DNA of 64,000 nucleotides from Haemophilus parainfluenzae ATCC 33392. GTDB lineage: Bacteria; Pseudomonadota; Gammaproteobacteria; Enterobacterales; Pasteurellaceae. Within the stretch, counting starts at the first letter, position 1. Each line of letters starts with the position of its first letter. The notes under the pieces are model-generated. The model was not told where the DNA came from. It saw nothing but the letters and a program-made list of their open reading frames with translations, and ran no database searches. Shown here piece by piece: positions 1 to 64,000 of this stretch. A program made the position numbers and the translations under genes. The stretch is from positions 441,501 through 505,500 of the forward strand of contig NZ_CP133470.1 in NCBI RefSeq assembly GCF_031191205.1, read 5' to 3'.

Positions 1-583
1 CTAATGGAATATATTTTTGTGCACGCACTTCAACGTGGTTTGCAATCATGGAGATCACCACAAATTGCACGGTGTTACCATTTTGTAAGCGGCGAGTTTG
101 TAATTTATTTTGGATTAAATAAGTCGCAAAGTTACTTGCAATCACTTGGTTAGCAATTTGCTGACCATTATTATCAACGACCTGTCCTAATAAGAAAGGA
201 CGCGTACTGATCGGTACATCGCCAGACGCAAATAAGTCGATCCCTTTTGCATCGGAGCCCATCAATAAAGTATGGACAATCGCATTGTGTAAGCGATTAA
301 GATCTTGTTGGGTTTCAACAATAATTGTACCTTCATCAAAACTTACGTGGCTACGCGTATAGAAAGAGTCCGTGTATTTCACGTAATCTTTACGGCTTGC
401 CACTAAAAGCTCATTTACCCCCCAAATACGATCGATATTATGGGAGAATTGACCTGTTAAAATATCTAAACCTTGCGTGTCTTTCGAAAACACTTCGTCA
501 TAATTAATGCCACGTCGATGGGTTGGCGAGTCACTACAAGCATATAAAAGCGGAAGTAGCGCCAATAATAAATACTTTTTCAT
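1..583 (-). CDS. mltC: Membrane-bound lytic murein transglycosylase C, N-terminal part (partial)
   Basis: This is a lipoprotein that cleaves peptidoglycan glycan strands at the outer membrane. About 194 N-terminal residues are present and the gene runs off the left edge, so the catalytic SLT domain is not visible. The protein starts [16 protein letters not shown]: a short lipoprotein signal with lipobox LYAC and Cys16 as the lipidated residue. What follows matches my memory of E. coli MltC closely: GQFSHNI near residue 44, [15 protein letters not shown], and [12 protein letters not shown]. This is the MltC N-terminal domain of the family. The neighbours mutY and yggX lie upstream on the same strand, as in H. 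influenzae and E. coli, which supports the call. The intergenic gap to yggX is only 9 bases, so co-transcription is likely. Confidence 0.9.
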
Positions 584-592
584 AATCTTTTG

Positions 593-865
593 TTATTTAG
601 ATGGGGGAACGTAACCTTCAATATGCACATCTTTGCCCTCAAATAAGAAATTCACCATTTCTTCTTCTAATAATTTACGATGTTCGGCATTCATCATATT
701 GAGTTTTTTCTCGTTCACTAACATGGTTTGCTTTTTGATCCATTCACCCCATGCTTGTTTACTAATTGAATTAAAAATACGTTTACCTAATTCACCGGGA
801 TACAGTTGAAAATCCAACCCTTCTGCATCTTTTTTCAAATATTCGCAAAAAACGGTTCTAGCCAT
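593..865 (-). CDS. yggX: Probable Fe(2+)-trafficking protein YggX
   Basis: A 90-residue cytosolic protein of the YggX family, thought to protect Fe-S clusters and labile iron from oxidation. The family hallmark near the N-terminus is visible: [12 protein letters not shown] with the conserved Cys7, then [15 protein letters not shown] and the W-rich segment [12 protein letters not shown]. The length is usual for the family. Its start overlaps the end of mutY by 8 bases, so translation is probably coupled. The pairing is biologically sensible because MutY carries a 4Fe-4S cluster. Confidence 0.95.
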
Positions 866-1976
866 AATAATTCCTTACAAATTGCGTTAATAAATTTTTC
901 ACAGGCTGAGCTAACCCGATCTGTTCAGGTGACGTTGGATCATACCAATATTTGACCGCACTTAATAGACCAGATTGAGATTCTTTTCCTTTTTCTGACA
1001 ATTTTTTCCAATCTGAACGATCGCTCTCTTCAGATTTTCGATCAACTTCAACATAAATGGGATGAATGTCTAAGTGAAAATGGCTAAACGTATGACGGAA
1101 AGTTACCCATTCTTGATACTCGGTAATCCCTTGCTCTTTCAGATAATTCAATAATGTTTGTTTATCATCAAACTGAGGAAAACAATACAGTCCGCCCCAT
1201 AAGCCTTTGCTTTCGCGCTGTTCCAGCCAAACTTTTCCTTGATGAGATAAAATCAAAAAATAGCTTTGTTTTTCCGGCAACGATTTTTTGGGTTTCTTTC
1301 CTGGAAATGCCATCCACTTTTCGAGTTTATTGGCTAAACAATCATTACTTAGAGGACAAAGATCACATTTAGGTTTCGTTCGAGTACAAATAGCCGAACC
1401 AATATCCATCATCGCTTGATTAAATTCCGCCACTTTCGTGGTTGGTGTAACCTGTTCACTCAATTGCCATAATTGATTTTCGACTTTCTTCTCACCAGAC
1501 CAACCGTCAACAGCAAAATAACGAGAAAGGACGCGTTTCACATTGCCGTCTAAAATCGGATAAGGTTGATTTTGCACAGAAGATAGTATTGCGCCAGCCG
1601 TCGATCGTCCCACGCCTGTTAATGCCCAAACTTGCTCAAATTGGGTAGGAAATTCGCCTTGATATTTATCTCTGATGGTTTGAGCGGCTTTATGTAAATT
1701 TCTCGCACGTGCGTAATAACCTAGCCCCGTCCACAAATGTAACACTTCATCTTGCGAAGCATTGGCAAGTGCGGTCACATTAGGAAAAGTTTTGATAAAG
1801 CGCTCAAAATAAGGGATAACCGTAGTAACTTGAGTTTGTTGTAACATCACTTCGGAAAGCCAAACTCCATAAAGGGTTTTATTTTGTTGCCAAGGTAAAT
1901 TTTTGCGCCCAAACTTTTCATACCATTGTAGAACTGAATGGGCAAAAGGGGCATCAACAGAGGATTGGGCTAACAT
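858..1976 (-). CDS. mutY: Adenine DNA glycosylase MutY
   Basis: Removes adenine mispaired with 8-oxoguanine in base-excision repair. The glycosylase domain shows Glu42 in [11 protein letters not shown], the helix-hairpin-helix [12 protein letters not shown] (about 119-130) and the catalytic Asp143 in LDGNVKRVL. The 4Fe-4S cluster ligands are Cys197, 204, 207 and 213 (C-X6-C-X2-C-X5-C). The C-terminal third is the NUDIX-like 8-oxoG recognition domain. At 372 residues it is slightly longer than E. coli MutY (about 350). Part of the excess lies in a charged, low-conservation stretch near residues 315-340, where an uptake signal is read in frame as SAVK. It is first in a mutY-yggX-mltC run on the minus strand. 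Confidence 0.97.
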
Positions 1977-2044
1977 AACTTTCCTAAAGTGCGGTCAAAA
2001 ATAAGCAAAAATTTTGCGATGATTCTATCACTAAAGCACACCAC

Positions 2045-2072
2045 TTGATCAATTTGATTTTTTCAGTATAAT
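2045..2072 (+). promoter_or_regulatory. Sigma70-type promoter of rpmE
   Basis: TTGATC at 2045-2050 and a perfect TATAAT at 2067-2072 are separated by 16 bases. Transcription would begin near 2079, about 90 bases before the rpmE start codon, leaving a leader long enough to fold. Confidence 0.7.
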
Positions 2073-2078
2073 TCGCAG

Positions 2079-2169
2079 TCTATTTGGTGCCGGATTGTCG
2101 GCGATTATTAACTCACGCGGTGTAAGTGGAAAGCATTTATAGCGGCGTGGCTTCAATTTGAGGTTTTCT
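2079..2169 (+). promoter_or_regulatory. Structured 5' leader of rpmE (candidate L31 autoregulatory leader)
   Basis: The leader contains GCCG (2089-2092) pairing with CGGC (2099-2102) around a six-base loop. CACGC (2114-2118) pairs with GCGTG (2145-2149). CTCA (2112-2115) could also pair with TGAG (2159-2162), which overlaps the ribosome-binding site. L31 mRNA leaders that respond to L31 are known in gammaproteobacteria. That this one is such a leader is inferred from position and folding, not from a covariance match. Confidence 0.45.
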
Positions 2170-2382
2170 ATGAAACAAGGTATTCATCCAGAATATAAAG
2201 AGATTACTGCAACTTGTTCTTGCGGTAACGTGATCAAAACGCGTTCAACTTTAGGCAAAGACATCAACCTTGATGTGTGCGGTAGCTGCCACCCATTCTA
2301 CACTGGTAAACAACGTGTTGTTGATACTGGTGGTCGTGTTGAACGTTTTAACAGCCGTTTCAAAATCCCAGGTACAAAATAA
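2170..2382 (+). CDS. rpmE: 50S ribosomal protein L31 (bL31), zinc-ribbon form
   Basis: A 70-residue large-subunit protein at the central protuberance and subunit bridge. The zinc-ribbon cysteines are visible: C16 and C18 in CSCGN, and C37 and C40 in [10 protein letters not shown]. It is therefore the zinc-containing C+ type rather than the zinc-free YkgM-type paralogue. The ATG at 2170 is preceded by TTGAGGT at 2158-2164, which fixes the start. An in-frame TTG at 2158 lies inside that ribosome-binding site and is unlikely to be used. The gene is monocistronic between its own promoter and a strong terminator. Confidence 0.98.
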
Positions 2383-2399
2383 TTTGAATCTGTGTGAAG

Positions 2400-2425
2400 A
2401 ACCCTGCCTATGCAGGGTTTTTTAT
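2400..2425 (+). terminator. Rho-independent terminator of rpmE
   Basis: An 8-bp stem, AACCCTGC (2400-2407) with GCAGGGTT (2412-2419), loop CTAT, followed by a T-rich run. Confidence 0.9.
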
Positions 2426-2460
2426 TATCTGAAATTCACCATTTTTCAAATTCAATCAAT

Positions 2461-2493
2461 AAAAAAGTGCGGTCAAAATCGACCGCACTTTTA
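2461..2493. terminator. Inverted uptake-signal pair acting as a bidirectional terminator
   Basis: AAAAGTGCGGTC (2463-2474) and its complement GACCGCACTTTT (2481-2492) flank a six-base spacer. A-rich and T-rich ends give a U-tract in both directions. It lies between the convergent rpmE and the FetA-like receptor gene. Confidence 0.85.
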
Positions 2494-2521
2494 ATTCCCT
2501 GTTAAGCAATTAGAGATTTAT

Positions 2522-4627
2522 TTAAAAGGTATAATTAACATTTAAACGAATGTCTCGACCTGGTTCAGGTAATGTTGACACACCTGCACGTTGGCTGTGG
2601 CTTCGATAATATTTGTTAAAGGCATTATCTAGCGCAAGGTTCACATTAATATTTTCAGCTGGTTTCCATGTAATATAGAAATCACTTACCCCATAGCCTG
2701 GACGTTTAGTGGTTGTTGCACCACCGCCACGGTTATTCGTTGTAGCATCGTAACTGGTATGTTGTACAAAACGACCTTTCCAGCCAATTTCAATATCAGG
2801 TTGAGTAAAACGATAAGACATACCTGTAGTCCAAGTACGTCCAATTGGAATAGCAGTCACGGTGCTATCTACTGTTCTACCATCTAACTCAGGTTTACTA
2901 TAAGCCACGCCTGCACGTAATGTTAAACCTTCATATTTATAAGCTGCACCGACTTCATACCCATGATTTCTTAGTTTACCTGCATTTTGAATTTCATAAA
3001 AACCCGGGCGTATTTGTGTAAATGCATGTGTATCTTTTACAGTTTGCCAGAAATAACTACCGTTTAAAGAGAAATTATCAGCAAGTTTGTAATTGAAACC
3101 CACTTCTGCATTGCGTGATTTCTCCGGTTTGATATTCGATGCAATTGAATAAACGGCTGTTTGACCTCTCGTTTCACCTGAAGATAACATCACTTCATGG
3201 AAACGAGGACTACGTGTTGCATAGTTTAAGCTCGCATTAAAGCTTAGATCATTATTCACTTCATAAATTAAACCGACGCTCGGATTTACGCTTCCCTTAT
3301 GCGATTTTTTGCCATTCATTGCTCGGAAATCAAAGTGATCATAACGTAATCCAGTTGTTAAGGTAAAAGCACCTAAGCCCCAAATACCTTCTGCATAAAC
3401 ACCGACATCACGTTTCTTTTGGTTTTTCATTTGAACACCGTTTTGTACGGTTAACGAATTAGGTTTACCCTCTTGATCACGATAATTAACACCGTATTTA
3501 ATAAGATGAGACTGTCCCACTGCGCTTTCTAAATTTAAATTTGCCCCATTAGCAATTAAACGTGTTTTTGAATTCTCACTTGGCTCTTTACGATTAATCA
3601 CAGAATGATACACATTGGCTTTAGCATTCGTCACAAAGCCCATATTCTTACCATTCCATTCTAAGTTTGTCGTATCATTTTGTGTAATACGATAACGAGG
3701 GGCGTTATTACTACTATTTATAATTTTGTTACCATTACGATCTAAAACATACCAAGTATTCCCTTCTTGGCTTAAAGTATAGCCATTTGCTCGCTGTTCC
3801 TTTGTAAGGGTTGGTGGATTACCATTTCTGGCGCTAGCGGTTAACCAATCTTGCGAAAAGTCAAATTCTTCTCGAAGTGCGCGAACACCATAATGGCGCT
3901 CTTGACGATGACTTAATTCAAGACGCTGTTCTTCTGTAATATCAACACCAACTTTGGCGAGTAAACCACGTTGATGCAATGCACTGTTCTGAACTTTTTT
4001 ACTACCCTCTAAATTGCTAAAATTATGACCACCCTTGTAGTCATTTTCGTTAACCCAATTTCCAGAAATTAACGCATCTAGCGGACCAGCCTTAGAATAA
4101 ACAGTCGCACCTTTAGACCAACCACTATTTGAACTTACACCTGCATTAACTTTGAAACCGATATCTTGTCCTTCTTTGAGCAAATCTTTTGCGCTAACTG
4201 TTTCTGCAACAATTGCACCGCTTGTAGCTCCAATTCCAGCACTTGCTGAACCTGTCCCTTTTTGCACGTCAACACGTTTTAATAAGGACGGATCAAACAT
4301 AAAACGACCTTGGTGATGGAATAATTGTGCATCGGTATAAGCACCATCAATTTTCACATCAACTTGATCTTGTCCCATACCACGAATTGTAAACCATTGT
4401 GATGTACCACGACCGCCACCAAAATTAATTGCTGGTTCATCTTTTAATAAACCTTTTAATTCAGTCTCAGTGCTACGCTCCATTGTTTTTGTTGTAATCA
4501 CATTAGTCTTACTTTTTGCCCCGCTGTTCTCGGAAACAACATTAATCACATCTAATTTTTCTTCAGCCTGGACATGACCTGCAACAAATACGGCAAGTGG
4601 CAATAAGGCAAAATTTGCTCTCTTCAT
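2522..4627 (-). CDS. TonB-dependent outer-membrane receptor, FetA/FrpB-like (ferric catecholate siderophore)
   Basis: A 701-residue outer-membrane receptor with a Sec signal peptide ending HVQA (residue 21), a plug domain and a 22-strand-type barrel ending in Phe. The plug resembles Neisseria FetA/FrpB as I recall it: ETELKGLLKDEPAINFGGG, FTIRGMGQDQVDVKIDGAY, HHQGRFMFDPSLLKRVDVQKG, and GSASAGIGATSGAI. The barrel also matches, for example YATRSPRFHEVM and NGSYFWQTVKD. FetA takes up ferric enterobactin-type complexes, so a xenosiderophore is the best guess for the substrate, though a haem-type ligand cannot be excluded. No siderophore biosynthesis genes are nearby. I saw no uptake signal within the gene. 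A Fur-like box lies just upstream. Confidence 0.85.
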   Translation of the reverse strand: MKRANFALLPLAVFVAGHVQAEEKLDVINVVSENSGAKSKTNVITTKTMERSTETELKGLLKDEPAINFGGGRGTSQWFTIRGMGQDQVDVKIDGAYTDAQLFHHQGRFMFDPSLLKRVDVQKGTGSASAGIGATSGAIVAETVSAKDLLKEGQDIGFKVNAGVSSNSGWSKGATVYSKAGPLDALISGNWVNENDYKGGHNFSNLEGSKKVQNSALHQRGLLAKVGVDITEEQRLELSHRQERHYGVRALREEFDFSQDWLTASARNGNPPTLTKEQRANGYTLSQEGNTWYVLDRNGNKIINSSNNAPRYRITQNDTTNLEWNGKNMGFVTNAKANVYHSVINRKEPSENSKTRLIANGANLNLESAVGQSHLIKYGVNYRDQEGKPNSLTVQNGVQMKNQKKRDVGVYAEGIWGLGAFTLTTGLRYDHFDFRAMNGKKSHKGSVNPSVGLIYEVNNDLSFNASLNYATRSPRFHEVMLSSGETRGQTAVYSIASNIKPEKSRNAEVGFNYKLADNFSLNGSYFWQTVKDTHAFTQIRPGFYEIQNAGKLRNHGYEVGAAYKYEGLTLRAGVAYSKPELDGRTVDSTVTAIPIGRTWTTGMSYRFTQPDIEIGWKGRFVQHTSYDATTNNRGGGATTTKRPGYGVSDFYITWKPAENINVNLALDNAFNKYYRSHSQRAGVSTLPEPGRDIRLNVNYTF

Positions 4628-4654
4628 TATATATACCTTCCATAGATTTAAAAC

Positions 4655-4673
4655 GATAATAATTATTATTTAT
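4655..4673 (-). promoter_or_regulatory. Candidate Fur box upstream of the FetA-like receptor
   Basis: GATAATAATTATTATTTAT matches 13 of 19 positions of the GATAATGATAATCATTATC consensus by eye. It sits about 30 bases before the start codon of the receptor gene. Confidence 0.55.
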
Positions 4674-4728
4674 TTTTGAGTATTAAGTCAAGATTTCTTT
4701 GCGTTTCTGTTGTCTAAATTAGTTACTC

Positions 4729-4757
4729 ATAAAAAAGCCCTGTATAAACAGGGCTTG
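4729..4757 (-). terminator. Terminator of the FepA/BfeA-like receptor gene
   Basis: AAGCCCTGT (4735-4743) pairs with ACAGGGCTT (4748-4756) around loop ATAA. Read on the minus strand, the stem is followed by a run of U from the A-tract at 4731-4736. Confidence 0.85.
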
Positions 4758-4774
4758 AATCATCTATATCTTAC

Positions 4775-7024
4775 TTAGAAAGTATATTTTACTGTTACGT
4801 AATAAGCACGACCAGGTTCGTTATAAGTATGAGCATTGTAATTTGTACTGCTTGATGAACGATAAATGCGTTTATCAAATAAGTTACTTACACCGACACG
4901 AATACTGATTGTGTCTTTCCAATTGTAACCTGCGCTTAATCCCCAAACTGCATAGCTACCAATATCTTCTGAGCCAGCAAGCTGATTAACGTATTTATTG
5001 TTACCATTTTCCATACGATTTTCCGGATTTTTACGGGATTTTTGTTTACCGTATTGCGTATAAGTTAACATTGCATCCAAGCTATCTGTAATTTGATAAC
5101 TTAAGCTTGAATTCAAGGTATATTTTGGCACGATAGAAAGCGGGTTACCTGTATCTTTATTTTTGGTTTTATGCATATAAGTGAAGTTATTCACCCAGTT
5201 TAATTTATCTTGGATTAATGGTAATGTCAGATTACCTTCAAAACCTTCAATCACTGCGCGGTTTGCATTACCCCATTTATACAAATAGTTACCTAGGTTA
5301 GTTAAACCAATAAATTCACCATCAGACACGATTTTGTTACGATAGTCATTACGGAAGTAAGCTACAGAAGCTAGAAGTCCGTCTTTATCATATTCAATTC
5401 CGATTTCTTTATTCCAACTGGTTTCTGGTTTAATGTCGCTATTACCTTGGAAATAACAGGTTTTATTATTCGGTACATTCGTTGGACAGCCTTGACCTAA
5501 AGTAAACAACAAGTAATTCGGGTTAGTTTGATAAAGATTCGGTGCTTTATAAGCTCTTGCAATCCCACCTTTAATTTTCCAATCATCGTTGAGACTTTGT
5601 AAGAAGTTTAATCCACCACTTACATTAGAACCTGAATAGGTGTTGTAATCATAACGTAAAGATGGCGTTAGGATGGTAGATTGGGTTGCTGAAATATTAT
5701 CTTCAACAAATACTGCCCATTCAGTTTGACTGCTATGACCACCTCGTACATTTGAAATACCACTTGGTAAACGTTCTTTCAAATCATAAACTACTTTATT
5801 GCCAACACGTCTTCCGCCGAGTAACTGTGTCATAGAAGAAGCATCATCTAAACTGCTGTGTACGCCTTCAAAACCAACTGTCAGCATATGCTCTACACCC
5901 AAGGTAAATGGGATATAGAATTCAGAACTAAAGCGCGTATTTTTAAGAATAGAATCGCTAAAGGCTGATGTACTCGAATAACTGCCTTCTGGGCCACCTG
6001 CTAAATATTCTGGTAAACGGCTGTTTTTAGTTTTATCAAAAGTAATATAGGTTTTATTGTCGAAATGATCGAATTTACCTTCATAGGTTAAAGCATAGTT
6101 CTGACGATATAAACGAGCGGTTTCAGCTTTGCTTCCTGCCAAGGTTTTGGTTTCAGGATAGTTTTTATTATTATAAAGCCCTGCTGAGCTATTTTGTGTA
6201 TCACCGTTATAAATATTACCTTGACGGCTGAAACCAGAATCCAAGGTTAATTTATTTTTCTCATTGATATTCCACACTAAACGGCCATTAATATCTTTAT
6301 TACGTACGCCTTCACGACCAGCAATCGCAGGATCGCCATTAATACCGACTTCATCCGCTTGTGTTTTGTTCCAGTTACCATATAAACGGAATTGCAATAC
6401 ATCTTTAATTAACGCACCACTTAGATTAAAACCGACACGGTTCGTTGCACCTTCATCGCTGTCTTCTGGTTGATTGGTGTAATAGCTTAAGCTACCGTGC
6501 AAATCATTGGTAACAGGTTTAGTGATAATATTAACCACCCCACCCATTGCACCTGAGCCATAGCGTGCCGCTGAAGGACCACGCAATACTTCAATTTTTT
6601 CAATCGCTTCAACTGGCACCCAGTTACTGTCGCCACGAGAGTTACGTTCACCACGCACACCATAACGTTCTGCATTACGAGAGGTGACTGGTTTACCATC
6701 CACTAAAATCAATGTATTTTCTGGTCCCATACCACGAATATCAATTTGACGTTTATTTCCGCGTTGTCCTGTAGATGAGTTACCCGTCAAATTCACACCT
6801 GGCATGGTACGTAATACTTCAGAAACATCATTTGTCGCTGGGCGTTTTTCTAAATCTTTTGCTGTCACAAGAGAAGAACCAAGTGATTGTTTTACCTGAT
6901 TTTCTGCTGTAACTTTAATTTCATCTAGTTTCTCTTCGCCATAAGAATAGCTTGAAAAAAGCGCGATGGTTAATGTGCTTAATGCGAAGAATGATGTTGT
7001 TTTTAAATGATTGCCTTTATACAT
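4775..7024 (-). CDS. TonB-dependent enterobactin-type siderophore receptor, FepA/BfeA-like
   Basis: A 749-residue outer-membrane receptor. The signal peptide ends around SYSYG (residue 29), a TonB box follows (LDEIKVTA), then the plug (DIRGMGPENTLILVDGKPV, VLRGPSAARYGSGAMGGVV). The barrel includes a two-cysteine extracellular loop (GCPTNVPNNKTCYFQG) and GNSDIKPETSWNKEIG, typical of FepA/PfeA/IroN-type receptors, and the last residue is Phe. The start was set at 7024 because AGGAG (complement of 7031-7037) lies six bases upstream. An in-frame ATG at 7042 would place the ribosome-binding site inside the coding sequence. Ferric enterobactin or a related catecholate is the likely ligand, inferred from family. 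It is the first of two adjacent siderophore receptors, each with its own terminator. Confidence 0.9.
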   Translation of the reverse strand: MYKGNHLKTTSFFALSTLTIALFSSYSYGEEKLDEIKVTAENQVKQSLGSSLVTAKDLEKRPATNDVSEVLRTMPGVNLTGNSSTGQRGNKRQIDIRGMGPENTLILVDGKPVTSRNAERYGVRGERNSRGDSNWVPVEAIEKIEVLRGPSAARYGSGAMGGVVNIITKPVTNDLHGSLSYYTNQPEDSDEGATNRVGFNLSGALIKDVLQFRLYGNWNKTQADEVGINGDPAIAGREGVRNKDINGRLVWNINEKNKLTLDSGFSRQGNIYNGDTQNSSAGLYNNKNYPETKTLAGSKAETARLYRQNYALTYEGKFDHFDNKTYITFDKTKNSRLPEYLAGGPEGSYSSTSAFSDSILKNTRFSSEFYIPFTLGVEHMLTVGFEGVHSSLDDASSMTQLLGGRRVGNKVVYDLKERLPSGISNVRGGHSSQTEWAVFVEDNISATQSTILTPSLRYDYNTYSGSNVSGGLNFLQSLNDDWKIKGGIARAYKAPNLYQTNPNYLLFTLGQGCPTNVPNNKTCYFQGNSDIKPETSWNKEIGIEYDKDGLLASVAYFRNDYRNKIVSDGEFIGLTNLGNYLYKWGNANRAVIEGFEGNLTLPLIQDKLNWVNNFTYMHKTKNKDTGNPLSIVPKYTLNSSLSYQITDSLDAMLTYTQYGKQKSRKNPENRMENGNNKYVNQLAGSEDIGSYAVWGLSAGYNWKDTISIRVGVSNLFDKRIYRSSSSTNYNAHTYNEPGRAYYVTVKYTF

Positions 7025-7096
7025 TGAATGCTCTCCTGGCATATGTGAAATAAATAATACCCGAGAATTCTAGTACAATATAATTTGAGTGTAAAC

Positions 7097-7115
7097 AACA
7101 ATTCTTATCATTATT
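7097..7115 (-). promoter_or_regulatory. Candidate Fur box upstream of the FepA/BfeA-like receptor
   Basis: The minus strand reads AATAATGATAAGAATTGTT, which matches 14 of 19 positions of the Fur consensus, including an unbroken ATAATGATAA core. It lies about 75 bases upstream of the start codon. Confidence 0.65.
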
Positions 7116-7160
7116 ATTCAAATTAAATGAACAAAATACCTAAATTTTGACCGCACTTTC

Positions 7161-7188
7161 TTGCAATCCCAATAAATTCGAGTATTAT
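7161..7188 (+). promoter_or_regulatory. Candidate promoter of the preQ1-riboswitch operon
   Basis: TTGCAA (7161-7166) and TATTAT (7183-7188) with 16-base spacing. The transcript would start near 7195, carry a small CGCC/GGCG hairpin (7197-7209), and then the riboswitch. Confidence 0.5.
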
Positions 7189-7223
7189 TCACGGTTCGCC
7201 AATTTGGCGGATTTATTTCTCAT

Positions 7224-7262
7224 GTCGGGTTCCCTACCCCCGATTAACCAACTAAAAAGGTC
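7224..7262 (+). promoter_or_regulatory. PreQ1-I riboswitch controlling translation
   Basis: Stem P1 is TCGGG (7225-7229) with CCCGA (7239-7243), enclosing a pyrimidine-rich loop TTCCCTACC. It is followed by an A-rich tail, TTAACCAACTAAAAAGG, ending in the ribosome-binding site 7 bases before the ATG at 7268. The arrangement is nearly the same as the short translational preQ1-I aptamer of Thermoanaerobacter tengcongensis as I remember it. Loop C residues would pair with the tail GG and hide the ribosome-binding site when preQ1 is bound. The downstream gene is a queuosine-precursor transporter, a known target of this riboswitch class. Confidence 0.88.
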
Positions 7263-7267
7263 TTAAA

Positions 7268-7975
7268 ATGAAAATTAATACTCCGATCTTCAATGATCAA
7301 CAAAAACGTTTTGCTTTAATTTTATTAAGCTTATTTCACATCTTCATCATCACAGCCAGTAACTATTTCGTTCAAATCCCATTTGAAATCAATTTAAAAT
7401 TGACCGCACTTGGTTTTGCTGATGATTTTTCCTTCCACAGCACATGGGGCACGCTCACCTTCCCATTCATTTTCTTAGCCACTGATTTAACAGTACGTGT
7501 ATTTGGGGCAAAAGAAGCCCGTTGGATCATTTTTATTGTGATGCTCCCCGCACTTATCGTGAGTTACATTGTTTCTGTTGTTTTTTCTGATGGACAATAT
7601 CAAGGTTTAAGTGCATTAAGTGAATTCAATATGTTTGTTTTTCGTATTGCGTTCGCCAGTTTCTGTGCTTATGTTTTCGGACAATTATTAGATGTGTTAG
7701 TATTCAACCGCTTACGTCAATTAAAAACTTGGTGGATAGCACCAAGCAGTTCCATGACATTTGGTTCTCTTGCCGATACCTTTATGTTCTTTGGCGTAGC
7801 ATTTTATAAAAGTAGCGATCCATTTATGGCCGAACATTGGTTTAGCCTTGGATTCGTCGATTACTTATTTAAATTATTTGTCGGTATTGTCTTGTTTGTA
7901 CCTGCTTATGGTGTGGTACTGAGCATGATCTTACGTAAACTTCAATCACTCGCAGACTCTCGTCAGTTTGCTTAA
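7268..7975 (+). CDS. yhhQ: Queuosine precursor transporter, YhhQ/QPTR (VUT) family
   Basis: A 235-residue inner-membrane protein with about six hydrophobic segments that imports preQ0/preQ1 for the tRNA modification queuosine. Family features seen are the N-terminal helix FALILLSLFHIFIITASNYF, then FPFIFLATDLTVRVFGAKEAR, the segment FRIAFASFCAYVFGQLLDV, and a late segment PSSSMTFGSLADTFMFFGVAF. The upstream preQ1-I riboswitch strongly supports the assignment. An organism that cannot make preQ1 would depend on this gene, but queC/D/E/F lie outside the window and could not be checked. It is followed after 14 bases by an MFS transporter gene, probably on the same mRNA. Confidence 0.9.
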   Translation: MKINTPIFNDQQKRFALILLSLFHIFIITASNYFVQIPFEINLKLTALGFADDFSFHSTWGTLTFPFIFLATDLTVRVFGAKEARWIIFIVMLPALIVSYIVSVVFSDGQYQGLSALSEFNMFVFRIAFASFCAYVFGQLLDVLVFNRLRQLKTWWIAPSSSMTFGSLADTFMFFGVAFYKSSDPFMAEHWFSLGFVDYLFKLFVGIVLFVPAYGVVLSMILRKLQSLADSRQFA

Positions 7976-7989
7976 CTTAAGGAAATAAA

Positions 7990-9306
7990 ATGACCGAAAC
8001 ACTTTCTCTTAGAGCCAAAATAGAACAAAGCCCAATGGGGGCTTATCAATGGATGATTGTGGTGATGGCTGCCATTATGAATTTACTTGACGGCTTCGAT
8101 GTATTAGCCCTTGCCTTCACGGCAACAGCCATTCGTGGCGAATTTGGTCTCACTGGGATTGAGTTAGGTTATTTATTAAGTGCCGGCTTATTTGGTATGA
8201 CCGCAGGCTCACTTTTCCTTGCACCACTTGCAGATAAAATTGGTCGTCGCCCATTGTTATTAATGGCAGTATCACTCTCTGCTATCGGTATGTTAGGCTC
8301 TGCGTTTATTTCACAATATCAGTGGCTCGGTTTCTGGCGCGTTATCACCGGTCTTGGTGTTGGCGGTATTTTAGTGGGTACAAACGTGATCACCAGCGAA
8401 TACTCTTCTCGCAAATGGCGTAGCTTTGCAATCAGTGTCTATGCTGCTGGTTTTGGTATCGGTGCGGTATTAGGTGGGATGTTCGCTGTGATGCTGCAAG
8501 GTGAATATGGCTGGCGTTCCGTGTTTTTAGCGGGTGCTATCTTGACCGGTTTACTTTTAGTGGTTTTATTTATTTGGTTACCGGAATCCATTGATTTCCT
8601 CACCTCCAAACAACCTAAAAATGCAGAAGTGCGGTTAAATTTAATTGCAAAAAAAATTAGTTTAGCCGGTGATTGGAAACTTCCAGAAAAAGCGGAAAAA
8701 GTTAAAACTAAATTGCCTATTAGCCAATTATTCAGCGAGAAATACTTACATTCTACCCTGTTAATTTGGACGGCTTTCTTTGCGATCATGTTCAGCTTCT
8801 ATTTTATTAGCTCATGGACACCAGCCTTATTAAAAGAAGCGGGCATGACGACAGAGCAAAGTGTGAGTGTAGGGATGATGATTTCATTAGGTGGCACCTG
8901 CGGCGCCTTAATCTATGGCTTACTGGCTAGCCGTTGGACAGCTCGTGGCGTGTTAATTTTATTCACCGTCTTATCTTCCGCAGCGATCATCACCTTTATC
9001 TTATCCTCATCTGTTTTATGGATTGCAATGGTATTCGGTATTTTAGTTGGAGCACTTATGAATGGCTGTATCAGCGGTCTTTATACCTTAAACCCACTTG
9101 CTTATGATGCCGATATTCGTAGCACCGGTGTAGGCTGGTCGATTGGTATCGGTCGTATTGGTGCAATTCTTGCTCCAACGATTGCCGGCCAATTATTAGA
9201 TATGGGCTGGGACAAACAGAGTTTATATGTGGGCGTGGGCTTTGTGATGTTAATCTCAACAGTCGCACTCTTTTTGTTAAAAAGCCGCTCAGAAATTAAA
9301 GCATAA
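7990..9306 (+). CDS. MFS transporter, aromatic acid:H+ symporter (AAHS)-like
   Basis: A 438-residue protein with about 12 transmembrane segments. The family signature DGFDV in segment 1 and the loop 2-3 motif LADKIGRRPLLL are visible, as is GFWRVITGLGVGGILVG in segment 4. The DGFDV motif and overall pattern place it near the AAHS group (PcaK, MhpT), whose members carry aromatic or small organic acids. The true substrate is unknown. It follows yhhQ by 14 bases with AAGGAAATAAAATG as ribosome-binding site and start, so it probably lies under the same preQ1 riboswitch transcript. A role in moving a queuosine-related base is an inference from context only. Confidence 0.8.
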   Translation: MTETLSLRAKIEQSPMGAYQWMIVVMAAIMNLLDGFDVLALAFTATAIRGEFGLTGIELGYLLSAGLFGMTAGSLFLAPLADKIGRRPLLLMAVSLSAIGMLGSAFISQYQWLGFWRVITGLGVGGILVGTNVITSEYSSRKWRSFAISVYAAGFGIGAVLGGMFAVMLQGEYGWRSVFLAGAILTGLLLVVLFIWLPESIDFLTSKQPKNAEVRLNLIAKKISLAGDWKLPEKAEKVKTKLPISQLFSEKYLHSTLLIWTAFFAIMFSFYFISSWTPALLKEAGMTTEQSVSVGMMISLGGTCGALIYGLLASRWTARGVLILFTVLSSAAIITFILSSSVLWIAMVFGILVGALMNGCISGLYTLNPLAYDADIRSTGVGWSIGIGRIGAILAPTIAGQLLDMGWDKQSLYVGVGFVMLISTVALFLLKSRSEIKA

Positions 9307-9322
9307 TTTTAAAAAATATAAC

Positions 9323-9349
9323 AAAAGGCGTAATAAACACGCCTTTTTT
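9323..9349 (+). terminator. Terminator of the yhhQ-MFS operon
   Basis: AAAGGCGT (9324-9331) pairs with ACGCCTTT (9339-9346), loop AATAAAC, then further T residues. Confidence 0.88.
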
Positions 9350-9527
9350 ATTGAATTGATAAAGTACTCATCCCTAGCCTTCAAATCAGAAAGATTCTCA
9401 GGTTATTTTATGTAACATTTTCTTCTAAAAATCCTTTGTTATCCATCTTGAATTTCAACGCATTATGGTGTTAAATCTGCACACATTATAAGGTTATAAA
9501 AAATATAAAAATAAGCTGTAGGAATTT

Positions 9528-10355
9528 ATGTGCCAATTACTCGGAATGAACTGCAATACGCCGACGGATATTGTCTTTTCTTTTGAAGGTTTCCGTCGTC
9601 GTGCTGGTCTTACCGACTGCCATTCAGATGGCTTCGGTATCGCTTTTTTTGAAGGTCGTGGTGTGCGTATTTTTCGCGATAACCACGCTGCATCTCAATC
9701 CCCGATTGCAGATTGTGTAAAACAATACAACATTAAATCGCTCAATGTGATTGCCCACATTCGCAAGGCAACACAAGGCGGTGTCACCATTGAAAATACC
9801 CATCCCTTTATTCGTGAAATTTGGGGACAAAATTGGGTGTTTGCTCACAACGGTAATTTAAAAGAATTACCGGATATGTCTGAGAGTTTCTGCCAACCCA
9901 TTGGTTCAACGGATTCAGAAGCGGCATTTTGTTATATGGCGGAATATTTGAAAAATCGTTTCCGTCGTAAACCGTCTGAAATAGAAATTTTTGAAGCCAT
10001 TCAAGACATTACCAAAGAGCTCTCACAAAAAGGGACCTTTAACTTCATTCTTTCAAACGGAGAATGGATGATTGCCCACTGCTCAACCAATTTGCATTAC
10101 TTAACACGTAAAGCTCCTTTTGGTAAAGCTCACCGCATTGATGATGATGGTGTCATTGATTTTAATGATTATGCAAAAGATGGCGACAAAGTCACCATCA
10201 TTACGACGTTCCCTCTCACCAAAGATGAGCCTTGGGTCAAAATGGAACATGGTGGTTTCGTCTTCTTCAAAGAAGGGGATAAAATTGCTGAGGTAGTAGG
10301 CGTGGCAAAAGAAATGGAAGATGACGGTACATTAGGCAATCGTGCAGCAGCCTGA
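9528..10355 (+). CDS. Class II glutamine amidotransferase, YafJ family
   Basis: A 275-residue protein with an N-terminal nucleophile amidotransferase fold. Cys2 (MCQLLGMNC) is the expected nucleophile after removal of Met. Typical positions follow: SDGFGIAFFEGRGVR, IAHIRKATQGGV, NTHPF and FAHNGNLKEL, the last being the oxyanion and substrate loop. The length matches stand-alone YafJ-type proteins, which have no synthase domain. The acceptor substrate is not established, so the biochemical role remains general. It appears monocistronic, with its own upstream gap of 221 bases and a terminator shared with gor. Confidence 0.88.
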   Translation: MCQLLGMNCNTPTDIVFSFEGFRRRAGLTDCHSDGFGIAFFEGRGVRIFRDNHAASQSPIADCVKQYNIKSLNVIAHIRKATQGGVTIENTHPFIREIWGQNWVFAHNGNLKELPDMSESFCQPIGSTDSEAAFCYMAEYLKNRFRRKPSEIEIFEAIQDITKELSQKGTFNFILSNGEWMIAHCSTNLHYLTRKAPFGKAHRIDDDGVIDFNDYAKDGDKVTIITTFPLTKDEPWVKMEHGGFVFFKEGDKIAEVVGVAKEMEDDGTLGNRAAA

Positions 10356-10370
10356 TAACAAATCAAAATA

Positions 10371-10412
10371 AAAAGTGCGGTCAAAAACATCAGAGATTTT
10401 GACCGCACTTTT
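10371..10412. terminator. Inverted uptake-signal pair, bidirectional terminator
   Basis: A perfect 16-bp stem, AAAAGTGCGGTCAAAA (10371-10386) with TTTTGACCGCACTTTT (10397-10412), lies between the convergent YafJ-like gene and gor. Confidence 0.88.
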
Positions 10413-10422
10413 TTATCTACAA

Positions 10423-11793
10423 TTAACGCATTGTGACAAATTCTTCTGAACCTGTTGGGTGAATCGCCACTGTATTATCAAAGTCTGCTTTGGTTGCACC
10501 CATTTTGATTGCCACAGCAAAACCTTGAATCATTTCATCCACACCAAAACCAATGCCGTGTAAGCCCACGATTTTCTCTTCTTTGCCAACGCACACTAAT
10601 TTCATCCGGCAAGGCTGGCGATGTTCAGTGACAGCGGTATACATTGCCGTGAAAGAGGACTTATACACTTTCACATTTTCTTCACCATATTGCTCAATCG
10701 CTTGTGGTTCAGTTAAACCGACTGTACCAATTGGCGGATGGCTAAACACGACAGTTGGCACAAGATTGTAATCTAAATGCTCATTCGGTTTGTTATTGAA
10801 TAAACGCTCGGATAAACGACGACCTGCCGCCACGGCAACTGGTGTTAATTCAATACCACCTTCGATAATATCACCCACAGCATAAATGCCAGGTACGTTT
10901 GTATTTTGATATTTATCGACAATAATTTGTCCGCGTGAATTGGTTTTCACACCGGTTACTTCAAGATTAATCACATCCGTTGCTGGTTCACGACCGATTG
11001 CCCAAATTAACGTATCCACTGTGGTTTTACGGCCATCTTGTAATTTCAAGGTAAGTGAACCATCCGTATTTTTCACTACTTCTTCAGGCAACGCTTTGGT
11101 GTGCAGTTGGATACCATCTTGTGCTAACACTTCAACTAAAGTCTCGACAATCAATGGATCTTGATTACGCAATGGGGCATGTTGGCGTACAAACAAATGT
11201 GTTTCGCTGCCTAAGCTATTTAAAACACCCGCTAATTCAACAGCAATATACCCTGCGCCTACTACTGCGACACGTTTTGGTAACTCATTTAAAGCAAACA
11301 CACCATTTGAATCAATCCCGTATTCTGCGCCTTTTACCGCTGGAATACTTGGACGACCACCCGTAGCAATTAAGATATGATCTGCAGTCACTAATTCTGT
11401 TGAACCATCTGCATAGCTCACTTCAATCGTTTTCGTATCTTTAAAACGTGCAAAACCATTAAGCACATCCACATTATTTTTCGCTAATACATTATTGTAA
11501 GAGGTATGAATACGACCGATGTAAGCTTGACGACTTTCGACTAATTTCGCGTAATCAAACTTTTTCACTTCTACATCAAAACCATAAGCCGGCGCATAAC
11601 TATTAATCGCTTCTGCAATTTGAGCACCATAAAACATCACTTTTTTCGGTACACAACCCACATTTACACAAGTACCACCGAGATGTTTTGCTTCAATAAT
11701 CGCACATTTTTTGCCGTAGCTTGCCGCACGGTTAATTGAGGCTATCCCGCCGGAACCACCACCGATAGCAATATAATCATAATGTTTAGTCAT
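10423..11793 (-). CDS. gor: Glutathione-disulfide reductase
   Basis: A 456-residue FAD-dependent NADPH:glutathione disulfide oxidoreductase. The FAD-binding motif GGGSGGIAS is at residues 11-19 and the redox-active pair Cys42/Cys47 lies in [13 protein letters not shown]. The NAD(P)-binding motif [15 protein letters not shown] is central, followed by a second FAD motif ([17 protein letters not shown]). The C-terminal catalytic HPTGSEE (His445) is the glutathione-reductase form of the dimer-interface motif. The length fits the family. It is transcribed away from menI and ends at the uptake-signal terminator. Confidence 0.96.
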
Positions 11794-12024
11794 TGTAATG
11801 ATCCTTTTTTACTTACTAGAATTTTCTCCTATTTTGCCTAAAACTAAAGAAGAAAGCTATAAATTGATTTAATTGGGATTGTCTATATGAAAAGAAAGAT
11901 CCTCATTTTCAGCATAAATATCAACATACAAAGTAGATTTTCGTTATAATGCCAGCTTACCTCCAGCAAAAAACAAGCATAAATCATCTTAAAAACTAAT
12001 CAGCTTACCAAAGGAAAAACCGAT

Positions 12025-12444
12025 ATGGCAATCTGGAAAAAAGCATTCACACTTAAGCAGCTCAATGAAATGGGAAAACATTGTGCCGTTGGGCATTTGG
12101 GGATTGAGATTTCGGCTTATGGAGAAAACTGGATTGAAGCAAAAATGCCCGTTGATCATCGCACTACTCAACCTTTTGGCTTATTACATGGTGGTGTGTC
12201 TGTTGCTTTGGCTGAAACTATTGGTTCATTAGCGGGATTTCTCTGTATAGAAGAAGGTCAATCTGCCTTAGGATTAGATATCAACGCCAATCACCTTCGC
12301 CCAGTAAAACAAGGCGTTGTGATCGCTAAGGCAATGCCTATCAGTTTAAGTAAAAATATCCACGTCTGGCAAATTGACATTCGTGATGAACAAGATAAAC
12401 TCTGCTGCGTTTCTCGATTAACGCTTTCTATCAAACATTTATGA
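12025..12444 (+). CDS. menI: Hotdog-fold thioesterase, 1,4-dihydroxy-2-naphthoyl-CoA hydrolase type
   Basis: A 139-residue hotdog-fold acyl-CoA thioesterase. The [19 protein letters not shown] segment holds His55 and the catalytic Glu64 in the usual arrangement. The protein is very close to H. influenzae HI1161 as I remember it, including [10 protein letters not shown]. coli YdiI/MenI of the same family hydrolyses DHNA-CoA in menaquinone synthesis, and menA and menC also occur in this window. The exact substrate here is inferred from family. Its stop overlaps the hemH start (ATGA), so the two are translationally coupled. Confidence 0.85.
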
Positions 12445-13412
12445 CTATAACTCAAAAAATTGGCATCATTTTAGCAAACCTTGGTACGCCTGATGCCCCG
12501 CAACCCTCTGCGATCTCCCGTTATTTAGCGGCATTTTTAATGGATCCTCGCGTGGTGGATTTACCTCGTTGGAAATGGTATCCCCTTTTAAAAGCCATTA
12601 TTTTACCGATGCGCTCTAAACGCATTGCACAAAATTATCAATCTATTTGGACAGAACAAGGCTCTCCCCTACTTGCGATTACAAAGCAACAACAAGCCGG
12701 TTTACAAGCTTATTTAAATGAAAAAGGCATCAATGCTCAGGTCGAAATAGCTATGACTTACGGCAATCCTTCGATGCAAAGTGCGGTCAAAAATTTACTT
12801 AAAAATGACGTAGAACGCATGATTGTGTTGCCACTTTATCCGCAATATTCCAGCACAACAACAGGCGCATTAATCGATGCGTTCAATCGTGCCATTGCGC
12901 AAGAACGTAATATTGTGCCTTTTGAGTTTATTCATTCCTATCATCTTAATGAAAACTACATCAATGCCTTAGTGGATTCAATCAAAGTGCGGTTAAAACC
13001 AGATGAGTTTTTGCTTTTCTCTTATCACGGCATTCCGCTGCGTTATGAGAATATGGGTGATTATTATCGTCAGCACTGTAAACAAACCACGATTGCGATT
13101 GTGGATAAACTTGGCTTAACAGAAAACCAATGGAATATGACATTCCAATCTCGCTTTGGGCGTGAAGAATGGTTACAACCTTATACCGATCACTTTTTAG
13201 AGGAAGCGGCTTCTCAAGGCATTCAGAAAATAGCTGTGATCTGCCCGGGCTTTTCGGTGGATTGCTTAGAAACCTTAGAAGAAATAGAGGTTGAAAATAA
13301 AGAAACATTCTTAAATCATGGTGGTGTGTCTTATCACTACATCCCTGCATTAAATGCAGAAAAAGCACATATTGAAATGATGGGAGAACTGATTTTGGAT
13401 AAGTTGAAGTAG
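12441..13412 (+). CDS. hemH: Ferrochelatase
   Basis: A 323-residue enzyme that inserts Fe2+ into protoporphyrin IX, the last step of haem synthesis, at the inner face of the membrane. Visible family motifs are the N-terminal [36 protein letters not shown], the catalytic [10 protein letters not shown], and the C-terminal [15 protein letters not shown]. The start is set by the four-base overlap with menI. An uptake signal is read in frame as SAVKN near 12780. Haem-requiring Haemophilus species keep hemH to use protoporphyrin, so the gene alone does not tell whether this strain needs haem. Confidence 0.96.
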
Positions 13413-13417
13413 TTAAT

Positions 13418-13453
13418 CTCCCCCTAGCCCCCTCTTTGCGAAAGAGGGGGGGG
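13418..13453 (+). repeat. GC-rich palindromic repeat, copy 1 (possible hemH terminator)
   Basis: CCCCCTCTTT (13428-13437) pairs with AAAGAGGGGG (13441-13450) around GCG, preceded by CTCCCCCTAG. Its mirror-image relative lies at 13533-13563. This is much more GC-rich than the surroundings and resembles short intergenic palindromic repeats. Confidence 0.6.
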
Positions 13454-13532
13454 TATTTTATTGGCAAATAAATGCTTTCCGTTCTTAGCTCTCTCAAATA
13501 CTCCCTAAAATATTAAAAGTAACTCATAAAAA

Positions 13533-13563
13533 AGCCCCTCTTTTGTAAAGAGGGTTTGGGGAG
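13533..13563 (-). repeat. GC-rich palindromic repeat, copy 2 (inverted relative of copy 1)
   Basis: CCCTCTTT (13536-13543) pairs with AAAGAGGG (13547-13554), followed by TTTGGGGAG. Its reverse complement begins CTCCCCAAACCCTCTTT, like copy 1 (CTCCCCCTAGCCCCCTCTTT). The two copies flank about 80 bases in opposite orientation. Confidence 0.6.
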
Positions 13564-13577
13564 ATTTAAAAAGATAA

Positions 13578-13608
13578 ATAAAAAGGCGAACCTTTCGATT
13601 CGCCTTTT
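13578..13608 (-). terminator. Terminator of the porin gene
   Basis: AAAAGGCGAA (13581-13590) pairs with TTCGCCTTTT (13599-13608) around an eight-base loop, immediately after the porin stop codon. Confidence 0.82.
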
Positions 13609-13630
13609 AAGATTTCTTTCTAATCAAAGA

Positions 13631-14716
13631 TTAGAAGTATACACGCATACCTACACCAATAGCTTTGTCTTTTTGTTTGCTATCTGCTACATAAGTACCA
13701 TTATTGTAATCTTTAGTTACTACGTATTTACCTTCAAGGAAAAGAACAACTTGTTTATGAAGCTTATAATCAACACCTAACAAGAAACCATGGGTTTTAG
13801 ATTTCTCAGAACCTTGTTTCTCTTGTTCGTATTTATAGTTACCATAAACTTTACTTTTATCTGCAATTACTGGAACTATAAAGCCTGGAGATACAAAGTA
13901 ACGTTTTACATCATTAACACCTTGATTATGTCTTTCTCTAGCATAACCACCATCTACAGAAACAATGAAATCATTAAATACATAACCTAAACTAGCTAGC
14001 AAACCATCTTGATGTTTTTTGGTCGCTGCAGTTGATGAAAGATCTGTTTTATAAGTAGTACGTCCATAACCGAACTTAGCGATAATACCATTTACATCAT
14101 CCCATTTACCGTTATAGATAGCACCAACTTGGTAACCATTAGAAATTGCGCCAACTTTAACTTCATTATCGCCAGCTTTTCCTAAGTTACGACTATCTGC
14201 AAATTGATAACTTGCGCCTAATTGAAGATCTTTTACACCACGGTAGTCGTAGCGGATAGCTGAATTAGCAGCAGTTGGAATATAATCACCTTTATTTAGG
14301 ATGCCGTATTCATAATCTTCCGCTGTACTTAAGTCATCAGCAATCAATAATTGACGACCAAAAGTCAATTCACCATATTGTTTATTACCTAAACCTGCAT
14401 AAGCACGTTTCACGTAAACATCACCAAAACCATCTTGAGAAGATTTTTTACCGTCGAAACGAAGCTCAAAACGACCTAGTGCATAGAAATCATCACCTAA
14501 ATCATGTGTTACTTTTACCGCAACACGAGAACCGGCATTTCTTAAGCCAGAGTGAGTGTGGCTATTGTTATAGCCTTCGTTATTAGCTTTTTCTAAAACT
14601 AAACGAAGAGAACCATTAAAATCAACTTTAGTACCTTCGTTATCATAAACTACTGCTGCGTTTGCTGCTGAAGCGGCAACTGCAGAAACGATTAATGCTG
14701 CTAGTGTCTTTTTCAT
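13631..14716 (-). CDS. Outer-membrane general porin, OmpP2-like
   Basis: A 361-residue trimeric-porin-family protein. The signal peptide MKKTLAALIVSAVAASAANA is cleaved after residue 20 and the mature protein begins AVVYDNEGTKVDFNGSLRL, like H. influenzae OmpP2 as I recall it. Other porin features are SRVAVKVTHDLGDDFYALGRFELRF, GELTFGRQ (the strand before the constriction loop L3), DDLSTAEDYEYGILN and the terminal aromatic Phe. Expected function is diffusion of small hydrophilic solutes. The gene has one of the best promoters in the window and a CRP-like site upstream. Confidence 0.9.
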   Translation of the reverse strand: MKKTLAALIVSAVAASAANAAVVYDNEGTKVDFNGSLRLVLEKANNEGYNNSHTHSGLRNAGSRVAVKVTHDLGDDFYALGRFELRFDGKKSSQDGFGDVYVKRAYAGLGNKQYGELTFGRQLLIADDLSTAEDYEYGILNKGDYIPTAANSAIRYDYRGVKDLQLGASYQFADSRNLGKAGDNEVKVGAISNGYQVGAIYNGKWDDVNGIIAKFGYGRTTYKTDLSSTAATKKHQDGLLASLGYVFNDFIVSVDGGYARERHNQGVNDVKRYFVSPGFIVPVIADKSKVYGNYKYEQEKQGSEKSKTHGFLLGVDYKLHKQVVLFLEGKYVVTKDYNNGTYVADSKQKDKAIGVGMRVYF

Positions 14717-14803
14717 AATTGTTATTCCTTTTGGTTGTTACCGATGATTTTTGATTGAAGCAATTTTTCATAAAAAGTTCAATCTCCGAAATAGACGTCG
14801 CAA

Positions 14804-14831
14804 ATATTACAAAATAAACCTATAGTGTCAA
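14804..14831 (-). promoter_or_regulatory. Strong sigma70 promoter of the porin gene
   Basis: On the minus strand a perfect -35 TTGACA (complement of 14826-14831) is 16 bases from TAATAT (complement of 14804-14809). Transcription should start near 14797, giving a leader of about 80 bases. Confidence 0.82.
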
Positions 14832-14855
14832 TGGAGGATCCAGACCAATGTTCTA

Positions 14856-14877
14856 AAATCCGATCGAGATCACATTT
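14856..14877 (-). promoter_or_regulatory. Candidate CRP site upstream of the porin promoter
   Basis: The minus strand has a perfect left half TGTGA, spacer TCTCGA and right half TCGGA, with AAA/TTT flanks. By eye this is three mismatches in the 22-base CRP consensus. The centre is near -70 relative to the predicted start, a normal position for a class I CRP site. Confidence 0.6.
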
Positions 14878-14908
14878 TTTGAACAAAAAAGGATATTTTT
14901 TGAGCAAA

Positions 14909-15892
14909 CTAAGCGCATTCCACCGAAAATGAAATCACCTCTTTAATGCTTTTAGCGCCTAATGCAATCATAATTAAACGATCAACACCTAAAGCAACGC
15001 CTGACGTATTCGGAATACCCGCTTGTAATGCAGCAAGAAAACGATGATCAATTTCACGTTGTGGCAAACCAGCTCTTGCACGTAGGCGATTATCTTGCTC
15101 AAAACGATGTTGTTGTTCACGAGCATCTGTAAGCTCATGAAAACCGTTGGCTAGCTCTAATCCTTTATAATAGAACTCAAAGCGTTCTGCTACTCGGCTA
15201 TCTTCAGGACTAAGTTGCGCAAGTGCCGCTTGGGAAGAAGGGAAATGATAAACGGCAACCGGCGTCTCTTGACCAATTTTAGGTTCTACCACTTCACTGA
15301 ATAGAAATTGTAATAAAGTATCACGATCTTCATCTTCATCTGCCATAAAGTTATGTTTACGTGCCACTTCCACCAATTCTTGACGAGTGGCTGATAATGG
15401 ATCTAATCCTACATACTCTTGGAAGACAAATTGATAACTTAAGGTTTCTGCAGGTTTGCAATCGAGGATCTGTTGTAATAAATCATCCACTTCATTCATC
15501 AGACGGTACATATCAAAGTGCGGTCGATACCATTCGAGCATAGTAAATTCCGGATTATGGCGATTGCCCGCTTCTTCATTACGGAATACTTTACCAATTT
15601 GAAAGATCGGTCCACTGCCTGCCGCCAGTAAACGCTTCATGTGATATTCCGGACTTGTGGAAAGCCAGAGCGTTTTCGACAGTTCATCAAAAGGGGCTAC
15701 AAATTCTGTATTAAAGGTGGAAAGGTGCAGATCCGTTACGCCAAATTCACTTAAAACAGGGGTTTCCACTTCTAATAATCCACGTTCAGTAAAAAACTGG
15801 CGGATATCCGCAATGATTTTGGCACGCGCCAATAAGTTTTTAATTGATGCGGAAGGTTGCCATTCTATTTTTTTATCGCTAAGTGCGGTCAT
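14909..15892 (-). CDS. epmA: Elongation factor P--(R)-beta-lysine ligase
   Basis: A 327-residue class II lysyl-tRNA-synthetase paralogue lacking the anticodon-binding domain. It attaches beta-lysine to elongation factor P. Class II motifs are visible: motif 2 in [19 protein letters not shown] and motif 3 in [11 protein letters not shown]. The start is placed at the ATG at 15892, which has GGAG six bases upstream; the in-frame GTG at 15910 lacks a convincing ribosome-binding site. An uptake signal overlaps the start codon (ATGACCGCACTT). It lies divergent from frdABCD, as epmA does in E. coli. Confidence 0.94.
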
Positions 15893-16024
15893 TTTTTTCT
15901 CCGTTTTCACCTTTAAAATGAATTAGGCTATTGTAAACAAGAGTAATTTTTAACTCAATAATCCGACTAAATCATTCTTAAACGAAAACGGTTATCATCT
16001 AAAAATATATAAAAAAGTAACTTT

Positions 16025-16040
16025 TTTGAGTTAGATCACA
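16025..16040 (+). promoter_or_regulatory. Candidate CRP-family site before frdA
   Basis: TTTGA-N6-TCACA (TTTGAGTTAGATCACA) matches the CRP half-sites TGTGA/TCACA with one mismatch and correct spacing. It lies about 130 bases upstream of frdA in the frdA-epmA divergent region. Confidence 0.55.
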
Positions 16041-16171
16041 CTTTTGATATTTTATCCGTTTATTCGGGAAAAAAGGTTACTAATTTGTGAACAAAAGTGG
16101 CAGAATGACAACATATCCCCTATTTATTTAGGGCGTTTTATTTTTTTACTTTCTATTGATTGGAGGATATC

Positions 16172-17971
16172 GTGCAAACGGTTAATGTCGATATTGCTAT
16201 TGTTGGCGCTGGTGGTGGCGGTTTACGTGCCGCAATTGCAGCAGCAGAAGCAAACCCTAACTTAAAGATCGCATTAGTTTCTAAGGTTTATCCTATGCGT
16301 AGCCATACGGTTGCAGCAGAAGGTGGTGCGGCCGCAGTAATTAAAGAGGAAGATTCCTACGATAAACACTTCCACGATACCGTTGCCGGTGGTGACTGGT
16401 TATGTGAACAAGATGTGGTGGAATACTTCGTTGAACATTCTCCAGTGGAAATGACTCAGCTTGAACGTTGGGGCTGCCCTTGGAGCCGTAAAGCAGATGG
16501 CGATGTAAACGTGCGTCGTTTCGGTGGGATGAAAATCGAACGTACTTGGTTCGCAGCAGATAAAACCGGTTTCCACTTATTACATACTCTTTTCCAAACA
16601 TCCATTCAATATCCACAAATTCAACGCTTTGACGAGCACTTCGTTTTAGACATCTTAGTTGATGATGGTCATGCTCGTGGTATGGTTGCGATGAATATGA
16701 TGGAAGGTACACTTGTTCAAATCAACGCAAATGCTGTTGTGATTGCAACTGGCGGTGGCTGTCGTGCATTTAAATTTAACACCAACGGCGGTATCGTAAC
16801 CGGTGATGGTTTATCAATGGCATATCGTCATGGTGTTCCACTTCGTGATATGGAATTCGTCCAATACCACCCAACTGGTTTACCAAATACCGGTATCTTA
16901 ATGACTGAAGGTTGTCGTGGTGAAGGCGGTATCTTAGTGAATAAAAACGGCTACCGTTATTTACAAGATTATGGTCTAGGCCCTGAAACCCCAATCGGCA
17001 AACCTGAAAACAAATATATGGAACTTGGTCCACGTGATAAAGTTTCACAAGCATTCTGGCAAGAATGGAAAAAAGGCAACACCTTAAAAACAGCAAAAGG
17101 TGTCGATGTGGTTCACCTTGACTTACGTCACTTAGGTGAAAAATATTTACATGAGCGTCTTCCATTCATTTGTGAATTAGCCAGTGCTTATGAAGGTGTA
17201 AACCCAGTTAATGAACCAATCCCAGTTCGCCCGGTTGTTCACTACACCATGGGTGGTATTGAAGTGGATTACAACAGCGAAACTCGCATTAAAGGTTTAT
17301 TTGCTGTGGGTGAATGTGCATCTTCTGGTTTACATGGTGCAAACCGTTTAGGTTCTAACTCGCTTGCAGAATTAGTGGTTTTAGGCCGTGTTGCAGGTGA
17401 ATATGCCGCACAACGTGCAGCAGAAGCTCAATCTACAAATCGTGCTGCAGTTGATGCACAAGCGCAAGATGTTGTCGCTCGCCTTAAAGCGCTTTATGAC
17501 CAAGAAGGTAATGAATCTTGGTCTGAAATTCGTGACGAAATGGGTACCGTAATGGAAGAAGGTTGTGGTATCTACCGTGACCAAGAAAGCATGCAAAAAG
17601 CAGTAGATAAAATTGCTGAGCTTAAAGAACGTTATAAACGTATTCGTGTTGCAGACCGTTCAAGCGTATTCAATACCGATGTGCTTTACACTGTAGAATT
17701 AGGTTACATCCTTGATGTGGCACAATCTATTGCCAACTCTGCAATTGAACGTAAAGAGTCTCGTGGTGCACACCAACGCTTAGACTATACTGAACGTGAT
17801 GATGTGAATTATTTAAAACACACCCTTGCTTACTACAATGGCGATGATGCACCGCGTATTGAATACAGCCCGGTGAAAATCACTAAATCTCAACCAGCAA
17901 AACGTGTTTATGGTGCTGAAGCAGAAGCGGCAGAAGCGGCTGCGAAAGCTAAGGAGCAAGCAAATGGCTAA
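16172..17971 (+). CDS. frdA: Fumarate reductase flavoprotein subunit
   Basis: A 599-residue catalytic subunit of the menaquinol:fumarate reductase, at the cytoplasmic face. It shows the dinucleotide-binding motif [12 protein letters not shown], covalent-FAD His45 in [13 protein letters not shown], active-site regions [10 protein letters not shown] and [11 protein letters not shown], and [16 protein letters not shown] near the C-terminal third. It aligns along its whole length with E. coli FrdA from memory. Translation starts at GTG 16172, with GGAGG at 16162-16166. The in-frame TTG at 16160 is too close to that site. The last eight bases overlap frdB. It forms the frdABCD operon for anaerobic respiration. 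Confidence 0.98.
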
Positions 17972-18734
17972 TTCACCAGTAATGACTGTAGAAGTATTAC
18001 GCTACAACCCAGAAAATGATCAAGAGCCACATTTAAGCTCTTATCAAGTACCTTATGATAACCAAACTTCTCTTTTAGATGCGTTAGGTTACATTAAAGA
18101 TAAACTTGAACCGTCTCTTTCTTATCGCTGGTCTTGCCGTATGGCGATCTGCGGTTCTTGTGGGATGATGGTGAATAACAAACCTAAATTGGCTTGTAAA
18201 ACATTCTTACGTGATTACAGCGGCCATATGCGTATTGAACCATTAGCAAACTTCCCTATTGAACGCGACTTAGTGGTTGATTTAAGCCACTTTATCGAAA
18301 GTTTAGAGGCTATTAAACCTTATATTATTGGTAACGAAGCACCAGCATTAGATGGTAAACCACATCCATCAAAAGAATTGCAAGTAAGCCGTACTAAACA
18401 AACCCCGGCACAACTTGAAAAATATCGTCAATTCTCAATGTGTATCAACTGTGGTTTATGCTATGCGGCGTGTCCACAATTTGGTTTAAACCCTGAATTC
18501 TTAGGTCCTGCAGCAATTACAATGGCACACCGTTACAACCTTGATAACCGTGACCATGGTAAAGCACAACGTATGCCATTATTAAATGGTAAAAACGGTG
18601 TTTGGAGCTGTACTTTCGTAGGTTATTGTTCTGAAGTGTGTCCAAAACACGTGGATCCTGCTTCTGCAATCAACCAAGGCAAAGTGGAAAGTGCCAAAGA
18701 TTATGTTATCTCAATGCTAAAACCAAAAGGCTAA
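17964..18734 (+). CDS. frdB: Fumarate reductase iron-sulfur subunit
   Basis: A 256-residue electron-transfer subunit. All three clusters are visible. The 2Fe-2S ligands are Cys58, 63, 66 and 78 ([11 protein letters not shown]). The 4Fe-4S motif is [11 protein letters not shown] (160-170). The 3Fe-4S ligands include Cys216, 222 and 226 ([13 protein letters not shown]). The ATG at 17964 has AAGGAG seven bases upstream and overlaps the frdA stop by eight bases. An upstream in-frame start inside frdA was rejected because it lacks support. Confidence 0.98.
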
Positions 18735-18744
18735 GGGGAAGAAT

Positions 18745-19155
18745 ATGTCAGTAACAGTAAGTAAACGCAAAAAATATGTTCGCCCAATGACGGCTACTTG
18801 GTGGCAAAAATTGGATTTCTACAAAGCTTATATGGTACGTGAAGCAACTTCTATCTTTGCTGTATGGTTCTGTATCGTATTGCTTTATGGTGTACTTTGC
18901 CTTGCAAGCAATCCTGTACCAGGCTTAGGTATTGTTGATTTCATTGGCTTCTTAAGAAATCCAATTGTGGTGTTCTTAAATATCATCACATTAATTGCGA
19001 CCTTATATCACACTGCAACTTATTTCGTGATGACACCAAAAGTGATGAACATCATTGTTAAAAATGAACGTTTACCACATCACGTGTTAAGAAATGCACT
19101 TTGGGCAGTGACAGCTGTGATTAGTGTTATCGCATTAATTTTAGTTTATATGTAG
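18745..19155 (+). CDS. frdC: Fumarate reductase membrane anchor subunit C
   Basis: A 136-residue inner-membrane protein with three hydrophobic segments that, with FrdD, anchors FrdAB and forms the menaquinol site. The N-terminus [26 protein letters not shown] closely matches E. coli FrdC (KRKPYVRPMTSTWWKKL). It is 10 bases downstream of frdB with GGGGAAGA as ribosome-binding site. Confidence 0.97.
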
Positions 19156-19166
19156 GGAGAGAAAAA

Positions 19167-19511
19167 ATGGTCGATCAAAATCCAAAACGCTCTGGTGAAC
19201 CACCAGTATGGTTGATGTTTGGTGCTGGCGGAACTGTCAGCGCGATTTTCTTCCCTGTTGTGATCTTAATCCTTGGTTTATTATTACCATTCGGATTAAT
19301 TGATCCACATAACCTAATTACATTCGCTTATTCTTGGATCGGAAAATTAGTTATCTTAGTTTTAACCATTTTCCCAATGTGGTGTGGTTTACACCGTATC
19401 CATCATGCGATGCACGATCTTAAAATCCACGTGCCAGCAGGCGGATTTATCTTTTACGGCTTAGCCATGATTTACACAATCTGGGTATTATTTGCTGTAT
19501 TAGGTTTGTAA
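19167..19511 (+). CDS. frdD: Fumarate reductase membrane anchor subunit D
   Basis: A 114-residue inner-membrane subunit with three transmembrane segments. The family pattern [18 protein letters not shown] at the N-terminus and [17 protein letters not shown] in the second loop are clear. It is the last gene of frdABCD, 11 bases after frdC, and is followed by an uptake-signal terminator. Confidence 0.97.
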
Positions 19512-19536
19512 TTTAAAAACACTAAAGTGAAGAAAT

Positions 19537-19568
19537 AAAAGTGCGGTCAAAAATGACCGCACTTTTTT
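19537..19568 (+). terminator. Uptake-signal pair terminator after frdD
   Basis: AAAAGTGCGGTCA (19537-19549) pairs with TGACCGCACTTTT (19554-19566) around AAAA, ending in six T. Confidence 0.9.
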
Positions 19569-19611
19569 ATTCTCGAAGAATAACCCAAATATTTTCTTAA
19601 TCCAGAAAAAC

Positions 19612-19639
19612 AAAAAACCCGACATTACGTCGGGTTTTC
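19612..19639 (-). terminator. Terminator of the rpsF-priB-rpsR-rplI operon
   Basis: AAAACCCGAC (19614-19623) pairs with GTCGGGTTTT (19629-19638) around ATTAC. The A-tract at 19612-19617 gives a U-run on the minus strand. Confidence 0.9.
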
Positions 19640-19660
19640 TTTTATCAAAAACTTTGATAA

Positions 19661-20110
19661 TTATTCTGCAACAACGATAACATCTAATGTTGCAAATACT
19701 TCGCCGTGAAGTTGGAAACGAACATCGTGGTCACCAAGAGTACGGATTGGACCGTTTGGTAAACGAACTTCGCTTTTCGCAATTTCAACACCAGCTGCAG
19801 TTACTGCTTCTGCTACATCACGAGTAGTGATTGCGCCGAATAAACGACCTTCATCACCAGCTTTAGATGCGATAGTTACAGAACCTAATGCAGTCACTTG
19901 TGCTGCGCGAGCTTGAGCTGCTGCAAGACTTGCTGCTGCCGCTGCTTCTAACTCTGCACGACGTGTTTCAAAGTGTTCAATGTTAGCTTTAGTTGCCATA
20001 ACTGCTTTACCTTGTGGGATTAAGAAGTTACGAGCGAAACCAGATTTAACATTAACTTGATCACCTACGTTACCTAGGTGAACGATTTTATCTAAAAGAA
20101 TTACTTGCAT
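19661..20110 (-). CDS. rplI: 50S ribosomal protein L9 (bL9)
   Basis: A 149-residue two-domain ribosomal protein. The N-domain [36 protein letters not shown] is the family signature, followed by a long Ala/Glu-rich connecting helix (about 45-75) and the C-domain ending DVIVVAE. It is last in rpsF-priB-rpsR-rplI, 14 bases after rpsR. Confidence 0.98.
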
Positions 20111-20124
20111 TTCCTAACTCCTTC

Positions 20125-20679
<555 letters not shown>

Positions 20680-20693
<14 letters not shown>

Positions 20694-21057
20694 CCTCAAA
20701 ATCGTTGTTTTCAACTTCAGCTAAAGGTTTACGTTCTTCTTTAGCCGCTTTCATTGGGGACGCTTCGGTTACGGCGTGCTTAGTATGGATAACAAGACTG
20801 CGTAATACAGCATCGTTATAACGGAAAGTCGTTTCTAGCTCGTCGATGACTTGTTGAGGCGCTTCTACATTCATAAGCACATAGTGTGCTTTGTGTAATT
20901 TATTAATTGGGTACGCTAATTGACGACGACCCCAATCTTCTAGGCGATGAACTTGACCACCAGCTTCTTTAACAGAACCTGTGTAACGTTCGATCATACC
21001 TGGTACTTGCTCGCTTTGGTCCGGATGAACCATAAACACGATTTCGTAGTGACGCAT
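20680..21057 (-). CDS. rpsF: 30S ribosomal protein S6 (bS6)
   Basis: A 125-residue ribosomal protein beginning [25 protein letters not shown], with the conserved [18 protein letters not shown] and YVLMNVEAP segments. The tail is acidic ([12 protein letters not shown]); S6 tails can be glutamylated in E. coli. It is the first gene of its operon and has a folded leader. Confidence 0.98.
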
Positions 21058-21060
21058 TAC

Positions 21061-21150
21061 TGCTCCTTACGGGTTAATCAGCCTTTGACGTAGATTAGCC
21101 ACCAATCTGCAAAGGCAAGGAACGAAAAAATGAACGTGGCTAAGGGCGCT
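21061..21150 (-). promoter_or_regulatory. Structured rpsF leader (candidate S6:S18 autoregulatory motif)
   Basis: In the minus-strand leader CCTTTG (complement of 21110-21115) pairs with CAAAGG (complement of 21082-21087). Nested inside, AGATT pairs with AATCT (21092-21096 with 21104-21108). The segment ACCCGTAAGGAG lies just before the start codon and contains the CCG-type element expected for S6:S18 binding. An S6:S18 leader is known for rpsF operons of many bacteria. The match here is by position and folding only. Confidence 0.5.
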
Positions 21151-21151
21151 G

Positions 21152-21179
21152 ATTATACAGATTTTTTTCCAGACTTCAA
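21152..21179 (-). promoter_or_regulatory. Promoter of rpsF operon
   Basis: The minus strand has TTGAAG (complement of 21174-21179), 16 bases, then a perfect TATAAT (complement of 21152-21157). Confidence 0.75.
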
Positions 21180-21210
21180 ATAATTCAAATAATTTGTACG
21201 CTTTTCAAAC

Positions 21211-21242
21211 AAAAAAAGCCGATATCAACATATCGGCTTTTC
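21211..21242 (-). terminator. Terminator of infA
   Basis: AAAAGCCGATAT (21214-21225) pairs with ATATCGGCTTTT (21230-21241) around CAAC. The A-run at 21211-21217 gives the U-tract for infA. Confidence 0.9.
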
Positions 21243-21255
21243 TTTTATTTCTAAA

Positions 21256-21519
<264 letters not shown>

Positions 21520-21632
21520 CTATAAATGAAAAACGGGCGAATTATAGCCGTTTTTAATGTTAGACGAAAGATTAAAATGGTATTTTGTTTAAATGCACAT
21601 TATTTTTTTAATAATTCGATTATAATGTTCCA

Positions 21633-21740
21633 CTAAAGTCGATTAGATAAAGAATTTAATTTAGCATACGAGGCCAAGATGTAGCCTTATGCGGTATTAC
21701 CTTTCTCAAGGTGGCACCCTATCTACTAAAAAGCTAAAGC
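21633..21740 (+). ncRNA. Possible structured RNA or leader upstream of the glycosyltransferase genes
   Basis: The infA-glycosyltransferase gap (21475-21803) holds more than promoters. GCATA-CG-AGGC (21664-21674) pairs with GCCT-TATGC (21684-21692), a two-base bulge in an otherwise perfect stem. ACCTT (21699-21703) pairs with AAGGT (21708-21712). TAGATA (21644-21649) pairs with TATCTA (21720-21725), closing both hairpins into a junction. TATAATGTTC occurs both before (21621-21630) and after (21750-21759) the element. I do not recognise the RNA family. It may be a leader of the downstream gene, a small RNA, or chance. Confidence 0.35.
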
Positions 21741-21803
21741 AAACTTTACTATAATGTTCGTTAATCTGTATGTAAAACAATAACTTCAACCCAAGGGTTA
21801 TTT

Positions 21804-22481
21804 ATGGCTATACCTAAAATAATTGTAATTAGTTTAAAACATTCAACAAGAAGAGAAAATATTGCTAAGCGCCTTTCTGGTTTGGGGTTAGACTTTAGTT
21901 TTTTTGATGCGACAGATGGGAAAAAACTGCCCGCTTCCGTATTAGAATCTGTCGATTATGATTTCTATCCGAAACACTATTTATCACCTAAGCCCTTAAC
22001 GCTCGGTGAAATTGGCTGTGCAATAAGTCATATTAAAGTTTATGAGTACATGGTAGAAAACAATATTAAAAGTGCCATTATTCTTGAAGACGATGCGATC
22101 GTTTCACAGCACTTTAAGGAAATTGTTGAAGATACGCTCAATAAAATTAATAAAAATCATGAGTTGATCTTTTTTGATCACGGAAAAGTTAAATCCCATT
22201 TCTTTAAGAAACGGATTGTGGAAGGATATAGACTTGCACATTACAAGGCACCTTCAAAAAATTCAAGAAGATGCATTATCTATGCAACCGCTTATTTAAT
22301 TACACTATCAGGTGCTAAAAAATTACTTAATTACGCTTATCCAATAAGACTGCCTGCAGATTATCTAACGGGATTAATCCAAAAAACACGCGTTGATACC
22401 TATGGTATTGAACCTCCATGTATATTTAGAGGATTAAACAGTGACTCAGAAATAGACAAAATTGAGCATCGATATGAATAA
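21804..22481 (+). CDS. Glycosyltransferase family 25 (LOS galactosyltransferase type)
   Basis: A 225-residue GT25 protein related to LgtB/LpsA/Lic2A/Lex enzymes that extend lipooligosaccharide. Family features are the N-terminal VISLKHSTRRENIAKRLSGLGLDFSFFDATDG, then TLGEIGCAISHIKVYEYMVEN, and the catalytic IILEDDAIV (the EDD motif near residue 98). A membrane-proximal basic stretch (KNSRRCIIYATAYLIT) follows. The acceptor and sugar cannot be read from sequence. No tetranucleotide repeat is present, so this copy is not phase-variable by slippage. Arginine is often AGA, unlike neighbouring core genes. It overlaps the next gene by eight bases. Confidence 0.85.
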   Translation: MAIPKIIVISLKHSTRRENIAKRLSGLGLDFSFFDATDGKKLPASVLESVDYDFYPKHYLSPKPLTLGEIGCAISHIKVYEYMVENNIKSAIILEDDAIVSQHFKEIVEDTLNKINKNHELIFFDHGKVKSHFFKKRIVEGYRLAHYKAPSKNSRRCIIYATAYLITLSGAKKLLNYAYPIRLPADYLTGLIQKTRVDTYGIEPPCIFRGLNSDSEIDKIEHRYE

Positions 22482-23505
22482 GCTAAAAGCCCTAAGGTTA
22501 AAAGTGGGGAAATGGATACTTGATAAATCCTCAAGATCCAACAATCCCCAAAGTTTAGAACATCCTAAGAGTTTCTTATTTTTGCGACAAGATGGGAAAA
22601 TTGGCGACTATATCGTGAGTTCTTTTGTTTTTCGGGAAATAAAGAAATTTAACCCCTTGATAAAGATTGGTGTCATCTGCACGAAACAAAACGCTTATCT
22701 GTTTCAAAGAAACCATAACATTGATGAGATTTATCTTGTAAAGAAAAGAAACATTCTCGACTACATCAAGACGGCACTGTTTATTAGAAAAGAAAGATAC
22801 GATGTTGTCATTGATCCAACCCTTGTACTTAGAAACCGAGACTTGTTGCTATTGAGAATACTCAATGCCCGTAGTTATATCGGCTATAGAAAAGCAGATT
22901 ATAATATTTTTAATATAAATATTACTAAAGACGGCCATTTTTCAGAAATTTACAAAGAAGCTTTAGCTCAGTCAAATATCAGTCTAAGTGATGATCGCTA
23001 TGACATTCCACAAGATGACTTAATTAAAGAAGAAATTCTTAAGTTTATTACGGACAACAAGTTAAATAACTTTATTACAATTAACTTCTATGGAAATGGC
23101 AAAAATAGAAAGTTTGATGACTCTCACATTGTAGATTATTTAACATATATTAGAGACTCGAATAAACATCAGCTAATCTTACTTGCAACACCTGATACTT
23201 ATGAGCATTTAAGTAGAATCGCTAATCAATTTAATGATGTATTTGTTTATCCAAATCCTCACACAACGATCTATCATACAATTGAGTTGATTAGAAATTG
23301 TGCTCTGCTTATTTCGGTTGATACATCAACGATTCATATTGCTTCGGGGTTAAATAAACCTATGATTTGTTTTTACTCACAAGACAAAGAAAATTTTACG
23401 CATTGGCATCCTAATTCTAAGAATGCATGCCATATTCTTCATTACCACAATAATGTTAATGAGATCTCCCCGAAAGAAATAAAACCAGAATGGCTAGATA
23501 TTTAA
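22474..23505 (+). CDS. Glycosyltransferase family 9 (heptosyltransferase-like)
   Basis: A 343-residue GT-B-fold protein of the ADP-heptose:LPS heptosyltransferase family. Evidence is FLFLRQDGKIGDYIVSSFVFREIK near residue 35 (the acceptor-side loop), YDVVIDPTL, and the donor-side motif LLISVDTSTIHIASGLNKPMICFY near residue 280. The ATG at 22474 is chosen over the in-frame TTG at 22462 because GAG lies seven bases upstream and the ATG overlaps the previous stop (ATGAATAA). It likely adds heptose or another core sugar; which one is unknown. No uptake signal was seen in it. Confidence 0.82.
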   Translation: MNKLKALRLKVGKWILDKSSRSNNPQSLEHPKSFLFLRQDGKIGDYIVSSFVFREIKKFNPLIKIGVICTKQNAYLFQRNHNIDEIYLVKKRNILDYIKTALFIRKERYDVVIDPTLVLRNRDLLLLRILNARSYIGYRKADYNIFNINITKDGHFSEIYKEALAQSNISLSDDRYDIPQDDLIKEEILKFITDNKLNNFITINFYGNGKNRKFDDSHIVDYLTYIRDSNKHQLILLATPDTYEHLSRIANQFNDVFVYPNPHTTIYHTIELIRNCALLISVDTSTIHIASGLNKPMICFYSQDKENFTHWHPNSKNACHILHYHNNVNEISPKEIKPEWLDI

Positions 23506-23548
23506 AAAGATACCTGCCACAAACTTTATCATTTATTAGATTATTTTT

Positions 23549-24412
23549 ATGAATTCAAAAAAACACTTAGGTCATACCGCCCGTAAACGCTTCGGACAAA
23601 ACTTTTTACATGATACCTCCGTCATTCAAGGGATCGTGTCGGCAATTCACCCACAACCCAATCAATTCTTAGTAGAAATTGGCCCAGGGCTTGGTGCATT
23701 AACGGAGCCTGTTGGAGAGCTTGTCGATCATCTTACGGTGGTCGAGCTTGACCGAGATCTTGCCGAACGTTTACGTCATCATCCATTTTTACATCAAAGA
23801 CTGACCGTTATTGAAACAGATGCGATGCAATTTGATTTTGGTGAGCTTTATACAAAAGAAAATTTAGCAGAAAAAGGCCAGAAATTACGTGTTTTTGGTA
23901 ACTTACCTTACAACATCTCCACGCCATTAATGTTCCACTTGTTTAAGTATCACGATGTGATTCAAGACATGCACTTCATGCTACAAAAAGAAGTGGTAAA
24001 ACGCTTATGCGCAGGCCCAAATAGCAAAGCTTACGGGCGTTTAACCATTATGGCGCAATATTTCTGCCAAGTGATGCCTGTACTTGAAGTGCCACCTTCA
24101 GCCTTCAAACCTGCACCGAAAGTAGATTCAGCTGTTGTTCGTTTAATTCCGCATAAAGAATTGCCACACCCAGTGAAAGATTTATATTGGTTGAATCGTG
24201 TTTGCTCCCAAGCGTTTAATCAACGTCGTAAAACACTGCGTAATGCGCTTTCAACATTATTTTCAGCCGAAGATCTGACCGCACTTGGTATTGATTTAAA
24301 TGCACGCGCAGAAAATTTGGCTATCGCAGATTATGCGCGCTTAGCAAACTGGTTGGCGGATAATCCACCCGAAAATGATGAAAATAATCTTTTTGAATCA
24401 ACTGAGCTATAA
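23549..24412 (+). CDS. rsmA: 16S rRNA (adenine(1518)-N(6)/adenine(1519)-N(6))-dimethyltransferase
   Basis: A 287-residue KsgA-family enzyme dimethylating two adjacent adenines near the 3' end of 16S rRNA. Visible are [10 protein letters not shown], the SAM motif [13 protein letters not shown], the acidic [12 protein letters not shown], catalytic motif NLPYNIST and the C-terminal [12 protein letters not shown]. It carries an in-frame uptake signal (complement GACCGCACTT at 24277), unlike the glycosyltransferase genes on both sides. In H. influenzae it sits between infA and apaH, so it marks the ancestral order here. Confidence 0.97.
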
Positions 24413-24449
24413 ATTTCCCAGTACATATTAATTAACTTAAGGATTCATA

Positions 24450-25595
24450 ATGAAAAAAATAAAAGTTGGTTTGATTATAGATGAGTTTTTTGGCGGTGCT
24501 GGAACTGCTTATGGTGGATATGGGTTTCTGGCTCGCCGGCTTATTGCTAAGTATATTCCCAATGATCTGATTCAGATTGATGTATTATTGGGCCGTAGCA
24601 ATAAAAATCGTTATTTTGCAGAAAAAATAAAAGTTGATGATGTTTACGTTTATAAGCTCCCTAAAAGAAAACTATTTTCTAAACTGTGGCTTAAAAAGCA
24701 AAATTACGATATTTACCTCTCGATTGAATTAACTTACGATTGGGTTCTAAAACATGAGTTAGATATAAATAAGAAACTTATTCTGTGGATTCAAGATCCA
24801 AGACCAGCTTACGAGTGGGATGAAATTAATACAGTTAAACTTTTTCCTGAAACATCTTATTATAATCAAGATATTTATGATCTTGTTCATTCTATGTATA
24901 AACAAAATCGAGTGAAATTTATTTCACAAGGGTATTTTTTAAATAGAAAGGCAAAAGATCTTTATTCTCTAGATAATGATGTTAGTATCCAATATTTACC
25001 TAATCCGATAGAAATAGATAATAAATTTGATTTTGATAAACATAATAAGAAAAATAATATCATTTTTCTTGGCCGTATTGAATCAGTAAAAAGAGGTTGG
25101 CTTTTCTGTGAAATTGCATCAAAGTTACCTGAATATCAATTTTATGTGTTAGGTCAAACCTTTCGGGAGTCTGATAAAAACACTAAAATTATAAATAAAT
25201 ATTTAAATATTAATAATTTACATTTTGTTGGGCATGTTGATGGTATAGAAAAAAATAATTTTATTCGAGATGCAAAAATCTTAGTGAACACATCAATTCA
25301 TGAAGCACTCCCAATTTCTTTTTTAGAAGCACTTTCTTATGGAACCGTTCTTGTTAGTAACAGAAATCCTGAGGATTTAACCTCTAAATTTGGCATCCAT
25401 ATTGGTGATGTATTAGGAGATGGTTTTGACAAAGTTGAGCTTTATGTAGAAGCAATTCAAAAACTCATGAAAAATGATTCTATAAGAGAGGAAAAGGCTA
25501 AAGCTGGAATGGCTTATGTCAAAAATATTCATAATATAGCTGACTTCAAAACAAACCTTAGAAAGGTAATAATCGATACAGTTAAGGAAGACTAA
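24450..25595 (+). CDS. Glycosyltransferase family 4
   Basis: A 381-residue GT-B glycosyltransferase. The N-terminal domain starts IKVGLIIDEFFGGAGTAYGGYGFLARRL with a glycine-rich loop. The C-terminal GT4 domain has IIFLGRIESVKRGW, VLGQTF, LHFVGHV, and the nucleotide-sugar E-X7-E motif in HEALPISFLEALSYGTVLV (about 286-304). It is probably an LOS or capsule-type sugar transferase; substrate unknown. It lies 37 bases after rsmA and one base before the GT8 gene. Base composition is AT-rich, with many AAT, ATA and AGA codons, and no uptake signal, suggesting transfer. Confidence 0.82.
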   Translation: MKKIKVGLIIDEFFGGAGTAYGGYGFLARRLIAKYIPNDLIQIDVLLGRSNKNRYFAEKIKVDDVYVYKLPKRKLFSKLWLKKQNYDIYLSIELTYDWVLKHELDINKKLILWIQDPRPAYEWDEINTVKLFPETSYYNQDIYDLVHSMYKQNRVKFISQGYFLNRKAKDLYSLDNDVSIQYLPNPIEIDNKFDFDKHNKKNNIIFLGRIESVKRGWLFCEIASKLPEYQFYVLGQTFRESDKNTKIINKYLNINNLHFVGHVDGIEKNNFIRDAKILVNTSIHEALPISFLEALSYGTVLVSNRNPEDLTSKFGIHIGDVLGDGFDKVELYVEAIQKLMKNDSIREEKAKAGMAYVKNIHNIADFKTNLRKVIIDTVKED

Positions 25596-25596
25596 T

Positions 25597-26487
25597 ATGA
25601 ATGTCGCGTTTTCATCTGATAATAACTATGCACCATATTTAGCCGTTAGCATATTAAGTATATTAAAAAATAATTCGAAATCTGAAATTTGTTTCTATAT
25701 TTTGGATTTTGGTATTGATAATAACAATAAAGAAATTATAGAAAATATCGTTTGCAATCATGGAAAAAGTATCAAATTCATAGGCGTGGATAAAGATGAG
25801 TTTGCTAACTTTCCTATTACGATAAATTATATTTCTTTAGCAACCTATGCCAGATTAAATATAACTCAATATATCCCTGATGTAGATAAGTTACTTTATA
25901 TTGATGTTGATACGCTAACAAATGGCTCATTAGATGATTTATGGAATACTGATATCGAACAGTATTCACTTGCCGCATGTAAGGATTTCTTTATTGAAAT
26001 TGAGCAAGCAGATTACAAGACTAAAATTGGCTTAGAAAATCATCATTATTTTAATGCTGGTGTGCTTCTTATCAATATGCGAAGATGGCAAGAACTGAAT
26101 GTTCTAGAGGTGAGTCTGACCTGGCTAAATAAATATAAGGATGTTATAAAGTATCAAGATCAGGATATCTTAAATGGTATTTTCAAAGACGATGTTAAAT
26201 TTATAAATACAAGATTTAACTTCACGCCATCTGAATCTGGCTATATAAAATATCGAAAAGAACGAGAAATTCAATTTCCTGCAGTTATTTACCATTATCC
26301 AGGACCTGATAAGTTTTGGTCTAGTCGAAGTTCTCACTTAAAAGCTAATTTAGGGTATTCACTATTTAAGGAAGTTAGCAATAATTATCCTGGTTTTAAG
26401 GCTGATTTTGATGTTGTTGACTTTAGAACAAAAGTAAGAAGGCTCATTAGAGAAATTAAGTATAAATTTGTCTATCACATCTTTTAA
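25597..26487 (+). CDS. Glycosyltransferase family 8 (LgtC/WaaJ-like)
   Basis: A 296-residue GT8 retaining transferase. It begins MNVAFSSDNNYAPYLAVSILSIL, the usual GT8 N-terminus. The metal-binding DXD is in LLYIDVDTLTNGSLDDLW (about 105). FNAGVLLINMRRW, the QDQDILN segment and the late HYPGPDKFW motif all match LgtC-type galactosyltransferases. The C-terminal 30 residues are basic (RTKVRRLIREIKYKF), likely for membrane attachment. It is coupled to the preceding GT4 gene and is probably co-transcribed with it. Confidence 0.86.
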   Translation: MNVAFSSDNNYAPYLAVSILSILKNNSKSEICFYILDFGIDNNNKEIIENIVCNHGKSIKFIGVDKDEFANFPITINYISLATYARLNITQYIPDVDKLLYIDVDTLTNGSLDDLWNTDIEQYSLAACKDFFIEIEQADYKTKIGLENHHYFNAGVLLINMRRWQELNVLEVSLTWLNKYKDVIKYQDQDILNGIFKDDVKFINTRFNFTPSESGYIKYRKEREIQFPAVIYHYPGPDKFWSSRSSHLKANLGYSLFKEVSNNYPGFKADFDVVDFRTKVRRLIREIKYKFVYHIF

Positions 26488-26564
26488 TTTTCTAAAATAA
26501 CAACCCACTTCATTGATATTTAGCGTCTCATCACTTTGACTTTACGTGTCAATTGTTTTTACGA

Positions 26565-26588
26565 ATAGGCTTAAGAGATTAAGCCTAT
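26565..26588. terminator. Hairpin between convergent glycosyltransferase genes
   Basis: ATAGGCTTAA (26565-26574) pairs with TTAAGCCTAT (26579-26588) around GAGA. A good U-tract is lacking, so termination is only a possibility. Confidence 0.45.
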
Positions 26589-26610
26589 ACAACGTATTTC
26601 ATCAGCTTAT

Positions 26611-27459
26611 CTACATAAAACGAACAATTTCTTTACCTTGCATTTCTTTCAGGTGTTGTTGTTCTTTCCATTTTTCTTTATTTAGCGCTCGTATAATATT
26701 TTCTTTTATCCGAGTTAAACGCTGTTTCAATGTTTTCTTGGTGTGCACTGCCGTATTTTTTTTACGCTCTTGCTGCAAATCACTTACCAATAAGCTATTC
26801 TCCTGATTTAATTGCAATTCTTGAACACAAATAGCAGGATTAAGTTGATATACTTGATAGGCACCAACATTAATCTGTTCATTAAACATGATCTCATCAA
26901 TTGCTTTGACTTCCTCTATGGCGAGTTTTTCAAATAGATTTATGAGGTACTTCGCTGCCCCATTCGAAATAATATAACCTGCTGTACCAAAGTGTTTTGA
27001 TTTTAAAATATCTATGTTTCGTTCTTGGAAAGGTAAAATTTGTTGCTGTTTTTCCAGCTGAACAGGCATTAAAAATGTTTCTAAACGCAAAACAAAAATC
27101 TCTTGAAAATTGAACCGCACTTTTAGCCATTCATCATTCGCAAGAAATTTTTCTGCATTCTCACCAAGCAGAATATCATCCTCAAAAATAGAAATATAAG
27201 CTAAATTATCGTCAACACACTTTTTCCATAGCATAAAGTGGCTCATCAAACATCCCTTCTCTCCTGCCGTGAGCTTTGATGTAGCTTCAACATTTGGAAG
27301 ATAACGCTGTAAATGAACATCAAGTCGATCAGAAGGTGTGAATGCATCAAAAAATTCAAATGGAATTTTTTTCTGACCGAATTGATCGATAATGTGATTT
27401 CGACGTTTATCTGCCGTTGAAATACTAATCACTACATTTTTATGTTTAACAGAATACAT
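26611..27459 (-). CDS. Glycosyltransferase family 25 (Lic2A/LpsA-type), second copy
   Basis: A 282-residue GT25 protein, the only glycosyltransferase of the cluster on the minus strand. Features are VVISISTADKRRNHIIDQFGQKKIPFEFFDAFTPSDR, LTAGEKGCLMSHFMLWKKCVDD, the catalytic ISIFEDDILLGENA (EDD near residue 95) and HFGTAGYIISNGAAKYLI. The lysine- and arginine-rich C-terminus suggests membrane association. In H. influenzae the GT25 gene lic2A lies beside apaH in the same place. That gene carries a phase-variable tetranucleotide tract; none is present here. It contains an uptake-signal core (complement at 27114-27122). Confidence 0.85.
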   Translation of the reverse strand: MYSVKHKNVVISISTADKRRNHIIDQFGQKKIPFEFFDAFTPSDRLDVHLQRYLPNVEATSKLTAGEKGCLMSHFMLWKKCVDDNLAYISIFEDDILLGENAEKFLANDEWLKVRFNFQEIFVLRLETFLMPVQLEKQQQILPFQERNIDILKSKHFGTAGYIISNGAAKYLINLFEKLAIEEVKAIDEIMFNEQINVGAYQVYQLNPAICVQELQLNQENSLLVSDLQQERKKNTAVHTKKTLKQRLTRIKENIIRALNKEKWKEQQHLKEMQGKEIVRFM

Positions 27460-27619
27460 AGAAAAATATCATATTTGCCTTAAATTGCAGGCTATCTTAC
27501 TATTTTAAGATCGTGAAATGAATAGTATCCTCACAAAAAATCTGTGCTAGAATTTATGACAAATCTTTAGCATAAAGACTGCCAAAACCTGATAACCATA
27601 ACCGGAGCATTATAGAAAA

Positions 27620-28447
27620 ATGGCAACCTATTTCGTCGGTGATTTACAAGGCTGTTATGATGAATTACAGCTTTTATTAGAACGGGTAGATTTCAATCCT
27701 ACGCAAGATAAACTCTATCTTGTGGGAGATCTTGTGGCGCGTGGAGATAAATCACTTGAATGTCTTCGTTTTGTAAAATCACTTGGCAATGCAGCACAAA
27801 CCGTACTCGGCAATCATGAATTACATTTAATTGCGACCGCACTGGGGATTAAAAAAGTAAAACCTCGTGATCTTGTCGATGCCATTTTTAATGCACCCGA
27901 TTTTGATGAACTGATTCATTGGTTACGTCATCAGCCGTTACTTGTCCATAATGATGAATTAAACTTCCTGATGGCGCATGCAGGCATTTCGCCTGATTGG
28001 GATTTGGAAACTGCGAAATCTTGTGCGGCTGAAGTTGAACAGATTTTACAGCACGGCGATTTTCATTATCTCATTGAAAATATGTATTCTGAACAGCCTG
28101 ATCGCTGGTCGCCAGATTTGCAGGGCTTAGATCGCTATCGTTATATTATTAACGCTTTTACCCGAATGCGTTTTTGTTATTTGGACCATCGCTTTGATTT
28201 TGCCTGTAAATCCCCTTTAAAAGATGCACCAGCGGAGCTCACGCCTTGGTTTAATTTAGATAATCCACTTTATAAACAAATTCCAATTGTCTTTGGGCAT
28301 TGGGCAAGTTTAGTGGATGAGCCCACTCCGCCAGGTATCTATGCCTTGGATACAGGATGTGTGTGGAATAATCGAATGACCCTATTGCGTTGGGAAGACA
28401 AACAGCTCTTCACGCAAAGCGCGGTCAAAAATTACAGTGATTTTTAA
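27620..28447 (+). CDS. apaH: Bis(5'-nucleosyl)-tetraphosphatase (symmetrical)
   Basis: A 275-residue metallophosphatase that splits Ap4A to two ADP and can decap Np4-capped RNA. The phosphoesterase motifs are all present: [10 protein letters not shown] (GDXXG), [26 protein letters not shown] and FGHWASL. The length agrees with E. coli ApaH. It is followed after nine bases by a hypothetical gene, with which it is probably co-transcribed. Confidence 0.97.
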
Positions 28448-28456
28448 GGAAACACT

Positions 28457-29080
28457 ATGCTCTCGCTTACAGCTGAATCTTGCGAATTGTTCAATATTCC
28501 TTTCTATCAATTCGCCCAGATGAAGAAATTCTGCCCAGAAGATATTCCGGCAATTAAAGCAGATTACAAATTACATTGGGATAACTGGAAAGCGATTATT
28601 CAAGAAGTCTCAAAGCAGCTTGGCACACCTTTTGCGAAACCACATATTGAAAGCTGGACCAATGGCTGGCAAGTACGCGCGCATTTCTTCGCTTATTTTA
28701 AATATGAGTTCAACCAAAATTCTGCAGCAATCTTTTCTGTGCTATTAAATCGTCGCCGACTAAGAGTGTGTTTAGATTGGCATTGCTATCGTGCAGATCG
28801 CTCGCAAATTAATGTTCAGCAATATAATCAGTGGCTTGATCAATTTGATTTCAAACAATTTGCTGATTTTGATATTTGGCGAGAAGATGAAAGCGAATAT
28901 GATGATTTTCGCCAAGTGAAAAGTATTTCTGAAAAGGATCTGCTCTTACGTTCAGATGAAGATTTTTGGTGCATTGGAAAAAGCATTGAAAAAGCTGAAC
29001 TTCATCAAATCGATCCCGTTTCATTTATCACACAAACCATTCAACAATTACAACCGCTTTACGATCGCTGCCATCAATAA
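28457..29080 (+). CDS. Conserved hypothetical protein (HI_0552-type by position)
   Basis: A 207-residue soluble protein with no signal peptide or membrane segment. It is rich in aromatic residues and acidic groups: WTNGWQVRAHFFAYFKYEFNQ, RRRLRVCLDWHCYRADRS, and FDIWREDESEYDDFRQ. The ribosome-binding site AAGGA precedes the ATG, and it follows apaH by nine bases. I recall an uncharacterised Pasteurellaceae protein, HI_0552, at the same place next to apaH in H. influenzae. No function can be assigned from sequence alone. Confidence 0.75.
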   Translation: MLSLTAESCELFNIPFYQFAQMKKFCPEDIPAIKADYKLHWDNWKAIIQEVSKQLGTPFAKPHIESWTNGWQVRAHFFAYFKYEFNQNSAAIFSVLLNRRRLRVCLDWHCYRADRSQINVQQYNQWLDQFDFKQFADFDIWREDESEYDDFRQVKSISEKDLLLRSDEDFWCIGKSIEKAELHQIDPVSFITQTIQQLQPLYDRCHQ

Positions 29081-29180
29081 AGTGCGGTCATTTCCATTAA
29101 ATTTTTTCGTCTTGTTTATTTGTTATGCTATCATTACATTAGTTTAACATTTTTAACAATTTTGCTTTTAGGAGTACTTT

Positions 29181-30515
29181 ATGAAAAACGTCGTGATCGT
29201 TGGCGGGGGCGCCGGCGGCATAGAGTTAGCGACATTTTTAGGCGACAAATTAGGTCGCAAAAAACAAGCTAAAGTGACGCTTGTGGATCGCAATGCAACC
29301 CATTTATGGAAACCATTATTACATGAAATTGCCACAGGTGTAATGGATGATGGCACAGATTCTCTGAGCTATCGTGCACACGGGAAAAACCACCATTTTA
29401 GCTTTGAACAAGGTTCGATCACGCGCATCAATCGTGAGCAAAAATATGTTGAACTTGCCCCTGTCTATGGGCAAGAAGGTGATATGCTCGTGGTTGCGCG
29501 TCGTATTCCTTATGATTACTTAGTAATTGCGATTGGCAGTAAATCGAACGATTTCAATACAAAAGGTGTCGCTGATAACTGCATTTTCTTAGACAGTTCT
29601 GATCAAGCACTTCGCTTCCAACAAAGAATGTTGGAATTATTCCTTAAATTCTCTGAAAACCGCGCGTTAGATGATATCGGAGAAGAAGAATTTAAACAGA
29701 AGTTAGTGGATGAAAACAAAGTCAATATTGCGATTGTTGGCGGAGGTGCTACTGGCGTGGAATTAACTGCTGAGCTTTATCATGCGACTGAAGACTTGTC
29801 TTCTTACGGTTACGGTAAAATTGATAATTCCTGCTTACAAGTCACTTTAGTTGAAGCGGGTCCTCGATTACTGCCTGCTCTACCCGAAAATTTATCTGCA
29901 GCGGTATTAGATGAATTGCAAGAAATGGGGGCTAACGTGAAATTAAATACGATGATCACAGAAGCCCAGCCAAACACGCTTATCACCAAAGATGGCGAAG
30001 AAATCAAAGCTGATCTGATTGTTTGGGCGGCGGGTGTTCGCACCTCAACGGTGACACAGCAATTCGATGGATTAGAGCTTAATCGCATCAATCAATTAGT
30101 GGTAAAAGATACCCTTCAAACTACGGTGGATGACAGTATTTTCGCGATTGGTGACTGTGCAGCATTAATGCAACCAAACGGTAAATTAGTTCCGCCAAGA
30201 GCGCAAGCTGCACATCAAATGGCAAAAGCTTGTGCGAAAAATATCTTTGCACTTTTTGAGCAAAAACCATTAAAAGCATTCAAATACAACGATAAAGGAA
30301 CCTTGGTATCTCTTTCAAGCTTTACCGCATTGGGTAGCATTTCAAATAAATTTGGGAAAAACCCACTAACTGTTCAAGGTAAATTTGCGCAGTTTGCGTA
30401 TGTGTCTTTATATCGTATGCATCAACATGCTTTGCATGGATGTATTAAGATTGGCTTAATTATTTTAGTGGATAAACTTAACCACTATTTAAAACCAAGA
30501 TTGAAATTACATTAA
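29181..30515 (+). CDS. ndh: Type II NADH:quinone oxidoreductase
   Basis: A 444-residue FAD enzyme at the inner face of the membrane that passes electrons from NADH to quinone without pumping. The FAD motif VIVGGGAGGIELATFLGDKLG is at the N-terminus and the NADH-binding motif IAIVGGGATGVELTAEL lies near residue 185. The FAD-contact motif FAIGDCAAL and PPRAQAAHQMA are typical of Ndh. The C-terminus is amphipathic and basic (KLNHYLKPRLKLH), for membrane binding. An uptake-signal pair terminates it. Confidence 0.95.
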   Translation: MKNVVIVGGGAGGIELATFLGDKLGRKKQAKVTLVDRNATHLWKPLLHEIATGVMDDGTDSLSYRAHGKNHHFSFEQGSITRINREQKYVELAPVYGQEGDMLVVARRIPYDYLVIAIGSKSNDFNTKGVADNCIFLDSSDQALRFQQRMLELFLKFSENRALDDIGEEEFKQKLVDENKVNIAIVGGGATGVELTAELYHATEDLSSYGYGKIDNSCLQVTLVEAGPRLLPALPENLSAAVLDELQEMGANVKLNTMITEAQPNTLITKDGEEIKADLIVWAAGVRTSTVTQQFDGLELNRINQLVVKDTLQTTVDDSIFAIGDCAALMQPNGKLVPPRAQAAHQMAKACAKNIFALFEQKPLKAFKYNDKGTLVSLSSFTALGSISNKFGKNPLTVQGKFAQFAYVSLYRMHQHALHGCIKIGLIILVDKLNHYLKPRLKLH

Positions 30516-30519
30516 TGCA

Positions 30520-30556
30520 AAAAGTGCGGTCAAATCAAATTTAACCGCACTTTTTT
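30520..30556. terminator. Inverted uptake-signal pair between ndh and folD
   Basis: AAAAGTGCGGT (30520-30530) pairs with ACCGCACTTTT (30544-30554) around a 13-base spacer, between convergent genes. Confidence 0.78.
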
Positions 30557-30562
30557 CATTTC

Positions 30563-31420
30563 TTAAACTAATTGATTGTTATGCTCATAGGCATAAAGTG
30601 TATTAAACATCAGCATGGCAACCGTCATTGGCCCTACTCCACCCGGTACTGGTGTAATATAAGCTGCTTTTTGTATCGCTACATCATATTCCACATCGCC
30701 CACTAATTTGCCATTGATACGGTTAATCCCCACATCAATGACTGTTGCCCCTTCTTTAATCCAATCGCCCGGAATAAAACGAGGTTTACCCACAGCTACC
30801 ACTAAAACATCCGCCTGACGAATATGATGTTCTAAATCTTTGGTGAAACGGTGAGTCACCGTAACCGTTGCACCAGCCAACAATAATTCGAGTGACATCG
30901 GGCGCCCTACAATATTAGATGCACCAACGATCACTGCATGTTTACCATGTAAATCAATACCTGTGGTTTCCAATAATTTCATTACGCCATAAGGGGTGCA
31001 AGCGCGTAAGGTTGGAATACGCTGACATAAACGCCCAACATTATAAGGATGAAAACCATCCACGTCTTTTTCAGGACTAATTCGCTCAATAACTAATGAA
31101 CTATTAATCTGCTCTGGTAATGGAAGCTGAACCAAAATACCATCAATGGTTTCATCAGCATTTAAAATATCAATCAGTTGAAGTAATTCAGCCTCCGTGG
31201 TTGTTTCAGGCAAATCATAGGATCTTGATATCATCCCAATCTCTTCACAACTTTTACGTTTACTGCCCACATAAACTTGAGAAGCTGGATCTGCCCCCAC
31301 CAAAATTACTGCGAGCCCGGGTGCTCGTTTGCCTTGAGCACGATAATATACGATTTTACTGGCAACATCTGATTTAATTTTTTTTGATAGTTCAGTACCT
31401 GAAATAATTTGAGCAGTCAT
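30563..31420 (-). CDS. folD: Bifunctional methylenetetrahydrofolate dehydrogenase/cyclohydrolase
   Basis: A 285-residue enzyme of one-carbon metabolism (5,10-methylene-THF to 10-formyl-THF). It shows the catalytic Lys in [27 protein letters not shown], the [16 protein letters not shown] motif, [17 protein letters not shown] for NADP, and the C-terminal [14 protein letters not shown]. The start is the ATG at 31420. An in-frame TTG at 31435 overlaps the ribosome-binding site (TTGAGG) and is unlikely. Confidence 0.97.
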
Positions 31421-31557
31421 GCGTTTTTTCCTCAAGATGGCATTAAGTAAACGTTTGCTATTTTAACTGACAATGTCTTATATTACAAAGACAACAAAAG
31501 TGCGGTTGAAAAACTGGAATAATTTTGAGCAATTGAAAGAGGAATCTAAAAAATTAA

Positions 31558-31585
31558 TTGACTGAAAAGAAAAGCTCACTATAAT
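31558..31585 (+). promoter_or_regulatory. Promoter of the tRNA-Pro/tRNA-Arg unit
   Basis: TTGACT (31558-31563), 16 bases, and a perfect TATAAT (31580-31585) end 13 bases before the first tRNA. Confidence 0.85.
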
Positions 31586-31598
31586 TGTGCTCAATCGT

Positions 31599-31675
31599 CG
31601 GCGAGTAGCGCAGCTTGGTAGCGCAACTGGTTTGGGACCAGTGGGTCGTAGGTTCAAATCCTATCTCGCCGACCA
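31599..31675 (+). tRNA. tRNA-Pro (anticodon UGG)
   Basis: A 77-base cloverleaf. The acceptor stem CGGCGAG pairs with CTCGCCG and is followed by encoded ACCA. The anticodon stem ACTGG/CCAGT encloses TTTGGGA, giving anticodon TGG at 31633-31635. The T loop GTTCAAATC is normal. Confidence 0.97.
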
Positions 31676-31727
31676 CTTCTTTTATATTTCCCTCGAAATT
31701 CCATACAAAAGATGTAACCCTTAAAAT

Positions 31728-31804
<77 letters not shown>

Positions 31805-31960
31805 TTACTCATTTTAGTCTGTCATTATTTTTCTAATTGCTTTTATAGCGAAAATAATCAATTCAACACATATTTTGTACAAAAAAATTAGCGTAAATTC
31901 TAGATCTCAAAATGATTAGTTTAAAAGACAGTTTTAAATTCAGAAAAGAAAACATTTGAA

Positions 31961-32050
31961 TGGCGGTGAGAGGGGGATTCGAACCCCCGATGCACTTTCG
32001 CACATACACGCTTTCCAGGCGTGCTCCTTCAACCACTCGGACATCTCACC
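31961..32050 (-). tRNA. tRNA-Ser (anticodon GGA)
   Basis: A 90-base minus-strand tRNA with a long variable arm, as expected for serine. The acceptor stem GGTGAGA pairs with TCTCACC, followed by G and encoded CCA. The anticodon loop CTGGAAA gives GGA (complement of 32014-32016). Confidence 0.96.
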
Positions 32051-32175
32051 GTTTTGAAGTGCGTGAAATATAAAGATTTATCCAAGATTAGTCAAGTTTT
32101 TTGAGCTAGAACATAAAAAATCCTTTTCCTTTTAGCTAAAATATAAACTTATCTCTTTTCTATCGTCGTATTTTT

Positions 32176-33918
32176 ATGCAAATCAAATCACTCTTTTCTA
32201 AAAATGTGTTTTTGGCCGTAAAACCATTTAGCGCATTGAAAGAATCTTTCCGTGAAGGTTACGGAAAACAAAAATTGATTAAAGATGTTATCGCGGGTCT
32301 CACCGTGGGCGTCATTGCGATTCCACTTTCGATGGCTTTAGCCATTGCTAGCGGTGTGCCACCACAACACGGTCTTTATACCGCTATCGTAGCGGGGATC
32401 GTAATTGCGTTAACCGGTGGATCGCGTTTTAATATTTCAGGTCCAACCGCCGCATTTGTCGTGATTTTATATCCCGTCACCCAACAATTTGGGCTCAGCG
32501 GGTTACTTATGGCAACGCTACTTTCGGGAATTATTTTAGTCATCATGGCGTTGTCTCGATTGGGACGACTAATTGAGTACATTCCTCTCCCCGTTACACT
32601 TGGCTTTACCTGCGGGATTGGGATCACCATCGGCACCTTGCAAATCAAAGATTTTTTAGGTTTAGACATTGCCCAGATGCCACCTCACTATATTGAAAAA
32701 GTGCAAGCTATTTTGACCGCACTTCCGACGATTAACTGGGCAGACACTGCGGTTGGCGTGATCACCTTATTTGTACTAACCCAATGGCATAAACTTCGTT
32801 TACCCGTGCCGGGCCATTTACCTGCGGTCATTATTGGGACACTCATGGCATTAGCCTTAGGACAATTTGGCTTCTCGGTTGAAACCATTGGTACAGCATT
32901 CCAATATACCTTATCTGACGGTACAACAGGACATGGTATCCCTAATGTCTTGCCTGAATTTGCCTTACCTTGGAATATTCCTAATGCACAAGGTGAAGTT
33001 ATCAATTGGAATTTTGATCGCATACAAGATATCTTGCCTGCCGCCTTTTCAATGGCTGTATTAGGCGCGATTGAATCGCTACTTTGTGCGGTCATCTTAG
33101 ATAATATGACGGATACCAAACATCATTCCAATAATGAATTACTCGCCCAAGGTTTAGGTAATATTATTTCACCATTCTTAGGCGGCATTACGGCAACTGC
33201 AGCAATTGCACGTTCTGCAGCCAACGTTAAATCTGGAGCAGTATCGCCAATAGCCAGCGTCATTCATGCACTCTTGGTTTTATTCTCGCTATTATTCTTT
33301 GCGAATGCCCTGTCTTATTTGCCACTCTCTTCTATGGCTGCATTGCTATTAATGGTAGCTTGGCATATGGCAAATGTACCTGAAATTATTCGTTTGGCGC
33401 GTCGCTCCACAAAAAACGAAATTGCTGTGTTGTTCACTTGCTTAATTCTCACTGTGTTATTTGATATGGTAATTGCCATCTCTGTCGGCGTATTATTAGC
33501 GAGTCTCTTATTTATCCGCACCATTGCAGAAATGACAAAAGCGATTGAACAACCTGCACCAGAAGATTTAAATGATGTATTAGCTTATCGTATCAGCGGT
33601 CCACTATTCTTTGCTGCGGCGGATAAACTCTTTGCGGATTTGCATGATAAAACCGTCCATACGGATCACGAGATCAAACATATCGTGTTGCAATGCGATG
33701 CCGTGACTGTGCTGGATACCGGCGGTATTCATGCACTCACCCATTTTGTACAGCATATGTTGCCACATCAACAAATCTACTTGTGCAATATGCAATTCCA
33801 ACCACTCAGAATGTTAGTAAAATCTAACTCTGTGCCTGAATTGCAAAAAATTAACTATGGTACAGATTTACAAGATGTGTTTAACAAAATTCGTGAGTTT
33901 GAACAAGCAAATCCATAA
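32176..33918 (+). CDS. dauA: SulP-family anion/C4-dicarboxylate transporter, DauA (YchM)-like
   Basis: A 580-residue SLC26/SulP transporter. The membrane domain (about residues 40-450) includes the SulP signature region [24 protein letters not shown] with [33 protein letters not shown] cytoplasmic STAS domain follows (about 470-575), with [21 protein letters not shown]. coli DauA carries succinate and other C4-dicarboxylates under aerobic, mildly acidic conditions. The substrate here is inferred from similarity, and another anion such as sulfate or bicarbonate is possible. It is monocistronic. Confidence 0.82.
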
Positions 33919-33924
33919 AACACT

Positions 33925-33955
33925 AAAAAGCGTGCTAAAATAAGCACGCTTTTTT
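33925..33955 (+). terminator. Terminator of the SulP transporter gene
   Basis: AAAAAGCGTGCT (33925-33936) pairs with AGCACGCTTTTT (33943-33954) around AAAATA. Confidence 0.9.
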
Positions 33956-33979
33956 ATCAATAAAATAAAGGAATTCAGA

Positions 33980-34696
33980 ATGCGTCCAAATAATCGTGAA
34001 AATCATCAGCCTCGTCCAATTAAAATCACCCGTAATTACACGAAACATGCTGAAGGCTCAGTATTAGTGGAATTTGGTGATACTAAAGTTTTATGTACGG
34101 CGAGTGTTGATGAAAGCGTACCGCGTTTCTTAAAAGGACAAAATCAAGGTTGGGTGACAGCAGAATATGGCATGTTACCTCGCTCTACACATAGCCGTAT
34201 GCAACGTGAAGCAGCAAAAGGCAAACAAGGTGGACGCACCATGGAAATTCAACGTTTAATCGCGCGTTCACTACGTGCTATGGTTGACTTAGAAGCCCTT
34301 GGCGAACGCTCTATTACCTTAGACTGCGACGTGATTCAAGCGGATGGTGGCACGAGAACTGCGTCTATCACTGGTGCTGCAGTGGCACTATGTGATGCTA
34401 TCAACGGTTTAATCGCGAACGGCACATTAAAAACCAATCCAATCAAAGGTCTGGTTGCGGCGATTTCGGTTGGAATTGTTGAAGGTGAAGCCGTGTGTGA
34501 TTTGGAATATGTGGAAGATTCAGCCGCTGAAACAGACATGAACGTTGTGATGATGGAAGATGGCCGCATGATCGAAGTGCAAGGCACTGCAGAAGGTGAA
34601 CCGTTCAGCCACGAAGAATTACTTACCTTATTAGGCTTAGCCAAACAAGGCTGCGAACAAATCTTCGCTGCACAACGTGAAGCATTAGGTTTATAG
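33980..34696 (+). CDS. rph: Ribonuclease PH
   Basis: A 238-residue phosphorolytic 3' exoribonuclease that trims tRNA precursors. Family segments are [69 protein letters not shown], and [19 protein letters not shown]. It is followed after nine bases by pyrE, the usual rph-pyrE operon. Confidence 0.98.
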
Positions 34697-34705
34697 GAAC
34701 AAAAA

Positions 34706-35347
34706 ATGGAAAGCTACAAAATCGAATTTATTAAATTCGCCTTGAGCCGAAACGTGCTTAAATTTGGTGAGTTTGCACTAAAATCAGGTCGAAAAAGTCC
34801 TTACTTTTTTAATGCAGGATTATTCAGCACTGGCGCAGATCTTGCTCGCTTAGGTGAATTCTATGCGAAGGCAATTCAGTCAAGTGCGGTCGATTTTGAT
34901 GTTATTTTTGGACCTGCCTACAAAGGCATTCCAATTGCGACGAGCGTTTCCATTGCACTATTCAATCAATTTAACCGTGATACGCCTGTTTGCTTTAACC
35001 GCAAAGAAGCCAAAGATCACGGTGAAGGCGGTAATTTGATCGGCAGCCCATTAACCGGCAATGTGTTATTAGTTGATGATGTCATCACTGCTGGCACGGC
35101 TATTCGTGAATCCATGGCACTTCTTGAAGCCAATCACGCGAAATTAGCCGCTGTCTTTATTGCATTAAATCGTCAGGAAAAAGGCAAAGAGGAACTTTCT
35201 GCCATCCAAGAAGTAGAACGCGACTATCAGTGCCAAGTGCTTTCCATTATTGATTTGGATGATTTAATGCAATTCATTGAAAAAGAACCCGATTATCAGC
35301 AATATTTACCTGCGATGCGGGCTTATCGTGAAAGTTATGGTGTGTAA
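34706..35347 (+). CDS. pyrE: Orotate phosphoribosyltransferase
   Basis: A 213-residue enzyme of pyrimidine synthesis converting orotate and PRPP to OMP. The PRPP-binding motif is [16 protein letters not shown] (about 119-134). [13 protein letters not shown] near the N-terminus and [15 protein letters not shown] are typical. An uptake signal is read in frame as SAVDF near 34880. In E. coli pyrE is controlled by attenuation from rph. I did not see a clear attenuator in the nine-base gap here. Confidence 0.97.
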
Positions 35348-35388
35348 TTCATCACTTGAAAAATAAGAATAAAGCCATATTAATGTAA

Positions 35389-35416
35389 GGGCAGACATTT
35401 GCGTCTGCCCATTATT
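35389..35416 (+). terminator. Probable terminator of rph-pyrE
   Basis: GGGCAGAC (35389-35396) pairs with GTCTGCCC (35403-35410) around ATTTGC, followed by a modest AT-rich tail. Confidence 0.7.
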
Positions 35417-35453
35417 GTCAAAAGACCTTTTGACCGCACTTTAGGGGAAGAGA

Positions 35454-36320
35454 ATGTATTTTTTTGGAAAGATTATCGGCGTTTTTCTCGGTTTTAAATG
35501 GGGGGGCTTTTTCGGCGCCATCGCTGGACTGATTTTAGGCTCTATCGCAGATAAAAAACTTTATGAGCTTGGTTCAGTTAACTCTAGCTTTTTTAAGAAA
35601 AAAACGACTCGACAAGCGCTCTTTATGCAAACTACTTTTGCGGTACTTGGACATTTAAGTAAATCCAAAGGTCGTGTGACAGAAGAAGATATTCAATTGG
35701 CAAATCAGTTGATGAATCAGATGCAATTAGATGAGAGCCATCGCAAACTCGCTCAAGAGGCCTTTCGTCGCGGTAAAGAAGCCGATTTCCCTTTACGCCA
35801 GGTGATTCGCGAATTCCGTATTGGATGTGGACAACGTGCTGACTTGCTGAGAATGTTTTTACACGTGCAAGTGCAGGCTGCCTTTGCTGATTCTCAATTA
35901 CATGAGTCAGAAAAAGAAGTGCTTTATGTGGTAGCCGAAGAACTCGGTCTTTCCCGTATGCAGTTTGAGCAAATGCTGGCAATGGAAATTGCGGCTCGCC
36001 AATTTACCCAAGGTGGCTTCTATCGCCAATACCAACAAGGTGGTTATCAACAGCAAGGTGGCTACCAATACCAACAACAGGGCGGATACCAACAATCTTC
36101 AGGCCCAACATTAAGTGATGCTTATAAAGTATTGGGCGTAAGTGAAAGCGATGATCGCAATGCCGTAAAACGTGCATATCGTCGTTTAATGAATGAACAT
36201 CACCCAGATAAATTAGTTGCGAAAGGCTTACCGCCAGAAATGATGGAAATGGCTAAAGAAAAAGCTCAACAAATCCAAGCCGCTTACGATTTAATTTGTA
36301 AAGAGAAAGGCTGGAAATAG
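35454..36320 (+). CDS. djlA: Membrane-anchored co-chaperone DjlA
   Basis: A 288-residue inner-membrane J-domain protein that stimulates DnaK. A single N-terminal glycine-rich hydrophobic segment ([26 protein letters not shown]) is followed by a TerB-like domain (about 50-175). A low-complexity linker rich in Q, G and Y follows (about 183-218, with repeated QQGGYQ), then the C-terminal J domain with the HPD motif in [12 protein letters not shown]. The imperfect repeats of the linker could vary in length between strains. The stop codon overlaps the dusC start by one base. Confidence 0.95.
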
Positions 36321-37243
36321 TGCGTGTTATCCTCGCCCCCATGCAAGGAGTGCTTGATCCTTTCGTTCGCCAGCTTTTAACCGAAGTGAATGAATATGAT
36401 CTCTGCATCACCGAGTTTGTTCGCGTGGTGGATCAACTCTTACCCGAAAAAGTCTTTTATCGTCTTTGCCCTGAACTCAAAAATCAGGGCTTTACCCCTT
36501 CTAAAACACCTGTTCGTGTCCAACTTTTAGGTCAACATCCAAACTGTCTTGCTGAAAATGCTAATCGCGCCATTGAGCTTGGCTCACATGGTATTGATTT
36601 AAATTGTGGCTGTCCATCCAAAACCGTTAATGGGAGCAACGGAGGAGCAGCACTTCTCAAACAACCTGAATTAATTTATCAAGCGACTCTAGCCTTGCGA
36701 CAAACCGTACCTAGTCATTTACCTGTCAGTGTGAAAGTAAGATTAGGTTGGGATTGTACTTCTCAAGCGTTTGAAATTGCTGATGCCGTACAACAAGGTG
36801 GCGCCACTGAAATCACTATTCACGGTCGAACTAAAGCCGATGGCTATCGTGCCGATCGCATCAATTGGGAAAAAATCGGTGAAGTGAGATCTCGCTTGAC
36901 GATCCCAGTGATTGCTAATGGTGAAATTTGGCGTTGGGAAGATGGTCAAGCATGTTTGAAAGCGACAGGTTGCGAAGATCTAATGGTCGGGCGTGGTGCA
37001 TTAAATATCCCAAACTTAAGCCTTGTACTCAAACAAAATTGCGAAAAAATGCCTTGGGTGGATATTCAAAAAATCTTGCAAAAATATGCGGAAATGGAAA
37101 ATTTCCATGATTCCGGTTTTTATCATGTTGCCCGGATCAAACAATGGCTACGCTATCTTAATAAAGAATATCCTGAAGCAGATATCGTTTTTGAACGAAT
37201 TAAAACCAGCAAAACTGCAGAAGATCTTAGAGAAAGACTCTAG
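36320..37243 (+). CDS. dusC: tRNA-dihydrouridine(16) synthase DusC
   Basis: A 307-residue FMN enzyme reducing uridine 16 in tRNA. The N-terminus [38 protein letters not shown] and catalytic Cys in [17 protein letters not shown] match DusC from memory rather than DusA or Dus[11 protein letters not shown] and ANGEIW also fit. The start is GTG at 36320, sharing one base with the djlA stop (TAGTG), so translation is coupled. Confidence 0.93.
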
Positions 37244-37247
37244 CAGA

Positions 37248-37285
37248 GCTAAAAAAGTGCGGTCAAAATAGACGGCTTTTTTAGC
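37248..37285 (+). terminator. Terminator after dusC containing a decayed uptake signal
   Basis: GCTAAAAAAG (37248-37257) pairs with CTTTTTTAGC (37276-37285). The inner part holds AAAGTGCGGTC opposite GACGGC, so only half of an uptake-signal pair is intact. Confidence 0.7.
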
Positions 37286-37328
37286 ATTACCCCCACTCGT
37301 ACGATGAGTGCTTACACTCAAACAAAAC

Positions 37329-37342
37329 TTGACCAAAATCAA
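37329..37342 (+). promoter_or_regulatory. Candidate FNR box before the carbonic anhydrase gene
   Basis: TTGACCAAAATCAA matches the FNR consensus TTGAT-N4-ATCAA at 9 of 10 defined positions. It is about 65 bases before the start codon. Confidence 0.5.
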
Positions 37343-37406
37343 AAAGCTATCATACAGAATCAGTAGAATCGATGAGGCATATACCACAAAAAAGGAGAGG
37401 TGCCTT

Positions 37407-38159
37407 ATGAAGACTCGTCTATTGCTTTCTAGCTTACTTATCGCATTAAGCGCATCATCATTTGCCCAAACGCATAAAGCGCATTGGTCTTATAATGGAA
37501 AAGAAAGCCCTGAACATTGGGGTGATTTGCTCACCGAATATCAAACCTGTAAGCTAGGGAAAGTTCAGTCGCCTGTTAATCTGGAAGCAGATAACGGCAT
37601 GAAAGTGGCAAATAAACCACTTAAGATGAATTACTTCCCTGCGGAGTATCAAGTAGAAAACAATGGACATACCGTGCAAGTTAGCGTTGCACAAGAAAAT
37701 GCACCATTTATTACGCTCAACAACAAACCATTTTATTTAAAACAATTTCACTTTCACACACCAAGTGAACATACTTTTAAACGCCAACATTATCCTTTAG
37801 AGATTCATTTTGTTCATCAAAGTGAAGATAAAGCATTAGCGGTTGTTGCCGTAATGGTAAATGAAGGTGAAGCGAATCCAGCATTAGCACCAGTCGTTGA
37901 AAAAAAACTCACCGTTGGACAAAAAGAAAAATTGGCTCAACAGATTGATATTAAAGCGCTAATGCCAAAAGAGATGGCACGCTTCCGCTTAAATGGATCG
38001 CTCACCACTCCACCTTGTAGTGAAAACGTGGCTTGGACCATTTTTAAAGCACCAATTCAAGCAAGCAAAGCACAGATTGCTGCGATAGAAGAAATGGAAG
38101 GGAAAAACAACCGCCCAACGCAACCATTAAATCAACGTGATGTGGAAGTTGAACAATAA
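37407..38159 (+). CDS. Periplasmic alpha-type carbonic anhydrase
   Basis: A 250-residue zinc enzyme converting CO2 and bicarbonate. A signal peptide (MKTRLLLSSLLIALSASSFA) directs it to the periplasm. The zinc ligands are expected in FHFHTPSEH and LEIHFVH, and the proton-relay and substrate regions KVQSPVNL and LTTPPCSENV are typical of alpha-class enzymes. The cysteines in YQTCKLG and PPCSE probably form the conserved disulfide. The ATG at 37407 follows AAGGAGAGG; upstream in-frame starts would spoil the signal peptide. This could matter for growth in low CO2. An FNR-like box lies upstream. Confidence 0.92.
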   Translation: MKTRLLLSSLLIALSASSFAQTHKAHWSYNGKESPEHWGDLLTEYQTCKLGKVQSPVNLEADNGMKVANKPLKMNYFPAEYQVENNGHTVQVSVAQENAPFITLNNKPFYLKQFHFHTPSEHTFKRQHYPLEIHFVHQSEDKALAVVAVMVNEGEANPALAPVVEKKLTVGQKEKLAQQIDIKALMPKEMARFRLNGSLTTPPCSENVAWTIFKAPIQASKAQIAAIEEMEGKNNRPTQPLNQRDVEVEQ

Positions 38160-38162
38160 ATA

Positions 38163-38194
38163 AAAAATGCGTGGATAATCTCCACGCATTTTTT
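38163..38194. terminator. Bidirectional terminator between carbonic anhydrase and dapF
   Basis: AAAAATGCGTGGA (38163-38175) pairs with TCCACGCATTTTT (38181-38193) around TAATC. Confidence 0.9.
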
Positions 38195-38211
38195 ATTCAG
38201 ATTAGAAAAGA

Positions 38212-39036
38212 TTAAAGGTGAATGTTGCCATCATAGATATGAGTCGCATCGCCAGTCATATAAAGCGGTGAACCTACCCCTTCCCATTCAATAAGTAAGC
38301 TACCACCTGGTAGATCAACTTGCACTTTGTTATCAAGTAAACCTTGCATAATCCCTACTGCAGCTGCAGCACAAGCGCCACTGCCACAAGCTTGTGTTTC
38401 ACCTGCACCACGTTCATATACACGCAACTTAATGTGATTACGATTGACGACTTGCATAAATCCAGCGTTTACCCTTTCCGGAAAACGTTCATGATTTTCT
38501 AATAATGGACCTAATTCTGCTACATTAGCCGTTTCAATATTATCCACTTGAACAACGCAATGTGGATTGCCCATTGATACCGCACCACAAAGCACCGTTT
38601 GAACATCGGTTCGCAGAATATAATTTTTTTCAAATTTATTGGCAGTAAAAGGAATTTTATTAGGTTCCCAAATCGGCTCGCCCATATTGACGCGAATTTG
38701 ACCATCTTCTTTTACCGTTAAAACCATCTTTCCTTTTTGCGTGCTTACTGCAATATCCTTTTTATTAGTCAGTCCTTTTAAAGTCACAAAACGCGCAAAA
38801 CATCTTGCTCCATTTCCACATTGCGACACTTCACTACCATCGGCATTGAAAATACGATAATGGAAATCTAAATCTGGATCATAAGGTGGCTCAACGATTA
38901 AAAGCTGATCAAAACCAATACCACGATGACGATCAGCTAAGCGTTTAATGGTTTCAGGGGTAAAATAGGCATTTTGCGTCACAGCATCAACAACAACAAA
39001 GTCATTGCCAAGGCCATGCATTTTGGAAAACTGCAT
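38212..39036 (-). CDS. dapF: Diaminopimelate epimerase
   Basis: A 274-residue cofactor-independent epimerase converting LL- to meso-diaminopimelate for lysine and peptidoglycan. The two catalytic cysteines are Cys73 ([10 protein letters not shown]) and Cys217 ([10 protein letters not shown]). The start [17 protein letters not shown] at 39036 is preceded by AAGGAAGGAAAC. A longer frame from 39096 adds 20 residues with no family similarity and was not used. Confidence 0.97.
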
Positions 39037-39111
39037 GTTTCCTTCCTTGATTTGAAAATTTTTTGGCATTATAGAGAGCAATAAGCCGAATGGCAAATAG
39101 CCAGAATAGAC

Positions 39112-39152
39112 AAAGTGCGGTCACAAAACATTTTATTTTCTCACCGCACTTT
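39112..39152. repeat. Inverted uptake-signal pair between lexA and dapF
   Basis: AAAGTGCGGT (39112-39121) and ACCGCACTTT (39143-39152) are separated by 21 bases. It may help end lexA transcription, but no U-tract follows on the minus strand. Confidence 0.6.
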
Positions 39153-39157
39153 CATCA

Positions 39158-39784
39158 TTACATCCAAGCGTTATTACGAATGATCCCTACTGCAATCCCT
39201 TCAATTTCAAAATGAGGCTGTTCTTCAAGATTCACCACAATCGGTTGAAACTCTTCATTTTCTGCATGCAGATAAATAACAGAACCTTTACGCTCTAAGC
39301 GTTTTACTGTCACTTCATCTTCAATTCGTGCGACAACAATCTGTCCATTTCGCACATCTTTTGTGCTATGAACAGCAAGAAGATCGCCGTCTAAAATACC
39401 AATATCTTTCATGGATTGGCCATATACTTTTAATAAAAAGTCAGCTTGTGGTTTGAACATATTAGCATCAACACGATAAGTACCTTCAATATGTTGCTCA
39501 GCCAAAATTGGTTCCCCTGCAGCCACGCGACCAATGAGCGGTAAGCCTTCTTCTTCCTCATCATTTGCACTGTCATCAACAATGCGAATACCGCGAGAAG
39601 CCCCCGCCACAATTTCAATAGCGCCTTTACGAGCAAGCGCTTTTAAGTGTTCTTCCGCCGCATTAGGGGATTTAAAGCCTAATTCACGAGAAATTTCTGC
39701 ACGAGTTGGCGGCATACCCGTGGTTTCTAAATGTCGTTTTAAGAGTTCCAGCACTTCTTGTTGTCTGGCAGTTAATGGTCTCAT
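39158..39784 (-). CDS. lexA: LexA repressor of the SOS response
   Basis: A 208-residue repressor with an N-terminal winged helix ([24 protein letters not shown]) and a C-terminal self-cleaving S24 domain. The cleavage bond is Ala89-Gly90 (RVAAGEP). The catalytic pair is Ser124 (YGQSMKD) and Lys161 (TVKRL). An acidic run DEEEE (about 75-79) lies in the hinge. The ATG at 39784 follows AGGAG by five bases, so the in-frame GTG at 39790 was not used. Two SOS boxes precede the gene. Confidence 0.98.
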
Positions 39785-39792
39785 ATACACTC

Positions 39793-39808
39793 CTGTTACT
39801 TTATACAG
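39793..39808 (-). promoter_or_regulatory. SOS box 1 of lexA (LexA operator)
   Basis: The minus strand reads CTGTATAAAGTAACAG, which has both invariant ends CTGT and ACAG with an 8-base AT-rich spacer. Confidence 0.9.
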
Positions 39809-39813
39809 AATAA

Positions 39814-39829
39814 CTGTTAGTATATACAG
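39814..39829 (-). promoter_or_regulatory. SOS box 2 of lexA (LexA operator)
   Basis: The minus strand reads CTGTATATACTAACAG, very close to the consensus CTGTATATATATACAG. It is 21 bases (two helical turns) from box 1, as with the paired boxes of E. coli lexA. Confidence 0.93.
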
Positions 39830-40002
39830 AAAGATAACGATTGCAACAACTATTTTCTGGAGGTAAAAGTGCGGTCAATTTTTTTCATATTTTTGAGTGT
39901 TCATCATAAATCTCAAATGTAAATTTTTAGAATTTGACTGGTCGAATGTGTTAAAATGCCCGACAATACCTAGAAATGTCTAACAAAAAGAGAATATTAA
40001 TT

Positions 40003-42459
40003 ATGTCTGGCATCGTAAGTACTTATCGTAAATTATTAGAATTACCGCTTTCGGTTTTAGTAAAAAATAATCCTATTCCAGCTCAACCCATCGAAGAGCT
40101 TCAACTCAATATCAATCAACCTATTCTTTATGTTTTACCTTATACCTCTCAAACTGACTTCGTGATTTTCCGTCGTAACTGTTTAAGCGTAGGTTTACCT
40201 GATCCGGCTGAAAAGAATGTGATTGATGGCGTAGCATTACCACGTTATGTCTATTTAGACGAAGGTCGTCGTTTTTTTAAATCAAAAGGCGCAAAAGATG
40301 AAACGGTCAAGGTGTTCAATAAGTACTTAGAATTGCATCGTGATATTGCTGATTTAGATGTGCAACTGATCCCGGTTTCTGTGCTTTGGGGGCGTTCGCC
40401 TGGTAAAGAAGATAAAGCAAGCTTACCAAATCTGCGTCTATTGAATGGCATTCAAAAAACCTTTGCAGCAATTTGGTTTGGGCGTGATACCTTTGTACGT
40501 TTTTCTCAAGCGCTCTCTTTGCGTTACATGGTAAATGAGCATGGTTCAGATGAAAAAATCGCACAAAAACTTGCTCGTGTGGCTAAAATACACTTCGCTA
40601 AACAACGCATTTCGGCAACAGGCCCTCGCCTACCAAACCGCGAAGCAATGTTTAATAAACTCTTAAATTCCCAAGCGATTCAAAATGCGATTGAAGATGA
40701 GGCAAAATCAAAAAATATCAGCCGTGAAAAAGCCTATGCTGAAGCTGAAAAAATTCTTCATGAAATCGCTGCAGATGTTAGCCATTCAAGCCTTCGGGTA
40801 GCTGATCGTTTCTTACGTTGGTTATGGAACAAACTCTATTCAGGTATTAATGTACAAAATGCGGACCGTGTGCGTAAACTGGCACTAGAAGGACATGAAA
40901 TTGTTTATGTGCCTTGTCACCGTAGTCACATTGACTATTTATTACTTTCTTATGTGCTCTATCACCAGGGTCTTGTACCGCCACATATTGCAGCAGGTAT
41001 TAACTTAAACTTTTGGCCTGCGGGACCTTTATTCCGTAGCTGGGGAGCATTCTTTATTCGCCGCACCTTTAAAGGTAATCGCCTTTACTCTGCAATTTTC
41101 CGTGAATATTTAGGGGAATTATTCCACCGAGGTTATTCCGTTGAATACTTCATTGAAGGTGGTCGTTCTCGTACAGGTCGTTTGCTTGCACCGAAAACCG
41201 GTATGATGTCGATGACGCTACAAGCGCTTCAACATAACCAAACTCGTCCAATTTCTGTGGTGCCAGTGTATATTGGTTATGAGCACGTATTAGAAGTGGA
41301 CACTTATGCTAAGGAATTACGTGGTGCCGCAAAAGAAAAAGAAAATGCAGGCTTAGTTTTACGTGTGATTAAAAAATTGCGCAATTTAGGCCAAGGTTTT
41401 GTGAATTTTGGTGAGCCAATCACACTGTCAAATTACCTTAGCCACCATTATCCTGAATGGAAAGAACAACATCATGAAGATAAACCGCTGTGGTTTAACC
41501 AAGCAGTGGGTTCTATTTCTAATCAAGTGATGATAAACATCAACAAATCGGCAGCAGTCAATGGGATGAATTTAGTGGGGACAGCACTCCTATCTTCTCG
41601 TCAGCGTGCACTTTCTCATGAACAGTTATTAGAACAACTCTCTAGTTATCAAGAGATGTTAAAGAATGTCCCGTATTCTACTGATGTGGTGCTTCCAACT
41701 GATACACCAAAAGCGATGCTTGACCACGTATTAAGCTTAGATCGTGTTGGCGTGTTAGTTGAAAAAGATAACTTTGGGGAAATTATTCGTTTAGAACGTA
41801 ATTCTGCTGTTCTCATGACGTATTACCGAAATAATATTCAACACTTATTTGTGTTGCCTTCACTTGTTGCGAGTATCGTTTTACATTATGAAGCAATCCA
41901 AAAAGATTTATTATTGGATGCGGTACGTAAAATTTATCCATTCTTAAAAGGTGAACTCTTCCTTCATTTCAATGAAGAAGAATTAAATACAAAAATTAAA
42001 GCCATTATTGATGAATTTGCGCGTCAAGACGTTATCCAAGCCAATGATAATTTCTTATCTATCCACCGCTCTAAAGTGCGTATTTTACAACTTTGGTCTG
42101 CCGGTATGCGTGAAATCTTACAACGTTACTACATCACTGTGAGTATTTTACGTAAAGATCCTGGAATTGCTCGTGGCTTATTAGAAAAAGAAAGCCAATT
42201 AGTGGCACAGCGTCTTTCTGTATTACACGGTATTAACGCACCGGAATTCTTCGATAAAGCCGTCTTCTCGGCCTTCATTGCTAACTTAAAAGAAGAAGGT
42301 TATTTCGATGATGAGAAAGAAAAATTACACGAACTTGCTACAATCTTAGAGTATTTAATTTCTAGCGAGATTTGCTTAACAATCAACGGCGCGGCAGATA
42401 AAGCAGATGAAGTTGAGATTGAAGTAGAAGAAGAGGATAAATCAAATAAAGATGAATAA
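40003..42459 (+). CDS. plsB: Glycerol-3-phosphate 1-O-acyltransferase
   Basis: An 818-residue inner-membrane enzyme making lysophosphatidic acid, the first step of phospholipid synthesis. The acyltransferase motif HX4D is in [11 protein letters not shown], and [16 protein letters not shown] and [10 protein letters not shown] are also family motifs. Family PlsB proteins begin MSG-x-x-x-x-YRKLL, so the ATG at 40003 ([12 protein letters not shown]) is preferred. An in-frame ATG at 39976 would add nine residues and has no ribosome-binding site. The C-terminus is strongly acidic ([17 protein letters not shown]). Confidence 0.96.
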
Positions 42460-42475
42460 TCTTTACTGAAATAAT

Positions 42476-42511
42476 AAAAGGGCGTGTTGAATATCCAACA
42501 CGCCCTTTTCT
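42476..42511. terminator. Bidirectional terminator between plsB and the DASS transporter gene
   Basis: AAAAGGGCGTGTTG (42476-42489) pairs with CAACACGCCCTTTT (42496-42509) around AATATC, between convergent genes. Confidence 0.92.
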
Positions 42512-42519
42512 TTATATGA

Positions 42520-43905
42520 TTAATTCAACCAGAAATAATATCCTATTGTCGCGATAACGAGTATACACACAATATTTAAGATAAACCCAGCTTTCACCAT
42601 ATCACTCTGACGAACATGTCCCGTACCAAATACGATTGCATTTGGCGGTGTCGCCACTGGTAACATAAAGGCACCAGAAGCACCTAAACCGATGATTAAG
42701 GCAAGACCAATTTCTGGCATACCAAGAGATTGCGCGATAGAAATAAAGATTGGCACTAATAATGCTGCACTCGCAGTATTGGACGTAAATTCAGTTAAGA
42801 AAATAATGAAGGTTGCGACCAATAAACCAATGAGATAGTAATGTTGTCCTTGAACTAAGAATACAATACCGTCAGCTAATACTTTACTTGCACCAGAATC
42901 TTTTAACACGGCGCTTAAAGTTAAGCCACCACCGAAAAGCATTAATACACCCCAGTCCGTGCTTTCTTGGATTTGTTTCCAATTTGCCACACCAGTTGAA
43001 CAAATAATGACAGCAGCAAGCAATGCGACAACGCTATCAAAACTACCGATATTTTTAGCAAGACCAAATACACCTGAAATGATTGGATTAATATAACTAC
43101 TAAATACCCAACAAAGCGCAATGAGACCAAAAATCACAAGCGTTAAAACACGTTGGCCATTCATTTCAATACGTTCAAAGTTTTGTTCAAAATGTAAATG
43201 AAGTCTTGGTTTAAAGACAATGAAAAGTGTACCAATCATCAACGGCATCAAAATGAGCATAATTGGTAAACCATACCATAACCAATCAGAGAAAGTTAAA
43301 TGTAAGTTACTTGCAACGATAGCATTTGGTGGGCTACCTACTAATGTTCCCATACCACCAATACTTGCACTATACGCAATCCCTAATAAGACGAAGACAT
43401 AAGTATTATGTTCTTTTTCTTTATCAAGTTTGCTTAAGATCCCCATCGCTAAAGGTAACATCATGGCAGCTGTTGCTGTGTTACTCATCCACATGGAAAG
43501 GAAAGCAGTAATAGCAAAAAGATACATCACAGCGACAAACAAATTACCACGTGCCATTGCCATGATTTTATTGGCAATCATTTTATCGAGTTTTTGTATG
43601 TGCAAAGCTGTCGCTAAAGCAAAACCACCAAAGAATAAGAAAATGGTTGGATCAGCAAACGCCACTAAAGCTTGTTTGGTTGTCACCAAATCAAGTGCAA
43701 TCGCAAGCAATGGCACCAATAGCGCGGTAACTGTTACATGTAATGCTTCAGTTAACCAAAGGATTGCTACCAAAGCTAATAATGCTAAACCTGCATTTTC
43801 CTTAGGTGCAAAAGGTAAGGCTTTAAGTAAAATAAAAAAACAGGCTATCGCTAGCAGAAAGATAATCCCACTTTTATAATTTTTTGTTGTGTTTGTTTCG
43901 TTCAT
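42520..43905 (-). CDS. DASS-family (SLC13/INDY) sodium-coupled dicarboxylate transporter
   Basis: A 461-residue membrane protein with about 11 transmembrane segments. The two SNT sodium/substrate motifs are present in WMSNTATAAMMLPLA and FTSNTASAALLVPI, with SPPNAIVAS and TPPNAIVFG as their partners. VcINDY-like members import succinate, fumarate or malate, consistent with the frd genes in this window. The ATG at 43905 follows GGAGG. The in-frame TTG at 43917 lies within that site. A CRP-like site sits upstream. Confidence 0.88.
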   Translation of the reverse strand: MNETNTTKNYKSGIIFLLAIACFFILLKALPFAPKENAGLALLALVAILWLTEALHVTVTALLVPLLAIALDLVTTKQALVAFADPTIFLFFGGFALATALHIQKLDKMIANKIMAMARGNLFVAVMYLFAITAFLSMWMSNTATAAMMLPLAMGILSKLDKEKEHNTYVFVLLGIAYSASIGGMGTLVGSPPNAIVASNLHLTFSDWLWYGLPIMLILMPLMIGTLFIVFKPRLHLHFEQNFERIEMNGQRVLTLVIFGLIALCWVFSSYINPIISGVFGLAKNIGSFDSVVALLAAVIICSTGVANWKQIQESTDWGVLMLFGGGLTLSAVLKDSGASKVLADGIVFLVQGQHYYLIGLLVATFIIFLTEFTSNTASAALLVPIFISIAQSLGMPEIGLALIIGLGASGAFMLPVATPPNAIVFGTGHVRQSDMVKAGFILNIVCILVIATIGYYFWLN

Positions 43906-43987
43906 GAGTCCCTCCAAACTGATTACAGATGAACTATTTTCGATGTTAAATGAATGTTAAAAACTTTCAACTAACAAATGTTTAAAA

Positions 43988-44003
43988 TGTGATCTTGTTC
44001 AAA
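43988..44003. promoter_or_regulatory. Candidate CRP site upstream of the DASS transporter gene
   Basis: TGTGA-TCTTGT-TCAAA has a perfect left half-site and 4 of 5 in the right half. It lies about 85-100 bases before the start codon. Confidence 0.5.
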
Positions 44004-44010
44004 AAAATTT

Positions 44011-44046
44011 TGACAAAAAAAGTGAGGTTATTTCTAACCGCACTTT
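44011..44046 (-). terminator. Terminator of rraA, decayed uptake-signal pair
   Basis: AAAGTGAGGTTA (44019-44030) pairs with TAACCGCACTTT (44035-44046) around TTTC with one A-G mismatch. One arm has lost the uptake-signal core (GTGAGG for GTGCGG) while the stem is kept. Confidence 0.72.
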
Positions 44047-44068
44047 AAAAAGGCCTATAATTTCAAAA

Positions 44069-44569
44069 TTATTCTTCTTCAACGTCTTCTAAATCTAATG
44101 CTTCTTGCGAAAGAATAATTCCTGTTAAATCGGCATAAATATAGTCTTCAGGGAAGAACGTCACACCACCAAAATTGACTGGAAGATCGCTTTCACCCTG
44201 ATTATTTTCATCTGCACCAACTGGAATTGGAGCTAACGCATGAATACCGATATCGATATTTTCAAGTTGTTGAATTTGACGCACTGCACCATAAACAATA
44301 ATGCCCGCCCAGTCATTATCTGCAGCAAGCTGCGCAAGCTCGGCATCAATTAAAGCACGGCGTACTGCACCACCGCCATCTACGACAAGCACCCTGCCTT
44401 CACCATTTTCTTCAAGGATCTCGGCAATTAATCCATTATTTTCAAAACATTTTACTGTCGTCACTTTGCCGTAGAAATTGCTGACGCCACCAAAGCTAGA
44501 AAAAATTGGCTCAACCACATCTACTTGATCAGCATAAATATCACAAAGTTCTGAAGTATCGATATACAT
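44069..44569 (-). CDS. rraA: Ribonuclease E activity regulator RraA
   Basis: A 166-residue trimeric regulator that binds and inhibits RNase E. Family segments are [42 protein letters not shown], and [22 protein letters not shown]. The C-terminus is acidic (LDLEDVEEE), as in E. coli RraA. It lies 45 bases after menA, the same order as E. coli menA-rraA. Confidence 0.96.
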
Positions 44570-44614
44570 AATGTACCCCTTGTCGTTAAAATTTTTTCTC
44601 TAGTATAAGCCGAT

Positions 44615-45526
44615 TTAGCCGATAAGCAAGCCTAAACTAAACAAGATATTGATAAATAAAGAAATCATAGACATCTGAGCCAACATCGGACGCAACACTG
44701 CGGGCTCTTTGCTGCGATAAACAAATAATGCGTGTTTTAATAACAATGGAAATGCCAATAAAAATAAGAAATGCCAAGGGCTAAATGCTGTTGATACCGC
44801 AAATAACACATAACATAAAGCGGCAACGCTTAATAAAATACAATGATAAATACGTCCTTTCTTCGGGCCAATACGCACAACCAGAGTATTTTTCCCTACT
44901 TTCGCATCTTGCTCAATATCACGTAAATTATTGATATTTAAAACGGCTGTTGCTAATAAACCTGAGCCTAATGCAGGTAAAGTAATTAAGCTATCAATGC
45001 TGTGAGTTTGTAGATAGTAAGTTCCCCCTACACCTAATAGTCCAAAAAAGAGCAACACTGACAGATCGCCTAAACCTAAATAACCATAAGGCTTCGCGCC
45101 TACGGTATAAGTAATGGCAGCAATAATGGCAAGAATACCCAAACCAGCAAAAGCCAATAAATCAGTAAGACTTTGATATGCGATACCAATTAAGGATGCA
45201 CCTGAGAAAAACGCTCCCACCGCCATTAAAATTAAGCCCCATTTAAGCTCATTCGCAGAAATTGCACCTTGCTGAATACCACGTAAAGGCCCAATACGTT
45301 CTTCAGTATCTGACCCTTTTTGATGATCGCCGTAATCGTTAGCAAAGTTGGAAAGTACTTGCAATAAAATGGTAGTGAGCAAGCAAAGTAACATCACGGT
45401 GAGATTAAAACTTTCTTTATCTGCCCAATATGCCAATGCTGAGCCGGTAAAAATAGAAGCTAATGCCAAAGGCAAAGTTTTTGGGCGAGCGGTTTCCCAC
45501 CACATTTTCAATTTATGATTTGTCAT
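44615..45526 (-). CDS. menA: 1,4-dihydroxy-2-naphthoate octaprenyltransferase
   Basis: A 303-residue UbiA-family membrane prenyltransferase making demethylmenaquinone. The first aspartate motif is [18 protein letters not shown] and the second is [19 protein letters not shown], with about eight membrane helices. The ATG at 45526 is preferred. An in-frame GTG at 45541 would start translation inside an uptake signal (GTGCGGTCA), and neither start has a strong ribosome-binding site. The divergent gap to trmO is only about 60 bases. It supplies quinone for frdABCD. Confidence 0.93.
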
Positions 45527-45587
45527 TTTTTTTGACCGCACTTTTGATTACAATAAAGGGCGTATTCTACACGGAAATTGCCTTTTT

Positions 45588-46325
45588 ATGAATGATTTAA
45601 CACTGACGCTTCACCCAATTGCGGTGATTCACACGCCTTACAAAGAAAAATTCTCGGTGCCACGACAGCCAGATTTAGTACAGGATGGCATTGGTATTGT
45701 GGAACTGCTCCCTCCGTATAATTCGCCAGAAGCTGTACGAGGATTAGAGCAATTTAGCCATCTTTGGCTTATTTTCCAATTTGACAAAGTACCCCATGGG
45801 AAATGGCAATCCACCGTTCGCCCCCCTCGTTTAGGCGGCAATCAACGTGTCGGCGTATTTGCTTCTCGCGCTACACATCGTCCAAATCCGCTAGGCTTAT
45901 CCAAAGTAGAATTACGCCAAGTAGAATGTATTCATGGACGTGTTTTTCTACATTTAGGATCCGTGGATCTTGTCGATGGTACACCTATTTTTGATATTAA
46001 GCCTTATATTGCCTATGCTGATAGTGAACCTGAGGCAAAATCAAGTTTTGCGCAAGAAAAACCACCTGCAAAATTAAACGTAGAATTTACAGAAATCGCC
46101 CAAAGTGCGGTAGAAAAATATCACAAAAACCGACCGCACTTAGCGAGATTTATTACAGAAGTGATCGCACAAGATCCCCGCCCAGCTTATCAACAAGGTA
46201 AAGAAACCGATCGCATTTACGGCATTAGTCTGTACGAATTTAACATTAAATGGCGTATTAAAGCGGGGACAACAGACTGTGTCGAAATTCTGGATATCCA
46301 AAAATTAAAAGAACAAAAAAGCTGA
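45588..46325 (+). CDS. trmO: tRNA (N6-threonylcarbamoyladenosine-37-N6)-methyltransferase TrmO
   Basis: A 245-residue TrmO/TsaA/YaeB-type enzyme. The N-terminal beta-barrel SAM domain shows [63 protein letters not shown], and [15 protein letters not shown]. The C-terminal domain has DPRPAYQ and [12 protein letters not shown]. The length and motif order match H. influenzae HI0510 as I recall it. Two uptake-signal cores occur in its C-terminal half, one in each orientation (near 46095 and 46135). Confidence 0.95.
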
Positions 46326-46346
46326 GTTTCGTCAGCTTTCTTTTTA
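46317..46346 (+). terminator. Terminator of trmO overlapping its stop codon
   Basis: AAAGCTGA (46318-46325, including the TGA stop) pairs with TCAGCTTT (46332-46339), followed by CTTTTT. Confidence 0.8.
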
Positions 46347-46361
46347 TCGTTTTAATCCTGT

Positions 46362-47408
46362 CTAATCCGGCAATGCATTTATCACAGCTTTGACGAGCGT
46401 TGCCAATGGAATCGCGAAGAATACGCCCCAGAATCCCCATAATCCGCCAAAAATCAGCACTGAAATAATGATTACTAAAGGGTGTAAATTAACGACTTCA
46501 GAGAATAAATACGGTACCAACAAGTTTCCATCTAGAAGTTGACTCACCGCAAAGGCCACAATTAAATACCAAAACGTTGGGGAAATGCCAAACTGGAACA
46601 TGGCCACTAACGCAACAGGAATCGTCACCAATACCGCGCCGATATAAGGCACTAATACAGACAACCCAACGGCAACAGAAAGTAAGAGCGGATAATTCAA
46701 ACCAAAGCTTAAAAAGATGATGTAAGTCACCACGCCGACAATCAAAATTTCCAACAGCTTACCATGAATATAATTCGCAATTTGTTGCTGCATTTCATTC
46801 CATACTTTAGAGGCTAAAAGACGATTTTTAGGTAAAAATCGGCTCACGCCAGCAAGAAGCTCAGTTTTATCTTTCAGCATAAAGAACATCATTAATGGCA
46901 CTAAAAACGCATAAATACCCAGTGATACAAGGTTCATTAATGAGGTAATCGACAATTTCACCGCTGATTCACCGAAGCCCAAAATCTTCGCACGCGCCGC
47001 ACTAAAAAAGGTGTCAATCATGGTGTAATCGATGAGTTCAGGATAATGCTCAGGAAGGGCTAATAACCATTCATGTAACTTATTGAACATGGCCGGCAAA
47101 TCGCTTAATAAGGAAATCGTTTGATTCCATAATGTTGGCACTAGTCCGAAGAAAATTAATAACGCCAAGGTTAGAAAGCCACCAAAAATAATTAACGTGG
47201 CGAGCATTCGGGGAAATTTTAATTTTTTCGTCAGGAAATTAATCGGCATTTCCAATAAATATGCTAATACAATGGCAATCAGCAACGGGGCGATTAAATC
47301 ACTAAAGAAATAAATCGCAATAAAGCCAAATAACAAAATGGCAAGTAGCCCCATCGCCTGCGGATCGCTTAAGCGGCGGCTATACCAATTTTTTAGCATT
47401 TCAAACAT
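46362..47408 (-). CDS. perM: AI-2E family membrane protein PerM (YfgO)
   Basis: A 348-residue inner-membrane protein with about eight hydrophobic segments of the AI-2 exporter/permease-like superfamily. Typical segments are [24 protein letters not shown], the cytoplasmic coil of residues 115-150, [13 protein letters not shown] helix [12 protein letters not shown], and [18 protein letters not shown] near residue 250. The C-terminal [27 protein letters not shown] is the family's end. The transported substrate is not established. AGGA seven bases before the ATG at 47408 supports this start. It is divergent from the arsC-like gene, as perM is close to yfgD in E. coli. Confidence 0.85.
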
Positions 47409-47502
47409 AAAGTCTTCCTAAACAAGTATTTTTTGTCATTATAAGTTAAAATTTAAATCAATCCTATATCCACTCATTCAACATAAAATAGAAGGAAACG
47501 TT

Positions 47503-47853
47503 ATGTCTGTTAAGATTTACCATAATCCGCACTGTTCAAAAAGCCGTGAAACCTTAGCTTTATTAGAAGAAAAAGGTATTCAACCAACTATCGAACTTTA
47601 TTTACAACAACACTACTCTGTTGAAGCATTACAGCAACTGGCGAATAAATTAGGATTAGATGATGTCAGAAAAATGATGCGTACCAAAGATGAGCTTTAT
47701 CAATCATTAGGGTTAGATAATCCAGCATTAACTAAGGATGATTTATTAAAAGCCATCAGTGAAAATTCAGCCCTATTAGAACGCCCGATTGTGGTAAAAG
47801 GTGAAAAAGCTAAAATTGGACGACCACCTGAAAGCGTACTCGCCATTTTGTAA
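47503..47853 (+). CDS. ArsC/YfgD-like reductase family protein
   Basis: A 116-residue thioredoxin-fold protein of the glutaredoxin-linked arsenate reductase family. The active-site loop is [12 protein letters not shown], with Cys12 as the nucleophile, and RPIVV near residue 95 supplies the arginine that stabilises the anion. No arsenic operon is nearby. Its position next to perM matches E. coli yfgD rather than ars-operon arsC, so arsenate reduction is not assured. Confidence 0.88.
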
Positions 47854-47875
47854 TTCTGTTCATTTTCGCTATAAT
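47848..47875 (+). promoter_or_regulatory. Candidate promoter of arfA
   Basis: TTGTAA (47848-47853), 16 bases, and a perfect TATAAT (47870-47875). The -35 overlaps the end of the arsC-like gene. The start would be near 47882, inside the following hairpin. Confidence 0.6.
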
Positions 47876-47878
47876 GAC

Positions 47879-47908
47879 TTGCCGTGAACCACTTCACGGC
47901 AATTTTTT
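47879..47908 (+). terminator. Terminator of the arsC-like gene, just before arfA
   Basis: TTGCCGTGAA (47879-47888) pairs with TTCACGGCAA (47893-47902) around CCAC, followed by six T (47903-47908). The arfA ribosome-binding site AGAGG follows directly. Confidence 0.88.
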
Positions 47909-47918
47909 AGAGGTAAAT

Positions 47919-48173
47919 ATGACGAAAAAAACAAAAAGTGCGGTTGAAAATCAGCCCATTTATCGACACACCAAAGGTGTTGTGAAAGATAATGCCGTGA
48001 TGGCACTATTGCACGACAAATTATTCCGCCAACGCGTTGAGAAAAAACGTAAAGGTAAAGGCAGTTACCAACGCAAAGCAAAATATGCGAGCAATTGCTT
48101 TGAAAAGCCCGATGATAAAGTTTTTAATTTCAGAAATTTTATCATCGGGTTTTTCGTTTCAATTTCAGTATAA
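47919..48173 (+). CDS. arfA: Alternative ribosome-rescue factor A
   Basis: An 84-residue factor that rescues ribosomes stalled on mRNA lacking a stop codon, recruiting RF2. The core [42 protein letters not shown] matches E. coli ArfA closely. The N-terminus is extended by about 12 residues compared with E. coli, and part of that extension (KSAVEN) is an uptake signal. The C-terminus is hydrophobic ([11 protein letters not shown]), which in E. coli causes degradation of full-length protein. A strong hairpin inside the coding sequence would create a nonstop mRNA. The ATG at 47919 follows AGAGG. Confidence 0.93.
48103..48154 (+). terminator. Intragenic hairpin of arfA (self-regulating terminator/RNase III target)
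   Basis: CCCGATGATAAA (48108-48119) pairs perfectly with TTTATCATCGGG (48138-48149), extended by AAAAG opposite the T-run at 48150-48154. It lies wholly upstream of the arfA stop at 48173, so termination or cleavage here yields mRNA with no stop codon. This is the known logic of arfA control in E. coli. Confidence 0.85.
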
Positions 48174-48198
48174 AAAATAACAAACAGAGGAAGTCTAT

Positions 48199-48495
48199 AT
48201 GTCAATCAAAACAGAAGTTTTATTTAACAATACTTGGAATGTCCGTATCAGTGATCCGGGTGAAGAGGGGGCTCAAAGCCATTTTTTTGAAACCATTTAT
48301 CTCACGCTCACGGCTTATTTTGAAGGCGAAAATGTACGTTATGAATTTGTGCGTAAAGTAGAAGATCAAATAAAAATCAAACGCTCATTTACGGAATTAG
48401 GTGAGTTATTCAAATTCTTAGGTGATTATTTGGATCCTGTTTCTCTTGGTAACCTAGGCGTAAAAATTGGTCACTTAGGCGTGAAAGCCGAATAA
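48199..48495 (+). CDS. Small hypothetical protein
   Basis: A 98-residue soluble protein that I do not recognise. It begins MSIKTEVLFNNTWNVRISDPGEEG and is followed by an aromatic segment (FFETIYLTLTAYFEGENVRYEF). It ends with a short internal repeat, LGVKIGHLGVK. There is no signal peptide or cysteine. A ribosome-binding site (GAGGAAG) precedes the ATG and an uptake-signal terminator follows, so it is very likely a real gene. It lies 25 bases after arfA and could receive read-through from it. Confidence 0.75.
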   Translation: MSIKTEVLFNNTWNVRISDPGEEGAQSHFFETIYLTLTAYFEGENVRYEFVRKVEDQIKIKRSFTELGELFKFLGDYLDPVSLGNLGVKIGHLGVKAE

Positions 48496-48510
48496 ATCTT
48501 TTCCAATAAA

Positions 48511-48542
48511 AAAATGCGGTCAAATTGAACCGCACTTTTTAT
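48511..48542. terminator. Uptake-signal pair terminator with one altered arm
   Basis: TGCGGT (48515-48520) pairs with ACCGCA (48530-48535), with AAAA opposite TTTT and a bulged C. The left arm reads AAATGCGGT rather than AAGTGCGGT. It lies between convergent genes. Confidence 0.75.
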
Positions 48543-48555
48543 TTCTCAACTCATA

Positions 48556-49557
48556 TTATTGTGCAAGCAATACACTTAATGCTGAATACAAGGATTGAGC
48601 CGCTTCATTTGGTAGTGTCTTGCCGTCTTCATCAGTGATCACAACCGCACTTTGTTTACCCACTGCGGAAATTTGCATTCGGTAAACACCTTTTTCTAGA
48701 TTAGGCGGATTCACACCTAAACGTAACCACTCTTGTTTATCCAATGGTTTATATTTCAATTCGCGATAACCACGACCGGCTGATTCAGATGTTGTGTTAA
48801 AGCCTAATTTCGGTAAAGTTGAACCTAAACGTTGCCATGCTTGGCCAAAACTTGCATCCATACCTAATGCCATTCTACCGTTCGTATCAGTAATTAAACC
48901 TGATTGGAAAGGTCCTGCTGAGGCATTATTTAAATCTTGTTGTTGCTTGTTATAAGCGTTAGTGAGCGCAGCAACAAAACGATTTAAACGATCAGACGCA
49001 TAACGTTGTTTATCTGCTTGATCTGGGGTGTAAATCACACCATCACGACGCATTTGCTCCACAGAAACCGCTAACGCACTCGCATCCTGAGCAGTAACTT
49101 GTTCAACTTTATAACGGATCTCTGTATTGGCTTTATCATCTGCACGACCTGTTGGCGCCCAATCGCTAATTAATACCGCACCATTTAAAGTTGAATTCGT
49201 GCCTTCTTCTTTCAATAAACGCTCAATTTGTTTGAGATTATAAAGCTCTGCTTGCGCATCCGTATAAACAATCAATGCGCGTTCGCCATCAAATTGTGTC
49301 AACGAATTTTTGATAATCGCTAATGGGGTTGAAGGCGGACGAATATCCACGCGTTCTTTTTTCACATTAAGCTGAGGAAGCTCATAAGTAGGATCGGCTT
49401 GCGGCAATGTTACACCACCACTTGCTAAGGGGGAAAAGCTCGGTATTTCACGATCAGCGTTCTGATAAGTGTCGTTAGCCGTCTGCATTTTTTCTACGCT
49501 GTTTGAACACGCTGATAACAATGCTACCGAGACCAAAGTGAGTACAATCTTTTTCAT
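48556..49557 (-). CDS. bamC: Outer-membrane assembly lipoprotein BamC
   Basis: A 333-residue lipoprotein of the beta-barrel assembly machinery. The lipobox is LLSAC with Cys17. The unstructured N-terminal segment YELPQLNVKKERVDIRPPSTPLAII binds BamD in the family. Two helix-grip domains follow, the second ending at the C-terminus (VYRMQISAVGKQSAVVITDEDGK). It is downstream of dapA on the same strand with a gap of 91 bases, the dapA-bamC order seen in E. coli. Confidence 0.92.
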   Translation of the reverse strand: MKKIVLTLVSVALLSACSNSVEKMQTANDTYQNADREIPSFSPLASGGVTLPQADPTYELPQLNVKKERVDIRPPSTPLAIIKNSLTQFDGERALIVYTDAQAELYNLKQIERLLKEEGTNSTLNGAVLISDWAPTGRADDKANTEIRYKVEQVTAQDASALAVSVEQMRRDGVIYTPDQADKQRYASDRLNRFVAALTNAYNKQQQDLNNASAGPFQSGLITDTNGRMALGMDASFGQAWQRLGSTLPKLGFNTTSESAGRGYRELKYKPLDKQEWLRLGVNPPNLEKGVYRMQISAVGKQSAVVITDEDGKTLPNEAAQSLYSALSVLLAQ

Positions 49558-49648
49558 TCCTTAATCCTTCCAATAAAAATAATGACCGCTCTTTGACAAA
49601 TAAAAAAGTCGAAAGTTTAAAGGGCTGTAAAAACAACCCTTTAATTCA

Positions 49649-50545
49649 TTAAATTAAGCCAGCAACTTTTAATGCTTCTTCTACTTTTACTTGAGCGCTT
49701 TCGCTTAACACAGTAAGAGGTAAACGTAAATGTGGAGTCTTAATTAAACCTAAACGATATGCCGCCCATTTAACCGGGATTGGATTTGATTCAATAAATA
49801 AATCTTTATGTAAAGGCATTAAACGTGCATTAATTTCTTCCGCTTTCGCAAAATCGCCCGCTAAAGCATAGCGACACATCGCGGCCATATCTTTTGCTGC
49901 AAGGTTATTTGTCACAGAAATAACACCCTCTGCGCCTAATTTCATCGCTTCTAACCCTGTGGCATCATCTCCACTTAACACAATGAAATCTTTACCGGCT
50001 AATTCTTTAATCGCCGTGATACGAGTTAAATCGCCAGTTGCTTCTTTAATCCCAACAATATTCTCAATTTGTGATAAACGAGCCACGGTTTCCGGTTTCA
50101 TATCACTACCGGTACGACCCGGCACATTATAAAGAAGTTGTGGTAAATCTGTACATTCGGCAATGGCTTTAAAATGTTGGAACATGCCTTCCTGAGTCGG
50201 TTTATTGTAGTAAGGCACTACAGATAAACAACCGGCCACGCCACTATCACGTAATAATTTTGTCATCACGATAGCTTCGCTTGTTGCATTGGCGCCGGTG
50301 CCTGCGATAATTGGGATACGACCTTTTGCTAACTCAACTGTCTTTTCTATCACTTTCACATTTTCTTCAATGCTTAATGTTGCAGATTCTCCTGTTGTGC
50401 CTACCGATACAATAGAATTAGTACCAGCATCGATATGAAATTCAATGAGTTTTTTTAATGTTTCAAAATCAATATTCCCGTGGTTATCCATCGGGGTTAC
50501 TAAAGCAACAATACTGCCTGAAAATAAAGGTTTTTGCGTAGTCAT
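49649..50545 (-). CDS. dapA: 4-hydroxy-tetrahydrodipicolinate synthase
   Basis: A 298-residue aldolase-family enzyme condensing pyruvate and aspartate semialdehyde, the first step of the lysine/diaminopimelate branch. The Schiff-base lysine is Lys167 (GIKEATGDL), the catalytic Tyr139 lies in [10 protein letters not shown], and GTTGESATL is the Thr-Thr motif. The start at 50545 has GGAG five bases upstream. The in-frame ATG at 50560 would place that site in the coding sequence. dapF is also in this window. Confidence 0.97.
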
Positions 50546-50660
50546 AAGTACTCCATTCACATCTATTCTGCATTTAATAATAATATTTGAAAATACTCAG
50601 TTATAATCGCTAAAATAGTCTGAATTTACAAATCATTTTTCACATTTTTAAGGATTTTTT

Positions 50661-51128
50661 ATGAAAAAATTACAAGTGGGTGATTTAGCGCCGCAATTCA
50701 CACTCTTAAATCAAGACAATCAACCTATTTCACTCAGCGATTTCAAAGGTAAAAAAATCCTCGTGTATTTTTATCCAAAAGCCTTAACACCAGGCTGTAC
50801 AACCCAAGCCTGTGGTTTGCGTGATGCCAAAAGTGAACTAGAAAAATTAGGTGTAGTTATTTTAGGCATCAGTACAGATTCCCCTAAAAAACTCGCTCAA
50901 TTTGTTGAGAAAAAGTCACTCAATTTCACTTTACTTTCTGATGAAGATCACCAGGTTGCCGAGCAATTTGGTGTATGGGGCGAGAAGAAATTTATGGGGC
51001 GCACTTATGATGGTATTCATCGTATTAGTTTCCTCATTGATGAACAAGGTAAAATTCTGCACGTTTTTGATAAATTCAAAACAGGTGAACATCATCAAGT
51101 TGTCCTAGATTACTTACACTCTCTTTAA
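50661..51128 (+). CDS. bcp: Thioredoxin-dependent thiol peroxidase (peroxiredoxin Bcp/PrxQ)
   Basis: A 155-residue peroxiredoxin. The peroxidatic Cys46 and resolving Cys51 are in TPGCTTQACGLRD, the alpha-2 arrangement of E. coli Bcp. FYPKALTPGC and VWGEKKFMGRTYDGIHRISFLID fit the family. It reduces organic and hydrogen peroxides with thioredoxin. It is divergent from dapA, as in E. coli. Confidence 0.96.
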   Translation: MKKLQVGDLAPQFTLLNQDNQPISLSDFKGKKILVYFYPKALTPGCTTQACGLRDAKSELEKLGVVILGISTDSPKKLAQFVEKKSLNFTLLSDEDHQVAEQFGVWGEKKFMGRTYDGIHRISFLIDEQGKILHVFDKFKTGEHHQVVLDYLHSL

Positions 51129-51143
51129 AATACTGCTCAAACA

Positions 51144-51176
51144 ACCGCACTTCTGTGATTTATCTCAAAGTGCGGT
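51144..51176. repeat. Inverted uptake-signal pair in opposite (tail-to-tail) orientation
   Basis: ACCGCACTT (51145-51152 and flank) and AAGTGCGGT (51168-51176) form a stem with a 15-base loop between bcp and exbB. No T-run follows, so a terminator role for bcp is doubtful. Confidence 0.6.
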
Positions 51177-51246
51177 CAAAAAATCGTTCATTTTTCTAAT
51201 TTATATTTACGCTCTATTTTCCATTTGGTAAAATTCCCAATCTAAT

Positions 51247-51261
51247 TGAAATTCATTCTCA
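51247..51261. promoter_or_regulatory. Candidate Fur box before exbB
   Basis: TGAAATTCATTCTCA resembles the 7-1-7 Fur inverted repeat (TGATAAT-N-ATTATCA) with about three mismatches. It lies about 40 bases before exbB. Confidence 0.5.
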
Positions 51262-51301
51262 ATTAATTTTGAGTTTTTATTAAACATTCAAGGACTATCA
51301 A

Positions 51302-51754
51302 ATGCTACAACTTTTTGAGTTTTTACAACAATACAGTGATTACATTATTATTGGACTTCTACTTGTTATGAGTGTAATCATGCTTGCGGCCGTGATTGAG
51401 CGTTTTATCTTTTTAAAGCGTGTGGACGTAGCAAAATATTCCAATATTCACGCACTTGAAATTGATTTAAATCGCAATATGACGGTGATCTCCACTGTCG
51501 GTGCTAACGCACCTTATGTTGGTCTATTAGGTACGGTAATTGGAATTTTATTAACTTTCTTCCAAATTGGCCATGGTGATGGCGAAGTCGACGCAGGTGC
51601 TATTATGATGCACCTTTCTCTTGCATTAAAAGCAACCGCACTTGGTATTTTAGTCGCTATTCCGTCTATGATGTTCTATAACGGCTTAGGTCGTAAAGTA
51701 GAAGTTAACCGATTGAAATGGAAAGTATTAAACGCTCAGAAAGATAAGGAATAA
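51302..51754 (+). CDS. exbB: TonB-system energy-coupling proton channel subunit ExbB
   Basis: A 150-residue inner-membrane protein with three hydrophobic segments, forming the proton channel that drives TonB. The second and third segments show [22 protein letters not shown] and [30 protein letters not shown], the MotA/TolQ/ExbB signature region. It is the short Haemophilus/Pseudomonas-type ExbB. AAGGA precedes the ATG. It begins the exbB-exbD-tonB operon. Confidence 0.96.
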
Positions 51755-51756
51755 TC

Positions 51757-52233
51757 GTGAAAAAATTTGATGAAATCAACATTATTCCTTTCATCGACAT
51801 TATGTTGGTGTTATTAGCGATAGTGTTGGTCACCGCATCCTTTATTTCCCAAGGAAAAATTAAGGTAAATGTGCCCAAAGCGAGTTCAACGGTCGCATTC
51901 AAGTCAGATGAATTAACAAAATTATTAACGGTTACAGCTGACAAGCAACTTTATTTTAACGATAAGCCTATTTCACAAGAAGCGCTTGAAAAAGAAATTA
52001 TGGGTTGGAATAAAGATCAAAAAGTAACGTTAAAAATTGATGCTGAAGCTTCCTTCCAAGATTTCGTAACCATTACCGATATGTTATCGAAAAATGAAAT
52101 CAAAAATGTTGTTATTGTTTCCATGAAAGATAAAGGCGCTCCAAGCAAAACAACTCAAGGAAATGAATCAAAAAATACGCCTGAAGTAGGTGGAGTTGCA
52201 AGCGGAGGCGTTGGAGTAGGACGTAGTCAATGA
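51757..52233 (+). CDS. exbD: TonB-system subunit ExbD
   Basis: A 158-residue inner-membrane protein with one N-terminal transmembrane helix and a periplasmic domain. It has the key Asp in the helix ([22 protein letters not shown]). The start is GTG at 51757, two bases after the exbB stop. The C-terminal 30 residues (after MKDKGAP) are polar and glycine-rich and look like an extension beyond the usual ExbD domain. The last four bases overlap tonB. Confidence 0.95.
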
Positions 52234-53030
52234 ACAGCCAACAAACCAAACGATCATTATTAGGTTTGCTTATTTCTTTATTGATTCATGGTAGCATCCT
52301 TGGTGCGTTATTTTGGAACTGGCATACGCCACATGAAGCTGCGAGCGATGCGCCAGGTGAAATATCCACAACGATTTCAATGGAAATGATTCAAGGAATG
52401 CGAGTGGAAGAACCGACTCCAGAGCCGGAACCTGAACCTCAACAGGCAGAGCCTGAACAGGAAAAACAGGAAACTGTCGCGGATCCGACAAAGCAACCGG
52501 AACCCGAGAAGAAAAAAGAGCCTGAGAAAAAGCCAGAAAAACCAATTGAAAAACCGAAACCAAAACCGAAAGAGAAGCCCAAAGAAAAACCTAAAAATGA
52601 GGTAAAAACAGAGAAACCGGTAGAGATGCCAAAGAATTTACCGATTGGTGATAAGAATATCAATTCAACAGCTACGGCGAATTCTAAAGCAACGACTACA
52701 GGCCAACCTGGTACAAATGGTGTTCAAGGTGGTTCTGGTACTAATACGGATGAACTGAATGCTTATCGTGCAGCGATTCGACGTGAAATTGAACGCCACA
52801 AACGCTATCCCGCTCGTGCGAAGATGATGCGTAAACAAGGCGTGGTGAGTGTGAGTTTTAGCGTGGGAGCAGATGGTTCCTTGTCAGGAGAACGTGTAAC
52901 AACGTCCTCTGGTGATGAAAGCTTAGATAATGCAGCGCTTGAGGCTGTGAGAAGTGCGAGACCTGTTGGTCCCAAACCCGCGGGATTTGCTTCTTCAGTC
53001 AGTGTACCAATTAGCTTCACTATTCAATAG
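52230..53030 (+). CDS. tonB: Energy-transducing protein TonB
   Basis: A 266-residue protein spanning the periplasm. An N-terminal membrane anchor ([20 protein letters not shown], with the conserved His in SLLIHG) is followed by a Pro/Glu/Lys-rich rigid segment (about 60-135). A Thr/Gly/Asn linker follows (about 140-172), then the C-terminal domain [26 protein letters not shown] that contacts receptor TonB boxes. It would serve both siderophore receptors at 2.5-7 kb. The ATGA overlap with exbD indicates coupling. Confidence 0.95.
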
Positions 53031-53038
53031 ATAAATAA

Positions 53039-53070
53039 AAAGGCGAACAATAATGTTCGCCTTTCTTTTT
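53039..53070 (+). terminator. Terminator of exbB-exbD-tonB
   Basis: AAAGGCGAACA (53039-53049) pairs with TGTTCGCCTTT (53054-53064) around ATAA, then CTTTTT. Confidence 0.9.
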
Positions 53071-53082
53071 GCTAAGCTTAAA

Positions 53083-53382
53083 TTAGCCCATACCGTATTT
53101 TTTCAATTTCTTACGCAATGTACCACGGTTAATACCGAGCATATTCGCTGCACGGGTTTGGTTACCGCGGGTGTATTGCATAATCATATCTAACATCGGG
53201 TGTTCAACTTCCGCTAATACTAATTCGTAAAGATCATTCACATCTTGACCATCTAATTGCGATAAGTAATTGCGTAAAGCTTGTTTTACTGAATCACGTA
53301 ATGGTTTGTTTGTTACTTGTGATTGAGAGTTTAAAACTGAAACGGTTAACGCTTCAGACGGACTACGTTGTTGTTCTAACAT
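53083..53382 (-). CDS. fis: DNA-binding protein Fis
   Basis: A 99-residue nucleoid protein and growth-phase regulator. The C-terminal helix-turn-helix [24 protein letters not shown] is the Fis signature, and residues [34 protein letters not shown] form the dimer core. It overlaps dusB by seven bases, and the pair forms the normal dusB-fis operon. Confidence 0.98.
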
Positions 53383-54356
53383 TTTTCTTTATCCAAAATT
53401 GAATTTAAAAAATCTTCCAGCACAATTAACTGCTCTTTCGGTTCATTAATTGCGTTAAAAGTCTGTCTAAAAACGGAATCGGGTTGAATTCCCTGTAAAT
53501 ACCAAGCGACGTGCTTACGGGCTATTCGATAGCCTTTTTGCTCGCCATAGAACTGATGAAGTTCTTGAATATGACGCAAAATATGACCGCACTTTTCACG
53601 TAAACTTGGTGTTTGAATTATCGTATCATGTTCTACTAGCGCTTCCACTGCTTGGAAAAGCCACGGATTGCCTAATGAAGCACGACCGATCATTATTGCA
53701 TCGGCACCTGTGTACTCAAGTACCTTTTTCGCTTTCGAGGCAGAATCAATATCACCATTCGCAATAACAGGAATTGAAATGGATTGTTTGACTGCTCGAA
53801 TATTGTCGTATTCCGCTTCCCCTTCAAATAAGCATTCTTTCGTCCGCCCATGAATGGTTAAAGCTTGAATACCAGATTGTTCTGCAATTTTGCCGATTTG
53901 CACACAGTTTCGGTTTACTTTATCCCAACCTGTGCGAATTTTTAACGTCACAGGCACATCAACGGCATTCACCACTTCTTTTAAAATTTTTTCTACTAAA
54001 TCAGGAAATTGAAGCAGTGCAGAGCCCGCTAATTTTCGATTTACTTTCTTTGCGGGACAGCCCATATTGATGTCGATAATTTCAGCACCATAGGCTACAT
54101 TAATTGCTGCAGCTTGGGCCATTTCTAAAGGATCAGAACCTGCGATTTGCACCGCATTTAATCCTAGCTCTTCACTATGTGCTAAACGAAGTTTCGATTT
54201 CTCTGTATGCCAAACTTGTGGATTAGTGGACATCATCTCTGAAAACGTTAATCCCGCGCCATAATGGGCACATAAACGTCGAAAGGGTTGATCCGTGATA
54301 CCTGCCATGGGTGCCAATAAAATACGATTTTTTAATTCATAAGAACCAATTCGCAT
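53376..54356 (-). CDS. dusB: tRNA-dihydrouridine synthase B
   Basis: A 326-residue FMN enzyme reducing uridine in the tRNA D loop. It shows [18 protein letters not shown], the catalytic Cys in [38 protein letters not shown], and ANGDIDS. It is followed by fis with a seven-base overlap, the usual arrangement that distinguishes dusB from dusA and dusC. Confidence 0.97.
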
Positions 54357-54427
54357 TTTATGTTATCCCCAATTACAAGTCCTATCTCCAGCAAGTCAGG
54401 CAACAATAGCAACCGACAAGGGGTGTT

Positions 54428-54455
54428 ATATTACGCATTTTTCTTTTTTTTGCAA
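54428..54455 (-). promoter_or_regulatory. Promoter of dusB-fis
   Basis: The minus strand has TTGCAA (complement of 54450-54455), 16 bases, then TAATAT (complement of 54428-54433). The sequence after the -10 (AACACCCCTT) is GC-rich, as at growth-rate-controlled promoters. Confidence 0.7.
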
Positions 54456-54503
54456 AGTGAATTTTGTTCAAAAAATGCACTTTTTTTAATTGACAAAAAG
54501 AAA

Positions 54504-55391
54504 TTAAGCCGATTTTAATTTACCTGTAATACGGCACCATTCCTCTTTTACTGCAACAGGATCTAAATCAAAGGATTGTGCATAAGCATCGCATACCGAT
54601 TGTGCTTGTGTTTCTAAAATGCCGGATAGTCCTAGATCCCCACCCTCTTTCACTAATTGAGAAATAATTGGGTAAAGTTCTTTTAATGGACCCGCAAGAA
54701 TATTCGCCACAACGACATCCGCTTTTAAATCGGCAGGTTTGTCATCGGATAAGAAAAGCTGAAGACGATCTGCCACCCCATTCTGTTCCGCATTATTACG
54801 ACTGGCGAGAATCGCTTGTGGATCGATATCAATACCAATCGCATTTTTCGCGCCTAATTTAAGGGCAGCAATGGCAAGAATCCCTGAGCCACAGCCAAAA
54901 TCAATGACGGTTTTGCCTGTTAAATCCAAACCATCTAACCACTCTAAACAAAGTGCGGTTGTCGGATGGGTACCTGTCCCAAAAGCTAAACCAGGATCAA
55001 GCATCACATTCACCGCATTTTGATCCGGCACTTCACGCCAGCTTGGGCAAATCCATAAACGTTTACCAAATTGCATTGGGTGGAAGTTATCCATCCATTC
55101 ACGTTCCCAGTCTTTATCCTCAATTTGCTCAATTTTGTAAGCCGTATTTTCATCTAAATGATGTGCTTGTTTAAGCAAACTCACAATTTCGTTCATATCG
55201 GTTTCTGCATCAAACAAGGCAATCACATCAGTATTTCCCCACAAACGCGTTTCGCCCGGAAGTGGTTCAAAAATCGGCGTATCTTGGCTATCCATAAATG
55301 TCACCGAAACTGAGCCAATTTCTTCTAAAAAGTCGCTAATTTTCTCGGCTTTTTCATTTGTACTATTTAAGCGAATTTGAATCCACGCCAT
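54504..55391 (-). CDS. prmA: Ribosomal protein L11 methyltransferase
   Basis: A 295-residue SAM-dependent enzyme trimethylating L11. The N-terminal substrate-recognition domain starts [24 protein letters not shown]. The catalytic domain has [23 protein letters not shown], the SAM motif [19 protein letters not shown] and [10 protein letters not shown]. It is 12 bases after the EamA transporter gene, consistent with one transcript running yhdT-panF-eamA-prmA. Confidence 0.96.
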
Positions 55392-55403
55392 CTTCTTTTC
55401 CTT

Positions 55404-56279
55404 TTAATTAATTTCTTTATGTAACCATTTCGGTAATAAACTTACGCCTAAGGCTGAAACCACAATAATGATAATCCCAAGCGCTGAAACAAGTGAAACC
55501 TCTTCGTTAAGTAATAATACCGCTAAAAAGACACCAAAAATCGGCTCAAGTGCGGTCAAAATTCCCGAGATTTTTGCATCTACTGAATTTAAGCCTTTAT
55601 TCCATAACCAAAAGGCAAACCAACTGCATGCTACGCCAAGATAAATCAAACCGAAGAAACCAAGCCAGTTAAAATGGATATCCCAGTTTTCAGTCATCAA
55701 TAAAGTAAATGGCAGCATGGTGATAGTTGCCAACACAATTGAAATGGATGTATAAGCTTGTGCTGAAACCGTTGCCACCACTTTTTTCGTCCAACGTAAA
55801 CAACAAGCAAACACAATACTTGCCGCCACTACTAAGGAGCAACCCAATAAACTAATTTCACTTGAGCCTTCATTGCCTTGACCACCTAAAATTAAAATAG
55901 CCACGCCTAAAAAAGCAAAAGCCCCACACACCCAATGATACCATTTCGCACGATCTTGAAAGAAAAAATGCCCTATAAAAATCACACATAACGGCTCTAA
56001 TCCAATCATGGTCGTTGCGCTCGCCGCGCTCGTATATTTTAAGCCAATAAATTGCAGCAAAAAGGTCGCGGTATAATTAAAAAAACCTAACCACCAAAGC
56101 TGTTTTCGCATAGGTTTAGACACGCCTTTCCAACGACGAAAAAAGAGCGGCATCACAATAATCGCCGCCATGAATAAACGGGCTTGAATCATCAAAATAG
56201 TATCCATCATTGTGAAGGTGTATTTAGCGGCAACAAAGGCACTACTCCAAATAAACAATGCGAGGATCTGGTAAATCAT
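55404..56279 (-). CDS. EamA/DMT-superfamily transporter
   Basis: A 291-residue inner-membrane protein with ten predicted helices, made of two EamA repeats. The first repeat includes FIWSSAFVAAKYTFTMMDTI and ASATTMIGLEPLCVIFIGHFFF. The second includes GLIYLGVACSWFAFWLWNKGLNSVDAKISGILTALEPIFGVFLAV. This family exports small metabolites such as amino acids; the substrate is unknown. It lies 16 bases after panF. An uptake signal is within the second repeat (near 55550). Confidence 0.85.
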   Translation of the reverse strand: MIYQILALFIWSSAFVAAKYTFTMMDTILMIQARLFMAAIIVMPLFFRRWKGVSKPMRKQLWWLGFFNYTATFLLQFIGLKYTSAASATTMIGLEPLCVIFIGHFFFQDRAKWYHWVCGAFAFLGVAILILGGQGNEGSSEISLLGCSLVVAASIVFACCLRWTKKVVATVSAQAYTSISIVLATITMLPFTLLMTENWDIHFNWLGFFGLIYLGVACSWFAFWLWNKGLNSVDAKISGILTALEPIFGVFLAVLLLNEEVSLVSALGIIIIVVSALGVSLLPKWLHKEIN

Positions 56280-56295
56280 AAAGTGCAGTCCATTT

Positions 56296-57720
56296 TTACT
56301 GTTTTTTAGCGCCTAATTGATTGCCTAAGATAAACGCAACCAAACCAAATACAAGCGCGGGGACAATGGCATTAAAACCAAATAGTTTGATACCAAATTG
56401 AGTCAGCAGCACATAACTGCTTAATCCCACTACCATTGAACTTATTGCACCGGCAGCATTTGCTTTATCCCAATAAATGCCTAATACAATCACCCAAAGG
56501 AATGCTGCTTCTAATCCCCCAAAAGCAAATAAATTCAACCAAATAATCATATCAGGTGGATTGAGTGCTGCGAGAATTAGTAATGCCGATAAAATCAGCG
56601 TGATGACTGATGAAATACGGCTAATTCGTTTTTCATTCTTCGCCGCTTCTGGTTTGCTTGCAAGATATAAGTCTTTCACAAAAATTGAAGAGGATTGAAT
56701 CAGTTGTGCATCGACTGTGGACATAATCGCAGACATCGGTGCTGCTAAGAAAATCCCTGCAACAATTGGCGGAAGCACTTCCAACATTAAGGTTGGAATG
56801 ACTTTATCTGATACCGTTAAATCAGGCACAACCGCACGTCCTAAAGCACCCGCCAAATGCATACCAAACATAATGACTGAAAGGACAATCGTACCAATAA
56901 GCATCCCTCGATGTAAGGCTTTACTATCTTTGAAAGCCATGCAACGCACGGCTGTATGTGGCAAACCAACTACACCAAAACAAACTAGAATCCAAAAAGA
57001 TGCCATAAATTGAAAATCAAGCATCTCATTCGGACCGTAAGGGCTCACTAAACTCGGATCAATTTCAGTTAATTTATTGACCGCACTTTCTACACCACCG
57101 AGATGGTAAACCACCCCGACTAATAGCACGATTGTCCCCAAAATCATTACCGTACCTTGAATCGTATCCGTTAATACGACCGCTCGGAAGCCACCAATAA
57201 ATGTATAAATACCAACTGTTAAGGCAAAAATAAGTAACGCGTGAGTATAAGGAATCCCTATCGTGGTTTCGAGCAATCTCGCCCCACCAATAAATTGCAC
57301 AACCATGGCAGCAAAGAAGGCAAGCAACAATGCTAGACTGGAAATCCATACGAGATATTTATTTTTATAACGATAGAGAAATAAATCATTAATGGTGAGC
57401 GCATTAGTTTCACGAGAAAGTAATGCAAATTTTTTACCTAATGCACCTAAGGCTAACCAAACAGCCGGTACTTGGATCATGGCGAGCAATACCCAGCCTA
57501 GCCCATATTTATAAGCAGCCCCTGGTCCACCAACAAAAGAACTGGCACTGGCATAAGTGGAAGCCGTTGTCATCGCAAGCACAAAGCCCGTCATGGAGCG
57601 ATTTCCCACATAATACTCCGTAAGGAAATCACCTTTACTGCGTTTAACATAAGCAAATAATGCCGCGCCAAAGATGAAAACTAAGTAGATAACTAAGGGG
57701 AGAATAATACCTAAATTCAT
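56296..57720 (-). CDS. panF: Sodium/pantothenate symporter
   Basis: A 474-residue SSSF-family symporter with about 13 helices. Typical segments are FLTEYYVGNRSMTGFVLAMTTASTYASASSFVGGPGAAYKYG near the N-terminus, YTFIGGFRAVVLTDTIQGTVMILG, and FLAAPMSAIMSTVDAQLIQSSSIFVKDLY, the sodium-site region. It takes up pantothenate for coenzyme A. Its start shares one base with the yhdT stop, so translation is coupled. Confidence 0.95.
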   Translation of the reverse strand: MNLGIILPLVIYLVFIFGAALFAYVKRSKGDFLTEYYVGNRSMTGFVLAMTTASTYASASSFVGGPGAAYKYGLGWVLLAMIQVPAVWLALGALGKKFALLSRETNALTINDLFLYRYKNKYLVWISSLALLLAFFAAMVVQFIGGARLLETTIGIPYTHALLIFALTVGIYTFIGGFRAVVLTDTIQGTVMILGTIVLLVGVVYHLGGVESAVNKLTEIDPSLVSPYGPNEMLDFQFMASFWILVCFGVVGLPHTAVRCMAFKDSKALHRGMLIGTIVLSVIMFGMHLAGALGRAVVPDLTVSDKVIPTLMLEVLPPIVAGIFLAAPMSAIMSTVDAQLIQSSSIFVKDLYLASKPEAAKNEKRISRISSVITLILSALLILAALNPPDMIIWLNLFAFGGLEAAFLWVIVLGIYWDKANAAGAISSMVVGLSSYVLLTQFGIKLFGFNAIVPALVFGLVAFILGNQLGAKKQ

Positions 57721-57974
57721 TATTTATTCTCCTTTGACTCAACGTCTAGTGGAATATCTAAAAAGACAATTTTGACAATCCAATACCCAATGACTACAAA
57801 CAAAATGGGTAAATAAATGCAGGATAATTCAAACCACAACGGAAACCCTATCGGCCCAGACGAGTTTTTTGGTAGATAAGCACAAACACACCACCCAATC
57901 ACGTAAAGAATGGCTAACCCTAATGCCCAGCGCGCCTCCTTGGTAGCTTGTTTATATCGTTGTGATAAATTCAT
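57720..57974 (-). CDS. yhdT: YhdT-family small membrane protein
   Basis: An 84-residue protein with two transmembrane segments (ALGLAILYVIGWCVCAYLP and LSCIYLPILFVVIGYWIVKIVFLDIPL). Genes of this family always or nearly always lie just before panF, as here, and may help that symporter; the exact role is unknown. AAGGAG precedes the ATG by six bases. It starts only 16 bases after the Slam-type gene, although the normal partner upstream would be accC. Confidence 0.9.
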   Translation of the reverse strand: MNLSQRYKQATKEARWALGLAILYVIGWCVCAYLPKNSSGPIGFPLWFELSCIYLPILFVVIGYWIVKIVFLDIPLDVESKENK

Positions 57975-57990
57975 TATTAACTCCTTTTGG

Positions 57991-59439
57991 TTAGAAAGTT
58001 GTGCCCATTTCTAGAAAAATACGATTTTTATCATAACTATAAAATGGATGATTACTTGAAACTCGTTGATAAGACCATGTAATTTTAGGCGTGATTCCCC
58101 AAAAGTAAAGATCACGATGCCATAATGTTACTGCTGATTGATATTCATTATTTTTTTGACGAATATTAAATAAATCAGCACCTTTGTAAGTTCTATGCGC
58201 ATAGGCAAGGGAAACTCGAGTTGAAATACCCCAGCCCCACTCTTGCCCCCAACCTAAACGCAGATTTTTACGTTGATAAGCATTGTCTTCGTCTCGTGTA
58301 TTTTCACGATTATAATCAGCGCCTACAAACCAAAATTGACCACTCTTAGGAAAATAAGATAACGTATTCGACCAAAGATAGTTATTCCCATTCAAATGTT
58401 TACGAGTGTTATAACGCTGTTCACCATACTCAAGTGCGGTTGAAATTTGCCACTTTTCACTCAACCAATAAGTTAAATCTAAACGAGCACCTGAATTTTT
58501 CGAATACTGTTTCATTGACTCGTTACCTGATGCGCCACCAGCATACCATCGTCTTTCTGTAAATGGCATCAATGAAATCTCAAAATGTGCTGTTTGATAA
58601 CCTACTCCAGCACCGACTCTACCATTAAATTCATTATATTTTTTATTATCCCAGTAATATTTTCCTCTTCCCTCAATAGAAAATTGAGCGAAATAATTAT
58701 GGGATAATGACCATTTTTTCTCTGCTTCTGCAAAATAAGAAAAACCTGTTGCACTTTCACGTTCCCAGGCATTCCAATTTCCAATGCGAGTGCCAGCTTT
58801 TGGCGCATTGTTAATATTACTTTCATTCAAGAAACTCAAACCACCTCGAAACTTCCACTGCTCTCGGCTGTTAAGTGCTGAAAGATATTGATCGATCATG
58901 ACGATAGACTCGGGTGAAACTTGTTCAGCTCTCAGTTTTTGGAATTGATCTTTAGCAGCCTCATTATCATTGTTTAAAAAGAGAGCTTGTGCTAACTGAT
59001 AACGTAACGGTAGAATGTTCGGATCTTGAGAAAATAGCGTACGATAACGAGTTACTGCCTCCGAAAAACGCCTTTCTTCACGAGCATTAATCGCATTCGC
59101 CCATTCAAGTAAAAATGGATCTTGTTTAGACAAATTTTGATACAACGGTAATAATAATTGAACGGCTTCGCCGTTATTTTGCGACACCGCAGTGATCAAT
59201 CCATGCACAATCAAATCTGGATGTTTCGACAATTCTTCTTTCGTAATAGAAAGCGTATGTTTATCTTTACGTTTATCTGATACTTGTGGATTTGCAGAGG
59301 ATAAACTAGGTTTAGCAAATTCAAGTTGATCATCAAATCGTTCATCACGAGGTTTAGGAGACTTCTCTGCTGCAAAAGAGAAAGAACTCAGCAATAAAGA
59401 CGAGCTTAAGAATAAAACAAGTTTAGATTGTGGAATCAT
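57991..59439 (-). CDS. Slam-type outer-membrane protein (surface lipoprotein assembly modulator, type XI secretion)
   Basis: A 482-residue protein that fits the Slam/DUF560 layout. A signal peptide ends in FSFAAEK (about residue 24). A periplasmic helical TPR-like domain follows (about 75-190), with FLLEWANAINAREERRFSEAVTRYRTLFSQDP and LPLRYQLAQALFLNNDNEAAKDQF as repeats. A C-terminal beta-barrel of alternating aromatic strands (about 195-482) ends in MGTTF. Slams move TbpB-like lipoproteins to the cell surface or release haem-binding proteins such as hemophilin. The gene lies beside a matching lipoprotein gene. It contains one uptake-signal core (near 58433). The family call is from architecture and recalled similarity. 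Confidence 0.82.
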   Translation of the reverse strand: MIPQSKLVLFLSSSLLLSSFSFAAEKSPKPRDERFDDQLEFAKPSLSSANPQVSDKRKDKHTLSITKEELSKHPDLIVHGLITAVSQNNGEAVQLLLPLYQNLSKQDPFLLEWANAINAREERRFSEAVTRYRTLFSQDPNILPLRYQLAQALFLNNDNEAAKDQFQKLRAEQVSPESIVMIDQYLSALNSREQWKFRGGLSFLNESNINNAPKAGTRIGNWNAWERESATGFSYFAEAEKKWSLSHNYFAQFSIEGRGKYYWDNKKYNEFNGRVGAGVGYQTAHFEISLMPFTERRWYAGGASGNESMKQYSKNSGARLDLTYWLSEKWQISTALEYGEQRYNTRKHLNGNNYLWSNTLSYFPKSGQFWFVGADYNRENTRDEDNAYQRKNLRLGWGQEWGWGISTRVSLAYAHRTYKGADLFNIRQKNNEYQSAVTLWHRDLYFWGITPKITWSYQRVSSNHPFYSYDKNRIFLEMGTTF

Positions 59440-59460
59440 TTTTTATTCCCATAAAGAAAA

Positions 59461-59485
59461 TAAAGCAAGCACGAAGCTTGCTTTA
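59461..59485 (-). terminator. Hairpin between the lipoprotein gene and the Slam gene
   Basis: TAAAGCAAGC (59461-59470) pairs with GCTTGCTTTA (59476-59485) around ACGAA. On the minus strand it is followed by TTTTCTTTAT, a partial U-tract. It could be a leaky terminator giving more lipoprotein mRNA than Slam mRNA. Confidence 0.65.
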
Positions 59486-59507
59486 AATAATAATGAAATA
59501 GAATTTC

Positions 59508-60572
59508 TTATTGTGCTTTTGCACCGTAGGCTCCAACCCAAGAATTATCTTTAGCTTTTACCATTCCACCTAGTTCTTTAGCTCCATCCCCATAAAACTT
59601 GCCCTCTGATACAGCTTCTGAAACAAAAGAGGAGGATTTTGCAGTACCGTAAAATTTATTGCCTGAAATATCGGCATTAATGTCAACTTTGACGTTATTA
59701 AATTTACTTTCCCCAGATTCAACATCATATTTAGGACTATCAACGTTTAAACTTCCTGATAATTTTTTGTCACCAAAATTAACCTTAAATTCAGAGGTGC
59801 CTTTTCTATAACCACCAAATACATGATTCCCTTTATCCGCCATTATACTTTCACCTTTGTAAGTAACTTCTCCTGATTCTGGCATACTGTTTGAAGGATT
59901 TCCATTATAAAAAAGAATATCATCTTGCCCAAATGAATGACTTGCAATTGCACCAAAGCGAACATCTGTGTATTTTCCACAACAAATATGTGGTGCTAAA
60001 TTCAGCTTCTCGATAAACGCCCCTTCTTTTGTCCAATCTTGACTTGGTTCAAGTTTAAAATCAATAGGAATATTTTTGCCATCAACATCGATACTAGTAA
60101 AATTATTAGTAGCAATGAGCTCCTGTTCATTTTTAATTGTATTAACATTTCCTACAATATCTCCCTCATTTTCTGTTTTTATAGAAAATGCTAAACCAGT
60201 ATTAGTTGGCAAACGTTCAGGCATTCCAGGTGTTGGCTGTTCAATTGGTTTTGATGGCTCAGCTGGTTTGGATTCCTCAGTTGGTTTGAACTGCTCACTG
60301 GTTTTGGACTGCTCAGCGGGTTTGGATTGCTCAGCGGGTTTGGATTGCTCAGCAGGTTTGGATTGTTCAGCAGGTTTGGATTGCTCAGCAGGTTTGGATT
60401 GCTCAGCAGGTTTGGATTGCTCAGCAGGTTTGGATTGTTCAGCTGGTTTGGATTGTTCAGCAGGTTTGGATTGACTCGCTAATTGATTATTACCACCGCC
60501 ACCACTTCCACAGGAAGCTAGCATTACCGTTGTAAGAATAGTTAAGCTGAATTTCGAAAGATTAAATTTCAT
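59508..60572 (-). CDS. Repeat-bearing surface lipoprotein with TbpB-like C-terminal barrel (Slam substrate)
   Basis: A 354-residue lipoprotein. The signal peptide ends in the lipobox LASC (Cys21), followed by GSGGGG. A long hydrophilic tether of nine perfect QSKPAE hexapeptides plus decayed units runs from about residue 33 to 110. The C-terminal domain (about 125-354) ends FYGDGAKELGGMVKAKDNSWVGAYGAKAQ. This is the last-strand pattern of TbpB/HpuA-like eight-stranded barrels (F-G-x-x-A-x-E-L-G-G...GAFGA). These are typical Slam-dependent proteins that bind host iron or haem proteins, or complement factors. The ligand here is unknown. No uptake signal is present. Confidence 0.8.
   Translation of the reverse strand: MKFNLSKFSLTILTTVMLASCGSGGGGNNQLASQSKPAEQSKPAEQSKPAEQSKPAEQSKPAEQSKPAEQSKPAEQSKPAEQSKPAEQSKTSEQFKPTEESKPAEPSKPIEQPTPGMPERLPTNTGLAFSIKTENEGDIVGNVNTIKNEQELIATNNFTSIDVDGKNIPIDFKLEPSQDWTKEGAFIEKLNLAPHICCGKYTDVRFGAIASHSFGQDDILFYNGNPSNSMPESGEVTYKGESIMADKGNHVFGGYRKGTSEFKVNFGDKKLSGSLNVDSPKYDVESGESKFNNVKVDINADISGNKFYGTAKSSSFVSEAVSEGKFYGDGAKELGGMVKAKDNSWVGAYGAKAQ
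60313..60474 (-). repeat. Tandem 18-bp repeat, nine units, encoding QSKPAE
   Basis: Nine 18-base units (plus strand TCAGCAGGTTTGGATTGC) start every 18 bases from 60313 to 60457, with only 1-2 substitutions among units (for example CGGG/CAGG/CTGG). Degenerate units continue to about 60241. The unit is a multiple of three, so copy changes alter tether length without shifting frame. Confidence 0.95.
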
Positions 60573-60603
60573 TGTTTTTCCTTAAGCAAAAAAATAGTCA
60601 CAA

Positions 60604-60631
60604 ATTATATAGGGATTTTATATCATTTCAA
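60604..60631 (-). promoter_or_regulatory. Promoter of the lipoprotein-Slam genes
   Basis: The minus strand has TTGAAA (complement of 60626-60631), 16 bases, and a perfect TATAAT (complement of 60604-60609), about 32 bases before the start codon. I could not find a convincing Fur box here. Confidence 0.75.
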
Positions 60632-60674
60632 ATACATTTTATAAATCATTGGGATAAAATTAACTAGACTTAAT

Positions 60675-60709
60675 AAAAAACGGCTAATCCATCTTGAATT
60701 AGCCGTTTT
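60675..60709 (-). terminator. Terminator of accBC
   Basis: AAAACGGCTAAT (60677-60688) pairs with ATTAGCCGTTTT (60697-60708), right after the accC stop. It separates accBC from the lipoprotein-Slam genes. Confidence 0.88.
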
Positions 60710-60712
60710 ATT

Positions 60713-62059
60713 TTAATCATACATCCCTAATTTCTTCTCTAAGTAGTGGATATTGGCGCCACCTTTTTGGAAGTTTTCATCTTCAAGAATAATTTCATGA
60801 AGAGGGATATTGGTTTTGATACCGTCAATGATCGTTTCTGATAATGCATTTTGCATACGACGGATTGCTACATCACGAGTATCACCGTATGTAATTAATT
60901 TTGCGATCATAGAATCATAATGCGGAGGAACGGTATAACCGCCATACACATGAGAATCCCAACGAACGCCTAAACCACCTGGTGAGTGCAAGTGTGCCAC
61001 TTTACCTGGAGATGGTAAGAATGTTTTTGGATCTTCTGCATTGATACGACATTCAATTGCATGACCTTTCACTTTAATATCTTCTTGTTTATAAGAAAGT
61101 GGTAAACCAGCCGCAATACGTAATTGTTCTTTCACCAAATCCACACCAGTAATCATTTCTGTTACTGGATGTTCTACTTGAATACGAGTATTCATTTCGA
61201 TGAAATAGAACTCACCATTTTCATATAAGAATTCAAATGTACCTGCACCGCGATAGCCAATTTCAACACAAGCCTTCGCACAACGAGAACCTATATCACG
61301 ACGAACTTCTTCGGTAATACCCGGTGCTGGTGCTTCTTCCACCACTTTTTGGTGACGACGTTGCATAGAACAATCACGCTCTGCAAGATAGATTGCATTA
61401 CCGTGTGTATCAGCTAAAACTTGAATTTCAATATGGCGTGGATTTTCTAAATATTTTTCCATGTAAACCATATCATTGTTAAACGCTGCTTTTGCTTCTG
61501 CTTTTGTCATCGCAATGGATTCTTCAAGTGCATCTTCGCTACGTACCACGCGCATACCACGACCACCGCCACCACCAGACGCCTTGATAATAATTGGATA
61601 GCCAATACGTTTTGCAATTTCTTTATTTTTCGCGATATCGCTACCTACTGGGCCATCTGAACCAGGTACGCAAGGCACGCCTGCTTTTTTCATTGCTTTA
61701 ATCGCAGAAACTTTATCCCCCATCAAACGAATAACGTCCGCTGTTGGGCCAATAAAGATAAAACCAGAACGCTCAACTTGCTCTGCAAAATCCGCGTTTT
61801 CAGAAAGGAAACCATAACCAGGGTGAATCGCATCCGCACCGGTTACTTCTGCTGCAGCAATAATCGCAGGAATATTTAAATAACTTTTTACAGATGGCGC
61901 TGGTCCGATACAAACTGTTTCATCTGCAAGTAATACGTGTTTTAAATCACGGTCAGCGGTAGAGTGAACCGCCACGGTTTTAATGCCTAATTCTTTACAG
62001 GCACGCAAAATACGCAGTGCAATTTCACCACGGTTAGCAATCACAACTTTTTCTAACAT
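60713..62059 (-). CDS. accC: Acetyl-CoA carboxylase, biotin carboxylase subunit
   Basis: A 448-residue ATP-grasp enzyme that carboxylates the biotin on AccB. It begins [25 protein letters not shown], the biotin-carboxylase N-domain. ATP-grasp features include [37 protein letters not shown], and [27 protein letters not shown]. The ATG at 62059 gives the standard 448 residues. The in-frame GTG at 62071 overlaps the weak ribosome-binding site. It follows accB by 60 bases. Confidence 0.98.
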
Positions 62060-62119
62060 AACAATTTCCACTTGGGTGAAAAAATGGCGAGAAAGCTCGC
62101 CATTTCAGATTGATAGGGA

Positions 62120-62575
62120 TTATTCGATAACGATCAATGGTTGATCAAATTCAACCGCTTCGCCATCATTTACTAAGATTGCTTTAACCACACCAGCTTT
62201 ATCAGCTTCGATACGGTTCATCATTTTCATTGCTTCAACGATACAAAGCGCATCGCCTACTTTGACTGTTTGTCCCACTTCCACAAAAGCTTTCGCTTCT
62301 GGGCTTGGGCTACGATAGAATGTACCTACCATTGGTGAACGCACTTGGTGTCCTGACACTTCAGCTGCCGGCGCTTCCGCTGGTGCAGCCGCTGGTGCAG
62401 CAGCAGGAGCCGCAACCGGTGCAACAGGTGCTGCTGCATATTGAATTGCCGCAGGTGCAACGGCTGGTGCTGCACGACTAATACGTACTGTACCTTCTTC
62501 TTCTTGCACTTCTAATTCAGTGATACCCGATTCTTCTACTAATTCAATTAGTTTTTTGATTTTACGAATGTCCAT
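62120..62575 (-). CDS. accB: Biotin carboxyl carrier protein of acetyl-CoA carboxylase
   Basis: A 151-residue carrier. The N-terminal helix [23 protein letters not shown] is followed by an Ala/Pro-rich flexible linker (about 33-72, with repeated AAPA). The C-terminal biotinyl domain has the biotinylation motif [12 protein letters not shown], whose first Lys is modified. It also has the [15 protein letters not shown] thumb region of bacterial AccB. It is the first gene of accBC. Confidence 0.98.
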
Positions 62576-62605
62576 ACGTTCTTCCTAAAAATAATAATGA
62601 ATTGT

Positions 62606-62643
62606 TGACCGCACTTTCAGAATGGATTCCCAAAGTGCGGTCA
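62606..62643. repeat. Tail-to-tail uptake-signal pair between aroQ and accB
   Basis: TGACCGCACTTT (62606-62617) and AAAGTGCGGTCA (62632-62643) form a perfect 12-bp stem with a 14-base loop. It sits in the accB upstream region. No clear U-tract follows. Confidence 0.65.
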
Positions 62644-62734
62644 TTTTAAAACCTGTTTTTGTGTCGGCAAGATTACCGCAAAATCACGAACTTTGCGATA
62701 AATTTCTGCGAAAATCTGTAAATTTTATGAAAAT

Positions 62735-63187
62735 TTATGCTTTTTTATTTAAAAAATCCAATGCAAATTGAAGCGCAAACTCATAGCCTTTTGCACCTAA
62801 GCCACAAATCACGCCTTCAGCCACATCACTAAAGTAAGAATGATGACGGAATAGCTCACGTTTATGTACATTAGACAAATGAATTTCAACAAAAGGAATT
62901 GACACCGCTAGCAACGCATCGCGCAATGCAACACTGGTATGCGTATAAGCTGCTGGGTTAATTAAAATAAAATCCACTTTCTGAAAACTTTGATGAATTT
63001 TATTAATTAACTTTTCTTCGCTATTTGCTTGGAAACACTCCAAATTCACATCATGCTGCGCAGCAAGTTTACCCACATTTTCTTCAATGGCAGATAATGA
63101 AAGTGAACCATAATGTTTTGGTTCCCTTGCGCCCAACATATTCAAGTTCGGGCCATTTAACAGCAAAATATTGAATTTTTTTGACAT
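62735..63187 (-). CDS. aroQ: 3-dehydroquinate dehydratase, type II
   Basis: A 150-residue dodecameric enzyme of the shikimate pathway. It shows [23 protein letters not shown] with the catalytic Tyr near residue 26. [18 protein letters not shown] and the substrate-binding [25 protein letters not shown] with catalytic His are also present. The ATG at 63187 is used, with AGGA eight bases upstream. The in-frame GTG at 63193 is less likely. Confidence 0.97.
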
Positions 63188-63247
63188 TTTCACATCCTTT
63201 AACTTGTGCGAATTATAGCGATTTTTTATGTAATGGTGGTCGTATCT

Positions 63248-64000
63248 CTATGCAATTTTGGTAATAAATTCTGAATTCAAATCAATTAACGGTAAATCTG
63301 AGCCTGGCCATGCTCGTAATACCTGATGTTGCATCAAATTCAATGTATCTAATCCTGGCATCACGTTAGGCGTATATTGCGCAGCGATACGAGCGAGTTG
63401 TGTTAATCCAAGACTACTTTCAAGGCTCGAGCTGATCACTGCTTTTATGCCTAAACTATGCGCTTGAGCAATCAGCTTTTGACAATCTTGCAACGAGCCA
63501 ATCAATGTTGGTTTAATCACAATGGCGCTTAAGTGCGGTTCTTTTTCTACAAGAAAATCTGGCTCACGCACACTTTCATCCCAAGCAATATTTATGCCTG
63601 TTTGATCTGCAAACTGACGGCTTTCTTCACGGGTTTTACAAGGTTCTTCCAAAAATTGAATACGAGATCTATGTTGCGGTTTTACTTTCTCCGCAAATTT
63701 TAATGCCTTTTCCAAGGTCCATTGACGATTCGCATCTAGACGTAATTGCAAATCAGGAATGGCTTCAAGAAACATATCCGTAATCAAACCATCACGATTC
63801 GCTTCATACATACCGACTTTAACTTTAGCCACTTTGTCACCGGGCATTTGATTCAGTTCCGCATATAACTCATCAGGATCGCCATAGCACAACGGTGCAG
63901 TATGATAGTTGCCTTCCTCATTTAAATAACGCTTCATCTCATCCATCGCCGTGCTAATACCGAAAGCAACAGAAGGATAGCAACCGTCAAGGGGCACTCT
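63248..64000 (-). CDS. menC: o-Succinylbenzoate synthase, C-terminal part (partial)
   Basis: About 250 C-terminal residues of an enolase-superfamily enzyme of menaquinone synthesis. The gene runs off the right edge. Visible features are [11 protein letters not shown] (the Lys on strand 2), the metal ligands in [16 protein letters not shown] and AWDESV, and the catalytic Lys region [12 protein letters not shown]. The gene order menC-aroQ-accB-accC agrees with H. influenzae. With menI and menA in the window it completes part of the menaquinone pathway used by fumarate reductase. Confidence 0.9.

What the first reader, a model, noticed from the sequence alone, without database searches (positions are those of the whole stretch)
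57991..60631. Slam-lipoprotein pair (type XI secretion) placed inside a conserved accBC-yhdT-panF array
The sequence shows a lipoprotein with a TbpB-like last-strand pattern directly upstream of a TPR-plus-barrel protein of Slam layout, with one good promoter. Slam proteins are known to surface-display or release such cargo (TbpB, HpuA, hemophilin). In relatives accC is followed by yhdT-panF. Here the pair sits between them, with a terminator on the accC side and only 16 bases on the yhdT side. The cargo is not one I can name, so its ligand (haem, an iron protein, a complement factor, or a bacteriocin-like role against other Haemophilus) is open.
Basis: partly seen in the sequence, partly recalled or inferred. 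Interest (0 to 1): 0.82.

Follow-up and report, generated by a model that had tools for sequence, protein, structure and literature searches.

The report
Protein H–Slam locus with swappable cargo
The two genes look like a Haemophilus parainfluenzae-group version of Protein H, a surface lipoprotein that in H. influenzae type b captures the host's complement-blocking factor H, together with the outer-membrane machine that displays it; the slot they occupy holds quite different surface proteins in close relatives.

Summary
57991-59439(-) is a Slam (SlipAM 1e-98). 59508-60572(-) is a lipoprotein with a TbpB-type barrel, above the cut-off of the "Slam-dependent surface lipoprotein" model; AlphaFold2 gives a handle plus an 8-stranded barrel.

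The cargo can be named. The four published primers for lph (Protein H, the factor-H-binding lipoprotein of H. influenzae type b) map once each, in order, to it and its upstream region: 76 of 82 bases. I read it as a Protein H orthologue with its Slam. Factor H binding is inferred; the full lph gene was not available.

The slot is not peculiar to this genome. A Slam sits at yhdT-panF in 28 of 140 Pasteurellaceae, in four genera. In 21 Haemophilus-type genomes the accC-yhdT gap is empty in 9 and filled in 12. Different cargo types (bodies at most 50% identical) stand beside Slams 90-98% identical within each group, two genomes excepted. Promoter/signal and body recombine separately.

A new member of a known kind, in an interesting multi-allelic setting.

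The parts
57991..59439 (-). Slam outer-membrane translocon: signal peptide (by eye), TPR domain (res. 63-166), SlipAM barrel (res. 195-482)
   Evidence: Pfam SlipAM 1e-98 and TPR_Slam 2.8e-37; the only SlipAM match in the genome
59508..60572 (-). Surface lipoprotein cargo, 354 aa, read as orthologue of H. influenzae Protein H (lph)
   Evidence: TbpB_B_D 3.6e-25; NF041636 99.6 bits over cut-off 80; three of the four lph primers map inside the gene and one in its upstream region
60510..60572 (-). Signal peptide and lipobox LASC, Cys at residue 21 (acylation inferred)
   Evidence: sequence; motif as given in PMC10075479
60247..60473 (-). Stalk: in-frame 18-bp tandem repeat, 12.6 copies (PAEQSK); 18.8 copies in G006
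59901..60197 (-). Handle domain of the cargo (putative ligand-binding part), with the CCGKYTDVRFG strand
   Evidence: AlphaFold2 strands 11-109 of the modelled body; some blocks have pLDDT as low as 39
59514..59870 (-). C-terminal 8-stranded barrel of the cargo (Slam-targeting part by analogy)
   Evidence: AlphaFold2 strands 120-238, 8 of 12 ten-residue blocks over 90 pLDDT; Pfam TbpB_B_D res. 230-352
60604..60631 (-). Putative sigma-70 promoter of the cargo gene
   Evidence: TTGAAA-16-TATAAT, 11 of 12; a predicted sigma-70 promoter 64 bp upstream of the lph start is reported in PMC8084184
60677..60709 (-). accC-side terminator hairpin; the published lph forward primer matches at 60690-60711
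   Evidence: -18.4 kcal/mol, z -6.3; primer match with 1 mismatch
59461..59485 (-). Terminator-like hairpin between cargo and Slam, which may lower Slam relative to cargo (inference)
   Evidence: -13.8 kcal/mol, z -6.0; the same hairpin by eye in all 8 cargo-to-Slam gaps printed
57720..57974 (-). yhdT (DUF997), downstream flank
   Evidence: Pfam DUF997 1.9e-26
56296..57720 (-). panF (sodium:solute symporter), downstream flank
   Evidence: Pfam SSF 3.7e-143
60713..62071 (-). accC, upstream flank
   Evidence: biotin carboxylase domains
58432..58440 (+). AAGTGCGGT, the Haemophilus DNA uptake sequence (name recalled), inside the Slam gene
   Evidence: in the Slam gene of 5 of 6 genomes with a near-identical Slam, absent in G010; 48 copies in the 64-kb window, so about one per gene of this length is expected

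Best explanation
The pair is the H. parainfluenzae-group form of the Protein H (lph)-Slam unit. The cargo is made with a lipoprotein signal peptide, acylated at Cys21 and carried to the outer membrane; the downstream Slam recognises its C-terminal 8-stranded barrel and moves it to the outer face. There a repeat stalk of variable length holds a handle-plus-barrel body off the surface, where it most likely captures host complement factor H (and perhaps vitronectin) and so damps the alternative pathway. Shown here: domain make-up, predicted fold, match to lph primer sequences, gene order, the two hairpins. Inferred: acylation, surface display, factor H binding, serum protection. Also shown: the slot is multi-allelic; other genomes carry other cargo types next to a near-identical Slam, or none, and promoter/signal and body do not travel together. 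Inferred: one Slam serves several cargo types, and homologous exchange (perhaps by natural transformation) swaps them.
For: Slam. Cargo family. Fold: (pLDDT 76, pTM 0.78); Foldseek top hits are TbpB/LbpB lobes, best E 9.7e-12. Protein H identity: the lph primers of Hib 10810 each match once in the 64-kb window within 3 mismatches, with 1, 3, 2 and 0; shuffles gave on average 0, 0, 0 and 0.02 such matches. The reverse primer covers 60483-60502, so it ends with coding base 90 counted from 60572, and the paper says the first 90 coding bases were cloned. The forward primer is exact in G006. Tree of bodies: window, G006 and G132 form one clade, 100/100. PH in a Slam cluster of H. influenzae: PMC5449769. 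PH function (factor H domains 7 and 18-20, vitronectin) from reviews PMC7947212 and PMC5167704. Multi-allelic slot.
Against: I have no list of factor-H-contact residues of Protein H to check. The handle, the likely binding part, is the least certain part of the model (blocks down to pLDDT 39). The 5' leader folds no better than shuffles (z +1.1), so the thermosensor reported for lph is not supported here. G132, whose body is 71% identical to the window's, matches the primers clearly only at one of four. The genome's host and niche are not given.
Confidence: 0.78

Rival explanations
1. A Slam-dependent lipoprotein homologous to Protein H whose ligand has changed, for example complement factor I as for PmSLP-1, vitronectin alone, or another host protein.
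For: Surface lipoproteins of this fold bind different host ligands; P. multocida PmSLP alleles 1 and 3 are only 37.9% identical (PMC10075479) and PmSLP-1 binds factor I (PMC12080921). Bodies of different types at this slot in the two Haemophilus groups are 26-50% identical to the window's.
Against: The primer matches put this body close to Hib lph: 20/20 and 18/20 at the two body primers.
Confidence: 0.15
2. A nutrient receptor (haem, haemoglobin or transferrin).
For: Best fold hits are TbpB and LbpB lobes, then HpuA and hemophilin/HphA; 120 of 185 lipoprotein-bearing Slam clusters in PMC5449769 also had TonB-dependent receptor genes.
Against: No TonB-dependent receptor among the four flanking proteins scanned; one lobe, not two; HphA_C is under its cut-off (27.5 against 31) and HpuA too (14.5 against 29.7); the signal peptide has a lipobox, unlike the soluble hemophilin type described in PMC8406197.
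Confidence: 0.05
3. A bacteriocin-like or competition factor against other Haemophilus.
Against: No toxin-type domain in the Pfam and NCBIfam scans; match to lph.
Confidence: 0.01

Closest known systems
Protein H (PH, lph) of H. influenzae types b and f
   Same: Primer sequences, register of the first 90 coding bases, upstream region next to accC, lipoprotein beside a Slam
   Different: Found here in another genus-level group; factor H binding untested; the full lph gene was not compared
Slam / type XI secretion system (DUF560), with lipidated TbpB_BD cargo (TXISS-1A of PMC8406197)
   Same: TPR_Slam plus SlipAM domains, adjacent lipoprotein-type cargo with an 8-stranded barrel
   Different: Near-identical Slams stand next to cargos of quite different types at one slot
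PmSLP of Pasteurella multocida (PmSLP-1 binds factor I; four allele clusters)
   Same: Slam-linked single-lobe lipoprotein with very divergent alleles and a long anchoring peptide (passages)
   Different: No PmSLP chain seen in the list or the 50 rows shown; ligand factor I; alleles described within one species, here across two genus-level groups
fHbp of Neisseria meningitidis
   Same: FHBP_C profile passes its cut-off (29.4 against 28.1)
   Different: NCBIfam factorH_bind far under its cut-off (10.2 against 200)

Membership tests
Slam (type XI secretion translocon) | SlipAM/DUF560 barrel, full length | tested here: met
   res. 195-482, profile 1-288/288, 1e-98
Slam (type XI secretion translocon) | N-terminal TPR_Slam domain | tested here: met
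   res. 63-166, 2.8e-37
Slam (type XI secretion translocon) | Translocation of the cargo to the cell surface | not testable with these tools
   needs an E. coli display assay as in PMC5449769
Slam-dependent surface lipoprotein | Lipobox signal peptide | tested here: met
   LASC, Cys21, fits [LVI][ASTVI][GAS]C (sequence; motif)
Slam-dependent surface lipoprotein | C-terminal TbpB-like 8-stranded barrel | tested here: met
   TbpB_B_D 3.6e-25; NF041636 over cut-off; eight strands in the model
Protein H (lph) | Nucleotide identity to lph | tested here: met
   76 of 82 primer bases, right order and register; only primer stretches could be tested, not the full gene
Protein H (lph) | Gene in a Slam cluster | tested here: met
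   H. influenzae precedent in PMC5449769
Protein H (lph) | Binds factor H (domains 7, 18-20) and vitronectin | not testable with these tools
   reported for H. influenzae in reviews
Protein H (lph) | RNA thermosensor leader | tested here: inconclusive
   weak hairpin over the RBS, -2 kcal/mol, z +1.1
TbpB | Two lobes and an adjacent tbpA | tested here: not met
   one TbpB_B_D stretch; no TonB receptor among the four flanking proteins scanned
Hemophilin/HphA | HphA_C profile over cut-off; soluble signal peptide | tested here: not met
   27.5 bits against 31; lipobox present
Neisserial fHbp | NCBIfam factorH_bind equivalog | tested here: not met
   10.2 bits against 200

The most novel reading that the evidence does not exclude
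Protein H is one allelic lineage of an old, multi-allelic surface-lipoprotein slot (accC-[cargo]-Slam-yhdT-panF) shared by the H. parainfluenzae and H. influenzae groups. A conserved, permissive Slam serves interchangeable cargos that may bind different host factors; cargo bodies, stalks and promoter/signal modules are shuffled separately and kept diverse by host immunity or ligand choice. The lph of type b strains would then be an import from (or exchange with) the H. parainfluenzae pool, since its primer bases match the two H. parainfluenzae-group genes (77 and 76 of 82) better than the interrupted H. influenzae HI-5290 copy (68 of 82) or G132 (60, hardly above the 47-59 that the other loci reach by best placement anywhere).
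Probability: 0.45. Interest if true: 0.7.

Novelty: new member of a known kind. Interest (0 to 1): 0.48.

Why it matters
It puts a complement-evasion lipoprotein known from encapsulated H. influenzae into the H. parainfluenzae group, and suggests that the patchy presence of Protein H reflects a slot whose cargo is swapped, lost and regained. Slams about 90% identical or more, next to cargos no more than 50% identical, give a natural experiment on what a Slam recognises. It also warns anyone who would use such cargos as vaccine antigens that the locus varies as PmSLP does.

Tried and rejected
Haem/iron uptake, bacteriocin and TbpB readings were considered and set aside (see rivals and membership test). 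A thermosensor leader like that reported for lph: not supported by folding. 'Insertion peculiar to this genome': rejected; a Slam is at the slot in 7 of 11 genomes of the genus, a cargo alone in one more, and a Slam in three other genera. Deletion from an A-B-Slam tandem (as in G010) could explain the A-only and B-only loci but not the window's mosaic, which joins a B-like upstream/signal/stalk to a body that is not B-like. PmSLP could not be compared by sequence; no PmSLP chain was seen or in the 50 rows shown. The uptake sequence in Slam is at the density expected (48 in 64 kb), so it is weak support for exchange by transformation. A first tree had entered the window and G006 rows whole because a cutting rule failed; it was repeated with bodies only, and the numbers given here are. 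Searches for Protein H or a Slam cargo of H. parainfluenzae in print showed none in the titles and abstract starts listed (15 of 66, 2 of 2, and 10 of 2,135 papers); these are listings, not full texts.

Papers: passages seen of PMC5449769, PMC10075479, PMC12080921, PMC8406197, PMC8084184 (35, 61, and its section 8 whole), PMC7947212, PMC5167704, PMC12416846 (70, not used). Fleury 2014, the original report of Protein H, was not held and is known here only through reviews.
Full report
OBSERVATION. The downstream one is a full-length Slam: SlipAM over residues 195-482 (1-288 of 288, E 1e-98) and TPR_Slam over 63-166 (2.8e-37). The upstream one has a lipobox (LASC, Cys21), an 18-bp in-frame repeat of 12.6 copies encoding PAEQSK, and a C-terminal TbpB_B_D domain (3.6e-25); it passes NCBIfam's 'Slam-dependent surface lipoprotein' model, 99.6 bits against a cut-off of 80. 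The genome (2.14 Mb) has one SlipAM match and one TbpB_B_D match, both in this pair.

EXPRESSION SIGNALS. The promoter-like site at 60631-60604 is 11 of 12, though such sites are no commoner than in shuffles. Two hairpins followed by T-runs are much stronger than shuffles: the accC terminator (z -6.3) and one between cargo and Slam (z -6.0). The second was not in the finding; the same AAAGCAAGC...GCTTGCTTT hairpin stands, by eye, in all 8 cargo-to-Slam gaps printed. It would favour much cargo and little Slam; this is inference.

STRUCTURE. AlphaFold2 on the 239-residue body with 13 relatives gave mean pLDDT 76 and pTM 0.78: seven strands (handle), then eight (barrel), with 8 of the 12 ten-residue barrel blocks over 90. 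Foldseek against the PDB put TbpB and LbpB lobes first (best E 9.7e-12), then HpuA, HphA/hemophilin and NHBA among the 50 rows shown. A B-type body (L063) gave pLDDT 70, pTM 0.71 and the same kinds of relatives. Query TM-scores of 0.47-0.66 do not fix the ligand.

NAMING THE CARGO. A paper on RNA thermosensors lists primers for lph, the gene of Protein H, from H. influenzae type b strain 10810 (PMC8084184, section 8 read whole). The forward primer for the upstream intergenic region matches the window at 60690-60711 with one mismatch, directly after accC, and is exact in H. parainfluenzae C2006002596 (L062 = G006). The reverse primer matches 60483-60502 with 3 mismatches; counted from the start at 60572 it ends with coding base 90, and the paper says the first 90 coding bases were cloned. 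The qPCR primers match 60197-60216 with 2 mismatches and 59941-59960 exactly. Each is the only match in 64 kb within 3 mismatches. Of 13 loci tried, the best matches over 82 bases are G006 77, window 76, HI-5290 68, G132 60, and 47-59 in the other nine. The last figures are what best placement anywhere gives, so G132's total is hardly above background; at the two body primers alone the mismatches of 40 are 2, 2, 7 and 8 against 10-18. Hooda et al. had already placed PH in a Slam cluster of H. influenzae (PMC5449769 passages). Reviews give factor H domains 7 and 18-20 and vitronectin as its ligands, and one says non-typeable strains do not express it (PMC7947212, PMC5167704 passages). I therefore call the window's cargo a Protein H orthologue; that it binds factor H is inference.

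THE SLOT. In the genus (11 genomes) the accC-yhdT gap is empty (96-100 bp) in 3 (G001, G003, G008) and filled in 8: Protein H type plus Slam in G000 and G006; A type plus Slam in G002; B type plus Slam in G005 and G009; A then B plus Slam in G010; B without Slam in G004 (its closest Slam, 65%, is 152 kb from panF); two cargos of the CC type plus a 66% Slam in G007. 'A', 'B', 'C' and 'CC' are my own labels. In the H. influenzae group (10 genomes, g7) it is filled in 4: Protein H type in G132, an A-like cargo in G127, a C type in G133 (H. seminalis), and an interrupted Protein H-like copy in G129 (HI-5290). In the other 6 the accC-panF distance is 462-467 bases, which leaves room for yhdT only; among them are H. 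aegyptius (G131) and H. quentini (G016), matched by coordinates and contig lengths. Over 140 Pasteurellaceae genomes a Slam lies beside panF in 28: 7 of 11, 4 of 10, 7 of 9 and 10 of 15 in four genera (tabulated in 85). For the other genera I compared the printed places by eye and saw none; the weaker matches were not printed. In 3 of the 7 Aggregatibacter accC is over 290 kb away, and in the 10 Rodentibacter it is on another contig or at least 69 kb away, so the steadier linkage is to yhdT-panF.

CARGO DIVERSITY. Among six genomes of the genus Slam DNA is 90-96.5% identical and does not sort by cargo (G002 with A and G009 with B are 96.2%); accC is 92-98% and yhdT-panF 91-96% over ten. G004 and G007 are exceptions, with Slams of 65-66%. 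Cargo bodies against the window's are 97% (G006), 50% (G002), 47% (G010 A) and 26-31% (four B types); A against B bodies are 32-36% in three pairs tried. In the H. influenzae group the three intact Slams are 95-98% alike while their bodies are 27-45% alike. The Protein H type of G132 is 71% identical to the window's, about the Slam divergence between the groups (73%), and window, G006 and G132 form a clade with support 100/100; so this lineage cuts across the two groups. For the A type the tree does not resolve G127 with G002 and G010 (open fork; 59% identity G002-G127). Old shared polymorphism and repeated exchange cannot be told apart with one genome per species.

MODULES. The window's upstream 100 bp and first 75 coding bases are closer to B-type genes (62-72% and 81-84%) than to A-type genes (51-53% and 64-67%), while its body is closer to A (60-63% at DNA level) than to B (49%). 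G132 has a Protein H-type body (76% at DNA level) but a different upstream and signal sequence (55% and 67%), and G133 has upstream and signal sequence 94% and 99% identical to G127 with a body of 50%. G002 and G000 share a C-terminal end (last 75 bases 87%) that G010 A lacks (69% to G000). Of 23 cargo genes, 14 have a tandem array, 12 of them with 5 or more copies; the repeat units differ and all periods are multiples of three, so slippage changes length, not frame.

ONE SLAM, SEVERAL CARGOS. G010 has one Slam match but four TbpB_B_D cargos, two of them away from the slot; G008 has neither Slam nor cargo; G001 has a distant Slam and no such cargo. This suggests, without proving, that one Slam serves several cargo types.

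VERDICT. Observation confirmed; reading partly supported and sharpened. New member of a known kind, in a multi-allelic setting that I did not see described in the titles and abstract starts listed.

Noticed in passing
L085 (H. influenzae HI-5290, G129), about 5244-10232: The Protein H-like cargo and the Slam are both interrupted, and panF and the EamA-type gene beside them also carry breaks; could be real decay or an assembly of low quality.
   Followed up: partly
L142 and L143 (G010 C3:45316 and C3:268747): Two TbpB_B_D lipoprotein genes far from the only Slam match of that genome: orphan cargos.
   Followed up: partly
L113 (G004 accC-yhdT gap): A B-type cargo stands at the slot without a Slam; the genome has three Slam matches elsewhere.
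   Followed up: partly
G024 C3:519611-521023: A very distant Slam (23% identity) lies about 1.2 kb from panF, convergent with it, on the other side from the slot.
   Followed up: no
window 58432-58440: Uptake sequence AAGTGCGGT inside the Slam gene of 5 of 6 near relatives; G007 has none in its 13-kb stretch.
   Followed up: partly
L114 (G004 C1:733000-744000): Two cargos in tandem, A-like then B-like, with a 65% Slam at a different place in the genome.
   Followed up: partly
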